Shown here in pieces: positions 1-44,285 of a DNA stretch of 44,285 nucleotides. Every line of letters starts with the position of its first letter. Position 1 is the stretch's first letter. The position numbers and the translations under genes are program-made. This DNA is from Candidatus Merdisoma merdipullorum (GTDB taxonomy: Bacteria; Bacillota; Clostridia; Lachnospirales; Lachnospiraceae): assembly GCA_018715645.1 (NCBI GenBank), contig DVLE01000009.1, positions 1-44,285 of the forward strand, in the 5' to 3' direction. Below the pieces are notes generated by a model, which was not told where the DNA came from, made no database searches, and saw only the letters and a list, made by a program, of their open reading frames with translations.

Positions 1-158
1 TGATACAGCAAGCTGTAATCTAATTCCTCCAATTCGTGGCTGAGCAGTCGGACAGAGTCATCATCAGGAACCAAACCTTCTAAATTTAATGGCAAAACCA
101 GTTGATAAGGCTCGCCGAATTCGGTATAATTTTTATGGTATATTTGGTGAATAGGCAT
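1..158 (-). CDS. IS1182-type transposase, N-terminal part (cut by window edge)
   Basis: An ATG at 156-158 opens a minus-strand frame that runs off the left edge after about 52 codons. The product starts MPIHQIYHKNYTEFGEPY and continues with a segment ending LLSHELEELDYSLLY. I recognise this as the N-terminus of IS1182-family DDE transposases common in Clostridia; this is a family impression, not a search result. Only the N-terminal region is inside the window, so catalytic residues cannot be judged. There is no Shine-Dalgarno sequence. A TATAAT box ends only 5 bases before the ATG, so the mRNA may be essentially leaderless. The gene belongs to an insertion sequence whose end is at about 268. 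Confidence 0.72.
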   Translation of the reverse strand, partial: MPIHQIYHKNYTEFGEPYQLVLPLNLEGLVPDDDSVRLLSHELEELDYSLLY

Positions 159-163
159 ATCTA

Positions 164-172
164 ATTATACCA
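164..172 (-). promoter_or_regulatory. Extended -10 promoter of the IS transposase
   Basis: Read on the minus strand the sequence is TGGTATAAT, a consensus TATAAT with the extended TGn motif. It ends 5 bases before the transposase ATG. The expected start site therefore falls on or next to the start codon. No convincing -35 hexamer is visible. Confidence 0.5.
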
Positions 173-245
173 TGGATTGCGGACTCTTCGGAGTCCGTTT
201 TCTATTTTTAAACATAAAAGTGGAGCTGCTGCTCCAGTAGATGAT

Positions 246-1301
246 TTATCTACTTTTGCAACAGCCCCTAGCGTTTCCAATAAGTTTCTTCCACCTGGGG
301 GAATCCTTAAGAAAGTCAAGCTCCGCATCTCCCTGCAGATTTTTCTTCAAAAACTCCCGCATCTCCTCTCCTTCCTCCACTTTCCTGAACTTTATATGCT
401 CGTAAAGGGGCGAACTGCACAAACCGGCATACATCCCGTCTATGCTCTCCAAAAGCTGTTCCAGAAGATCAAGACATCTTTCCTGGTCCTTTTCCAGAAC
501 TGCGAGCTCCAGCTCCGGAGCCAGCGCGCTGTACTCTCCCATATCGAAGAGCCTTGCGTTCTGCGCCTGCTTTTCCGCCAGATAGACGGCTCTCTCCCGT
601 TCTCCCTGGGACAGGGAAAGGCTGTACAGGTTATGGAGAACCAGAGTCACCATCGTATAATAGGAATACAGCAGTTCTTCATAAGCCTGGTAGGCTTCGT
701 CAAGCCGCCCGGTCTTTTCGTACACGGCTGCCTTCAGTCTTTTATACTCCGGATTCTGTTCGGAGAAATAGTCCAGATATTTTTCCGCCTTTTCATACTG
801 CCCTTTTCCGAAATAAATGTGGAACAGAGAGCCGGCCGCCGAGCGGCGGTTCTCTTCTTTTCCGCTTTCCAGCGAGCGTTCCAGCCAGCCGCAGATGTCC
901 GTATCGTACTGGGAGGGATCTTCCGGCTTCTCCGTGATTCTGTATGCGTTCAGCATCTGTCCCATGGAAAGCGCCAGTTCTTCGCTTCCCGGATATTCCT
1001 GAATCCTTTCCTTCGCCCAGCGAAAGGCCCTGACATAGCCCTCGTCTTTCATGCGCTCGCCCAGCTCCAGGATAAGCGCCCGGATTTCCTCCTTCGTCAG
1101 ATCCTCCCGAAAAGACAGAAGCTCCTCCAGAGAGATTCCAAGCAGTCTCGCTATAGGCGACAAGAGGGTGATGTCCGGCAGTGAGTTTCCGTTCTCCCAC
1201 TTGTTCACAGCCGGAGCCGTCACGCCGAGCCGCTCCCCCATTTCTTCCTGTGTCAGCTCTTTTTGCTTTCTGTACTTTCGGATCACTTCGCCTATCTGCA
1301 T
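246..1301 (-). CDS. XRE-family transcriptional regulator with helical repeat C-terminus; tail replaced by IS sequence
   Basis: The 351-residue protein begins with a lambda-repressor-like helix-turn-helix (residues about 5-62, including LTQEEMGERLGVT and WENGNSLPD). A helix-rich region with TPR-like repeats follows to about residue 340. This architecture is typical of Firmicute XRE regulators that sense a ligand or peptide through the repeats; the ligand is unknown. The start is supported by AGGAGG 6 bases upstream (1308-1313). The last seven residues (RGCCKSR) and the stop codon come from the end of the neighbouring insertion sequence, so the native C-terminus is lost. Most of the protein is intact and it may still function. 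The gene lies downstream of the cloverleaf element, which would form its leader if transcribed from 1.68 kb. Confidence 0.85.
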   Translation of the reverse strand: MQIGEVIRKYRKQKELTQEEMGERLGVTAPAVNKWENGNSLPDITLLSPIARLLGISLEELLSFREDLTKEEIRALILELGERMKDEGYVRAFRWAKERIQEYPGSEELALSMGQMLNAYRITEKPEDPSQYDTDICGWLERSLESGKEENRRSAAGSLFHIYFGKGQYEKAEKYLDYFSEQNPEYKRLKAAVYEKTGRLDEAYQAYEELLYSYYTMVTLVLHNLYSLSLSQGERERAVYLAEKQAQNARLFDMGEYSALAPELELAVLEKDQERCLDLLEQLLESIDGMYAGLCSSPLYEHIKFRKVEEGEEMREFLKKNLQGDAELDFLKDSPRWKKLIGNARGCCKSR

Positions 1302-1386
1302 TTCAAACCTCCTGTCCGGCAGGAGAAAAAACGCGCTCTTTTTTCCCCCGCCCTGTGTGATGCTCCTGCATTGGCCTCTGCATGGT

Positions 1387-1663
1387 TAGCGTCGGTGTAC
1401 AAAGGGACAATACGGTCAAAAATGGCTGAATTTACGCCCCTGCTACGTTACTTTCGCTCCGCGTACGCCCTGTACGCGTCGTTCAAGTGCCTTGCAGGGA
1501 CACAAATCAGCTCATTTTTGACTCTGCGACCTCAGCCCTCAAAAATTCGCCTGTTTTCAAGACAGACGATGGAAGCGTACTGGACGTACGCTGACAGAGG
1601 ATAACGCAGAAAACAGGCGAATTTACAGGGCTGAGGCGTATTGCCCCTTGTACACCGACGCTA
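1387..1663 (-). repeat. 277-bp nested-palindrome (cloverleaf) element, possibly a MITE or structured RNA
   Basis: Outer inverted repeats 1387-1414 and 1637-1663 pair over about 27 bp; the first 16 are perfect, followed by one mismatch and one bulge. Inside are two separate arms: 1416-1443 with 1494-1521, and 1530-1558 with 1609-1636. Each arm encloses an apical hairpin with the stem GCGTAC/GTACGC and a 5-base loop (1460-1478 and 1574-1592). Both ends are TA, as in TA-targeting miniature elements. Four simple substitutions between paired strands (one in the outer stem, three in the first arm) are A-C mismatches on plus but G-U pairs on minus, which favours a minus-strand RNA. No convincing ORF is present. 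The rest of the 1302-1747 gap shows only the XRE ribosome site and a weak promoter candidate. Confidence 0.75.
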
Positions 1664-1680
1664 CTCTGAGCTCTGGCATA

Positions 1681-1689
1681 AGCATAACA
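1681..1689 (-). promoter_or_regulatory. Candidate extended -10 promoter upstream of the cloverleaf and XRE gene
   Basis: Minus-strand sequence TGTTATGCT fits TGn plus TATGCT. A start at about 1674 would lie some 10 bases before the outer stem of the cloverleaf, so the transcript would begin with that structure and then reach the XRE gene. There is no recognisable -35 box, so support is weak. Confidence 0.3.
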
Positions 1690-1747
1690 CAGACGGCAGC
1701 CGTACGCTATTGAACAAAAATTAACCTATATTCATTTTTATTAACCG

Positions 1748-4324
1748 CTAGCTATTTTCTTCCGTCAGCTTGGCAAGCGTGCGGCACAGCAGTTGAAAAT
1801 CAATGGGCTTCGAGATATGCGCGTTCATTCCGGCCGCTGAAGTCGCCGCCAGATCCTCCGCAAAGGCATTGGCTGTCACCGCGATAATCGGCACGCTGGC
1901 TGCATCTTTTCTGCGCAGTCTGCGGATAACCCTGGCCGCCTCGCAGCCATCCAGCACCGGCATCTGCATATCCATCAGTATCACGTCAAACTCAAACTCC
2001 TGGGAATCCTTAAAAAGCTCTACCGCCTCCTGACCATTCCACGCCTTCACTACCTCCGCCTGGTACATGGAAAGAAGCTCGCAGGCAATCTCCATATTGA
2101 TCTCATTATCTTCCGCGATCAAAATCTTTTTCCCTTTAAGAAATCCCTCTGTGCTTTCCTGGGTCTGCTTTTGAAGTTCAGCAGCCGAAACCGTCTCCGC
2201 GCTCTCCTCCAGCCCATCTTCTTTTCCGGAATCCTCCGGCTCTCCTCCCGGATTGACGCCTCTGAAGGGAAGCGTTACTGTAAAGACGCTCCCCTCTCCC
2301 AGCGTGCTTTCCACGGAAATCTCGCCGTTCATCTGAGAGATCAGATTCTTTACAATCAGCATTCCAAGCCCCGTCCCCGATACATTCCTGGCTCCAAAAC
2401 GGGTTTCCCGCTCGTAGGGTACGAAAATTTTATCAAGAAAATCCTCAGACATTCCCGCGCCTGTATCTCTTACGATGATCTGATACTTTGTATATTCATT
2501 TTTCTCAATCTCATGTACTGAAAGGCTGATACTGTCCCCCTTTGAGGTAAATTTCACCGCGTTGGACAGGAGATTGTTCAAAATCTGCGTCAGGCGGAAG
2601 GAATCCCCGTACACCTCCCCGGTTCTCAGATCAAACTCTTCTGAAAAGCTTTTGCCCTCCTGCTCCGCCTGGGAACGAAACAGCTCCGCACAGTCTCCGA
2701 TACATTTCTTCAGATTGAAATGGCTGTTCTCCAGCGTCACCTTTCCGCTTTCCAGCCGGGACACTTCCAGGATGTCATTGATAAGCCCCAAAAGCTGTCT
2801 GCTGGAATAATTGATTTTTTCCATATACTCCCGCATCTTTTCAGGCTCGTCCGCATGCTTGCCGGCCAGCTCCGACAGGCCAATGATAGCGTTCAGAGGC
2901 GTCCGCATATCATGAGACATATTGGAAAAGAAGGCATTCTTATCTTCCTCGCTCTTTCTGGCCGTCCGCAGAGATTCTTTGAGAAGTTCAATGTGCTGCA
3001 GCTGCTCTCTCTTTTCCGCGTCCACCTCTTTAAAGCAAAGCACCGCCTCCTCCGGATTCAGGGATTCGTCAAAAAGAAGCCGCACATTCACCCAGCGGTA
3101 TTCGTCTCCGAACAATCTCTGGAAATCGCCGCCGTAATCCCGCGTTCTTGCCGCGACCAGCTTTCTGATATTCTTAATAGAAAAGCTGTTGCGAAATTCC
3201 TCAAACACCTCCGGCTGCATCAGCTCACCCATGGTCTGCATCAGAAACGCGTAGGGACCCTGCGCCGGAATCCGCTGCCTCATATAATCGGAGCCCTTGA
3301 TCATATCGTAAGTCGCGCTTTCAAAATCCATACGGTAAATCGCGTAATAAGAATTGCCCAGAACGCGCACCGTCTCATTGGTTCTGCGGTAATTCCGGTT
3401 CATGGAATATTCTCTGACGCTCATCACGACCAGAATCACGAGAAATATGAGCAGAATCCCCGCATACCACAGAGAGATTGTACGCACTCCTCCGATCAGG
3501 GAATTGTACGGCATCGTGATAATGGAAATCCACCCGTTGTCCGCAATATCATAATAGGCCGCCCGCTTTTCACCCGTGGGATCATAAGCGTAAATCCGGT
3601 AGTTATCGCTGTCCTCCTCGCCGATCGCAGATACAATATCATATATGTAGCTCTGGAGCTGCTCGTCTGAAAGCTCCAGCTCTGTGTCCTTGTAAAGAAG
3701 CGTTCCTGAGGAATCACAAAGATAAAAATAGCTTCCTTCCGGCAGCCGTTCATCACGAATATCACTCCGGAACTGTTCCGGGAAAATGTCAAAGGCCGCC
3801 ACATTCCCCGGCTCATCTGTCTCCTGTGCGATAGTCACTATCAGTTTTCCGGTAATCGAGTCCCGGTATCCGTCGGTAAAAATGATTTCTCCATCCGCTT
3901 CTACCGCGCTCTGATACCAGCCTGCGCTCTCCACATCAAAATCTTCATCCCCTTCCCAGGGATTGGCCGCAATAATTTTCCCGTCAATTACCGCATAGGG
4001 ATCCAGAACATTTTCCCCAAGCGTCGTACTGACGCTCTCCAGATAAGAGCGGATCCATTCCTCCGGCGCTTCGCTGCCGGAAAGCTGCTGGTCGATATAT
4101 CTGGTAGACTGCCTCATCATAGTTTCGTACATGATGACTTTTCTGGAACTCTCCGCCGAGTAGCTGTATGCCATTTCGCTCCCCATTTTACCGGCATTAT
4201 CCAGAAGAATCCCCTGTATCACAATAAGGCTGCACAATCCCATGATTACAAGCACTGCCCAGACCATAATCCGCCTGCGGATTCCGTAAGTATCTGCTCT
4301 GTCCCTCTTTTTCTTCGTTTTCAT
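1748..4324 (-). CDS. Membrane hybrid sensor histidine kinase with receiver domain
   Basis: The product has 858 residues. A cytoplasmic start is followed by a membrane segment (about 20-42), an extracellular Cache-like sensor region (about 43-283), a second membrane segment (about 286-303), a PAS-like region and a short coiled coil. The kinase core follows: H-box SNMSHDMRTPLNA (His near 471), N-box NNLLSNAVKF, and G-boxes DTGAGMS and GTGLGMLIV. The C-terminus is a receiver domain with EDN and phospho-acceptor in ILMDMQMPVLDG, ending KPID. The ATG at 4322-4324 overlaps the stop codon of the HPt gene (ATGA), so the two are translationally coupled; a GTG 9 bases upstream is the alternative start. 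It is the last gene of a four-gene phosphorelay operon, and phosphate probably flows from kinase to receiver, to HPt, to the HD-GYP regulator. The stimulus is unknown. Confidence 0.92.
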   Translation of the reverse strand: MKTKKKRDRADTYGIRRRIMVWAVLVIMGLCSLIVIQGILLDNAGKMGSEMAYSYSAESSRKVIMYETMMRQSTRYIDQQLSGSEAPEEWIRSYLESVSTTLGENVLDPYAVIDGKIIAANPWEGDEDFDVESAGWYQSAVEADGEIIFTDGYRDSITGKLIVTIAQETDEPGNVAAFDIFPEQFRSDIRDERLPEGSYFYLCDSSGTLLYKDTELELSDEQLQSYIYDIVSAIGEEDSDNYRIYAYDPTGEKRAAYYDIADNGWISIITMPYNSLIGGVRTISLWYAGILLIFLVILVVMSVREYSMNRNYRRTNETVRVLGNSYYAIYRMDFESATYDMIKGSDYMRQRIPAQGPYAFLMQTMGELMQPEVFEEFRNSFSIKNIRKLVAARTRDYGGDFQRLFGDEYRWVNVRLLFDESLNPEEAVLCFKEVDAEKREQLQHIELLKESLRTARKSEEDKNAFFSNMSHDMRTPLNAIIGLSELAGKHADEPEKMREYMEKINYSSRQLLGLINDILEVSRLESGKVTLENSHFNLKKCIGDCAELFRSQAEQEGKSFSEEFDLRTGEVYGDSFRLTQILNNLLSNAVKFTSKGDSISLSVHEIEKNEYTKYQIIVRDTGAGMSEDFLDKIFVPYERETRFGARNVSGTGLGMLIVKNLISQMNGEISVESTLGEGSVFTVTLPFRGVNPGGEPEDSGKEDGLEESAETVSAAELQKQTQESTEGFLKGKKILIAEDNEINMEIACELLSMYQAEVVKAWNGQEAVELFKDSQEFEFDVILMDMQMPVLDGCEAARVIRRLRRKDAASVPIIAVTANAFAEDLAATSAAGMNAHISKPIDFQLLCRTLAKLTEENS

Positions 4325-4680
4325 GCTTCCCACTCCTCAAGCACCCTTATCAGCTCTTCGTAAGCGTCGGTCAGGGCCGGAAGCTTTTTCCCTGCCTCCT
4401 CCAGATCTTCTCTGCGCAAGGGTTCCACCACCTCGGACACCTTCTCGTACAGCCGGTTAAAAGACAGATTGCCTGTCACGCCTTTCAGCGTATGGGCCGC
4501 GTTGAAGGCGGCCTTTACGTCTCCCGCTTCCATAGCTTTTAAAAGCGCGTCATAGTTTCCGTCTTCCCGGAACCCTCTGGCAAACCTTGTGTAAAGCCCT
4601 TCGTTTCCCATAAAGCGCTCAAGAGCGCCGTCTGTGTCCGCTCCTGCCTGTATCAGCTTTTTCCGCAATTTCTCATTCAT
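4321..4680 (-). CDS. Stand-alone HPt (histidine phosphotransfer) protein
   Basis: This 119-residue all-helical protein carries the HPt signature AAHTLKGVTGNL, with the phosphorylatable histidine at residue 63. HPt proteins carry phosphoryl groups between the receiver of a hybrid kinase and a separate response regulator. The gene sits between exactly those partners, the HD-GYP response regulator upstream (gap 17 bases) and the hybrid kinase downstream (overlap of 4 bases). Length and motif are normal for a single HPt domain. It is cytosolic, with no signal sequence. The function is confident from family and context; the direction of phosphate flow is inferred. Confidence 0.9.
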   Translation of the reverse strand: MNEKLRKKLIQAGADTDGALERFMGNEGLYTRFARGFREDGNYDALLKAMEAGDVKAAFNAAHTLKGVTGNLSFNRLYEKVSEVVEPLRREDLEEAGKKLPALTDAYEELIRVLEEWEA

Positions 4681-4697
4681 TCCGCCTGTCCCCCCTG

Positions 4698-5783
4698 TCA
4701 GCTGTAAAATACTCTCAGATCTTTCTCCGCTTCCTCAAAATACTCCAGCATCTCCGGATTAAAGACGCCGCACTCGCCATTCCGTATCATACGAACCGCC
4801 GTGTCGCAGTCAAACGCTTTTTTATACACCCGCTCGCTTACGAGGGCGTCGTACACATCGGCTAAGGCCACTACCTGAGACCATACGGAAATCTCTTCGC
4901 CCTTCAGTCCATCAGGATACCCCTTGCCATCCCAGCGCTCATGGTGATGACGGGCAATATCACAGGCATACTTGTATACCTTATGGTTTCTAAGCTGAGG
5001 AATCTTCTCCAGCAGAGCCGCTCCCAGCACCGTATGCTGCTTCATGATCTCATATTCCTCCGCCGTCAGCCTTCCAGGCTTATTCAAAATCGCGTCGGAA
5101 ATAGCAATCTTTCCCACATCGTGCATTACGGCGGCCAGGGTAATATGTTCAAGCATTTCTTTGGGAATTCCATCGCCAAGCGGCGTCTTCCCCAGCATAT
5201 ACCGTGTAATATGACTGATTCTGCGTACATGCTCGCCGGATTCTCCGCTTCGGAACTCGATGGCAGTGGCAAGAGCTTCCACCATACCCTTGTTCAGATT
5301 CAGAATCTCCATCTCCCGATCTATCAGCTCCTGCTTCTGAAACTCCACAAGATCCGACATCTTCTTTCTGGACAAAAAAAGCTCCACGACAGAATCCACC
5401 CGCCGTCTCACCACATAAGGAGTCACCGGCTTTCCGATCACATCCATAACGCCAAGCTCATACGCCCTGCGCAGCGTATCTCCCGCCGCATCCGCCGTGA
5501 TCAGAAACACCGGTATCGGCGCAAGTTCCTCTCTTTTTTTTATCTCCTGCAGAAGCTCCAGTCCGTTCATTACAGGCATGACCACATCCAGCAGCACAGC
5601 GCAGATGCGTTCCCTGCACTCCAGAAGTCTCTCAAGACCTTCCTGTCCGTTCGCAGCTTCCTCGATCTGATAGGATCCCTGAAAGATCTCCCTTAAGATC
5701 GCCCGGTTCATCGCGTCGTCGTCAACGATCAAAAGCGTATCCGGCGTATTTCCCGTTCTGTCAAAATCCTTATTGATGTCCAT
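4698..5783 (-). CDS. Response regulator with HD-GYP c-di-GMP phosphodiesterase output
   Basis: The protein has 361 residues. Residues about 14-130 form a receiver domain (acidic DDD at 21-23, phospho-Asp66 in LLDVVMP, conserved KP at 118-119). A helical linker leads to an HD-GYP domain with HDVGK (His221-Asp222) and the diagnostic DGKGYPDGL (GYP 287-289). HD-GYP enzymes hydrolyse c-di-GMP, usually to GMP, using a metal centre. All main metal ligands (HD, HHH, GYP) appear present, so it should be active. The ribosome site AAGGAG precedes the ATG. The upstream neighbour is a diguanylate cyclase and the downstream neighbours are the HPt and hybrid kinase, so this is the likely phosphorelay output that lowers c-di-GMP. 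Confidence 0.92.
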   Translation of the reverse strand: MDINKDFDRTGNTPDTLLIVDDDAMNRAILREIFQGSYQIEEAANGQEGLERLLECRERICAVLLDVVMPVMNGLELLQEIKKREELAPIPVFLITADAAGDTLRRAYELGVMDVIGKPVTPYVVRRRVDSVVELFLSRKKMSDLVEFQKQELIDREMEILNLNKGMVEALATAIEFRSGESGEHVRRISHITRYMLGKTPLGDGIPKEMLEHITLAAVMHDVGKIAISDAILNKPGRLTAEEYEIMKQHTVLGAALLEKIPQLRNHKVYKYACDIARHHHERWDGKGYPDGLKGEEISVWSQVVALADVYDALVSERVYKKAFDCDTAVRMIRNGECGVFNPEMLEYFEEAEKDLRVFYS

Positions 5784-5827
5784 ATTTTTCTCCTTATCGT
5801 CCTCATCTCTGCCCGCGGGCTGTGCGG

Positions 5828-7078
5828 CTACAGTTCCCGAATCACCCAGTACTTATTCTTTCCGGACCTTTTCGCTGCATACAAAGCTTGATCTGCCATC
5901 CTGTAAAAATGGGAATACGTGCATTTTTGGCTGCTCATAAAGATTCCCACGCTGCATTTCATCTGAAAGCCTTCTCTTTCCGCTTTTTCAAGCTGTCCAT
6001 AAAGTCTTTCCATAATCTTTTCCACTGCCTGATCCGGCTTTGCCACATTGGCGGTAAACCCGATAAATTCATCCCCGCCCATACGGTACACAATATCGCT
6101 CTTCCGAAAGGTATTTCTCAGGATTACGGCAAATTTTTTCAGAAATTCGTCCCCCTTCTGGTGACCGTAGGTATCGTTAACACGTTTAAAATTGTCAAGA
6201 TCAAGCAGAAACATAATATTGACTTCATTTTCCCCGGCTCTTTCCAGAATCTCAGACACCAGTCCTCTTCCTGTTTTTACATTAAAGAGATCCACCAGAG
6301 GATCATACATGGCCTCTTTTTTCAGGGCATTCTGACTGCGAACCATCTGCTCCGCATTTCTCAGATACCCTACAATCCGCATATGTCCCGTGTACTGCTC
6401 CGTATATCTGGAACAGCTCACAGTGTACCAGCGGTAAGCTCCATCCTCGTCCAGAGATGCCTGAATATTAAATTCCACCGCCCGTTCCCCGGACTTCAGC
6501 GTCTGAACAGCTTTCTCAATTTTCTCCAGATATTCTCTGCTGATAAGCTTCTTTGTCACAAGACTTTCAGGACAGTCAGGTACGACTCTGTTTTCCTCAC
6601 GGATATTCCCTCCATCCCCAAAGGTCAGAATATGCGTATTCTGATCATATTCAAATACGATCTCTGTTGTGGACTCCAAAAGAAATTTTCCCTTTTCCTG
6701 CTCATACAAAAGCCGCATTTCCATCTTCCGGCTCTCTGTCACATCCTGGAGAATACAGCCGCAGTATCCCTCTTCCAACGGGTACGTATGGATCATGAAA
6801 TGTTTATCTCTTTTTGGATCATATTCGTTCAGAACATGCTCTTTTCTGTAAACGATCGTATCGTAATAACAGGAAAGACGTTTTTCTTTTGGTTCACCGC
6901 AAAGCTCCCGGTATCTTTTTCCTGCGATTTCTCCATGGTCATATCCTTCCATCCTGGCATATGCCTTATTGGAATAGACAAATACAAAATCAACAGGCTT
7001 TCCCTCATCGTCAGTCAACACTTCCAAGACACAAAATGCAATCGGCATGTTTTCAAGATAAAAATCGGAATTTATCAT
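5828..7078 (-). CDS. PAS-GGDEF diguanylate cyclase
   Basis: The 416-residue protein makes c-di-GMP from two GTP. Two PAS-like sensory regions cover about residues 5-115 and 130-245, followed by a GGDEF domain (about 255-416) with intact GGDEF at 334-338. An RxxD inhibitory site (RKSD, 325-328) lies exactly five residues before it, so product inhibition is expected. No membrane segments are visible. I chose the ATG at 7076-7078 because GGGAGG lies 9 bases upstream (7088-7093); the frame stays open to 7171, giving an alternative with 31 more residues but no good ribosome site. The stop is 44 bases before the HD-GYP regulator, so synthesis and hydrolysis of c-di-GMP are encoded in one operon. 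Confidence 0.9.
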   Translation of the reverse strand: MINSDFYLENMPIAFCVLEVLTDDEGKPVDFVFVYSNKAYARMEGYDHGEIAGKRYRELCGEPKEKRLSCYYDTIVYRKEHVLNEYDPKRDKHFMIHTYPLEEGYCGCILQDVTESRKMEMRLLYEQEKGKFLLESTTEIVFEYDQNTHILTFGDGGNIREENRVVPDCPESLVTKKLISREYLEKIEKAVQTLKSGERAVEFNIQASLDEDGAYRWYTVSCSRYTEQYTGHMRIVGYLRNAEQMVRSQNALKKEAMYDPLVDLFNVKTGRGLVSEILERAGENEVNIMFLLDLDNFKRVNDTYGHQKGDEFLKKFAVILRNTFRKSDIVYRMGGDEFIGFTANVAKPDQAVEKIMERLYGQLEKAEREGFQMKCSVGIFMSSQKCTYSHFYRMADQALYAAKRSGKNKYWVIREL

Positions 7079-7224
7079 ATTCCCAAACCTCCCTGAAATT
7101 TCGATTTTATCCTTGCGCATGTGCTCCCAGGCTCTTCCTTTCATAAACAGGGGCATATCCGTCCATGTCAATTCAGGGTATGCCGGAACATACTAAAGGG
7201 CTGACAAGAGCAGATAAAAGAAAG

Positions 7225-7262
7225 CATAGCAGATTCTCTTTTCACGCGAATTTACTATGCCT
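7225..7262 (-). promoter_or_regulatory. Imperfect hairpin in the diguanylate cyclase leader
   Basis: GCATAG and CTATGC arms (7226-7261) extend inwards with ATTC/GAAT pairing. The hairpin lies between the predicted promoter and the start codon, in a leader of about 210 bases. I do not see the conserved core of a known c-di-GMP riboswitch. Apart from this hairpin, the promoter and the 7367-7408 hairpin, the 7079-7439 gap shows nothing I can name. Confidence 0.35.
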
Positions 7263-7293
7263 GTATCATAAAAGCAATTCTAATACTATTAAA

Positions 7294-7322
7294 AGTATAA
7301 AAGACTTTTTCTGAAAAGTAAA
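7294..7322 (-). promoter_or_regulatory. Promoter of the c-di-GMP phosphorelay operon
   Basis: On the minus strand TTTACT (7317-7322) and TATACT (7294-7299) are separated by exactly 17 bases, a good vegetative-type promoter. It lies about 215 bases upstream of the diguanylate cyclase start and is the only strong candidate in this intergenic region. Confidence 0.55.
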
Positions 7323-7366
7323 GGAGATTTTTGTATCTGAAGGCTGATCCGAAAACGGACGCACAG

Positions 7367-7408
7367 ACGGCCGCAGAGGTCCGGAAACCCGGTAAGCCTC
7401 TGCGGCCG
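7367..7408. terminator. GC-rich hairpin downstream of the hydratase gene
   Basis: CGGCCGCAGAGG (7368-7379) pairs perfectly with CCTCTGCGGCCG (7397-7408). The T-run (CTTTT) lies on the plus side. On the minus strand, where the hydratase transcript would need termination, no clear T-run follows. It is probably the end-of-transcript structure for the hydratase gene 30 bases away, but the orientation of the T-run is unusual. Confidence 0.5.
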
Positions 7409-7439
7409 CTTTTGTGGGAAAACCATGCAAAATTCAGAT

Positions 7440-9725
7440 TTATCCCCTGTAATAGTTGATAAGGCAGCCCTTCAGAATGATTTCACGCTCAGCGTCAGTC
7501 AGACTTCCCAGACGCAAGGTCACAGAACGCTCCTTATCTCCGTTCACATAGACGGCGATCTCGCTCTGTCTCTCCTCGATTGCTTTGCGGATGTCCGGCA
7601 CAAACAGGAAGTCTCCTTTTGCGAAGGGCAGCTCGCCCTCGTCAATCAGGAAAGGCAGCATACCCCAGTTAATCAAGTTGGAACGATAACGCTTGGTCGC
7701 ATAGGCATTGGCGATGTTCGCCCAGCCTCCGAGAACCTTCTGGCAGGAGGCAGCCTGCTCTCTCGCGGAGCCATCGCCCGGCTTCACTGCAAAGATGGTG
7801 CTTCCCACGCCCAGGTTCGTCTTGTTGACGCCCGGATACCAGGTCTCAACCGCCTGGAAGATGCCTTTCAGCTCCGGTACAGCCTCGGCGGGACAGTTTC
7901 CGGCCTCGATCGCCTTCTCGGCCTTCTGAATCTCCTTCGCCAGACCTACGTAAGCCGGATCCTTACGGGAAAGCGTAAACTCAGCCAGTCCCAGCGGATT
8001 GGAACGGTAGGATGAGGTTTCGCCGGAAGGAATCAGCTCATCCGTCGTCGTAACCGGATCGTGGATCTCAGAAACCACCTTCAGGATCAGATGCTCCGGC
8101 AGAGCCGGCATGGCAGGCCAGTCCTTGATGTTCGGTCCCATCTTGATCTCTACCGTCGGATCGGCCACGCCCTTGCTGTCAAAGACGCGGTTCTCATAAA
8201 TCTTGCTGTCAAAGAAGTAGCGCGGATTGGAGTAATCCACATCCAGCTCCGTCGCCGCCGTCAGATAACCCTTGTTCGCCGCCGTAGCCGCGATAGAACG
8301 CGCGTCCATCAGAGCTACGGATGCAATCTGTCCGCTCTGAAGCTTGGAACCCTCCCGGTTCGGGAAGTTTCTTGTGGAGTGACGGATACTGAATCCATTG
8401 TTGGCCGGCGTATCGCCCGCGCCAAAGCAGGGACCGCAGAAGGCGGTCTTCATCACCGCTCCCGTCTCCATAAGAGCCGCGGCGGCTCCGTTCTTCACCA
8501 GCTCCATATATACCGGCATACTCGCCGGATACACGCTTAAAGTAAACTCATCGGGGCCAATGCTGGCGCCCTTCAAAATGTCGGCTGCAGCGCAGATATT
8601 CTCGAAACCGCCGCCGGCGCAGCCGGCGATGATTCCCTGATCCACATAAAGCTTTCCATCGCGGATCTTGTCGGTCAGATGATAGTCCACGGCTCCGCCT
8701 AAGGAAACCAGAGCCTTCTTCTCCACATCCCGCAGAATATCGCCCAGGTTGGCTTTCAGCTCCTCAATCGTATACGTATTGCTCGGATGGAAGGGCATCG
8801 CGATCATCGGCTTCACCGCGCTCAGATCCACATACACCATTCCGTCATAGTAAGCTACCTTGCCCGGCTTCAGCTCCTTGTAGGCTTCAGGTCTCTTATG
8901 AATCTCATAAAATTCCTTAATCGTATCGTCTGTCTGCCAGATAGAGGACAGGCAGGTGGTCTCTGTCGTCATCACGTCGATTCCGATACGGAAGTCTGCG
9001 CTTAAGTTCTCCACACCGTCGCCGACGAACTCCATCACCTTATTGTTTACATAGCCCTTCTCAAAGACTGCGCCGATGATAGCCAGAGCCACGTCCTGAG
9101 GACCTACACCCTTCTGCGGCTCCCCGGTCAGATATACGCCCACCACTTCCGGCATATTGATGTCGTAAGTCTTATTCAGAAGCTGCTTTACCAGCTCCGG
9201 TCCGCCCTCGCCCATAGCCATGGTTCCCAGCGCTCCGTAGCGGGTATGGCTGTCTGAGCCAAGGATCATCTTTCCGCTCTCAGCCAGCATCTCGCGGGCA
9301 AACTGGTGAATGACCGCCTGATGAGGCGGCACATAGACGCCGCCGTACCGCTTGGCACAGGTCAGGCCAAACATGTGATCGTCCTCATTGATCGTTCCGC
9401 CCACAGCGCACAGGCTGTTGTGGCAATTGGTCAGCACATAGGGAATCGGGAACTTTTCAAGTCCCGAAGCACGGGCTGTCTGGATAATACCTACGAACGT
9501 GATGTCGTGAGACGTCAGCTTATCAAATTTAATCTCCAGCTTTTCCATGCTGCCAGAGGTATTATGCGCTTCCAGGATCCCGTAAGCAATCGTCTGTTTC
9601 TTTGCGTCTTCCTTCGACGGAACAACACCAAGCTGGCTTTCCAGCACGCTGGCCGCATCCTTCGTATCAGGAACAAGCTCCGTTCCATTCAGAAGATACG
9701 CTCCGCCTTCAAATAATTGAACCAT
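7440..9725 (-). CDS. Aconitase-superfamily hydratase (YbhJ-like)
   Basis: The 761-residue protein has the aconitase fold. Three cluster-ligand cysteines are present at Cys369 ([10 protein letters not shown]) and Cys430/Cys433 ([10 protein letters not shown]), with nearly the same spacing as in mitochondrial aconitase, so a [4Fe-4S] cluster is expected. Other family marks are [10 protein letters not shown] (156-164) and the swivel domain near residues 630-720. The sequence resembles the E. coli YbhJ-type putative hydratases more than AcnA or AcnB; the substrate is not known to me. AGGAGGAT precedes the ATG. It is a monocistronic unit with its own promoter at 9786-9814 and a hairpin after the stop. 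There are no neighbouring TCA-cycle genes to confirm aconitate hydratase activity. Confidence 0.8.
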
Positions 9726-9785
9726 AAATCTATCCTCCTGAACAGGCGCCCTTCCCTCATTCTTTCCGAGCGCCGCGTTAACCTT

Positions 9786-9814
9786 ATTATAAAGAGAGGC
9801 ATGAGAGATTGCAA
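9786..9814 (-). promoter_or_regulatory. Promoter of the hydratase gene
   Basis: TTGCAA (9809-9814) and TATAAT (9786-9791) on the minus strand are 17 bases apart. The -35 lies inside an imperfect hairpin (AGATTGC/GCAATCT, about 9807-9833) that directly follows the stop of the upstream sensor kinase. Confidence 0.65.
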
Positions 9815-9833
9815 GCGAATTAAGCGCAATCTT

Positions 9834-12554
9834 TCATCCATGAAAAGGTTCTTCTGCCGCGGTATTTCCTGCCTCTCCCGCCCTTGCCGGCGCCTCCGGA
9901 AAGATAATCGTCACTTTGAACAGATCCCCATCCAGATAAATGTCAAATCTTCCCTTCTGAAGCTCCGTCAGATTCTTCGCGATGGACAGGCCAAGGCCGC
10001 TGCCTTCGGTGCTGCGGGCCACATCCCCTCTGATAAACCGTTCCGTCAATTCTCCGGCTTCGATATTCAGCGGCTGCTCGGAAATATTCTTGATGCTGAA
10101 ACGCACCATATGCCCCACAATCGTCAGTTCCACATAGACTCGCGTATTTGGCATCGCGTATTTGGCCGCATTATTGTACAGATTCTCAATAATACGCCAG
10201 AGCCTCCGCCCATCGGCCTCGATTACCACCGGTTCCTCCGGCATGCTGACGACGAAACGAAGTCCCTTATCTTCAAATTTTTCACTGAATTCACCGTTGG
10301 TCTGATTGATAAGCTCCTGAAAATTGATACGCGTCAATTCAAGTTTGACATTGCCCGAACTGATCTTAGACGCCTCCACCAGATCATCTGTCAGATGCTT
10401 CAGACGCAGAGCCTTATCCTCCAGGATCGCGATATAGTTTTTCGCCCTCTCATTCTGAATATCTTCCCGCTTCAGCAAATCCACATAATTGATGATAGAG
10501 GTCAGCGGAGTTTTGATGTCGTGAGACACATTCGTAATCAAATCAGATTTCAGCCGTTCGTCCTTGATGCTTTTTTCCACCGCTGACGAAAGTCCCTTTC
10601 CGATCTGATTGACAGCCTCCGCCAAGACCAGATTATCTCCCTCAAGCCGCTCCACAGGTATCTGATGCTTCAAATCTCCTTCCGCTATCTTTCCGATGCC
10701 ATCCAGAATTCTCTGACGCTGTACAGCCTGCCTCATGAGGAACACCCCTGCGGCGCAGTCGAAGACAACTGCCAGAAAGAATCCCCAGCCGCCCAGGCAA
10801 AGGAACAGAATATTCAGGGCCAGAAAACCTCCGTAGGAAAGCAGCGTCTTGGTCGTCGCTTTCCGGTTCCGGAGCGCAAGCTGCAGTCCCCGGTAGGCTG
10901 CGCAGCATACGCTGTTCGCCCACAACGTCTTGCTCTTCATCCTGCGCACAAGGCTCAGATAGCCGGAGAGAAACAGAAGATTGAACAGGAGCGCAATCCC
11001 GCCCCCCAGCAGCGCAAACTCTGTCATTCCCAGATCGTATACCGACAGGAGGGAAGCCGCTGCAAGCAGCGCCACGGCCGGCACTGCGATCAGCAAAAGC
11101 GCCGCCTCCGTCTTGATATGGTCAAACCGGTTCAGGCGAATCGTACGCTCCTCGTCCGTGCTGCGTCCTGCCGCCATGGTCAGATATACCATGGTCAGAA
11201 GATACATGATTCCGCCCAGAACCACTCCGTAGACTGCCATACGGCTGAGCGGACGGATCTCCTCATACTGCTGCTTGTACATCTGAAGATTGTCGCTGGC
11301 CATATACTGAGGATCTACGACTATTGCCAGGATAAACTCTCCGTCCACCGACGGAGGATAGCTTTTCACGTAGCTGCTCAGCTCGCTTAAGGAAATAGGC
11401 ATATTGCTTACCTGGTAATCCATATTGGAGCTGTCATAGATCAGATAATCCCGAAAGCCGCGAATATGGGACAGAAGTCCGTCTACGTCTGAAAACTCCG
11501 CGTTTCCAAAGGTCATAATATTGGTATAGATCTTTTCCTTATAGTCCTCCGGCGTTATCTCCGTCACAGACTTGGGGATAAGCAGATACCGCATATTCGT
11601 CATACTGGGACTGAACAGATCCAGATTCTCCTTATAAGCGTAAAAGTCATTGTAAATGACGGGAATGATATTTTCCAAATCATAGTACAGAGCCTGGAGC
11701 TGGGCGGTAGTCAGATTTTTTTCCTCCGCATAGGCGGTTATGCTCTCGTACCCAACCGGTGAATACCGCTCTTCGATGGCTTCTATCTGTTCCACATTCT
11801 GGACGGTGGCCTGGCCGCCATCCAAAACCCCCATGTCTGCCAAGGCTTCCGGATCCGCCGCGCTGATGACTTCCTGCCAGTAGCCCTCTGTCAGTTCTTC
11901 CATCTCCGCCGTTTCTTCTGTACCGCTTTCTGTGATGGAGGAACCGGCAGAAGTTCCCGTCTCCTCCGGCTCAGACTCTTCTGCCTGCACATCCGTCTCC
12001 AGCTCGCTGATCTCCTCACGGCTTTCTTCCGAATAGCTTTCATCCTCTCCTACCGTGGAGATAGACGCCACTGCGGAGCCGTCCTCATATACGGACTGCT
12101 CCGTATAATTTCTGGAGCCCTTCGTCAGATAGCCGACAGTCCCATCGTCATAGGTCAGCTTCATCAATGTCGCAGCCTCAAAGCCATCCAGGGACCAGTT
12201 AAGCAGATCGGTCAGATGGTAATACAAGCCGCCGTCAGACGGATCCCCGTCCAGAATCGTATTGTTTTCTGCGTACTCTTCCACATTGACCAGCAGGCTT
12301 CCGTCGTAGACGCCATTCTTTTCAAACTTGCTCTCACGGCTTGCCGCACGGATACAGCGGTAGATCTGCTCCAGAACCTCATTCTGATAATAAGCCGTGC
12401 TTTCAAAGCCCTGATCCCGGCTGATCCAGCCGAAACCATTGCTTCCCACATACATCGTACACACGATTACCGAAAGCACCAGCACCACCGCGCAGATCTG
12501 ATTCAGGACCACGGCAAGGGTCTTCCAGCTTTTTGAATACTCCCATCGCTTCAT
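9834..12554 (-). CDS. Large VanS-like sensor histidine kinase
   Basis: The product has 906 residues. An N-terminal membrane segment (about 14-35) is followed by an unusually large extracellular region (about 36-440) containing a highly acidic Ser/Glu-rich stretch (about 165-225). At least three or four further membrane segments lie between about 442 and 605. A HAMP-like linker leads to the kinase core: H-box NVSHDIKTPLTSI, N-box NLYNNAAKYA and G-box GSGLGLSIAKN. The core matches kinases paired with OmpR-type regulators. The ATG follows the regulator stop codon after 1 base, so the pair is co-translated. The ectodomain suggests detection of a cell-envelope signal, but no ligand domain is recognised. 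Confidence 0.9.
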   Translation of the reverse strand: MKRWEYSKSWKTLAVVLNQICAVVLVLSVIVCTMYVGSNGFGWISRDQGFESTAYYQNEVLEQIYRCIRAASRESKFEKNGVYDGSLLVNVEEYAENNTILDGDPSDGGLYYHLTDLLNWSLDGFEAATLMKLTYDDGTVGYLTKGSRNYTEQSVYEDGSAVASISTVGEDESYSEESREEISELETDVQAEESEPEETGTSAGSSITESGTEETAEMEELTEGYWQEVISAADPEALADMGVLDGGQATVQNVEQIEAIEERYSPVGYESITAYAEEKNLTTAQLQALYYDLENIIPVIYNDFYAYKENLDLFSPSMTNMRYLLIPKSVTEITPEDYKEKIYTNIMTFGNAEFSDVDGLLSHIRGFRDYLIYDSSNMDYQVSNMPISLSELSSYVKSYPPSVDGEFILAIVVDPQYMASDNLQMYKQQYEEIRPLSRMAVYGVVLGGIMYLLTMVYLTMAAGRSTDEERTIRLNRFDHIKTEAALLLIAVPAVALLAAASLLSVYDLGMTEFALLGGGIALLFNLLFLSGYLSLVRRMKSKTLWANSVCCAAYRGLQLALRNRKATTKTLLSYGGFLALNILFLCLGGWGFFLAVVFDCAAGVFLMRQAVQRQRILDGIGKIAEGDLKHQIPVERLEGDNLVLAEAVNQIGKGLSSAVEKSIKDERLKSDLITNVSHDIKTPLTSIINYVDLLKREDIQNERAKNYIAILEDKALRLKHLTDDLVEASKISSGNVKLELTRINFQELINQTNGEFSEKFEDKGLRFVVSMPEEPVVIEADGRRLWRIIENLYNNAAKYAMPNTRVYVELTIVGHMVRFSIKNISEQPLNIEAGELTERFIRGDVARSTEGSGLGLSIAKNLTELQKGRFDIYLDGDLFKVTIIFPEAPARAGEAGNTAAEEPFHG

Positions 12555-12555
12555 G

Positions 12556-13260
12556 TTACAGCTTCTCCACTTTGTAGCCGATTCCCCAGACCACCTTCAG
12601 ATAGCGGGGTTCCTTTGCGTTGATTTCGATCTTTTCACGAATATGGCGGATATGAACCGCCACCGTATTATCAGCTCCTATAGCGTCCTCATTCCAGATA
12701 CTTTCGTATATCTGATTGATAGAAAAAACCTTTCCCTGATTCTTTACCAGAAGAAGAAGAATATTGTACTCGATAGGCGTCAGCTTTACCGGCTCCCCAT
12801 CCACGGTAACCTCCTTCAGATCATCGTTGATAATCAGACCTCCGGTCTGATACACCTTCTGATTTTCTCCTGCCGCCGTTCCAAGCTTCGTGTAACGGCG
12901 AAGCTGAGACTTCACCCTGGCTACCAGCTCCAGCGGATTGAAAGGCTTCGTCACATAATCGTCGGCGCCGATGTTCAGCCCCAGAATCTTATCGGAATCC
13001 TCTGATTTTGCCGAGAGAATAATAATCGGAATACTGCTCTTTTCCCGGATCTTCAGCGTAGCCCTAAGGCCGTCCAGCTTCGGCATCATAATGTCTATCA
13101 AAAGAAGCTGCACATCCTCTTTCTGAAGCATATCTACCGCCTGCACCCCATCGTAGGCCTTAAGGATACGGTAGCCTTCCTGGGAAAGATAGATCTCTAT
13201 CGCATCCACAATCTCTTTGTCATCGTCACATACCAGAATTGTATTTCTATTCTTTGTCAT
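12556..13260 (-). CDS. OmpR/PhoB-family response regulator (VanR-like)
   Basis: The 234-residue protein has an N-terminal receiver (acidic CDDD, phospho-acceptor in LLIDIMMPKLDG, KPF near residue 100) and a C-terminal winged helix that binds DNA (signature NKVAVHI-like segment NTVAVHIRHIREKIE and VWGIGYK). I place the start at the ATG 13258-13260 because GAGGTGAG lies just upstream; a GTG 9 bases earlier is less well placed. It is the first gene of a two-gene operon with the sensor kinase. Direct repeats 11 bp apart upstream of its promoter (13337-13355) suggest autoregulation. Targets are unknown. Confidence 0.92.
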   Translation of the reverse strand: MTKNRNTILVCDDDKEIVDAIEIYLSQEGYRILKAYDGVQAVDMLQKEDVQLLLIDIMMPKLDGLRATLKIREKSSIPIIILSAKSEDSDKILGLNIGADDYVTKPFNPLELVARVKSQLRRYTKLGTAAGENQKVYQTGGLIINDDLKEVTVDGEPVKLTPIEYNILLLLVKNQGKVFSINQIYESIWNEDAIGADNTVAVHIRHIREKIEINAKEPRYLKVVWGIGYKVEKL

Positions 13261-13280
13261 TTTTCTCACCTCTGACTCCC

Positions 13281-13309
13281 ATTTTACTGTCTATTTTCTG
13301 TTATAACAA
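13281..13309 (-). promoter_or_regulatory. Promoter of the VanRS-like operon
   Basis: TTGTTA (13304-13309) and TAAAAT (13281-13286), spacer 17, on the minus strand. The predicted start is about 15 bases before the regulator gene, which has a strong ribosome site. Confidence 0.6.
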
Positions 13310-13336
13310 GGCTTTTTTAAATTCCTTGTTGGGTAA

Positions 13337-13355
13337 TTCTTAAGATTTTCTTGAG
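13337..13355 (-). promoter_or_regulatory. Direct-repeat operator candidate for the response regulator
   Basis: TTCTTAAG (13337-13344) and TTCTTGAG (13348-13355) repeat at an 11-bp interval just upstream of the -35 box. Tandem half-sites one helical turn apart are typical of OmpR-family regulators, and the position suits activation of the operon by its own product. Confidence 0.45.
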
Positions 13356-13395
13356 TTCAAAAAAGAATTTCATGTAACATAGTCTTTCCTGTAAA

Positions 13396-13425
13396 ACAAA
13401 AAAGAGGACGCCCAAAAGCGCCCTC
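13396..13425 (-). terminator. Rho-independent terminator after the DegV-family gene
   Basis: On the minus strand GAGGGCGC and GCGTCCTC (13404-13425) form a stem with a short loop, followed by T6. It sits 20 bases beyond the DegV-family stop codon and separates that operon from the regulator operon. Confidence 0.75.
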
Positions 13426-13443
13426 CACGGACAATTCTTTGCT

Positions 13444-14328
13444 CTATTTCAGATATTCCGCATATTTTTGCTCGCTGGCGTTTAAAAATACGATGCCGAT
13501 GATCCCAGGGCCCGTATGCGCTCCAATCGCGCAGCCTACCCAGGACTTGATGATGCCGCGGCAGTGGTATCTCTCTGTCAGCATCTGCGCCACCCTGTCG
13601 CAGGTCTCCGGATCGTTTCCGTGAACGACGCTGATTACCTGCTTATCAAGTTCAACTCCCCTCTCGCCTACCAGATCGACGCAGCGTTTCAGGGATTTGT
13701 GACGGCCGCGAATCTTCTCTGTAGCCACCAGCGCGCCTTCCTCGTTGACCTCGATAATCGGCTTCAGATCCAGCACGCCTCCCAGCACCGCCGAGGTTTT
13801 GCTTAAACGGCCGCCTTTATAGAGATATTCCAGCGTCTCCACCGTCACGATATGCTCCATATGGGAACAGAAGTACTCGGCTGCCTCAATAATCAGCTCT
13901 TTAGGAGCACCGTTTTCCTGCATCCGCAGAATTTTCGCCACAGCCAGGCCAAAGCCCATGGACGCGCATTTCGTGTCAATGATCGTAATCTTAAAGTCAG
14001 GATACTCCTCAAGAAGTTCCTCCTTTGCCAGATTCGCCGCATTGAAGGTTCCGGCGATACCTGTGGAAAAGCACAGATAAAGCACCTCGTCTCCCGCCTT
14101 CGCGTAAGGCTCAAAGTTTTCCCGGAACATATACTGGTTGATATGATACGTCTTAATATCGGCTCCCTCCGCCTGAATCTTATAAAACTCTTCCGGAAAA
14201 ATTGTCTTGCCATCAAAATAATCGGTTCCGTTGATCGTCACCGGTGTGGGAATCACATGAAGCTGATACTTTTCAATAATTTCCTTAGGCAGATCCGATG
14301 CGGAATCTGTGATAATTTTAAAAGCCAT
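13444..14328 (-). CDS. DegV family fatty-acid-binding protein
   Basis: The 294-residue protein begins MAFKIITDSASDLP, the family hallmark. DegV/FakB proteins bind a fatty acid and, with FakA kinase, feed exogenous fatty acids into phospholipids as acyl phosphate. Conserved family segments include the lipid-site motif ITDSASDLP and a C-terminal region with HTGPGIIGI. I chose the ATG at 14326-14328 because GGGGAGAG lies just upstream; the frame is open a further 13 codons. The gene lies 25 bases after nadE in the same direction and is followed by a terminator. No fakA is present in the window. A different FakB-like specificity is possible. Confidence 0.87.
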   Translation of the reverse strand: MAFKIITDSASDLPKEIIEKYQLHVIPTPVTINGTDYFDGKTIFPEEFYKIQAEGADIKTYHINQYMFRENFEPYAKAGDEVLYLCFSTGIAGTFNAANLAKEELLEEYPDFKITIIDTKCASMGFGLAVAKILRMQENGAPKELIIEAAEYFCSHMEHIVTVETLEYLYKGGRLSKTSAVLGGVLDLKPIIEVNEEGALVATEKIRGRHKSLKRCVDLVGERGVELDKQVISVVHGNDPETCDRVAQMLTERYHCRGIIKSWVGCAIGAHTGPGIIGIVFLNASEQKYAEYLK

Positions 14329-14353
14329 TTTTCTCTCCCCTGTTTCATTATTT

Positions 14354-16279
14354 TTACAGATTTTCAATTTCCTTCAGCCATAAAGACGCGCAGGCGTCGC
14401 TGGGCATCCGCAGATCTCCCCGCGGCGACACAGCCACCGACCCCACCTTCGGTCCATCCGGCAGACAGGACCGTTTAAACTGCTGAGCGAAAAACCTCCG
14501 GTAAAAGGTTTTCAGCCATTTCCGGATCGTCTCGTCATCATATACGCCCGCAAAGGCTTTTTTTGCCAGACGGTAGATCTTCGATGGCCGGAAACCGAAA
14601 CGCAGAACATAGTACAGGTAGAAATCATGCAGCTCATAGGGTCCCACCAGATCCTCCGTCTTCTGGGCAATGACTCCATCTTTTGGCGGCAGAAGCTCCG
14701 GACTCACCGGAGTATCCAGCACATCGAGAAGCACCTCTGACAGTTCCGCGTCTTCGCAGGTATCCGCGTAATAGCGGACAAGATGACGGACAAGCGTCTT
14801 GGGTACCCCTGCGTTGACGCCGTACATGGACATATGATCTCCATTATAGGTAGCCCAGCCAAGCGCCAGTTCCGACATATCTCCGGTGCCGATTACAAGG
14901 CCTCCGGTCTGGTTTGCCAGATCCATGAGTACCTGGGTTCTCTCTCTGGCCTGGGCGTTCTCATAAGTCACATCGTGGCTCTCCGGATCGTGGCCAATAT
15001 CCCGGAAATGGACCGTGACAGCCTCCCGGATGTCCACCTCCCGAAGCGTGGCCCCCAGCTTTCTCACCAGTTCGCAGGCATTCCGGTAGGTACGGTCCGT
15101 GGTGCCGAAGCAGGGCATCGTCACGCCCAGTATCCCCGTTCTTGGCAGTCCCAGGCTGTCAAAAGCCTTGACCGTCACCAGCAGGGCCAGCGTGGAATCC
15201 AGGCCCCCAGAGATTCCCACGACCGCCGTCTGCGCATGGGTATGCTCCAGACGCTTTTTGAGTCCCAGGTACTGAATCGAAAAGATCTCCTCGCACCGTC
15301 TCTGCCTGTCCTGGCTGTCATCCGGCACAAAGGGCGCCGGATCGACAGAACGGTCAAGCCTGGTCTCCTCTTTCTTCAGATGAAAATCTATCTCCGTATA
15401 GATAACGTCAGACTTTGCATAAAACGTCGTCATGCGTCTGCGCTCACCCGTAATCCGGGCAATATCCAGATCCGCATAAACCGTCTCATTCTTAAAACGA
15501 GCGGAACGGCTCAAAATCTTCCCGTTTTCCGCAATTAAATTATGTCCTCCAAACACCAGATCCTGGGAAGACTCTCCCTCTCCCGCGTTCGCGTAGACAT
15601 AGCCGCAGACAAGCCTCGCGGACTGGCCTCCGATCAAAGCCTCCCGGTAAATGTCCTTGCCCGTGGTCTCATCGCTGGCCGACAGATTTACAATCACAGT
15701 CGCCCCGGCCAGCGCGTGCCGGATACTGGGCGGATTCGGTACCCAGACATCCTCGCAGATCTCTGCGGCCACCGAAAGTCCCGGAAGCTCCGGACAGGTA
15801 AACAGAAGATTGGTTCCGAAGGGGACGTAGTCTCCCTCCCGACCTGCGAACTCCACCCAGACGGCATCCGCCTCCTCATTTCCCGGAGCGAAATGGCGAA
15901 GCTCGTAAAATTCCCCGTAATTCGGCAGGCAGGTCTTGGGAACCAGACCTAAAAGCTCTCCTCCCTGTACGGCCGCCGCCACATTGTAAAGCTTGCCCTC
16001 CTTTTCCCAGGGAAGGCCGACAAAAATCAGGGCGTCCAGCTCCTTCGTCTCCCGGACGATCCGGGCAAGCGTCTCTTTCGCGCTTTCCAGAAGAAGCTCC
16101 TGCAAAAACAGGTCCTGGCAGGTATAGCCTGTGATGCAAAGCTCCGGAAATACAAGAAGCTTCGTCCCGTTTCCGGCCGCTTCCCGTGAAAGGCGGATAA
16201 TCTCCTCTCCGTTAGCCTCCGGATCTCCTACCCAGACCTTCGGCGTGATCGCCGCAGCCTTGATAAATCCGTGTATCAT
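14354..16279 (-). CDS. nadE: Glutamine-dependent NAD+ synthetase
   Basis: This 641-residue two-domain enzyme makes NAD+ from nicotinate adenine dinucleotide, ATP and glutamine. The N-terminal nitrilase-like glutaminase domain (about 1-290) shows FPELCITGY, a catalytic-lysine region KTCLPNYGEF and the nucleophile cysteine in AAEICEDVW. The C-terminal synthetase domain carries the ATP P-loop GISGGLDST and the conserved GTGDMSELALGW. The length matches the long, glutamine-using form. GAGAGG precedes the ATG. The gene lies 24 bases after hslO and upstream of the degV family gene, all in one direction, so co-transcription is likely. Confidence 0.94.
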   Translation of the reverse strand: MIHGFIKAAAITPKVWVGDPEANGEEIIRLSREAAGNGTKLLVFPELCITGYTCQDLFLQELLLESAKETLARIVRETKELDALIFVGLPWEKEGKLYNVAAAVQGGELLGLVPKTCLPNYGEFYELRHFAPGNEEADAVWVEFAGREGDYVPFGTNLLFTCPELPGLSVAAEICEDVWVPNPPSIRHALAGATVIVNLSASDETTGKDIYREALIGGQSARLVCGYVYANAGEGESSQDLVFGGHNLIAENGKILSRSARFKNETVYADLDIARITGERRRMTTFYAKSDVIYTEIDFHLKKEETRLDRSVDPAPFVPDDSQDRQRRCEEIFSIQYLGLKKRLEHTHAQTAVVGISGGLDSTLALLVTVKAFDSLGLPRTGILGVTMPCFGTTDRTYRNACELVRKLGATLREVDIREAVTVHFRDIGHDPESHDVTYENAQARERTQVLMDLANQTGGLVIGTGDMSELALGWATYNGDHMSMYGVNAGVPKTLVRHLVRYYADTCEDAELSEVLLDVLDTPVSPELLPPKDGVIAQKTEDLVGPYELHDFYLYYVLRFGFRPSKIYRLAKKAFAGVYDDETIRKWLKTFYRRFFAQQFKRSCLPDGPKVGSVAVSPRGDLRMPSDACASLWLKEIENL

Positions 16280-16303
16280 ACACTTTCCTCTCCCGAAACG
16301 CCC

Positions 16304-17185
16304 CTAGCGCTTCGCTTTTGCCAAAATTCTTTTCAGGTCCTCCACATCAAAGGTATAGGCATGGCCGCAGAACTGGCACTTTACCTCGATAGGCCGGTTG
16401 TCCTGGATCATCTCCCGGATGTCCTTGCTTCCGATGCTGACGATGGCCTGCTCCACCCGGTCTCTCGTACAGTTGCAGTAATAGGCGGCCGGAAGCGTAT
16501 CGGTAATCTCAAGTCCGAAATCTCCAAGAAGCTTTTCAAGAATCTCCTCCGGCGTCAGCCCCTGATCCAGAAGGGCTGTCACTGAGTTTACTTCGGACAG
16601 CTTCTTTTCCAGCGCGTCTATAACCTTATCATCTGTAAAGGGCATAAGCTGAATGATAAAACCGCCGGCCTGGCGCACCGTATTGTCCTTGTTCAGAAGC
16701 ACTCCCAGGCCTACGGAAGACGGTACCTGCTCCGATGTGGCAAAATAATAGGTCAGATCCTCCGCGATTTCCCCGGTCTGAAGCTCCGTCTGCCCCACGT
16801 ACGGCTCCTTCAGCCCCAGATCCTTGATCACCCGCAGCATTCCGTTCCCCACAGCTCCGGCCACATCCAGCTTGCCTTTGGAATTGGCCGGAATCAGCAC
16901 CGTCGGCTCATTGACATAGCCTTTCACCCTCGCCTGGGAATCCGCAGTCACCGTAATGCCGCCGATAGGACCGTCGCCCTTTATCTGCAGAGTCAGCAGA
17001 TCCTGCTCACCCTTCATCATCGCCCCCATCATCGCTCCTGCGCTCAGAAGCCGTCCCAGAGCGGCCGTCGCCACCGGGCTAGTATTATGGATGGCGCGCG
17101 CCTCCTCCACCAGCTCTCTGGAGGTAACCGCAAAGGCGCGGATCTGAAGGTCCGCCGCCGTCGCTCTTACAATATAATCTGACAT
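16304..17185 (-). CDS. hslO: Redox-regulated chaperone Hsp33
   Basis: The 293-residue protein matches Hsp33 throughout. The C-terminal zinc site has the characteristic CxC (Cys237, Cys239) and CxxC (Cys270, Cys273), which form disulfides and activate the holdase under oxidative stress. The N-terminal core contains GRLLSAGAMMGAMMKG. It is cytosolic. The gene sits between a methyltransferase and nadE in a co-directional run. A 7-bp hairpin (GTAACTG/CAGTTAC, about 17202-17228) lies in the 55-base gap upstream of its GAGGAG ribosome site; its meaning is unclear. Confidence 0.95.
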   Translation of the reverse strand: MSDYIVRATAADLQIRAFAVTSRELVEEARAIHNTSPVATAALGRLLSAGAMMGAMMKGEQDLLTLQIKGDGPIGGITVTADSQARVKGYVNEPTVLIPANSKGKLDVAGAVGNGMLRVIKDLGLKEPYVGQTELQTGEIAEDLTYYFATSEQVPSSVGLGVLLNKDNTVRQAGGFIIQLMPFTDDKVIDALEKKLSEVNSVTALLDQGLTPEEILEKLLGDFGLEITDTLPAAYYCNCTRDRVEQAIVSIGSKDIREMIQDNRPIEVKCQFCGHAYTFDVEDLKRILAKAKR

Positions 17186-17240
17186 AAATACTCCTCAATT
17201 CTGTAACTGTTCAGTTCCTTCTCAGTTACCTGTAATCTTT

Positions 17241-17987
17241 CTACTTCTTTCGCACCACGAAAAAGAGCCTCTCCGTCTCCTTCCGGGGCTCCCCTCCGGT
17301 CTCCGCGTCCAGAAGTTTCTCTACCTCAAAACCAGCCTCCCCAAGGAGTCCGAGTACTTTTTCCGTCTCATGCGCTCTCTGAAAATGAGTCTCCTCAAAA
17401 CGTCTGTACCGTCCGTCCTGTTCTCTGACGTAGAGCGTCAGATCATACTCGTTCAGCCTTTCCTGCGGATCATAATAGTTTTCCCAGATAAAGCTCCCTT
17501 CTTCCCGGTTCTCCGCTATCACGGAGTCGCCGAGAATCTCCTCATATTTATAAACGGTATTCAAATCAAAAAGGATGATCCCATCCGGATCCAGATAATT
17601 ATGCGCCAGACGGAACACCTGAAGCAGATCCGCTTCTTCGGTAATATAATTCAGGGAGTCGCAGACGCTGATGATGGCTCTCACGGTCCCATACAGTTCA
17701 AACTCCCGCATATCCTGCAGAAGATACAGAATGTCATGGCCGGAACTTCTTTTCTTGGCGTCCGCCAGCTCCAGCATTTCCTCGGAGGCGTCCACGCCGA
17801 TCATATCATAGCCTGCCGCGGCGAGAAGCTCCGTCATGCTGCCTGTCCCGCAGCCCAGATCAAGCACAAGCCCGCCGTCGATTCCGTATTCCCTTAGGCT
17901 CTCTACAATCCGCCCGCACCATTCCTCATAGGGAACGCCGTCCATAAACAGATCGTAGACTTCCGCAAAGCCGGTGTATGCGTCCAT
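17241..17987 (-). CDS. Class I SAM-dependent methyltransferase
   Basis: The 248-residue protein has SAM-binding motif I VLDLGCGTGSM (about 41-51), motif II MIGVDASEEML and a later DLNTVYKYEE segment. It begins with YTGFAEVYDLFMD, common to a family of small methyltransferases in Firmicutes whose substrate is undefined. No membrane segment or extra domain is present. It heads the run leading to hslO, nadE and the degV family gene. The upstream boundary is the crh terminator. The methyl acceptor cannot be told from sequence. Confidence 0.85.
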   Translation of the reverse strand: MDAYTGFAEVYDLFMDGVPYEEWCGRIVESLREYGIDGGLVLDLGCGTGSMTELLAAAGYDMIGVDASEEMLELADAKKRSSGHDILYLLQDMREFELYGTVRAIISVCDSLNYITEEADLLQVFRLAHNYLDPDGIILFDLNTVYKYEEILGDSVIAENREEGSFIWENYYDPQERLNEYDLTLYVREQDGRYRRFEETHFQRAHETEKVLGLLGEAGFEVEKLLDAETGGEPRKETERLFFVVRKK

Positions 17988-18027
17988 ACGTCTCTCCCCT
18001 TTTCTGTCTCATCATAGCAAATTTCCC

Positions 18028-18067
18028 ACAAAAATACAAGGACTGCCGCAGGCATTTGCGGCAGTCC
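18028..18067 (-). terminator. Terminator of the murB-rapZ-whiA-crh operon
   Basis: A perfect 11-bp stem (GGACTGCCGCA with TGCGGCAGTCC, 18040-18067, 6-base loop) is followed on the minus strand by TTGTATTTTT. It starts 6 bases after the crh stop codon. Confidence 0.88.
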
Positions 18068-18073
18068 CTATAT

Positions 18074-18328
18074 CTATTTGCTGCTCAAAAACTTTTCTAT
18101 ATTCGCAAGAGCTTCTTCCTCGTCCTCTCCGTTCGCAGAGACAGTCACCGTCTCGCCGGAATACAGGCCGAGCGTCATCATTCCCATGATGCTCTTGGCA
18201 TTCACCTTTTTGTTATCGCTTTCCACATAGATTTCGCTGCCATACTGACTTGCTACCTGTACCAGCAAGGCTACCGGTCTGGCCTCCAACCCATCTGGAA
18301 TTTGAATAGTAATCTCCTGCTTAATCAT
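18074..18328 (-). CDS. crh: Crh-like HPr paralogue (Glu15, Ser46)
   Basis: The 84-residue protein has the HPr fold, but the catalytic His15 of the PTS phosphocarrier is replaced by Glu (PDGLEARPV), so it cannot take part in PTS phosphotransfer. The regulatory Ser46 (AKSIMGMM) is kept. In Bacillus subtilis, Crh (Gln15, Ser46) is phosphorylated at Ser46 by HPr kinase and acts in catabolite control, and its gene follows whiA. Here too it follows whiA with an ATGA overlap. The call rests on the missing histidine and the synteny. It could also be a divergent HPr-domain protein with another role. Confidence 0.82.
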   Translation of the reverse strand: MIKQEITIQIPDGLEARPVALLVQVASQYGSEIYVESDNKKVNAKSIMGMMTLGLYSGETVTVSANGEDEEEALANIEKFLSSK

Positions 18329-19224
18329 AATATTCTCTCCTCCTTGTGATCCCTTAGCTCCTCTGCAATGAAACTCAGTTTTCTGAGTCTGTGGTTCACT
18401 CCTGATTTACCCACCTTCGGAGTCAAAAGCTCTCCCAACTCCTTCAGTGACATACCGGGCTGCTCCAGACGCAGCCTGGCGATCTCAGCCAGATTCTCAG
18501 GCAACTGTTCAAAGCCGATTGTCTTTTGAATATACTGTATATCCTCAATCTGCTTCACCGCTGCAGACACGGTCTTATTCAGGTTGGCAGTCTCGCAGTT
18601 CACCTGCCGGTTCACAGAATTCCGCATTTCCTTTAAAATACGGATATTTTCAAACTTCATCAGCCCCACATGTGCTTCCATTACATTCAGAATGTCTGCT
18701 ATTTGTGAACCTTCTTTGACATAGAGAATGTAGCTGTTTTTGCGAAGTGTGATCTTTGCCTCGACGCCGAAGCTTCCCAGCATTTCCAGAAGCTGTTCCG
18801 CCCTGGATGCCTCGCTGCACACGATCTCAAAATGATAGCCCTTTTCCGGATCACTGATGGAGCCGGAGGCCAGAAACGCACCCCGGATATAGCTTCGTCT
18901 GCAGCAAGGGTTCTGGATCAGCGCATGTCTGGCTGCTTCCAGGCCGGCATAAGACGTAACCTCAAAGCTTCTGCTTCCACGGGGATTTCTGTTCTGACGA
19001 ACCGACACGTTCATGTCTATATTAAATGTTTTTCTCAGCAATGTAAAGTATTTTCTTGCAACTGCCAGATTTTCCGTATGCATTCTTACACTTCTCCCGC
19101 CTTCTGTTCCCTCCTCCACATGAGTGCAGAAGTTCAGGATGGCAGAGATTTCCGCAAGCCGGCAATGTCTGGCAGAAGGAAGCTGACAGGACAGCTCCTT
19201 CTTAATCTCACTGGAAAATGACAT
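18325..19224 (-). CDS. whiA: DNA-binding protein WhiA
   Basis: The 299-residue WhiA family protein starts MSFSSEIKKELS. It has an N-terminal LAGLIDADG-like fold (segments RSYIRGAFLASGSISDP and GYHFEIVC, about 115-145) and a C-terminal helix-turn-helix (about 215-290, MSLKELGELL and VNHRLRKL). WhiA influences cell division and chromosome segregation in Firmicutes and sporulation in Streptomyces. The endonuclease active site is not expected to be functional in this family. The gene lies between rapZ and crh, as in Bacillus, but without yvcK. Confidence 0.95.
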   Translation of the reverse strand: MSFSSEIKKELSCQLPSARHCRLAEISAILNFCTHVEEGTEGGRSVRMHTENLAVARKYFTLLRKTFNIDMNVSVRQNRNPRGSRSFEVTSYAGLEAARHALIQNPCCRRSYIRGAFLASGSISDPEKGYHFEIVCSEASRAEQLLEMLGSFGVEAKITLRKNSYILYVKEGSQIADILNVMEAHVGLMKFENIRILKEMRNSVNRQVNCETANLNKTVSAAVKQIEDIQYIQKTIGFEQLPENLAEIARLRLEQPGMSLKELGELLTPKVGKSGVNHRLRKLSFIAEELRDHKEERIL

Positions 19225-19295
19225 CCGTCACCTCATCTTGTTTCTCAACTCTTTCCCTGCGCCGCGTTTTCAGCCTGTGCAGGGATTTCCAGTTA

Positions 19296-20174
19296 CTAAT
19301 GCGCTTTCACGAACGCATCCTTTTCAATATCGCGATGCTCTATCCTGACCGCGTAATCCGCGTTCTCCCTGAGACGCTCATACAGCTTATTCGCCAGAGT
19401 TACCGAGCGGTGCTTGCCGCCTGTGCAGCCGATGGAGATTACGAGCTGATTCTTTCCCTCCAGCACATAATTGGGAATCAGGAACTGAATCATATCGATC
19501 AGCTTGTCCAGGAAGCGGTGAGACACCTCAAAGCCCATGACAAATTCCTGAACCTCCCTGTCATTCCCGCTTAAGTTTTTCAGATCGTCATAATAGTACG
19601 GGTTCGGAAGGAATCTCACGTCAAACACCAGATCCGAATCATTGGGAATCCCATACTTGAAGCCAAAGGACAGGACCGTGATCACAAGATTCTTAAAGTC
19701 CTTATTCTGCACGAAGATTTTGTCAAGCTCCTGCTTCAGTTCTCTTGTGAGAAGGCTGCTCGTGTCGATAATGTAATCCGCCTGCTTTTTCAGGAACGAA
19801 AGACGCTCCCGCTCCTCCACAATTCCCTGGATGATGCGTCCTTCCTGAGCCAGCGGATGATTCCGCCTCGTCTCCTTGTACCGCTTTACAAGCACGTCGT
19901 CGGAAGCGTCCAGAAACAGAATCTCATATTTATATCCGGCCATGGTCAGGCCTTCCAGCGTGGAGGTAAGCTCATCAAGCGACTTCCCGCTGCGAATATC
20001 CAGCCCCAGGGCCACCTTGGAAATCTCACTGGTACTGGAATAGATCAGCTCCGAAAATTTGCTGATCAGCGAAATAGGAAGATTATCCACGCAGAAATAC
20101 CCTGCATCCTCCAGTATCCGCAGAGAAGTTCCTCTGCCCGCCCCCGACATTCCTGTCACTATCACAAATCTCAT
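19296..20174 (-). CDS. rapZ: RapZ/YvcJ-family nucleotide-binding protein with atypical P-loop
   Basis: The 292-residue protein is a RapZ/YvcJ homologue. It shows VDNLPISL and the Walker-B-like FLDASDDVLVKRYKETRR, and in the C-terminal domain GCTGGKHRSV, the site associated with RNA or metabolite binding in E. coli RapZ. The P-loop reads GMSGAGRGTS (residues 8-17): the invariant Lys is Arg14 and the next Ser/Thr is Gly15, so ATP/GTP binding may be weakened. In Bacillus the protein has GTP/ATPase activity linked to competence; in E. coli it guides decay of the glmZ small RNA. The gene is in operon with murB (gap 20) and whiA (gap 71). Confidence 0.92.
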   Translation of the reverse strand: MRFVIVTGMSGAGRGTSLRILEDAGYFCVDNLPISLISKFSELIYSSTSEISKVALGLDIRSGKSLDELTSTLEGLTMAGYKYEILFLDASDDVLVKRYKETRRNHPLAQEGRIIQGIVEERERLSFLKKQADYIIDTSSLLTRELKQELDKIFVQNKDFKNLVITVLSFGFKYGIPNDSDLVFDVRFLPNPYYYDDLKNLSGNDREVQEFVMGFEVSHRFLDKLIDMIQFLIPNYVLEGKNQLVISIGCTGGKHRSVTLANKLYERLRENADYAVRIEHRDIEKDAFVKAH

Positions 20175-20194
20175 TCGTTTTCTCCCTGTTGCTT

Positions 20195-21154
20195 TTACCG
20201 CTGTGTCTGTTCCGTCTCTTTTTTCTCCTGGAAAGCCGCGTCCGGAAATCCCAGCGTCTTTACCTCCATCTCCAGCTCCACGCCGAACTGGCGCCGTACC
20301 TCTGCCTGGATATGAGCGATAAGTCCCAGCACGTCTTCCGCCGTAGCTTCCCCGGTATTGATCACAAAGCCGCAGTGTTTTTCCGAAACCTGCGCTCCGC
20401 CCACGCGGTATCCCCGCAGCCCCGCGTCCATGATCAGCTTTCCGGCAAAATGTCCCTCCGGCCGCTTGAACGTACTGCCGGCGCTGGCATATTCCAGCGG
20501 CTGCTTTTCAGTACGCGCCGTCCGAAGCTCCTTCATCCTTGCCTCGATAGCCGCCTGTTCGCCCTCCTTAAGCTCCAGAAGCGCGCTTAACACCACGTAG
20601 CCCTTTCGGGCGATCACGCTGGTCCGGTAGCCAAGCTCCAGTTCTTCCCGCCTCAGCCGGAGAAGCTTCCCTTCCCGGTCCATGACGACAGCTTCCTTCA
20701 CCACGTCCTTCATCTCTCCGCCGTAGGCCCCGGCATTCATCACCAGCGCCCCTCCCAGAGTCCCCGGAATGCCGGAAGCAAATTCCAGCCCCGTAAGCCC
20801 CTCCTTCGCCGCCAGATGCGCAGCCCGCGCCAGCAAAACTCCGGCTTCAAGCTCCATAAGGCAGCCCTCTATGCGTACAGACTCCAGATTGTGAAAAAGC
20901 TGGATGACAACGCCTTCATATCCGGCGTCGCTTACCAGTACATTGCTTCCATTTCCCAGGATGTACCAGGGAATCCCGGCCTCCCTGCAGGCCGCAATCG
21001 TCTCCGCAAGCTGGGGCGCCGAACCCGGAAGGCAGAAGAATCTGGCCGGCCCCCCGATCCGGAAGGTCGTATGCTTCTTCATAGGTTCATCACGGAGCAC
21101 GCCTTTTGCTCCATTTATCTCACATAAGGTCCTGTAAAGTATCTCATTACTCAT
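20195..21154 (-). CDS. murB: UDP-N-acetylenolpyruvoylglucosamine reductase MurB
   Basis: This 319-residue FAD enzyme reduces UDP-GlcNAc-enolpyruvate to UDP-MurNAc with NADPH in the cytosolic phase of peptidoglycan synthesis. FAD-binding marks are KKHTTFRIGGPA and ILGNGSNVLVSD; GIPGTLGGALVMNAGAYGG follows, then the catalytic Ser in AGSTFKRPEG and a C-terminal Glu. It lacks the long insertion of type I enzymes and so fits type II. It is the first gene of the murB-rapZ-whiA-crh operon, with a good promoter about 85 bases upstream. Confidence 0.95.
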   Translation of the reverse strand: MSNEILYRTLCEINGAKGVLRDEPMKKHTTFRIGGPARFFCLPGSAPQLAETIAACREAGIPWYILGNGSNVLVSDAGYEGVVIQLFHNLESVRIEGCLMELEAGVLLARAAHLAAKEGLTGLEFASGIPGTLGGALVMNAGAYGGEMKDVVKEAVVMDREGKLLRLRREELELGYRTSVIARKGYVVLSALLELKEGEQAAIEARMKELRTARTEKQPLEYASAGSTFKRPEGHFAGKLIMDAGLRGYRVGGAQVSEKHCGFVINTGEATAEDVLGLIAHIQAEVRRQFGVELEMEVKTLGFPDAAFQEKKETEQTQR

Positions 21155-21236
21155 ATTTTATACGGTATCCTGTCATTTCATTTATTCATAATCACGCCTG
21201 AATCATATGCTGTGCCTCATCCCGGCGTTACATTAC

Positions 21237-21265
21237 ATTATATGCAAAATTTTTGATTTACACAA
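21237..21265 (-). promoter_or_regulatory. Promoter of the murB operon
   Basis: TTGTGT (21260-21265) and TATAAT (21237-21242) on the minus strand, spacer 17. It lies between the flavin reductase terminator and murB, about 80 bases before the start codon. Confidence 0.68.
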
Positions 21266-21275
21266 CCCCCAGCAG

Positions 21276-21319
21276 AAAGGATGCCGCTCATTCTTAAAAC
21301 CGAATGAGCGGCATCCTTT
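21276..21319 (-). terminator. Hairpin at the end of the flavin reductase gene
   Basis: A perfect 17-bp stem (21276-21292 with 21303-21319) encloses a 10-base loop. It overlaps the flavin reductase stop codon. The arms end in AAA/TTT, so T-runs are short in both directions. It probably ends the catabolic operon and insulates murB. Confidence 0.78.
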
Positions 21320-21815
21320 ATCTGTGAATACTTTCCAGTCTCTTATACCCTTCCCAGGCATAAAGCTGGTTCAGTTCTTCCCTGCAGTGTACTGCCACGA
21401 TCCTGGCAAGAAAGAGATTGTGATCCGAAGCGTCCGTGACGCTTTCCAGCCTGCATTCCATCGCCACCTTCGCCCGTTCCACCAGCGGCGCCGTGATAAG
21501 CTTGGGCTCTCTTAACTCGATTCCAAACTGCTCCGTCTTGTCAACCTTACGTCCGGAACAGGTACCGCAGGCATAGGCGGCATCCCTCAGGCTTTCATCC
21601 ACTAGGCTCAGTCCGAATTCCCCGTCCTGGGCAATCAGCTCTCCCGACAGCCCCTTTTTGCTCAGGCATACGGCGACCAGCGGCGGATGATTGGAGGCGA
21701 ACGTCCACCAGGACACGGCTGTCAGATTGGTTTTTCCCTCCGGCGTTCGTACGGATACCAGGCCGAAGGGAGCTGGCGAGGCAAGCCTTTGCACCGCCCC
21801 GATATTGATTTCCAT
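21318..21815 (-). CDS. Flavin reductase family protein (FMN-binding split barrel)
   Basis: The 165-residue protein has the flavoredoxin/flavin-reductase pattern: N-terminal SPAPFGLVSV, central NHPPLVAVCLSKKG for flavin phosphate contacts and AMECRLESV near the C-terminus. Such proteins reduce FMN with NAD(P)H or act as small electron carriers. A cysteine pair at about residues 91 and 94 (CGTC) could be redox active. It lies 16 bases after the FGGY kinase as the last gene of the minus-strand catabolic operon. Its role in that pathway is not obvious; it may supply reduced flavin to an oxidoreductase. Confidence 0.82.
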   Translation of the reverse strand: MEINIGAVQRLASPAPFGLVSVRTPEGKTNLTAVSWWTFASNHPPLVAVCLSKKGLSGELIAQDGEFGLSLVDESLRDAAYACGTCSGRKVDKTEQFGIELREPKLITAPLVERAKVAMECRLESVTDASDHNLFLARIVAVHCREELNQLYAWEGYKRLESIHR

Positions 21816-21831
21816 ATTCCTCTTTCTCCTT

Positions 21832-23364
21832 TCAAGGCTCCTCCGCGTCCAGCTCGTACAGCTCCGTCAGAGAAGTAAATAATTTGCGCCACTTTTTATA
21901 TTGCTTTTTGTACGTCTCATGCCGTTCCATATCCGGTTCAAAGGTTTTCCGCAGAGAAACCATACTGTCTACGGCCGCCTGTACGCTCTCAAATACTCCG
22001 ATACCGTAGCCGGCCAGGATGGCTGCGCCCAGGCACGCGGTGTCCTGAGCCGAGTAGGTGACATTCAGGGGCTTTCCGGTAATATCCGCCTTGATCTGAT
22101 TCCAGAGATCGGCTTTGGCGCCGCCTCCCATCGTCCGTATCTGCTTTACCTCAAGGCCCATGGAATCTACAGCCTCCAGATTCCGGCAGATGATGTATCC
22201 CAGGCTTTCCATGATGCTTCTGATAAAATGTGCTTTCTTATGTTTCAGCGTCATTCCGTAAAATACTGCTTTGGCATTCAGATTCACGTCCGGAGCCATA
22301 GAACCCTGCAGATGCGGCAGCATGAGAAGGCCGTCGCTTCCAGGCGGAATCTGCTCCGCCTCCTTATCCATAAGATAATAGGAATCCACGCCGGTCATTT
22401 CCTGCATATGAAGCTCCTCCTGGCAGAAATTATCCCGGAACCTTCTCAGGCACATGCCTCCTGTGGTGAACGTGTGCATCATATAAGTATCCGGAACCGC
22501 AAAATAATGCACCGGCATCTGGCGATTCGGATCATAGGTCAGTTTTTCCGTAGGCACACAGATGGCAAGGGCCGCCCCGATATTCTCCGAGAATATGCCT
22601 GGCCGGATATTTCCGACTCCGATGGCGCCGGCCGCCTGATCGAGACATCCTGTGCAAACCCTGGCTTCCGGAGAAATCTGAAGAAATTCTGCCATTTCCG
22701 GAAGGATCGTCCCGACCACTTCGCCCGATTCGCGAATCTCCGGCAGCCAACTCTCCTCCACTCCCAGGAAGTCCAGCATTTCCGGCCAGTATTTCTTTGT
22801 CCGGATGTCCCAGTATTCCGTAGAGGTCAAAAGAGAACCTTCCGCCACGAATTTACCTGTAAGCAGATAGATGACATAATCCTCCAGCAGCAGGATATGC
22901 CGCACTTTTTTCCAGAGTTCCGGCTCGTTTTCTCTCACCCAGAGAAGCTTCGCTGCAGGCCAGCAGGCTTCAAAGCTGACCTGTCCCGTAACCTGATAGC
23001 ATAACTCGTCTCCAAAGCGTTCCCGCAGACGTTCCGCTTCCTTATCGGCCCGGTTGTCCATCCAGACGATGGCGTCCCGCAAAGCATTCCCGTTCTCATC
23101 CAGGAAGCAAAGCGTCTCTCCCTGTACGGAGAAGCCCACAGCCTTTACCTGGCGGGTATCCACCGTACCTTTCGCTGCGATCTGTTCCATGCCCTTCCGG
23201 AGCGCTTCCATATAGATTCCACATGGAGCCTCCACAAAGTTTACCTTGGGCGTCAGCAGACTGTATTCGACCACAGCGTCCGCCTTTTTCCTGCCCTGAT
23301 AGTCAAAGACCGCCGTCTTCATGGATGTGGTGCCGATGTCAATACCAAGAATGTATTCTTCCAT
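21832..23364 (-). CDS. FGGY-family carbohydrate kinase (xylulokinase-like)
   Basis: The 510-residue kinase has the actin-like ATPase fold of the FGGY family. The N-terminal phosphate motif is GIDIGTTSMKTAVFD, the signature region includes QGETLCFLDENG and IVWMDNRADKEA, and the catalytic Asp is in GCLDQAAGAIG. The C-terminal adenosine motif is MGGGAKADLWNQIKADI. Family members phosphorylate sugars or polyols such as xylulose, gluconate, glycerol or erythritol; overall it looks closest to xylulokinases, but the substrate is not fixed. The neighbouring GlpA/GlpB-like oxidoreductases and DeoR repressor suggest a polyol or ketose whose phosphate is then oxidised. Gap to the cupin gene is 13 bases. 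Confidence 0.87.
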   Translation of the reverse strand: MEEYILGIDIGTTSMKTAVFDYQGRKKADAVVEYSLLTPKVNFVEAPCGIYMEALRKGMEQIAAKGTVDTRQVKAVGFSVQGETLCFLDENGNALRDAIVWMDNRADKEAERLRERFGDELCYQVTGQVSFEACWPAAKLLWVRENEPELWKKVRHILLLEDYVIYLLTGKFVAEGSLLTSTEYWDIRTKKYWPEMLDFLGVEESWLPEIRESGEVVGTILPEMAEFLQISPEARVCTGCLDQAAGAIGVGNIRPGIFSENIGAALAICVPTEKLTYDPNRQMPVHYFAVPDTYMMHTFTTGGMCLRRFRDNFCQEELHMQEMTGVDSYYLMDKEAEQIPPGSDGLLMLPHLQGSMAPDVNLNAKAVFYGMTLKHKKAHFIRSIMESLGYIICRNLEAVDSMGLEVKQIRTMGGGAKADLWNQIKADITGKPLNVTYSAQDTACLGAAILAGYGIGVFESVQAAVDSMVSLRKTFEPDMERHETYKKQYKKWRKLFTSLTELYELDAEEP

Positions 23365-23377
23365 ACTCTAACTCCCC

Positions 23378-23716
23378 TCACTGGTGGGGCGCGCAGGACC
23401 AGGTAAGAATCGCCTTTGTATCGCCGATATTGTAAAGCTTATGATCCTTTCCCTCCGGCACAAGCATGGCGTCCCCGGCTGTCAGACGGTAGTACCTGTC
23501 ATCCTGAGACACGTAGCAGAGTACCTCTCCCTGCACGCAGTAGAATACCTCATGCGCCTCCTTATGGCCCGGATCCACAGCTCCGACGCCTCCGGGTGGC
23601 AGCTCGGACATTCCGAAGGTGATTTTTTCCGTCTTATAATATTCCCGGCAGACCTCCTGGTCTTCCATCCATATTTTCGTACTGTTTTTTGAAGTAACCG
23701 TAGCATCCATACGCAT
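23378..23716 (-). CDS. Single-domain cupin protein
   Basis: The 112-residue protein is a small beta-barrel cupin with the two motifs GHKEAHEVFYCVQGE and VPEGKDHKLYN. Histidines and a glutamate suitable for metal binding are present in the first (H, H, E) and a histidine in the second. Such proteins include sugar-phosphate isomerases, lyases and binding proteins. AGGAGG precedes the ATG. Sitting between the TIM-barrel gene and the sugar kinase, it is likely an isomerase or sensor for the same substrate, but no specific activity can be assigned. Confidence 0.8.
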   Translation of the reverse strand: MRMDATVTSKNSTKIWMEDQEVCREYYKTEKITFGMSELPPGGVGAVDPGHKEAHEVFYCVQGEVLCYVSQDDRYYRLTAGDAMLVPEGKDHKLYNIGDTKAILTWSCAPHQ

Positions 23717-23765
23717 TTTCCTCCTGATATGTACCCATGCTTCACAAGGGCGTCCGACTTTCTCT

Positions 23766-24437
23766 TTATTTCAGCCCGTCCATAATTCTCAGCACTTCCT
23801 CCAGATTCTTGCGGAAGCCGCCGTCCTTCACAAAATTCTCTGTAAACAGAGCGGAACCCATGGTAAAGGCCCAGGGATTGATCCTGTTGATAAACTCCAA
23901 CCGCTCCGGGCTGTTGATGCTGCCTGCTATCACCACCGGCTTGTCAATCGCCTTACAGTACGCTTCTGCCAGTCCTGCTCCGTCCTGATGACGGAATGCC
24001 AGAAGATCGATGCCGTCCACGCCTCTGTCCAGCAATCCTTTCGCATCGGCAATGATCTCGTCAAAGCTTCCCTCCAGAATGCTGGGGCTGCCCGACACCT
24101 GACCGCAGAAAGGCAGGAATTTGATCTCCTGAGTAGCCAGATATTCAAATACCGACTGGTGGTAAACCGTTCCCATAAGATAATCATAGCCCAGTTCCAC
24201 CGCCAGCTTGGCGCCTCTCATACACTCCTCCTCCGAGTATGAGACAACCTCAAGGAACGTGGTCTTTCCGGCTGCTTTCATCGCGTCCAGGATTCTTTCC
24301 ATCTCCTCTTTTGGCACTCCTACGTCCTTAAAGCCCCAAAACTGGATCGGAAGATCCTTGCATTCTTCAAATACTTCCCGTGCGTTTTCCACTGTCTTGT
24401 CGTTGTGCGTCAGCATAATAATAATCTTGGAATCCAT
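23766..24437 (-). CDS. TIM-barrel protein of unknown specificity
   Basis: The 223-residue protein has alternating beta-alpha units ending in a phosphate-site-like pattern PVVIAGSIN and WAFTMGSALF, as in ribulose-phosphate-binding and HisA/HisF-like barrels. The N-terminal strand reads IIIMLTHNDKT. I do not recognise a characterised family. Its length and the two Gly-rich C-terminal loops suggest a phosphorylated ligand. It is transcribed between livF (gap 46) and the cupin gene (gap 49). A role as an aldolase, epimerase or regulator in the sugar pathway is inferred from context only. Confidence 0.7.
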   Translation of the reverse strand: MDSKIIIMLTHNDKTVENAREVFEECKDLPIQFWGFKDVGVPKEEMERILDAMKAAGKTTFLEVVSYSEEECMRGAKLAVELGYDYLMGTVYHQSVFEYLATQEIKFLPFCGQVSGSPSILEGSFDEIIADAKGLLDRGVDGIDLLAFRHQDGAGLAEAYCKAIDKPVVIAGSINSPERLEFINRINPWAFTMGSALFTENFVKDGGFRKNLEEVLRIMDGLK

Positions 24438-24483
24438 AATAATCTCTCCTTTTCAGCAATGATTTTCAGTCTGTCTTATTTCA

Positions 24484-25227
24484 TCAGCCCAGATATGCCT
24501 GAACAATATTGTCGTTCCCCTTCATATCTTCCGCCGTTCCTTCGTAAGCCACATTCCCAGTCTCCAGTACATAACAGTAGGAAGAGACGTCCATCGCCAT
24601 CATGGCGTTTTGTTCCACAAGCATAATGGTCTGCCCGTTCCTGGCGATTTCCTGAATCGTATCGAAGATTTCCAGCACAAGCTTCGGAGCGATGCCCATG
24701 GAGGGTTCGTCCAGCAAAAGCAAATCTCCTCCTGTGATCAGCGCTCTGGCGATAGCCAGCATCTGCTGCTCTCCTCCGGAAAGCGTTCCTCCCTGCTGCC
24801 CGATTCTCTCCTTCAGTCTGGGGAACAGACTGAACACATACTCCCTTCGTTCCTCAAACCGCTTTTTATCCTTACTCTCATACAGATACGCCGCCACCCG
24901 CAGGTTTTCCCCGACTGTCAGCGTCGGAAAGATGTGACGGCCCTCCGGCACATGAACCATTCCCATTTCCGTGATCTTATGGGAAGGCATTCCGAGGATA
25001 TTTTTCCCCTTAAATTCCGCGCTTCCGCTCTTTGCACGCAGCACTCCCGTCAAAGCATTCAGCGTCGTCGTCTTCCCGGCCCCGTTGGCTCCCAGAATCG
25101 ACACAATTTCCCCGTTGTACACTTCAAAGGAGACGCCTTTCAGGGCTGCGATTTTCCCATAAGAGACATTCAGATCGGTAACCTTCAGAATGGGATCTTT
25201 TCTGTTCTCTCTATCACCCATGCTCAT
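24484..25227 (-). CDS. livF: Branched-chain-type ABC transporter ATP-binding protein LivF
   Basis: This 247-residue ATPase has Walker A GANGAGKTTT, signature LSGGEQQML, Walker B LLLLDEPSMGIAP and a switch histidine region MLVEQNAM. The VPEGRHIFPTLTVGENL segment is typical of LivF. It is the second ATPase of a Liv/HAAT importer, working at the cytoplasmic face with LivG and the permease. The ATG overlaps the livG stop (ATGA); a second ATG two codons later is also possible. Liv-type importers carry amino acids, amides, urea or other small solutes, and in this neighbourhood the substrate need not be an amino acid. Confidence 0.9.
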   Translation of the reverse strand: MSMGDRENRKDPILKVTDLNVSYGKIAALKGVSFEVYNGEIVSILGANGAGKTTTLNALTGVLRAKSGSAEFKGKNILGMPSHKITEMGMVHVPEGRHIFPTLTVGENLRVAAYLYESKDKKRFEERREYVFSLFPRLKERIGQQGGTLSGGEQQMLAIARALITGGDLLLLDEPSMGIAPKLVLEIFDTIQEIARNGQTIMLVEQNAMMAMDVSSYCYVLETGNVAYEGTAEDMKGNDNIVQAYLG

Positions 25228-26000
25228 CTCGCCTTTCCCAGATATGCCTCCAGAACCTGAGGATCATTCTTTACCTCCTCAGGCAGTCCCTGGAGAAGCT
25301 TTCTGCCAAAATTCACAACCAGAATCTCATCGCAGACAGACATGACCAGCCGCATCTGATGCTCCACGATCATAACCGTCAGATGATAATGATCCCGGAT
25401 ATTCAGGATAAGCTGATTCAGATCATCTACCTCCGCCGGATTCATGCCGGCTGCCGGTTCATCCAGAAGCAGCACCTCCGGGTGGCAGCAGAGCGCGCGG
25501 GCGATCTCGATCCGGCGCTGTTCTCCATAAGGAAGGGAGCCCGCTTTCTGATACGCAAACCTGTCCAGTCCCAGATAGGTCAGAATCTCCATGCACTCAT
25601 CCTCGATCTTCTGTTCCTCGCCGCGAAATTTTTTCGTCTTCAGAAGCGCGTCCGCAATCCCGTACTGAATATGGCTCGTATAAGCCACCTTCAGATTGTC
25701 CAGGACCGTTTCTGAATTAAACAGCTTTATATTCTGAAAGGTCCGGGCAATTCCGCCTCCGGTGATGATATGCGGCTCCAGCTTATTGAGCAGTCTGTCT
25801 CTGTAATAGATCTCTCCCGATGTGGGAATGTAGACTCCCGTCAGCACATTAAACAATGTGGATTTACCGGCTCCATTCGGTCCGATGATTCCGAAAATCT
25901 TACCTTCCTCCACATCGAAGCTTATCTGGTCTATGGCCTTGACTCCGCCGAAATACATGCATACATTTTTGAAGGACACGATAGTTTCTCTCTTTTCCAT
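25224..26000 (-). CDS. livG: Branched-chain-type ABC transporter ATP-binding protein LivG
   Basis: The 258-residue ATPase has Walker A GPNGAGKST, the LivG-type signature LPYGEQRRIEIARAL, Walker B VLLLDEPAAGMNP and C-terminal VVNFGRKLLQG. RTFQNIKLF is also characteristic. I place the start at the ATG 25998-26000 because AGGAGG lies 7 bases upstream. A GTG at 26004-26006 overlaps the permease stop but is too close to that site. It pairs with LivF. Domain content is intact, in contrast to the damaged permease and binding-protein genes upstream. Confidence 0.9.
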   Translation of the reverse strand: MEKRETIVSFKNVCMYFGGVKAIDQISFDVEEGKIFGIIGPNGAGKSTLFNVLTGVYIPTSGEIYYRDRLLNKLEPHIITGGGIARTFQNIKLFNSETVLDNLKVAYTSHIQYGIADALLKTKKFRGEEQKIEDECMEILTYLGLDRFAYQKAGSLPYGEQRRIEIARALCCHPEVLLLDEPAAGMNPAEVDDLNQLILNIRDHYHLTVMIVEHQMRLVMSVCDEILVVNFGRKLLQGLPEEVKNDPQVLEAYLGKAR

Positions 26001-26002
26001 GC

Positions 26003-27454
26003 TCACGCCTCCTTCTTATTTTTCTTTCCGCCGCGGGCTTTCAGCTTCTTCCATACGTCTGTAATCTCCTGGTATCCGAAAATACCCTGAGGAAGAAAGA
26101 TCATGACAAGGCATAGCAGCACGCCTCCCACAACCCATCTCCAGGTTCCCAGATCCTTCAATACCTGAACCAGGATCTGCCAGATAGCCGCTCCGGTGAC
26201 GGATCCTGTGATAGAACCAGTACCGCCCACATATACCATAACCAGCCCATCCACAACATTCGTGTATCCATAAGAGGAGGGACTTGTATAACCCAGCAAA
26301 TGACAAAAGAGCGCTCCTGACACACCGATCAGAAAAGCAGACAGCGCAAACGCGACCGTTTTGGCCTTACGCACATTTACAGAGACAAGCTGCGCGGCAA
26401 CCTGATCCTCCCGGATTGCCTTCAGGCATCTTCCATACTTGGAGCGGATAAAGCGGTTCACCAGAACGATCGCGATCACAAGAACTCCGAATACCCAGTA
26501 AATATTCGTGTATTTGGCAATATTGTTCATACCCCGCGAAGCGCCTATGGCCATAAAACCTGCATGGGCCAGGGAAAAGATTCCCATATATCCGTTCACA
26601 ACATTAACGCCCAGCACCATAATGGAATAAATGCCGATATACTGCACAATCAGCAGTTTGGAAGCAGATACGATTCCCAGCTCCGACAGAAGCACCAGCA
26701 CTGCTCCTTCGATGCTTCCGATGCCGCCCAGCACCGCAGCGATAAAGGACCACCAGTTGATGGTTTCTCCTACGTCGTAGGCAAAGATGCTGTACGCCGT
26801 TCCATACAGGCTGGATGCAATCGTAGCCAGGACGGCGCCGAAGACGAAGGCCGCGCTGATCACTCTGTTTGTGGAAATTCCCATAAAGCCGGCCGCAGTT
26901 TTGTCCTGCGACACCGCTCTCATGGCCGTCCCAAGCTTCGTCTTTTTGATTAACAGACTTAGGACGATCATAGCCGCGACCGCAATGACCACGATCATAA
27001 TTTTGTACAGAGGAACCGCCACTCCGGCTATCCGAAAGGTCACGCTCGGAATCAGGGAGGGCATTCTTTTCGCCTGAGAACCGGCAAAATTCAGGCAAAG
27101 ATATTCCAGCGTCATTCCCACTCCCACAGAGGATACGACAGTCGCCACTGCCGGAGCCCTGCGCAAAGGGCGGTACGCGATTCGTTCAATCAGCATCGCG
27201 GCGAGCGATGTGGCGATCCCTGCCGCAATCAGCGAAAATATGTAGACTATCCACTTCGCTTCACAGGCGCGAAACAGCAGAGTGCTGAAGAAAAACAGAA
27301 AATACATGGACACTGTAAAGATGCTGCCGTGAGCGAAGTTTACGAGTCCTGCGATTCCATACACGACTGAAAAGGAAATGGCAGTCAGCGCATAGATACT
27401 TCCCAACTGCAGAAAATTAATAAACTGCTGTAAAAACGAGCTCAATCCAATCAC
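26003..27454 (-). CDS. Fused LivH-LivM permease with missing segments
   Basis: The 483-residue membrane protein joins two permeases that are normally separate (about 290 and 320 residues). Residues 1-253 are LivH-like (IYALTAISFSVVYGIAGLVNFAHG near the start, RAVSQDKTAAGFMGI loop). Residues 254-483 are LivM-like (GIYSIMVLGVNVVNGYMG, SKYGRCLKAIREDQVAA loop). The LivH C-terminus and LivM N-terminus are shortened at the joint. The LivM half also lacks roughly 100 residues between SLAHAGFMAIGA and SRGMNNIAKY (joint near residue 305, about 26539), which normally hold several membrane helices. The frame is open throughout. The start is a GTG with a weak ribosome site. Function as a channel is doubtful. 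Confidence 0.78.
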   Translation of the reverse strand: MIGLSSFLQQFINFLQLGSIYALTAISFSVVYGIAGLVNFAHGSIFTVSMYFLFFFSTLLFRACEAKWIVYIFSLIAAGIATSLAAMLIERIAYRPLRRAPAVATVVSSVGVGMTLEYLCLNFAGSQAKRMPSLIPSVTFRIAGVAVPLYKIMIVVIAVAAMIVLSLLIKKTKLGTAMRAVSQDKTAAGFMGISTNRVISAAFVFGAVLATIASSLYGTAYSIFAYDVGETINWWSFIAAVLGGIGSIEGAVLVLLSELGIVSASKLLIVQYIGIYSIMVLGVNVVNGYMGIFSLAHAGFMAIGASRGMNNIAKYTNIYWVFGVLVIAIVLVNRFIRSKYGRCLKAIREDQVAAQLVSVNVRKAKTVAFALSAFLIGVSGALFCHLLGYTSPSSYGYTNVVDGLVMVYVGGTGSITGSVTGAAIWQILVQVLKDLGTWRWVVGGVLLCLVMIFLPQGIFGYQEITDVWKKLKARGGKKNKKEA

Positions 27455-27524
27455 CTCGATTTTCTGAAAGAGTGCTGCCGCGGAGCAGTCCGGGCAGCAC
27501 TTGTCTGCAGTTCCGTATATCCGT

Positions 27525-28735
27525 CTACGGTTCTACCGTGTCCACATATTTAAATTCACCATCTTCAATCTTGATCACCACCGCAGATTTGGTCGGGTCG
27601 CCGTTTCCATTGTCAAATACCATGTTTCCGGTAACGCCTTCATAGCTTTCGATGCTCATCAGTCCTTCGTGAACCGCTTCACGATCCAGGGAAGCCGCAT
27701 TTTCCAGGCCAAGCTTCAGAAGATGAACAGCGTCATAATTCAAAGCCGTAATATCGTTGGGATCTCCGTCGCCGTAAAGCTCGTGATATTCGTCAATAAA
27801 TGCCAGAGCCGCGTCAGATGCCACGTCCTTGTGATAATGTCCGCACCATACGGAGCCTTCCAGCAGGTTCTCTGTATCCCATTCCAGAAGAGCGTCGTCT
27901 CCCCAGGTATCCGAGCCGATAAATTTTCCGGTATAACCCATATCTCTCGCCTGCGTGGTCTGCGTAATAATTTCCTCATAGAAATTGGGAAGAAGCAGGA
28001 TGTCCGGAGCCGCGCTTGCAATCTGGGACATCTGTGAGGTAAAGTCCGTCTCTCCGGTCTTTCCATTGTAGGTAAGGAATTCCAGCACCTCGCCGCCCAG
28101 AGCTTCATAAGAAGCTTTGAAATTCTCCGCTACGCCTACATTGTAGGGATTCGACATATCGTAAAGTACTGCCGCTGTCTTTGCATCTTCGTATTCATAG
28201 GCATATTTCGCCAGGATCTCTCCCTGGAAATTGTCTGTAAAGCAGGCACGAAGAACATATTCATTGTCTGTCAGCTCCACCAGGGTCGACCAGGGCGCTA
28301 TCATGGGAAGTCCATACTCTGTAAGAATCGCCGATGTGGCCATGCACATATCCGAATCATTCGGCCCCACCATGGCTACGATGCTTTCGTCGTCCGCAAA
28401 CTCCTGGGCGTTCAGCGCCGATTCTTCTGTATTAAAGCCATTATCCAACGCCTTATAGGCCAACTGGTACGTCGTTCCGTTCACGGTTACGCCGCCCGAC
28501 TCATTGATGTCGCTTACCGCCATATCGATTCCTTTTATGGCTGCCTCTCCGATAATCGGATTGGAACCGGTAAGCTCATAATTCACACCGAAATAAATTA
28601 CGTACTCGCCGTCTCAGCCGTCTCCGTACCGCCGTCGGACTCTCCGCTGCCGGAATCGCCGCTGCTTCCGCAGCCAGCCAGCATCCCTGCGCAAAGAGAA
28701 AGTGTGAGCAGCATCGCCAGTATCTTCTTTTTTAT
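27525..28735 (-). pseudogene. Liv-type solute-binding lipoprotein, start codon lost and frameshifted
   Basis: Two minus-strand frames together encode one substrate-binding lipoprotein. The 28598-28735 frame reads KKKILAMLLTLSLCAG then the lipobox LAGC and a Ser/Gly-rich linker, ending in TAA at 28598-28600. The 27525-28586 frame carries the mature periplasmic-binding fold from VNYELTGSNPIIGEAA onward (353 residues). Adding one base near 28603-28608 (GCGAGTAC to GCGGAGTAC) joins them as AEYVIYFGVNYELTG and gives a normal 403-residue protein. The position expected for the start reads ATA (28733-28735), well spaced after AGGAAGG; the nearest ATG (28712-28714) would spoil the signal peptide. Two defects suggest decay, though base-call error at the GG site is possible. 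It is the first gene of the transporter operon. Confidence 0.82.
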
Positions 28736-28753
28736 ATCCTTCCTTTCTTTGTC

Positions 28754-28814
28754 TCAAATCATCTCAATTTTCTCGCGAACCTCAAGTTTTTCGGGATGTT
28801 TTGAGATATTTTGA
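28754..28814. promoter_or_regulatory. Inverted-repeat operator candidate between the divergent operons
   Basis: TCAAATCATCTCAA (28754-28767) and TTTTGAGATATTTTGA (28799-28814) are inverted copies sharing ATCTCAA. They lie downstream of the minus-strand promoter in the transporter operon leader and about 120 bases from the plus promoter. A natural candidate ligand is the DeoR repressor encoded at 32246-33031. The remainder of 28736-29026 is AT-rich with no ORF. Confidence 0.42.
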
Positions 28815-28829
28815 ATTGTTTATATTCAT

Positions 28830-28859
28830 AATGTATCATTTTATCTTACTTCCTGTCAA
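28830..28859 (-). promoter_or_regulatory. Promoter of the transporter/kinase operon
   Basis: TTGACA (28854-28859) and TACATT (28830-28835) on the minus strand, spacer 18. The predicted start near 28823 lies just upstream of the inverted-repeat operator candidate. Confidence 0.6.
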
Positions 28860-28933
28860 TAATTTTTTCAAATTTTGTCATTATATCTAAATATTATCTT
28901 ACTTTTTTGTGCATATTCTCGGTATTTTTTTAC

Positions 28934-28962
28934 TTGACAGCCTATTTTTTCTTCTTTATCAT
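28934..28962 (+). promoter_or_regulatory. Promoter of the GlpA/GlpB-like operon
   Basis: A consensus TTGACA (28934-28939) is followed after 17 bases by TATCAT (28957-28962). The transcript would have a leader of about 58 bases before the ATG at 29027, which is preceded by AAAAGGAT. Confidence 0.68.
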
Positions 28963-29026
28963 GAAATCAAAGAAATTATTTTGTTTCATTTTAAATCATT
29001 TCATTTTAATTCAAAAGGATTGCAGA

Positions 29027-30540
29027 ATGTTTGCCTACGCTGTTATTGTAATCGGCGCAGGAGTCAGCGGAGCCTGCGCCGCCAGGGAGCTGGCGCGATA
29101 TAAATTACGTATCGCGGTTCTGGAAAAGGATCAGGACCTTTGCGCCGGCGCTTCCAAAGGAAACTCCGCCACCGTTCACTCCGGCCACGACGCGGCCTAC
29201 GGCACAAAAAAGCCCTGTACAATGTACGCGGCAATCAGATGTACGGGCGGATGTGTGAGGAACTCTCCGTTCCCTTCCGAAGAAACGGAACCTATGTATT
29301 TGCAGTCACGGAACTGGATATGGCGGAAATCCGCCGTCTGAAAAAGAATGCGGATAAGAATCAGGTTCCAGGCGTACGTTTGCTTTCCCATTCCGAGCTT
29401 GTCCGCCAGTCCCCCGGCTGGAGCGGCCAGGTGCAGGGAGCTTTATACGCCCCCACCGGTGGAGTGGTCTGCCCCTATAGCCTCGTCTTCGCCCTCTGTG
29501 AAAATGCAGCGGAAAACGGCGTCGATTTCTATCTGGATACGGCTGTCACCGGCATCCGGAAAGAAGAAGACCGATTCTTTGTCAGCACCGGCAGAGGCAT
29601 ATTTTCCTCCCGCTGGGTCTTCAACTGTGCCGGCGTCTACGCAGACGACATGAATAATTTTGTGAGCGGCAAAAAGTTCCGCATCATCCCCCGCAAAGGC
29701 TCCCATGTCATCCTGGACAAAAAACTGGGGCCTTACGTGGACGCCACCTTATGCCAGCCTCCATCCGTCCTTCCCGGCGGCGGCCATACGAAGGGCATGG
29801 GGCTTATGCCGACGGACGGCGGAACCGTTCTTTTGGGCTGTGAAGCCTTCGATATAGAAGACAAGACAGACGTCTCCACTACTCGCCGTGGGCTGGATGA
29901 GATCCTGAATTATTTTGAGGAAAATTGGAGCTTTCTTCCCCAAAGCAGATACTTTCCTTTCTTCCCCAGGGAGCTGATCATCGGAGCCTTTTCTTCCGTC
30001 CGGCCGCATCCGGAAACGGATGATTTTATCCTGGGCGAGGCGGAGGACGTCCCCGGCTTCATCAATATGGCCGGCATCGAATCTCCCGGTATCACGGCTG
30101 CCCCGGCCATAGCCGAGGATTTGGTAAGCGATGCGGCACGCCGCTATCACTGGCAGACGAATCCCGGCTTTCACCCTGTCAGAAAAGCCGTTAAGCCTTT
30201 TCGTGAGATGACTGAGGAGGAAATGGAAGAAGCCATACGGCAGAATCCTGATTACGGCAGAATCGTGTGCCGCTGCGAACAGGTTACAAAGGCGGAAATT
30301 CTGCGTGCCATCCGCGGTCCCCTGGGCGCCCGTACCGTCAACGCCGTAAAAATGCGTACCAGGGCAGGTATGGGACGGTGTCAGGGCGGTTTCTGCTCGC
30401 CTGAAATTCTGTCCATTCTGTCCGAAGAACTGCACATTCCCCTGAACCGGGTGACTCTCTGCGGGGCAGGCTCCGAGCTTCTCGGACCTGAAGCCGCTCT
30501 GGAAGACAGTTCTCCCCAGACAAAGGAGGCGAAAAGGTGA
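29027..30540 (+). pseudogene. GlpA-like FAD-dependent oxidoreductase, frame change at A AAA AAG
   Basis: The coding sequence needs two frames. From ATG 29027 the first frame gives the FAD motif VIVIGAGVSGACAARELA and ASKGNSATVHSGHDAAYGTK. From about 29212 the -1 frame continues ALYNVRGNQMYGRMCEEL to the stop at 30540, ending in a BFD-like [2Fe-2S] domain (CRCEQVTKAEI, MGRCQGGFC). The joint is a run of six A (29206-29211) followed by G. Read as ACA AAA AAG it is the slippery heptamer A AAA AAG in the correct phase, and a -1 slip gives exactly the family sequence. One missing A in a run of seven would give the same result. Repaired length is 504 residues, normal for GlpA-type dehydrogenases, which oxidise sn-glycerol 3-phosphate or similar substrates. 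Decay, base-call error and programmed frameshifting all remain open. Confidence 0.8.
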
Positions 30541-31796
30541 ATACTTTTGTTTATGACGTGGCCGTCATCGGCGGCGGCTGCGCAGGGATGGCGGCCGCCT
30601 GCGCCGCAAAGGAAAAAGGCGCGGAGCGCGTCCTGATCCTGGAGCGTTCTCCCAGGCTTGGGGGCGTACTGCGCCAATGTATCCACAACGGCTTTGGCAT
30701 TCATCATTTCGGCGAAGATCTGACGGGCACAGAATATGCCGCACGGCTTATCCGGGCGGTCCAGGCTGCAGACATAGACGTTTTTACAGAGACGACAGTC
30801 CTCAGGCTGTCAAAAGAAAGAATCATTACCGCCGTAAATCACACAGGACTTCTTCGGATCCGCGCCGGGGCCGTCATTGTCGCTTCCGGGTGCCGGGAAC
30901 GTCCTCGCGGCGCCCTGTCCATACCAGGCTCGCGGCCTGCCGGCGTCATGACGGCAGGGACGGCCCAGCGGCTTCTGAATCTGGAAGGCTATCTGCCCGG
31001 CAGGAAAATTGTGATTCTCGGCTCCGGAGACATTGGACTCATCATGGCCCGTCAGTTTGTTCTGGAAGGCGCTGATGTAAAAGGCGTCATAGAAATCCAG
31101 CCTTTTTCCAGTGGACTCTCCCGAAATATCGTCCAGTGCATCGAGGATTTCCACATTCCTCTGTATTACAGTACTACCGTCACACGCATCGAAGGCGCCA
31201 GGCGCGTATCCGGGGTATGGATTGCTCAGGTGAATGACCAAAAGAAGCCTTTGCCTGGTACGGAACGCTTTATCGAATGCGACACCCTGATTCTCTCCGT
31301 GGGCCTGATTCCGGAAAATGAACTTCTCTGGCAGTCTGGCATACCGCTGGATCCCTCCACCGGAGGGGCCATTGTGGATGAAACTTTTCAGACCGAAGTT
31401 CCCGGTATCTTTGCCTGCGGCAACGCCCTTCACGTCCACGACCTGGCGGATTACGTGGTACAGGAAAGCAGGCAGGCAGGACACAACGCCGCCTTATGGC
31501 TGCGCGGACAGCTTAAGACACGCAGCCCACTTATCCAGGTACAGGCAGGAGAAGGCGTCCGCGGCATCGTTCCCCAAAGGCTCCATGCCGACACCTCGCC
31601 CATCCTGCTCCAGTTCCGTCCTTCTTCCAGGTATCAGAACTGCCGTATCGCCGTCTATACGGACGAAACTCTGTCCTGGAGCTGCCGATACCGGATTCTT
31701 ACTCCCGGCGAAATGTGCAGCATTCAACTGCGGACGGATCTTCTCGCGCAGCCCGCTTCCGTAATAAACAGTCTGAAAGTGCAGGTGGAAGTATGA
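30537..31796 (+). CDS. NAD(P)/FAD-dependent oxidoreductase (GlpB-like partner)
   Basis: The 419-residue protein has an N-terminal FAD Rossmann motif VAVIGGGCAGMAAACAA (residues about 8-24), a second dinucleotide motif IVILGSGDIGLIMA (about 158-171) and the C-terminal FAD-site pattern GIFACGNALHVHDLADYV. In Clostridia such proteins are encoded between a GlpA-like dehydrogenase and a DUF1667 protein. They probably pass electrons from the dehydrogenase to a carrier. The start is a GTG overlapping the previous stop (GTGA at 30537-30540), so translation depends on ribosomes finishing the upstream frame. The stop overlaps the next gene start. Confidence 0.85.
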   Translation: MNTFVYDVAVIGGGCAGMAAACAAKEKGAERVLILERSPRLGGVLRQCIHNGFGIHHFGEDLTGTEYAARLIRAVQAADIDVFTETTVLRLSKERIITAVNHTGLLRIRAGAVIVASGCRERPRGALSIPGSRPAGVMTAGTAQRLLNLEGYLPGRKIVILGSGDIGLIMARQFVLEGADVKGVIEIQPFSSGLSRNIVQCIEDFHIPLYYSTTVTRIEGARRVSGVWIAQVNDQKKPLPGTERFIECDTLILSVGLIPENELLWQSGIPLDPSTGGAIVDETFQTEVPGIFACGNALHVHDLADYVVQESRQAGHNAALWLRGQLKTRSPLIQVQAGEGVRGIVPQRLHADTSPILLQFRPSSRYQNCRIAVYTDETLSWSCRYRILTPGEMCSIQLRTDLLAQPASVINSLKVQVEV

Positions 31797-32152
31797 CAAA
31801 AGAATTGATCTGCATCGAATGCCCCCTTGGCTGCCGCCTTCTGACAGTCCTGGAAAACGAGCGCATGGTTTCCGTCGAGGGAAATGGCTGCGGCCGCGGA
31901 AAAATTTACGCCGCCCAGGAAGCCGTACAGCCTGTAAGGATTCTGACCGACATCATGAAAGCCGAGGGCTGCAAAAAGCCCTTCGCCGTCCGCACGGACA
32001 AGGCCGTTCCAAAAGACCTTCTTCTGCAGTGCGCCGCAGAGTTAAAACGCATCCATCCAAGGCCGCCCATATCCGCCGGAGACGTGATCATTCCGCATAT
32101 TCTGGGGACGGACGCCAATGTTATCGCCACGCAGGATTTTGACAAGGAATAG
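31793..32152 (+). CDS. DUF1667 domain protein
   Basis: The 119-residue protein starts MTKELICIECPLGCRL. It carries a cysteine cluster (CIECPLGC and NGCGRG) that could bind an iron-sulfur cluster or zinc, followed by the conserved tail with VRTDKAVPKDLL. DUF1667 proteins are routinely encoded after GlpA/GlpB-like oxidoreductases and are thought to be the small electron-transfer subunit; this is family context, not a demonstrated activity. The ATG overlaps the preceding stop codon (ATGA). The frame is open further upstream, but the overlap start fits the operon best. Confidence 0.83.
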   Translation: MTKELICIECPLGCRLLTVLENERMVSVEGNGCGRGKIYAAQEAVQPVRILTDIMKAEGCKKPFAVRTDKAVPKDLLLQCAAELKRIHPRPPISAGDVIIPHILGTDANVIATQDFDKE

Positions 32153-32167
32153 TAAATAGGATATAAT
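32139..32167 (+). promoter_or_regulatory. Consensus promoter for the DeoR repressor gene
   Basis: TTGACA (32139-32144), 17-base spacer and TATAAT (32162-32167) form a perfect sigma-A-type promoter. The -35 lies inside the end of the DUF1667 gene. The repressor can therefore be made independently of the operon. Confidence 0.85.
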
Positions 32168-32180
32168 GATTTTGATAATA

Positions 32181-32227
32181 CCCCCCCCCAAGTTTACAGG
32201 GCTTTTGCGCGCTCCTGTAAACCTGGG
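32181..32227 (+). promoter_or_regulatory. C9 tract merging into a 14-bp hairpin in the repressor leader
   Basis: Nine consecutive C (32181-32189) begin about 8 bases after the predicted start site. The last Cs are part of a 14-bp stem: CCCAAGTTTACAGG (32187-32200) with CCTGTAAACCTGGG (32214-32227), one mismatch and a 13-base loop. No T-run follows, so it is not a simple terminator. It could be an operator for the encoded repressor, an RNA stabiliser, or a slippage-sensitive leader. Confidence 0.6.
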
Positions 32228-32245
32228 AGACACAGGAGCAGAATT

Positions 32246-33031
32246 ATGTTGAAAGAACAAAGATGTGCTATTATTTTATCCACATTGGAACAGAAAACTT
32301 CTGTGACGATCGACGAGCTGGTTGCATTGACACAAAGTTCCAGGGCTACGATACACCGGGATATTGAGACTCTGGCCTCCAGACACGTTCTCCAGAAGGT
32401 CCGCGGAGGAGTCATACGGCCGGAAGCTGCTCCTGAATCCGCAGCAGCTGCTCCTGTATACGAGCCCCCGTTTCTGGTGCGGCATGATATGTATCTGGAA
32501 GAAAAGCAAAGAATCGCCGCTGCGGCGCACCAGTATGTCAAATCAAACGAAACCTTGTTTCTCGGCGGCGGGACAACCGTCTACGAATTCGCTAAAACCC
32601 TGCACGACATCAAACCGCTCTACATCGCCACCAACGATCTGCAGAGCGCTTTCACCCTGGCAGGATTTTCAAACGTCGACCTGAATGTCCTGGGCGGAAG
32701 TCTGCGTCAAAGCCATTATTCGCTGAACGGATACTTTACGGAGCAGATGATCAGCCAGATGCACGCGGACACTGCGTTTATCGGCATCGACGCGGTAGAT
32801 TTAAGCATCGGTTATATGAATTTTTCCACCTCGGAAATCCGGACGAATAAGCTGATGATAGAGAGATCTCATAAAACGATCATTCTCTGCGATCATTCCA
32901 AGTTTGAAAGCGTCGCCTTCGTCAACATCTGCAAGCTGACAGACGTAGACCTTCTGATTACCGGAAAGGAACTCAAGGATTCCTATGCGGAGCAGCTGGA
33001 ACAGCTTGGCGTCAATTTCTTACAGGTATAA
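32246..33031 (+). CDS. DeoR/GlpR-family transcriptional repressor
   Basis: The 261-residue protein has an N-terminal DeoR helix-turn-helix (about 5-57, VTIDELVALTQSSRATIHRDIETL) and a C-terminal sugar-phosphate isomerase-like sensor domain (FLGGGTTVYEFA, NDLQSAF, LGGSLRQ, TAFIGIDAVD, CDHSKFE). DeoR proteins repress sugar or polyol operons and are released by a phosphorylated intermediate. Its position suggests control of both divergent operons, possibly through the 28754-28814 repeats. The ATG at 32246-32248 follows CAGGAG. It has its own strong promoter and ends before a shared bidirectional terminator. Confidence 0.92.
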   Translation: MLKEQRCAIILSTLEQKTSVTIDELVALTQSSRATIHRDIETLASRHVLQKVRGGVIRPEAAPESAAAAPVYEPPFLVRHDMYLEEKQRIAAAAHQYVKSNETLFLGGGTTVYEFAKTLHDIKPLYIATNDLQSAFTLAGFSNVDLNVLGGSLRQSHYSLNGYFTEQMISQMHADTAFIGIDAVDLSIGYMNFSTSEIRTNKLMIERSHKTIILCDHSKFESVAFVNICKLTDVDLLITGKELKDSYAEQLEQLGVNFLQV

Positions 33032-33083
33032 GGCCGGCATTGCCCTAAGCTGCCAAGAGTATATAGGCTCCTGATAAAACGGC

Positions 33084-33144
33084 AAAAGAGGGTTCATGCA
33101 GGACGGATGAAACATCACCCTGTCCCGCATGAACCCTCTTTTTC
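33084..33144. terminator. Bidirectional terminator between deoR-family gene and uvrA
   Basis: AAAAGAGGGTTCATGCAGGAC and its near-perfect complement GTCCCGCATGAACCCTCTTTT form a stem of about 21 bp with one mismatch. The A and T runs on either side make it usable by both convergent transcripts. Confidence 0.9.
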
Positions 33145-33169
33145 TTTCAACCGCGCGCTTCTGCACGCA

Positions 33170-36016
33170 TTATGCTTTTTTCGGCTTCAGGTACTTTTTC
33201 AGGTATTGTCCCGTGTAGGACACCTCCTGCTCCGCTACCTCCTCCGGTGTGCCTGTGGCGATGACCGTGCCGCCTCTGTCTCCGCCTTCCGGTCCCATAT
33301 CGATGATATAATCCGCCGTCTTAATCACATCCAGATTGTGCTCAATGACGACGACCGTATTGCCGCCTTCGGCCAGACGCTGCAAAATCTCCGTCAGCTT
33401 GTGAACGTCCGCGAAGTGAAGTCCCGTCGTCGGCTCATCGAGAATATAAATCGTCTTGCCCGTGCTGCGCTTTGAAAGCTCCGTCGCCAGCTTGATTCTC
33501 TGAGCCTCGCCGCCGGACAGCGTCGTGGAGGGCTGTCCCAGCTTGATATAGGAAAGGCCCACATCGTTCAGCGTCTCTATCTTTCTGCGGATAGAGGGAA
33601 CCGGCTCAAAGAACTCCAGCGCCTCCTCCACCGTCATATCCAGCACGTCAAAAATACTTTTTCCCTTATATTTAACCTCCAGCGTCTCCCGGTTATACCG
33701 TTTTCCCTGGCAGACCTCGCAGGGTACGTAAACGTCCGGAAGAAAATGCATTTCGATCTTGATAATGCCGTCTCCGGAACACGCCTCGCAGCGTCCGCCC
33801 TTCACATTGAAGCTGAAGCGTCCTTTTTTATAGCCGCGGCTTTTTGCGTCCGCCGTGGATGCAAAAAGATCCCGAATCTGATCGAAGACGCCCGTGTAGG
33901 TCGCCGGATTGGAACGGGGCGTCCGGCCTATCGGGGACTGATCTATGGCGATCACCTTGTCAAGCTGTTCGAGTCCTTCTATAGATTTGTATTTTCCGGG
34001 AATCGTCCTTGCCCGGTTCAGCTTTCTCGCCAGCGTCTTATACAAAATCTCATTGACCAAGGAGCTCTTTCCCGAACCCGATACTCCTGTCACGCAGGTC
34101 ATCACGCCCAGGGGGAAATCCACCTGAATATTTTTCAGATTGTTTTCCGCAGCTCCTTTAATCGTAAGCCAGCCCGTAGGCGTCCGGCGTGTCTTCGGCA
34201 CCGGAATCTGAAGGCGGCCGCTTAAGTAAGCTCCCGTGATCGATTCCGGGCAGGCCATGATCTCCTCCGCCGTACCGGCCGCCACGACCTTTCCTCCGTG
34301 CTCGCCAGCTCCCGGTCCGATGTCCACGATATAATCCGCCGCAAACATGGTATCTTCGTCATGTTCCACGACAATCAAGGTATTTCCCAGGTCCCGCAGC
34401 CGCTTCAGCGTAGCCAGCAGCTTGTCATTGTCTCTCTGGTGAAGGCCGATACTGGGCTCGTCCAAAATATAGGCCACGCCCACAAGTCCTGAACCAATCT
34501 GCGTAGCCAGACGGATTCTCTGAGCCTCGCCGCCGGACAGCGTACCCGTAGCGCGGGCCAGCGTCAGATAGTCCAGTCCCACGTCCACCAGAAAGCCGAT
34601 ACGCGCCCGTATCTCTTTCAGAATCTGAGCTCCAATCAGTTCCTGCTGAGGCGTAAGCTTCAGATCTTTCAAAAAGTCATAAAGTTTCCGGACAGACATC
34701 GCCGTAATCTCCGCAATATTCTTGTCCGCCACAGTCACAGCCAGCGAAGTCTTTTTCAGCCTTTGGCCGCCGCAGGTTTTACAGGGCGTAATCCGCATAA
34801 AGGTCTCGTATTCCTGACGGGTGATCTCCGAACCCGTCTCCCGGTAGCGGCGCTCCACGTTTTTGAGCAGTCCTTCAAAGGCCACATCGTAGACACCCTG
34901 GCCTCTCTGCCCTTTATAATGTACCTGTATCTTGTGTCCGTCCGTTCCATGAATCAATATCCTCTGAATCTCAGGATCCAGCTTTTCATAAGGCGTATTC
35001 AGATCAAAATGGTACTCCTCGGAAAGAGCCTTTAATACCGCATAGGTAAAGCTGGACGGATCGGTGCAGGACTGCCAGCCCAGAACCGTGATCGCCCCTT
35101 CCGCAATGCTTAAGGATTTATCCGGAATCATCAGATCTTCGTCAAATTCCATCTTGTATCCCAGACCATAGCAGTCCGGGCAGGCTCCGAACGGATTGTT
35201 AAAGGAAAAGCTCCTCGGCTCGATTTCCTCCATGCTGATTCCGCAGTCCGGGCAGGCATAGCTGGAGCTGAAGCTTAAGACTTCCTCCTTGTCTCCGCCG
35301 ACGATTTCTACAATCAAAAGCCCTTCTGCCAGATTCAGCACAGTCTCTATGGAATCCGCCAGACGCCGCTCGATCCCCGGCTTTACCACCAGACGATCTA
35401 CAACAATCTCTATCAGATGCTTGATATTCTTTTCCAGCTTGATTTCTTCGGAAAGCTCATAGAGATTTCCATCGATTTTCACGCGGACAAACCCGCTTTT
35501 CCGGGCCTGCTCCAAAACCTTTACATGCTCGCCCTTACGCCCTTTCACCACGGGGGCCAAAAGCTGAATCCTCGTCCGCTCCGGCAAGGCCATGATCTGA
35601 TCCACCATCTGATCGACGCTCTGCTTTTTGATCTCTTTTCCGCATTTGGGACAATGAGGGATTCCGATTCGTGCGTAAAGCAGACGGAAATAATCATAAA
35701 TTTCCGTCACGGTTCCCACAGTCGAACGGGGATTCCGGTTCGTGGACTTCTGATCAATGGAGATCGCCGGAGACAGACCTTCGATACTCTCCACATTCGG
35801 CTTCTCCATCTGGCCCAGGAACTGACGCGCATAGGAGGACAGAGATTCCATATATCTCCTCTGTCCCTCCGCGTAAATCGTGTCGAAAGCCAGCGAGGAC
35901 TTTCCGGAGCCGCTCAGGCCCGTCAGTACCACAAATTTATCCCTGGGTATATCCAGGTCCAGATTTCTTAAATTGTGTTCGTTTGCTCCTCTGATTCTGA
36001 TACAGTTTTTCATCAT
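33170..36016 (-). CDS. uvrA: Excinuclease ABC subunit UvrA
   Basis: The 948-residue damage-recognition ATPase of nucleotide excision repair is full length. Two ABC modules are visible: Walker [13 protein letters not shown] (about 33-44) and [12 protein letters not shown], with signatures LSGGEAQRI in both halves and Walker [11 protein letters not shown] and [10 protein letters not shown]. Zinc modules CPDCGI...CPDCYG and CEACSG...CEVCQG are intact. The UvrB-interaction region is present. Two adjacent ATGs (36011-36016) could both serve as start after AGAGGAG. It follows uvrB by 83 bases in the same direction. Confidence 0.97.
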
Positions 36017-36099
36017 ACTCCTCTTATCTTCTGCTCTATAGGCTGTGCGGAAATGCGGAAATTATTCTGCTCTCCACTGACAGGCGCATGCCGCTCACG

Positions 36100-38163
36100 T
36101 CAGGCAAGAGTATACATATCCGCAAGCTGCTTTTTCAGCTCGATCATCTTGTCGCGCAGCTCCGCGGCCAGCTCGAAGTTCAGCTCCGCAGCCGCCTTCT
36201 TCATCTTCTTGTCAATGTCCGCGATCAGCTTTTCCAGTTCCTTTTTGCTCATGGACTCCGGATCCTTCTCGAACTGCAGCTCCTCCTGAGCTATCTCCTT
36301 GGAAATACTGATCAGCTCCCGGACTGATTTCTGAATGGTCTTCGGCGTAATGCCATGCTCTTTATTGTATGCTTCCTGCAGCGACCGACGCCGCTCCGTC
36401 TCGTCGATCGCCAGCCGCATGGAATCCGTAATCGTGTCCGCGTACATGATAACGTGTCCCTCAGAATTTCGGGCCGCACGGCCAATGGTCTGAATCAGAG
36501 ACACTTCGGAACGCAGGAACCCTTCCTTGTCCGCATCCAGAATCGCTACCAGCGTAATCTCAGGAATATCCAGTCCTTCACGGAGCAGATTGATTCCCAC
36601 CAGTACGTCGAACACGTCGAGACGCATATCGCGGATGATCTGGGTCCGTTCCAGTGTATCGATGTCGGAATGCAGATATTTGACGCGAATGCCAAGCTCC
36701 CGCATATAATCTGTCAGGTCCTCCGCCATTCTCTTTGTCAGCGTGGTGATCAGGACTTTATGTCCCGCCGCCGTTTCTTTATTTACCTCGCCCACAAGAT
36801 CGTCGATCTGTCCCTCCACCGGGCGCACCTCTACCTTCGGATCCAGAAGTCCTGTAGGCCGGATAATCTGCTCGGCCCGCAGCATCTCATGATCCGCCTC
36901 GTACTCGCCCGGAGTAGCCGACACGAACAGGATCTGATCTATTTTACTTTCAAACTCTCCAAAATTCAAGGGGCGGTTGTCCAGCGCCGACGGCAGACGG
37001 AACCCGTAGTCTACCAGCGTCTTTTTCCTGGACTGGTCGCCCGCGAACATTCCGCGGATCTGCGGAACCGTCTTATGGGACTCGTCTATAATAATCAGGA
37101 AATCATCCTTGAAATAATCCATCAGCGTATTGGGCGGCGTCCCCGGCGCATAACCCGACAGATGCCGGGAATAATTCTCGATGCCGGAGCAGAAGCCTGT
37201 CTCTTTGAGCATCTCAATATCGAAGTTTGTCCTCTCTGCAATTCTCTGGGCTTCCAGAAGCTTATCTTCGCTCTTGAAATACCGGACGCGTTCCTCCAGC
37301 TCCTGCTCGATAGCCGCAGCCGCACGCTTTATCTGCTCCGCAGGCACCACGTAATGGGACGCCGGAAAGATCGCCACATGAGTAAGCTCCTCCTTGATCT
37401 CTCCGGTCAAAACATCGATTCGGGTAATCCGATCAATCTCATCCCCGAAGAACTCCACACGCACGGCAGTATCCGCCTCATTGGCCGGGATAATCTCAAT
37501 CACATCCCCGCGTACCCGGAACGTACCGCGCTTGAAGTCCATATCGTTCCGATCGTACTGAATATCCACGAGCTGGCGCAGCACCTCGTCCCTGTCCTTT
37601 TCCATTCCCGGCCGCAGAGAAACCATCATCTTCTCAAAGTTTTCCGGCTCACCCAGACCATAGATGCAGGACACCGAGGAGACGATAATCACATCGCGGC
37701 GCTCGATAAGCGCCGCCGTAGCCGACAGGCGAAGCTTGTCGATCTCATCGTTGATAGAGGAATCCTTGGCAATATAAGTATCCGTGGAAGGAACGTAGGC
37801 CTCCGGCTGGTAATAGTCGTAGTAGGACACAAAATACTCCACCGCGTTCTCAGGGAAGAACTCCTTAAACTCGCCGTAGAGCTGCGCCGCGAGGGTTTTA
37901 TTGTGGGCGATGACCAGCGTCGGCTTGTTCAGCTGCTGGATGACATTGGCCATCGTGAAGGTCTTGCCGGAACCCGTAACCCCCAGTAAAGTCTGGGCCT
38001 GATTGCCTTCCTGGAAGCCCTGGACCAGCTTTTCAATGGCCTGCGGCTGATCGCCGGTGGGCTGATATTCTGAGTGTAATTTGAAACCGGCAGCTTTTCC
38101 GCCGGTTTCATGAGCAAGGAGCTGGCCTTCGCCAGCGGATTGCGAATGTCCTTGATTTCCCAT
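36100..38163 (-). CDS. uvrB: Excinuclease ABC subunit UvrB
   Basis: The 687-residue helicase-like subunit loads on damaged DNA after UvrA and recruits UvrC. It has Walker [15 protein letters not shown], the beta-hairpin with [18 protein letters not shown], helicase motifs DESHKTVPQ and [11 protein letters not shown], and a C-terminal UVR domain (about 647-682) for UvrC contact. The core normally starts at [14 protein letters not shown]; here about 26 additional Gly/Gln-rich residues precede it, and no other start codon lies between. The ATG has GGGAGG upstream. A LexA-like box and a highly structured leader precede the gene. Confidence 0.97.
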
Positions 38164-38181
38164 TTTCTATTTTTCCTCCCT

Positions 38182-38287
38182 GGTGACTATAGTAAAAAGT
38201 TCGCGTATTAGGCAAAAATTCGTAAAATGTAGCAATTTTGGCCTGCCTAATACGCGAACTTTTTTGATTTTACGAATTTAGGTCACC
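38182..38287 (-). promoter_or_regulatory. Structured uvrB leader: interlocked terminator/antiterminator-like repeats
   Basis: Stem a pairs 38194-38214 with 38244-38264 (21 bp, perfect). Stem b pairs 38216-38228 with 38267-38279 (13 bp, perfect). In RNA order the arms are b', a', b, a, so the stems cross and exclude each other, or form a pseudoknot. On the minus strand stem a ends in TTTTT, like an intrinsic terminator, 31 bases before the uvrB ATG. Outer GGTGAC/GTCACC arms (38182-38187, 38282-38287) can close the whole; the 3' one abuts the uvrB ribosome site. Alternatively stem a is only a bidirectional terminator for the integrase operon. Confidence 0.68.
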
Positions 38288-38360
38288 AAAACGTATTTTT
38301 CAAAACTGCGTAACACCAGATAAAACCTGGCGGAATTGGCATTTCTAAAGGTCACCAAAA

Positions 38361-38369
38361 ATTATAGCA
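38361..38369 (-). promoter_or_regulatory. Extended -10 promoter upstream of uvrB
   Basis: Minus-strand TGCTATAAT (38361-38369) is a consensus extended -10. It would start transcription near 38354, giving a uvrB leader of about 190 bases that includes the crossed stems. No good -35 box is seen. Confidence 0.52.
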
Positions 38370-38400
38370 TGGATAGTCAAAAAAGTATAGCCGCATTTTA

Positions 38401-38412
38401 GAACATCCGTTC
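38401..38412. promoter_or_regulatory. LexA (SOS) box candidate upstream of uvrB
   Basis: GAACATCCGTTC matches the Gram-positive LexA core GAAC-N4-GTTC. uvrBA is a classical SOS operon in Firmicutes. It lies about 35 bp upstream of the predicted -10, which is plausible for repression but slightly distal. Confidence 0.5.
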
Positions 38413-38451
38413 CTCTCTGCCGCTACACTTCTTTTTCTAGTATGTTCAGTT

Positions 38452-39738
38452 TTACTTAAGATAGTCATCTGCCGAGATAACCACTTCTATATTCTCTGTC
38501 TTAATCTCAGAATCTTCATCCTCTGTCGGCAGGACTTCATCAATAAACGGCTGTATCTGGTCCACGCAGTCAGCGATAATCCCCCGGTTGTCCCCATATA
38601 CATCCATTGTGATAATCTCTTTTGCGTGACCCATTAGTTTGGATACAGCTTTCGGATTGAAGTCATTTTTCAAAAGAAGAGTACAAAAGGTACTTCTCAA
38701 ATCATGCCAGCGGATATTTGGTAAATTATTTTCTTTCAGCAGCTTTTTATAATATGGCCAATGAAAATCTTTACTGCGTGAGCGCCCGTAACTGGAACAG
38801 CAGATATAGTCATCATCCTGAAATTGGCTCTTTCTGCGGCTCCGGTTCCTCTCATATATCTTTCTCTGCTCCAGAATCGCCTCAAATACATAATCCGGTA
38901 TGGGAAGCTCCCTGTAGCTGGACGGGGTTTTCAGCCTCACTTCCTGCTTTGTAAAGGTCTTTGGAGCAAAATCCTCTTTCTTTGTGTTGAGCTTCTTTCC
39001 CAGCTGCCGCTCTACTCTCAGCGTCCGGTTAATATAATCCACATCGGAGTATTTTACTCCGTTGATCTCCCGGCGTCTGAGCCCCATCAGTACGTTAAAC
39101 AGCACCTGCATATGAATCGGCGTGTTCCTGCTGGCCTCCAGCAGAATCAGTATCTGTTCCATATTCAGAGTTTTCTGTGTGTCGATGTTTCTGGTATGGT
39201 ATGGCTTTTTTGCCACCTTTTGGGGCAAGTCTATGCCATCCGCTGGATTGTCCGAGCGGACCTTCTTATTCACCGCATACTTCATGGAAACATTCATCAC
39301 GGTTTTCAAAAGTCGGGCCGTTGATGGAGAATATTCTGTCTTTTCCTTATAGAGTTTTACTACATCCCCTTTGTTTATGTTGGTCATTTTTCGCTTCCCC
39401 CAATGGGGAATGATGTGGTTCTTCACAATACCCCGGTAAGTATCGTAGGTCTCTGCACTTCCCACACGGTTCCGGATATCCTTCTCCAGCCAGAACTCCA
39501 GGAACTCCTTCACACTGACATTGGAATACACCACATAGGTCCCTGCATACAGTTCCCCTATCGTTTTATCGCGGGCCGCATTGGCTTCTTTTTCTGTCGC
39601 AAACCCGGATTTCTGCTGAAGCCGTTCGGAACCGTCCATATATTTGAGAATCACACGATATCCGTACTTTCCCTTAATCGGCATGACATTCTTAACTTCC
39701 CATTCCACATACTGCTGCAAAGAAAGGTCAAACTTCAT
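38452..39738 (-). CDS. Tyrosine recombinase / integrase (intact)
   Basis: The 428-residue integrase has an N-terminal arm-binding AP2-like domain (about 18-70), a SAM-like core-binding domain (about 73-160) and a C-terminal catalytic domain. The catalytic residues are visible: Arg221 (MGLRRREI), His345/Arg348 (WHDLRSTF), His371 (LMGHA) and Tyr381 (MDVYGD). It should be active. The ATG (39736-39738) lies one base after the stop of the upstream integrase fragment, with GGGGAGG 10 bases before it, so the two were once a tandem, translationally coupled pair. Its 3' end faces the uvrB region. I cannot define the attachment site. Confidence 0.9.
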   Translation of the reverse strand: MKFDLSLQQYVEWEVKNVMPIKGKYGYRVILKYMDGSERLQQKSGFATEKEANAARDKTIGELYAGTYVVYSNVSVKEFLEFWLEKDIRNRVGSAETYDTYRGIVKNHIIPHWGKRKMTNINKGDVVKLYKEKTEYSPSTARLLKTVMNVSMKYAVNKKVRSDNPADGIDLPQKVAKKPYHTRNIDTQKTLNMEQILILLEASRNTPIHMQVLFNVLMGLRRREINGVKYSDVDYINRTLRVERQLGKKLNTKKEDFAPKTFTKQEVRLKTPSSYRELPIPDYVFEAILEQRKIYERNRSRRKSQFQDDDYICCSSYGRSRSKDFHWPYYKKLLKENNLPNIRWHDLRSTFCTLLLKNDFNPKAVSKLMGHAKEIITMDVYGDNRGIIADCVDQIQPFIDEVLPTEDEDSEIKTENIEVVISADDYLK

Positions 39739-39739
39739 A

Positions 39740-40024
39740 TCACGCCACCTCCCCTGTTTCCACCGGCACAAAGGCATTATTCATAAACGCCAGAATATTT
39801 TCATTCTCATCCATGACTTCACAGTAATACTCAAATGTCGTATGCACGGAGCTATGTCCCAGAAGAGCAGATATCTTGACCAGCGGCACTTTCATCTCAA
39901 TCAGGATCGTGGCATACATGTGGCGCAGGCCATGAACCGTGACGTGCGGCAGACTGTTCCGGCTACACAGCTTCGTCAGCGCATTATTCAAAGCCGTCAC
40001 GCTGTGGGGCTTCCCATTCTCCAA
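39740..40024 (-). pseudogene. C-terminal fragment of a second tyrosine integrase
   Basis: This 94-codon frame carries the end of an integrase catalytic domain: HGLRHMYAT (HxxR), LLGHSSVHTT and the nucleophile tyrosine in FEYYCEVMDEN. It continues the integrase part of the chimeric gene upstream but in another frame, after a deletion at about 40021. The frame opens only with a weak TTG. As it lacks the first catalytic arginine it cannot work alone. Confidence 0.8.
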
Positions 40025-40889
40025 CGGCTTCCGGCACCCTCAGCGTCCGATAACTGTTTGGTGTCTTGGGGTCTCTTTCTATCACGCCATACTCAGTAAT
40101 CCTGCTTCCACTGCCCTTTTCTATTTTCGGGTTGGAAACAATCTGCCGATTGATATAGACAGTATTCTGCTCAAAATCAAAATCACTGAATTTCAATCCC
40201 ATGATTTCACCTTTTCTAAGCCCGCAGAACAGGCCCAAAAGGATTTCCAGATACCAGCTGCTCTTTGAAGCTGCTTTCAGGAGCACCTTTATCTTCTCTT
40301 TTCCCAATACGACAATTTTCGGTTTCTGCCGCTTATAAGGCTTTGTTTCTGTTACCGGATTCGTTCTGATATATCCGCCTGTTACAGCTTCTTTGAAAAC
40401 CATATTCAAAAAGGCTCCCACCATCCGGGTCGTAGCCTCTACCCGCTCTGAAAAAACTTCCTCAAACCAATACAGGAGATAATTCATTTTATAAGCAAAA
40501 GCCCTCTCACTCGGCAAAAATTCTTCTCTCTGAAGATTGCTGTCAACCATGATAATAGTAGCGGCATCATCATCCAAATCCCGAACAATCACTGGCATAG
40601 TTTCTTTTCCTGCCAACTCACTGGCTCTGCGCCTGCGATGTCCGGCAATCAGTTCATAGCCGCCATCCGGATCTGGCCTTGCAATCGCCGGGACCAGAAC
40701 ACCATACTGACGTACACTATCAGCAGTCTCCATCATGGCTTCATCATCTCGAACCTTAAACGGATGATTCTTGAAAGAGTGCAGATCTGGTAGCGGAATT
40801 TCCACTACTTTCTCTGATGTCCGGCTTTCCTCCGTGGAGAATAAATCATCGACTGTAGCCAGCTTTACATTTTTCGCGCTGCTTTTCAA
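39984..40889 (-). pseudogene. In-frame ParB::integrase chimera with internal deletions
   Basis: Residues 1 to about 138 are the N-terminal half of a plasmid/ICE ParB: IAGHRRRRASELAG and DSNLQREEFLPSERAFAYKM, the nucleotide- and parS-clamp region. The next residues switch abruptly to the core-binding domain of an integrase (YLLYWFEEVFSERVEATTRM), jump again to its later part (AFLNMVFKEAVTGGYI), then reach LFCGLRKGEIMGLKF with the first catalytic Arg. At RVPEAVG the frame is lost and the true continuation is in the fragment at 39740-40024. ParB's own helix-turn-helix and dimer domains are gone. The start overlaps parA by 44 bases. This is a deletion relic that removed the body of an integrative element. 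Confidence 0.82.
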
Positions 40890-41667
40890 GCTTCAACACC
40901 TCCTTGGTCAGGCTCCGATAACCGTCTGCGACCTTTCCTCCGGGATCATGGACAAAGATACTCTTACCTTCGGCGCTGGTCTCCTTTGCCCGGACCGAAT
41001 GAGGAATCTCTGTACTGAATACTTTGATCTTGCTTCCATAGGTTTCACGCAGTAATGCAGCTATCTCTTTAGCAAAATTTGTTCGATTATCCACCATGGT
41101 CAACAAAATTCCATCTATCTGCAGCTTCGGATTGATTTGCCGTTTAACCTTGCTCACTGTCTGCAATAATTGCTCCAATCCCTTTGCTGGCAGGTATTCT
41201 GCCTGAACAGGAATGATAATCCGATTGGCAGCTGCCAGCGCATTGACTGTAAGCATGCCAAGAGAAGGCTGACAGTCAATCAATACATGGGAATACCGTC
41301 CCTTCACTGTATCCAGGTACTGTTTGAGAATAGTCTCGCGGCTCATGGCATTTACCAGAGAGACTTCCATACCCGATAACTGAATATCAGCAGGCATAAG
41401 ATCCACTCCTTCTGAATGATGGATAATTCCTTCTCCATGCTGGATAGGCTGATCCATCAAGATCTTTCCCTGCACATCGGATAACGTGACCGGCAGTTCG
41501 TCAGGCCGTGGATAGCCCAGGCTTATTGTCAGACTTCCCTGCGGATCTGCATCCACAAGAAGGACTTTTTTCCCTGTCTGTGCCAGACCTATCCCTAAAT
41601 TGACACAGGTAGTGGTCTTGCCAACACCGCCTTTTTGATTTGATATTGCTATAATCTGTGTATTCAA
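40846..41667 (-). CDS. ParA/Soj-family partition ATPase
   Basis: The 273-residue ATPase has the deviant Walker A QKGGVGKTTT (11-20), switch motif DADPQGSLT and Walker B-like VLIDCQPSLG. It matches chromosome- or plasmid-partition ParA and is intact. ParA needs ParB to work, and the adjacent parB is truncated, so it is probably an orphan. The start is a TTG (41665-41667) placed 6 bases after GGAGGAG; no ATG fits. A strong hairpin with a T-run lies directly upstream in its leader. A second, broken copy of the same gene is at 43673-44164. Confidence 0.9.
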   Translation of the reverse strand: MNTQIIAISNQKGGVGKTTTCVNLGIGLAQTGKKVLLVDADPQGSLTISLGYPRPDELPVTLSDVQGKILMDQPIQHGEGIIHHSEGVDLMPADIQLSGMEVSLVNAMSRETILKQYLDTVKGRYSHVLIDCQPSLGMLTVNALAAANRIIIPVQAEYLPAKGLEQLLQTVSKVKRQINPKLQIDGILLTMVDNRTNFAKEIAALLRETYGSKIKVFSTEIPHSVRAKETSAEGKSIFVHDPGGKVADGYRSLTKEVLKLEKQREKCKAGYSR

Positions 41668-41697
41668 TGAAACTCCTCCTCTCCTGAAAATGGGTAC

Positions 41698-41733
41698 AAA
41701 AAAACCGCTTGAACAATGCTTTGTCCAAACGGT
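41698..41733 (-). terminator. Intrinsic terminator in the parA leader
   Basis: On the minus strand ACCGTTTGGACAA (41733-41721) pairs with TTGTTCAAGCGGT (41716-41704), including two G-U pairs, with a 4-base loop followed by T7. It lies 31-66 bases upstream of the parA start. There is little room for a promoter between it and the gene, so it may act as an attenuator. The alternative is the terminator of a lost gene. Confidence 0.72.
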
Positions 41734-41776
41734 CGTTGAATAGTTATATTCTATTTTAATAACCTGAATAACTGTA

Positions 41777-41947
41777 TTAATTCATGCGAATCTTCTGAAG
41801 CACCAGCAGTTTTTCTTTATCCTCTGTGCCGTACTTTACCCTTCCCCATACAGTCATACCGTAAAATAAGCGCAAAATAGCCTGGCTAGTGATGATTCGT
41901 CAACTGCCTGTCTTTGCAATACGCAGATAAAAGAATTTCTCTTTCAT
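41777..41947 (-). pseudogene. Small ORF interrupted by one in-frame TGA
   Basis: From ATG 41945-41947 a 56-codon frame reads MKEKFFYLRIAKTGS, a TGA (41900-41902), then RIITSQAILRLFYGMTVWG to TAA at 41777. It contains no other stop. I do not recognise it. It lies at the position where a gene driven from the second half-site array (41941-42016) would begin. Changing TGA to TGG would restore a basic 56-residue protein, but the frame may be fortuitous. Apart from this ORF, the parA-leader hairpin and the array, nothing else stands out in 41668-42017. Confidence 0.3.
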
Positions 41948-42016
41948 CCACTTTTATTCAATTATCGTCTGCTTTACGGCTATCATTGGACGAAAACCGC
42001 CCGTTCCGGACGCATA
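41941..42016. promoter_or_regulatory. Degenerate copy of the fic four-half-site array
   Basis: CTTTCATCCA (41941-41950), TTATCGTCTG (41962-41971), TGGACGAAAA (41987-41996) and CGGACGCATA (42007-42016) follow the same order and orientation as the operator upstream of fic, with gaps of 11, 15 and 10 bases against 10, 15 and 10 there. The first and third match the consensus; the second and fourth match 7 of 10. It ends 1 base before the fic stop codon. Confidence 0.6.
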
Positions 42017-42017
42017 G

Positions 42018-43082
42018 TTATGGTTCTATTGCATTGCTTCTCACATAAAAGGTTCCCCGCCCAGTACCGCACTTTACGATTAAGCCTTCCTCTGTAAGTC
42101 GTTTTAACGCCCCCAATACCGCAGAACGGCTTCCGCTGGGACAGGCGGCAACAACTTCCGCTCCGGTAAATTTCCCCACTTTTTCCATTACATAGGTTTT
42201 TACCACATCGTAAACCGTGCTTCTGCTGCTTTCGGACACCAAACCTACTCTCGCCTCAAACTCCGTGTAACAGGCCAAAATCACCTGGAGCATATATTTG
42301 ATAAATGGCGTAGTGTCATTTTTCTCCTCGTGCCACCCCTCATCAATCCGTTCCAGAACGTCATAATACGCATCTTTCGTCTTCTCAATCTGCTTTTCAA
42401 TACTGATATACTTCCCTACTTCGTATCCATTTCGGTAGAGAAGAAGCAGCGTAAGCAGTCGGCTCATTCTGCCATTTCCATCATTGAACGGATGTATGCA
42501 TAAAAAATCACAGATAAAAGCCGGAATCAGAATCAACGGATCAATGACTTCCATTGCCAGCATTTGTCGATAACTTTCGCAAATTGCCTCCATAGCCGGT
42601 TCCGTTTCATAAGGAGCCATGGGAACAAAACGAGTTACCACTGTTCCATCTGCTTTCGTCTCATTGATATAATTCTGCGTATTTTTAAACTGTCCTCCGT
42701 AGGACAGACCTGCATGTTTTAATAAGTCACGGTGCAGTTGCAGAATGTATGCTGGCCTGATAGGAATATAATCATGACTTTCATGAATGGTATTCAGGAC
42801 ATCCCGATAACCAATAATCTCTTTTTCATCACGGCTCTTCGGCGTGGTCTTGTCATCCATCAGCTGCCGTATCCTGGTAGCGGTCGTAACAATGCCTTCA
42901 ATTTTATTGGATGCCTCCGTACTTTGTATCCGTGCGATTTCCACCAGGCGTTCCAATTCAACCGGCTTCTGCCGGATAAACAGCTCCTGACGTCCTTTGC
43001 ACTCATGGATTTTCGCAATGTAAGACAGAACTTCCCCATCCCACATCCCGTCTGCCAACTTCATATAATCAAAATTTCTCAT
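42018..43082 (-). CDS. Fic-domain protein with inhibitory helix and C-terminal winged helix
   Basis: The 354-residue protein carries a complete Fic active site HPFNDGNGR (197-205), so transfer of AMP or another nucleotide moiety to a target hydroxyl is expected. An N-terminal self-inhibitory motif of the (S/T)xxxE(G/N) type is present (Ser58 to Glu62-Gly63), placing it among autoinhibited class II Fic proteins. The last 70 residues (about 285-350, VYDVVKTYVM, GSRSAVLGALKRLTEEGLI) look like a winged helix-turn-helix, so the protein may bind DNA. The promoter region contains four symmetric half-sites, an obvious candidate target. No antitoxin gene is adjacent. It lies between relics of integrative elements. 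Confidence 0.9.
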   Translation of the reverse strand: MRNFDYMKLADGMWDGEVLSYIAKIHECKGRQELFIRQKPVELERLVEIARIQSTEASNKIEGIVTTATRIRQLMDDKTTPKSRDEKEIIGYRDVLNTIHESHDYIPIRPAYILQLHRDLLKHAGLSYGGQFKNTQNYINETKADGTVVTRFVPMAPYETEPAMEAICESYRQMLAMEVIDPLILIPAFICDFLCIHPFNDGNGRMSRLLTLLLLYRNGYEVGKYISIEKQIEKTKDAYYDVLERIDEGWHEEKNDTTPFIKYMLQVILACYTEFEARVGLVSESSRSTVYDVVKTYVMEKVGKFTGAEVVAACPSGSRSAVLGALKRLTEEGLIVKCGTGRGTFYVRSNAIEP

Positions 43083-43093
43083 ATTTTACCCGG

Positions 43094-43168
43094 CTTTTTC
43101 ATCCAGCCTTTTATCCTTTCGTCCATATTGTACCTCATTTTGGACGAAAAATTCAAGAAGTGGATGAA
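43094..43168. promoter_or_regulatory. Four-half-site concentric palindromic operator of fic
   Basis: TTTTCATCCA (43094-43103), CTTTCGTCCA (43114-43123), TGGACGAAAA (43139-43148) and TGGATGAAAA (43159-43168). The outer pair are exact reverse complements and the inner pair match at 9 of 10. Both pairs share the same centre, 43131. Gaps are 10, 15 and 10 bases. The fic -10 box sits between the inner sites and the -35 box between the third and fourth, so occupancy would block transcription. Confidence 0.82.
43125..43154 (-). promoter_or_regulatory. Promoter of fic
   Basis: TTGAAT (43149-43154) and TACAAT (43125-43130) on the minus strand with an 18-base spacer, embedded in the four-site palindrome. 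The start site is expected near 43118, about 35 bases before the ATG. Confidence 0.6.
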
Positions 43169-43226
43169 AATAATATCTAAAGCATTTCAGATATTGCAGG
43201 GGCAGCATTGCTGCCCCTGGCTAAAA

Positions 43227-43469
43227 TCAACCGAATAATCTGGTCAGCTGCGGTACTAAAATCATGCCAATGAGAGCGACACCGCCGCCGGCTACCAACT
43301 GTTTCCTACCTTGGCTTTTTGCTGATGTGTGATAAAAAAATAATAGAAATGTAAAAATTTTGCCGACAAAGCTGTAATAAATCTCAATGTCCTGCCTGTG
43401 GATGCCGTTCTCGTCATAACTGCACTCATGCACAACGATTTTCTCAATCATTTCCCGCAAATTCCTCAA
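43227..43469 (-). pseudogene. Chimera of serine-recombinase tail (DUF4368) and Maff2 C-terminus
   Basis: The first 38 codons (43356-43469) read LREMIEKIVVHECSYDENG then IEIYYSFVGKI, the C-terminal DUF4368 region of large serine recombinases from Tn4451-like or ICE elements. After a short AT-rich joint, codons 49-80 (43227-43325) read SAKSQGRKQLVAGGGVALIG then LVPQLTRLFG, the C-terminus of the small membrane protein Maff2 found in conjugative elements. Both parts are fragments joined in frame by deletion. Opening with a TTG that overlaps the preceding stop, it is unlikely to be functional. A GC-rich hairpin (AGGGGCAGC/GCTGCCCCT, 43197-43219) follows. Confidence 0.72.
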
Positions 43470-43609
43470 CCTCGGCGTTGACTGACCTGCTTGTGTACTT
43501 TGGAAAAATAGCGGATATATCCGGTATAGTGGGAAAGGACAGTGTTTATTGCGTTCAGGTCGCCCTCATGGGCTTTGACGATTGTTTTATAGGGGAGAAG
43601 TTTACTCAT
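43466..43609 (-). pseudogene. Truncated helix-turn-helix protein of a Tn916-like element
   Basis: The 47-residue product starts MSKLLPYKTIVKAHEGDLNA and GYIRYFSKVH. It resembles the N-terminal part of the small HTH protein (about 70 residues) encoded after the sigma-like gene in Tn916/Tn1549-type elements. The last residues come from an out-of-frame joint with the recombinase fragment, where the frame ends in RRG. The normal C-terminal helix is missing. Its ATG overlaps the end of the preceding remnant (ATGAGTAA), keeping the original element arrangement. Confidence 0.65.
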
Positions 43610-43673
43610 GGTCTTTTCCCTCCATGAGCCGCCGTAGTCGCTGCAAGGCAAGCTGGACAAACTTCTCATTCAT
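43602..43673 (-). pseudogene. C-terminal remnant of a sigma-factor-like gene
   Basis: A 23-codon tail (MNEKFVQLALQRLRRLMEGK then DHE) overlaps the start of the HTH gene, exactly where Tn916-like elements have a sigma-70-like protein ending just before the HTH gene. The upstream part has been replaced by a parA fragment in another frame. Identification rests on position and the Arg/Leu-rich helix only. Confidence 0.4.
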
Positions 43674-44164
43674 CAGATAGCCAAGCCCTTTGCCGGTAAA
43701 TACTCTACCTGAACGGGGATTATAATCCGATTAGCAGCAACCAAAGCGTTAACCGTAAGCATACCCAGCGAAAGCTGACAGTCAATCAGAATATGGAAAT
43801 ATTGGCCCTTTAATGTGTCGAGATACTGCCGGAGAATCATCTCCCGGCTCATAGCATTTACCAGAGATACCTCCATGCCGGATAACTGAATATCCGCAGG
43901 CATGAGATCCACTCTCTCTGAATGGTGAGTAATCCCTTCCCCAGAGCGAATCGGCTGATCTGTTAAGACCTTCTCCATCATGTCAGAAAGCGTGACCGGC
44001 TGCTTGTCCGGCTGCGGATAACCCAAACTAATGGTCAGACTGCCCTGTGGGTCAGCGTCCACCAGTAAAACATCCTTTCCTTCCTGCGCCAGCCCTATGC
44101 CCAAATTGACATAGGTGGTGGTCTTGCCAACTCCTCCCTTCTGATTTGAGATGGAAAGATAGTG
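43673..44164 (-). pseudogene. Second parA copy, broken at both ends
   Basis: The open region encodes ISNQKGGVGKTTT, DADPQGSLTISLGY and ILIDCQLSLG and stops after YLPAKGLAI. It is strongly similar to residues 8 to about 173 of the intact ParA at 40846-41667. The N-terminal codons are out of frame (TGA at 44165-44167, then HYLSISNQ), and the C-terminal 100 residues are lost at a joint with a sigma-like remnant. It belongs to a different, largely deleted integrative element. Confidence 0.85.
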
Positions 44165-44203
44165 TCAATAGTTTTTCGCAAAATCAAAACCTAGCCGTTT
44201 AGC

Positions 44204-44222
44204 AGCCGGTAGTCAGCCGGCT
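44204..44222 (-). terminator. Weak hairpin after the right-edge gene
   Basis: AGCCGG and CCGGCT form a 6-bp stem with a 7-base loop overlapping the stop of the partial gene. A longer alternative uses TAGCCG at 44192-44197. TTTTGATTTT follows on the minus strand about 15-25 bases later, so termination would be weak. Confidence 0.3.
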
Positions 44223-44285
44223 ATGATATCAGACAGCAGATCCTCTTCTGATTTGAAAAGATGATCCATATTCATATAGCGTCTG
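44213..44285 (-). CDS. C-terminal end of an unidentified gene (cut by window edge)
   Basis: A minus-strand frame enters from the right edge and reads RRYMNMDHLFKSEEDLLSD then IIAG before TGA at 44213-44215. Only 23 residues are visible and I do not recognise the family. It precedes the broken parA copy, so it is probably part of the same integrative element. It may be a real gene end or a fragment. Confidence 0.4.
   Translation of the reverse strand, partial: RRYMNMDHLFKSEEDLLSDIIAG

Follow-up and report, generated by a model that had tools for sequence, protein, structure and literature searches.

The window, as we call the whole 44,285-nt stretch of DNA analysed here, comes from Candidatus Merdisoma merdipullorum and carries on its minus strand a gene for a Fic protein. 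The gene and the parts of its product to which we refer below are as follows:

42018-43082, minus strand: fic gene, an open reading frame of 354 aa, class II Fic by motif, with a predicted C-terminal winged helix (Pfam Fic, 8.4e-17)
42894-42911, minus strand: inhibitory motif SNKIEG, residues 58-63, of the pattern [ST]xxxE[GN], read from the sequence
42468-42494, minus strand: catalytic Fic motif HPFNDGNGR, residues 197-205, read from the sequence
42090-42128, minus strand: predicted recognition helix, residues 319-331, from the AlphaFold2 secondary structure
42114-42116, minus strand: codon of residue 323 (Leu), the proposed specificity residue, from the top residue-base couple of our scan

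The protein is assigned to class II by motif because both HPFNDGNGR and SNKIEG are present. Both signatures are well kept in the family: among 233 homologues of at least 320 aa, HPFx[DE]GN[GK]R was found in 224 and [ST]xxxE[GN], N-terminal to the Fic core, in 231. An AlphaFold2 model built from a 31-row alignment had a moderate mean pLDDT of 77.3, with values below 50 for residues 59-83, the poorly modelled stretch in which the inhibitory motif sits. The C-terminal winged helix proposed in an earlier note on this DNA appears in the model, as a prediction, with helices at residues 290-300, 307-313 and 319-331 and wing strands at 335-338 and 345-348; Pfam gave no match for this part of the protein. 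Two parA copies flank fic (41175-41646 and 43681-44152; 472 nt, 77% identity), the upstream one being truncated. A single frame at 39984-40889 combines the N-terminal domain of ParB with part of a phage integrase, and an 80-aa frame at 43227-43469 joins the end of DUF4368 to the end of Maff2. Both frames are likely deletion fusions, the latter of mobile-element genes.

The region ahead of fic contains an array of repeated half-sites, which we call the 5' operator, interleaved with a promoter-like pair of boxes:

43161-43170, minus strand: outer half-site, TTTTCATCCA, upstream of the -35 box
43151-43156, minus strand: -35-like TTGAAT, from the promoter scan
43141-43150, minus strand: inner half-site, TTTTCGTCCA, within the -35/-10 spacer
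43127-43132, minus strand: -10-like TACAAT, from the promoter scan
43116-43125, plus strand: inner half-site, CTTTCGTCCA, with one mismatch, just downstream of the -10 box
43096-43105, plus strand: outer half-site, TTTTCATCCA, 14 to 23 bases ahead of the start codon

The earlier note had described four half-sites of the TTTTCRTCCA type arranged as two palindromes, and all four are present, one of them with a single mismatch. The quartet agrees at 37 of 40 letters. When the whole window was dinucleotide-shuffled 60 times, the best quartet scored 29, and none came to 36 or more. The two pairs do share one centre, which we place at 43133 and not at 43131 as had been claimed, and the range given for the array, 43094-43168, was shifted by the same two bases. 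The gaps measure 10/15/10, exactly as reported, with centre-to-centre distances of about 20, 24 and 20 bp. A minus-strand pair TTGAAT-18-TACAAT is bracketed by the half-sites, where the -35 and -10 boxes had been said to lie. As the promoter scan was not above chance (2 found versus a mean of 2.4 in shuffles) and shuffles yield equal promoter-like matches, the promoter call rests on the position of the boxes and on the same arrangement in relatives. In the organism's own genome (87% complete), inverted pairs of the motif with 8-50 bp between them occur only at the fic promoter and directly behind fic.

At E 1e-50, profile searches detected the family in 43 of 398 genomes sampled from the phylum, 60 of 391 from the class and 83 of 299 from the family, the samples overlapping. 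Relatives fetched among GTDB species were the best 80 of 96, and fragmentary profile matches were mostly left out of the fetched loci. A fic reading frame was found in 256 loci, in 246 of which the start was near that of the profile; 236 of these had at least 95 bp of upstream sequence and a distinct upstream region. We called half-sites in these 236 regions de novo, using no half-site motif. A perfect inner pair (9 of 9) was present in 125 of 236 regions but in only 1.7% of 1,180 shuffles, and outer half-sites matching at 8 of 9 or better were present in 64 regions on the left and 82 on the right, compared with 0.6% and 0.85% of shuffles. The final caller assigned four half-sites to 117 regions, three to 82, two to 22 and fewer to 15; on 944 shuffles it assigned four in 1.8% and three in 12.4%. 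Half-sites upstream of close fic homologues, for which the earlier note had suggested a search and whose absence it had named as speaking against its reading, are in fact common: three or more occur in 199 of 236 regions, against 14% of shuffles under this lenient cut, with fewer than three in the other 37. Under a stricter cut, four half-sites remain in 90 of 236 regions and in 0.1% of shuffles.

The layout is conserved more strictly than the half-site. With the caller allowing 18-22 bp between outer and inner half-sites and slightly favouring 20, the distance was 19-21 bp in 128 of 132 well-scored cases on the left and 122 of 127 on the right, and exactly 20 bp in 87 and 84 of them, respectively. 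The inner centre-to-centre distance was 20-24 bp in 144 of 182 loci. The half-site itself varies by clade (CRTCC, GTTCA, CTCCC, CCCTT, CKCCTA, TGCAT, CCATCA and others): C[GA]TCC stands at the inner site of 55 of 236 loci, and many others have a different half-site in the same layout, among them an Acidovorax plasmid with half-sites of the GGGG type. Besides this plasmid, the layout was seen in Lachnospiraceae and other gut bacteria and in Lactobacillus and other plasmids, with differing neighbours. The inner palindrome, searched for in 299 related genomes, gave 16 places in 15 of them; 10 of these places belong to a fic gene or fragment, with the fic reading frames confirmed. No wider regulon was seen in these genomes, the 6 sites away from fic equalling the 6 genomes with a reversed control pattern. 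One promoter-like operator copy (L299, G503:C12:1358-1390) lies about 1.4 kb from a contig start, in a fetched locus with no fic reading frame.

To relate the changing half-site to the protein, we used 182 of the 236 rows (inner pair matching at 7 of 9 or better, at least one outer half-site and the winged helix present), a set behind which stands the lenient cut that 14% of shuffles pass at three or more half-sites. These were thinned to 157 rows for residue-base counts and the couple scan and to 104 for distance windows. Operator positions were aligned by a register rule, offset 11 from the centre for odd and 10.5 for even spacing, which was set after a first look at the data. Under the same rule, the scan covered 11 operator offsets (6-16) and 354 residues, 3,894 couples in all, a number that includes unscored residue columns with more than 10% gaps. 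The first of the 3,894 couples, in the 157 rows, was residue 323 with offset 11. This residue is the fifth in the predicted recognition helix, and 23 of the top 25 couples fall outside that helix.

The residue-base counts were as follows. Of the 75 rows with glutamate at 323, 67 have C on both arms, 7 have A on both and 1 has CA; leucine goes with T on both arms in 45 of 46 rows, and phenylalanine in 4 of 4. Of the 24 rows with glutamine or asparagine, 16 have A on both arms, 2 each have C or T and 4 have mixed bases, with C at offset 11 in 2 of 14 rows with glutamine. Examples of half-site types among natural homologues of the residue classes are:

L323: TTCGTCCA
F323: AGTTCAA
E323: CTCCC, CCCTT and TGCAT
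R323: GGGG (Acidovorax plasmid)

A tree test on the 151 of 157 rows with agreeing arms gave 5 supported independent contrasts between E and non-E, of which 4.6 on average went the same way and 0 the opposite way (sign test, median p 0.0625). Viral contigs and plasmids supplied a later set, which omitted loci with an upstream region identical to a known one or with an incomplete fic and was scored under the register rule as already fixed; 32 of the 34 loci scored were of high confidence. There, E323 went with CC in 24 of 25 loci and AA in 1, and R323 with GG in 2 of 2, these being plasmid loci from different phyla; the others were L with TT (1), K with TT (2, with near-identical upstream regions), N with TT (1) and G with AA (1). 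The pattern suggests that residue 323 is the amino acid that reads the operator base lying 11 positions away from the centre.

We also compared operator and protein distances in windows along the protein. Over all pairs of the 104 nonredundant proteins, with the Fic core allowed for, the recognition helix (316-325) ranked 1 of 345, followed by the wing. Before thinning, with all 182 rows, the wing came first, and no recognition-helix window ranked above eighth (0.216, little more than the 0.205 of the best core window). Among closer pairs, at core distances of 0.15-0.45, 0.15-0.40 and 0.2-0.5, the recognition helix came 11th, 17th and 4th of 345, and under the first two cuts some Fic-core windows equalled or beat it. 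The partial distance correlation is weaker evidence than the residue-base couple.

The window contains a further, less regular array at the other end of the gene:

41941-42017, no strand assigned: second operator, degenerate, immediately behind the stop codon of fic, score 14.0 of 18
41987-41996, minus strand, and 41941-41950, plus strand: its good half-sites
near 41963-41971 and 42005-42016: its weak half-sites

Such a 3' operator, with the same half-site and inner spacing as its 5' counterpart and a score of at least 14 of 18, was found in 47 of 182 loci, the window included, compared with 0.4% for a foreign half-site and 0.0% inside the gene; one of the 47 (L213, 82 nt behind the stop codon) may be a chance match and two (L129 and L130) are near-duplicates. 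Counted by nonredundant loci, the figure is 25 of 139, and better 3' operators than that of the window exist in homologues. The first inner half-site starts no further than 2 nt from the stop codon in 26 of the 47, and 36 of the 47 copies have an outer half-site, compared with none of 117 low-scoring stretches used as background. At the matching place, a -10 box is present in 7 of 47 3' operators versus 36 of 47 5' operators. The second array is common with the half-sites CRTCC (22 of 53), GTTCA (7 of 10) and CCCTT (7 of 20) and absent with TGCAT (0 of 20) and CTCCC (0 of 9). In one locus (L038), the 5' and 3' copies have in common a 41-nt direct repeat (95%), and in three (L153, L161 and L240) the 3' copies resemble, by eye, intrinsic terminators, with a hairpin followed by T. 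The 3' operator might act in DNA looping, as a roadblock or as the end of a unit.

The last of these roles touches on how the loci are bounded. We compared 83 pairs of loci with 84-99.5% identical DNA for breaks of homology on both flanks; the pairs have loci in common and are not independent. Of the 30 pairs in which both members have a 3' operator, 21 had a left break between -67 and -108 relative to the start codon and 19 a right break between +48 and +67 relative to the stop codon, in both cases about the outer half-sites. Of the 25 pairs in which neither has one, 16 had a right break no more than 25 nt from the stop codon. Among 230 loci, 15 distinct ones have fic between direct repeats of at least 34 nt and 79% identity. 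The same was true of 1 of 700 pseudo-cassettes, controls whose mobile-element content was unmatched; some of the repeats around fic are low-complexity sequence or gene duplicates, and the one in L038 is the operator itself. In the scanned flanks of 700 nt, the repeats range in length from about 36 to 320 nt.

Several loci have direct repeats of 46-213 nt (87-99%) on both sides of the operator-fic unit (L017, L006, L057, L052, L085, L159 and L160). The repeat of L017 (-312..-155 and +57..+213) resembles the 3' end of the upstream gene, its right copy beginning at the 3' operator. No empty insertion site was seen for one flank of the window in 41 genomes including its own, a search in which one flank could hardly show one, nor for the right flanks of L013 and L017 in a weak search of their genera (2 genomes each, including the source); in both of the latter searches the flank repeats on the other side of fic. 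It is conceivable, if on balance doubtful, that units of operator array, fic and operator array move about, ending at their own operators, and diversify like phage immunity groups, so that different half-sites coexist in a cell and a resident unit silences an incoming one of the same type, the state of the Fic enzyme perhaps setting the switch.

No gene other than fic is widely shared among the loci: the flanks have no common partner, and the commonest flank family occurs in 5 of 74 loci. Known Fic toxin-antitoxin pairs include the Doc/Phd and FicT/FicA types. We considered such a pair here and rejected it, finding no conserved small antitoxin frame (30-120 aa, within 700 nt) beside fic in 246 loci; the commonest small-frame family, in 10 of the 246, lies downstream on the other strand. 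A frame whose product starts M[IL]TGELKN.ID comes after fic in 17 of 239 loci (L040, L171-L173, L176, L180, L183, L187-L189, L226-L228, L233-L235 and L238); in 16 of the 17 it begins -4 to +15 nt from the fic stop codon. This start resembles, we presume, that of the type I restriction-modification protein HsdM, and with such a frame at the stop codon the Fic operator may therefore control a restriction-modification operon there. In a few loci of the CRTCC class (L012, L013, L015 and L018), what we take by eye to be a PIN-like gene lies downstream of the 3' operator. Fourteen within-genome pairs, hand-picked from genomes with two near-full fic genes and leaving aside a third fic of G599, differ in half-site in 13 cases by raw count, with some half-sites of the "other" class uncertain; the exception, with the same half-sites, is G498, whose two genes have 86% identical cores.

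Repression of fic by its own product, as the earlier note had proposed, gains support from the layout in 199 of 236 upstream regions and from the co-variation of residue 323 with the operator base, and on these comparisons of sequence we hold it to be very probable. In this mechanism, the C-terminal winged helix would bind the four TTTTCRTCCA-type half-sites that straddle the promoter, two on each side about 20 bp apart and probably occupied by two dimers, and bound Fic would block RNA polymerase. Residue 323 in the recognition helix would read the base at offset 11, and in part of the family the 3' operator would add another array for binding, which might serve to loop the DNA or to block read-through.

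Since residue 323 co-varies with the operator base, the Fic protein itself is the likeliest reader of the sites. That another regulator encoded by the host should bind them, with Fic uninvolved, seems very unlikely: the layout recurs across hosts and plasmids with different neighbours, changes of half-site accompany a residue of Fic itself, and the 299 genomes have no excess of the motif away from fic (6 sites versus 6 control genomes). The residue-base correlation could in principle reflect only shared ancestry, clades differing in both by chance, and the small number of independent changes (5 supported contrasts) and the equally good correlation of core windows in close pairs are what such an origin would give. 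The top couple of the scan nevertheless falls on the predicted recognition helix; pairings of E with C, R with G, N or Q with A and hydrophobic residues with T are familiar from protein-DNA contacts; and, once the rule had been fixed, R with G appeared in two plasmid loci belonging to different phyla. We therefore think that ancestry alone is quite an improbable source of the correlation.

Two further readings concern what the arrays do. The repeats might act as RNA, forming hairpins or terminators in or just after the fic transcript, instead of as protein-binding DNA, and the terminator-like look of several 3' copies fits this. However, two of the four promoter half-sites, being upstream of the -10 box, are outside the transcript, and the outer half-sites, about 20 bp off, are no part of the inner hairpin and yet accompany 36 of 47 3' copies but none of the 117 background stretches, all of which makes a role as RNA extremely unlikely. 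Alternatively, the arrays might chiefly be the ends of a small mobile unit, operator-fic-operator, with repression as a by-product. The homology breaks near the outer half-sites in 21 (left) and 19 (right) of 30 nonindependent pairs, together with the excess of flanking direct repeats over the pseudo-cassettes, whose mobile content was unmatched, speak for such a unit. Against it, there is no recombinase within and no fixed repeat length, the weak search of one flank in few genomes showed no empty site, and the overlap with the promoter fits repression directly; we regard mobility as the chief function as unlikely.

Among the genomes searched, winged-helix Fic proteins turn up often, and more than 200 natural protein-operator pairs in one layout offer a direct route for testing self-regulation, in which one residue would predict one operator base of unstudied members. 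The system is also a compact one in which to study a possible coupling of DNA binding to the AMPylation state, which the earlier note had thought plausible and which the excerpts available on CbFic2 report, and the 3' operator and the unit-like boundaries raise the testable question of how fic genes spread.

Among solved structures, the closest relative is 8UQU, a Fic family protein of Bordetella bronchiseptica (E 6.4e-82, query residues 12-348), whose structure comprises the N-terminal domain only; a literature search by this code returned no relevant paper. The Fic fold is common to the protein of the window and SoFic (PDB 3eqx and 3zcn). A PADLOC model of the SoFic anti-phage system matched residues 41-352 at 2.8e-42, the model having no stated cut-off. 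Orthology with SoFic was rejected, the NCBIfam SoFic equivalog scoring 64.1 against a cut-off of 550. DNA binding by SoFic is, in the available excerpts of PMC10628234, described as not demonstrated.

Closer in behavior is CccR of Yersinia pseudotuberculosis, a class II Fic protein with a C-terminal helix-turn-helix (HTH) that, according to the available excerpts of its description, represses its own promoter through AGATAATCAT-N26-ATGATAATCT, inverted repeats near the -35 and -10 boxes whose recognition requires a dimer, and that is also a type VI secretion system (T6SS) effector with regulatory and toxic activities reported to be independent (PMC9755527). The same excerpts describe no 3' operator such as that found here (PMC9755527). 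As far as they go, CccR and the present protein have in common the class II Fic domain, the C-terminal HTH (predicted in our case) and inverted repeats over the own promoter, whereas CccR has two 10-bp half-sites 26 bp apart and the present array four with gaps of 10/15/10. In sequence CccR is distant: chain 7xux, which we take to be CccR, gave a phmmer E of 0.0012 and a TM of 0.49-0.54 against this Fic. CbFic2 of Coxiella burnetii is likewise a class II Fic protein with a C-terminal winged helix that binds DNA, and its excerpted description proposes that DNA binding through the HTH switches it from AMPylation to deAMPylation (PMC10628234); those excerpts describe no operator of its own, unlike the operator at the own promoter here. 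Because CccR represses its own promoter and CbFic2 is regulated by HTH-DNA binding, as far as the excerpts tell, autorepression by a Fic-HTH protein is of a known kind, and CccR was the only autorepressing Fic found in the open-licence PMC literature as excerpted. A four-half-site or 3' Fic operator had no precedent in that literature, seen in excerpts that included PMC9755527, PMC10628234 and PMC12249575. Neither the residue-base code nor the 3' operator, nor a four-site layout recurring across phyla, turned up in the literature searched. The general design recalls the phage repressor operators, such as lambda OR/OL, in which a self-repressing gene has several half-sites, operators on two sides and specificity classes. 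Here, unlike in lambda OR/OL, the proposed repressor forms one protein with a Fic enzyme, and the second operator comes after the repressor's own stop codon.
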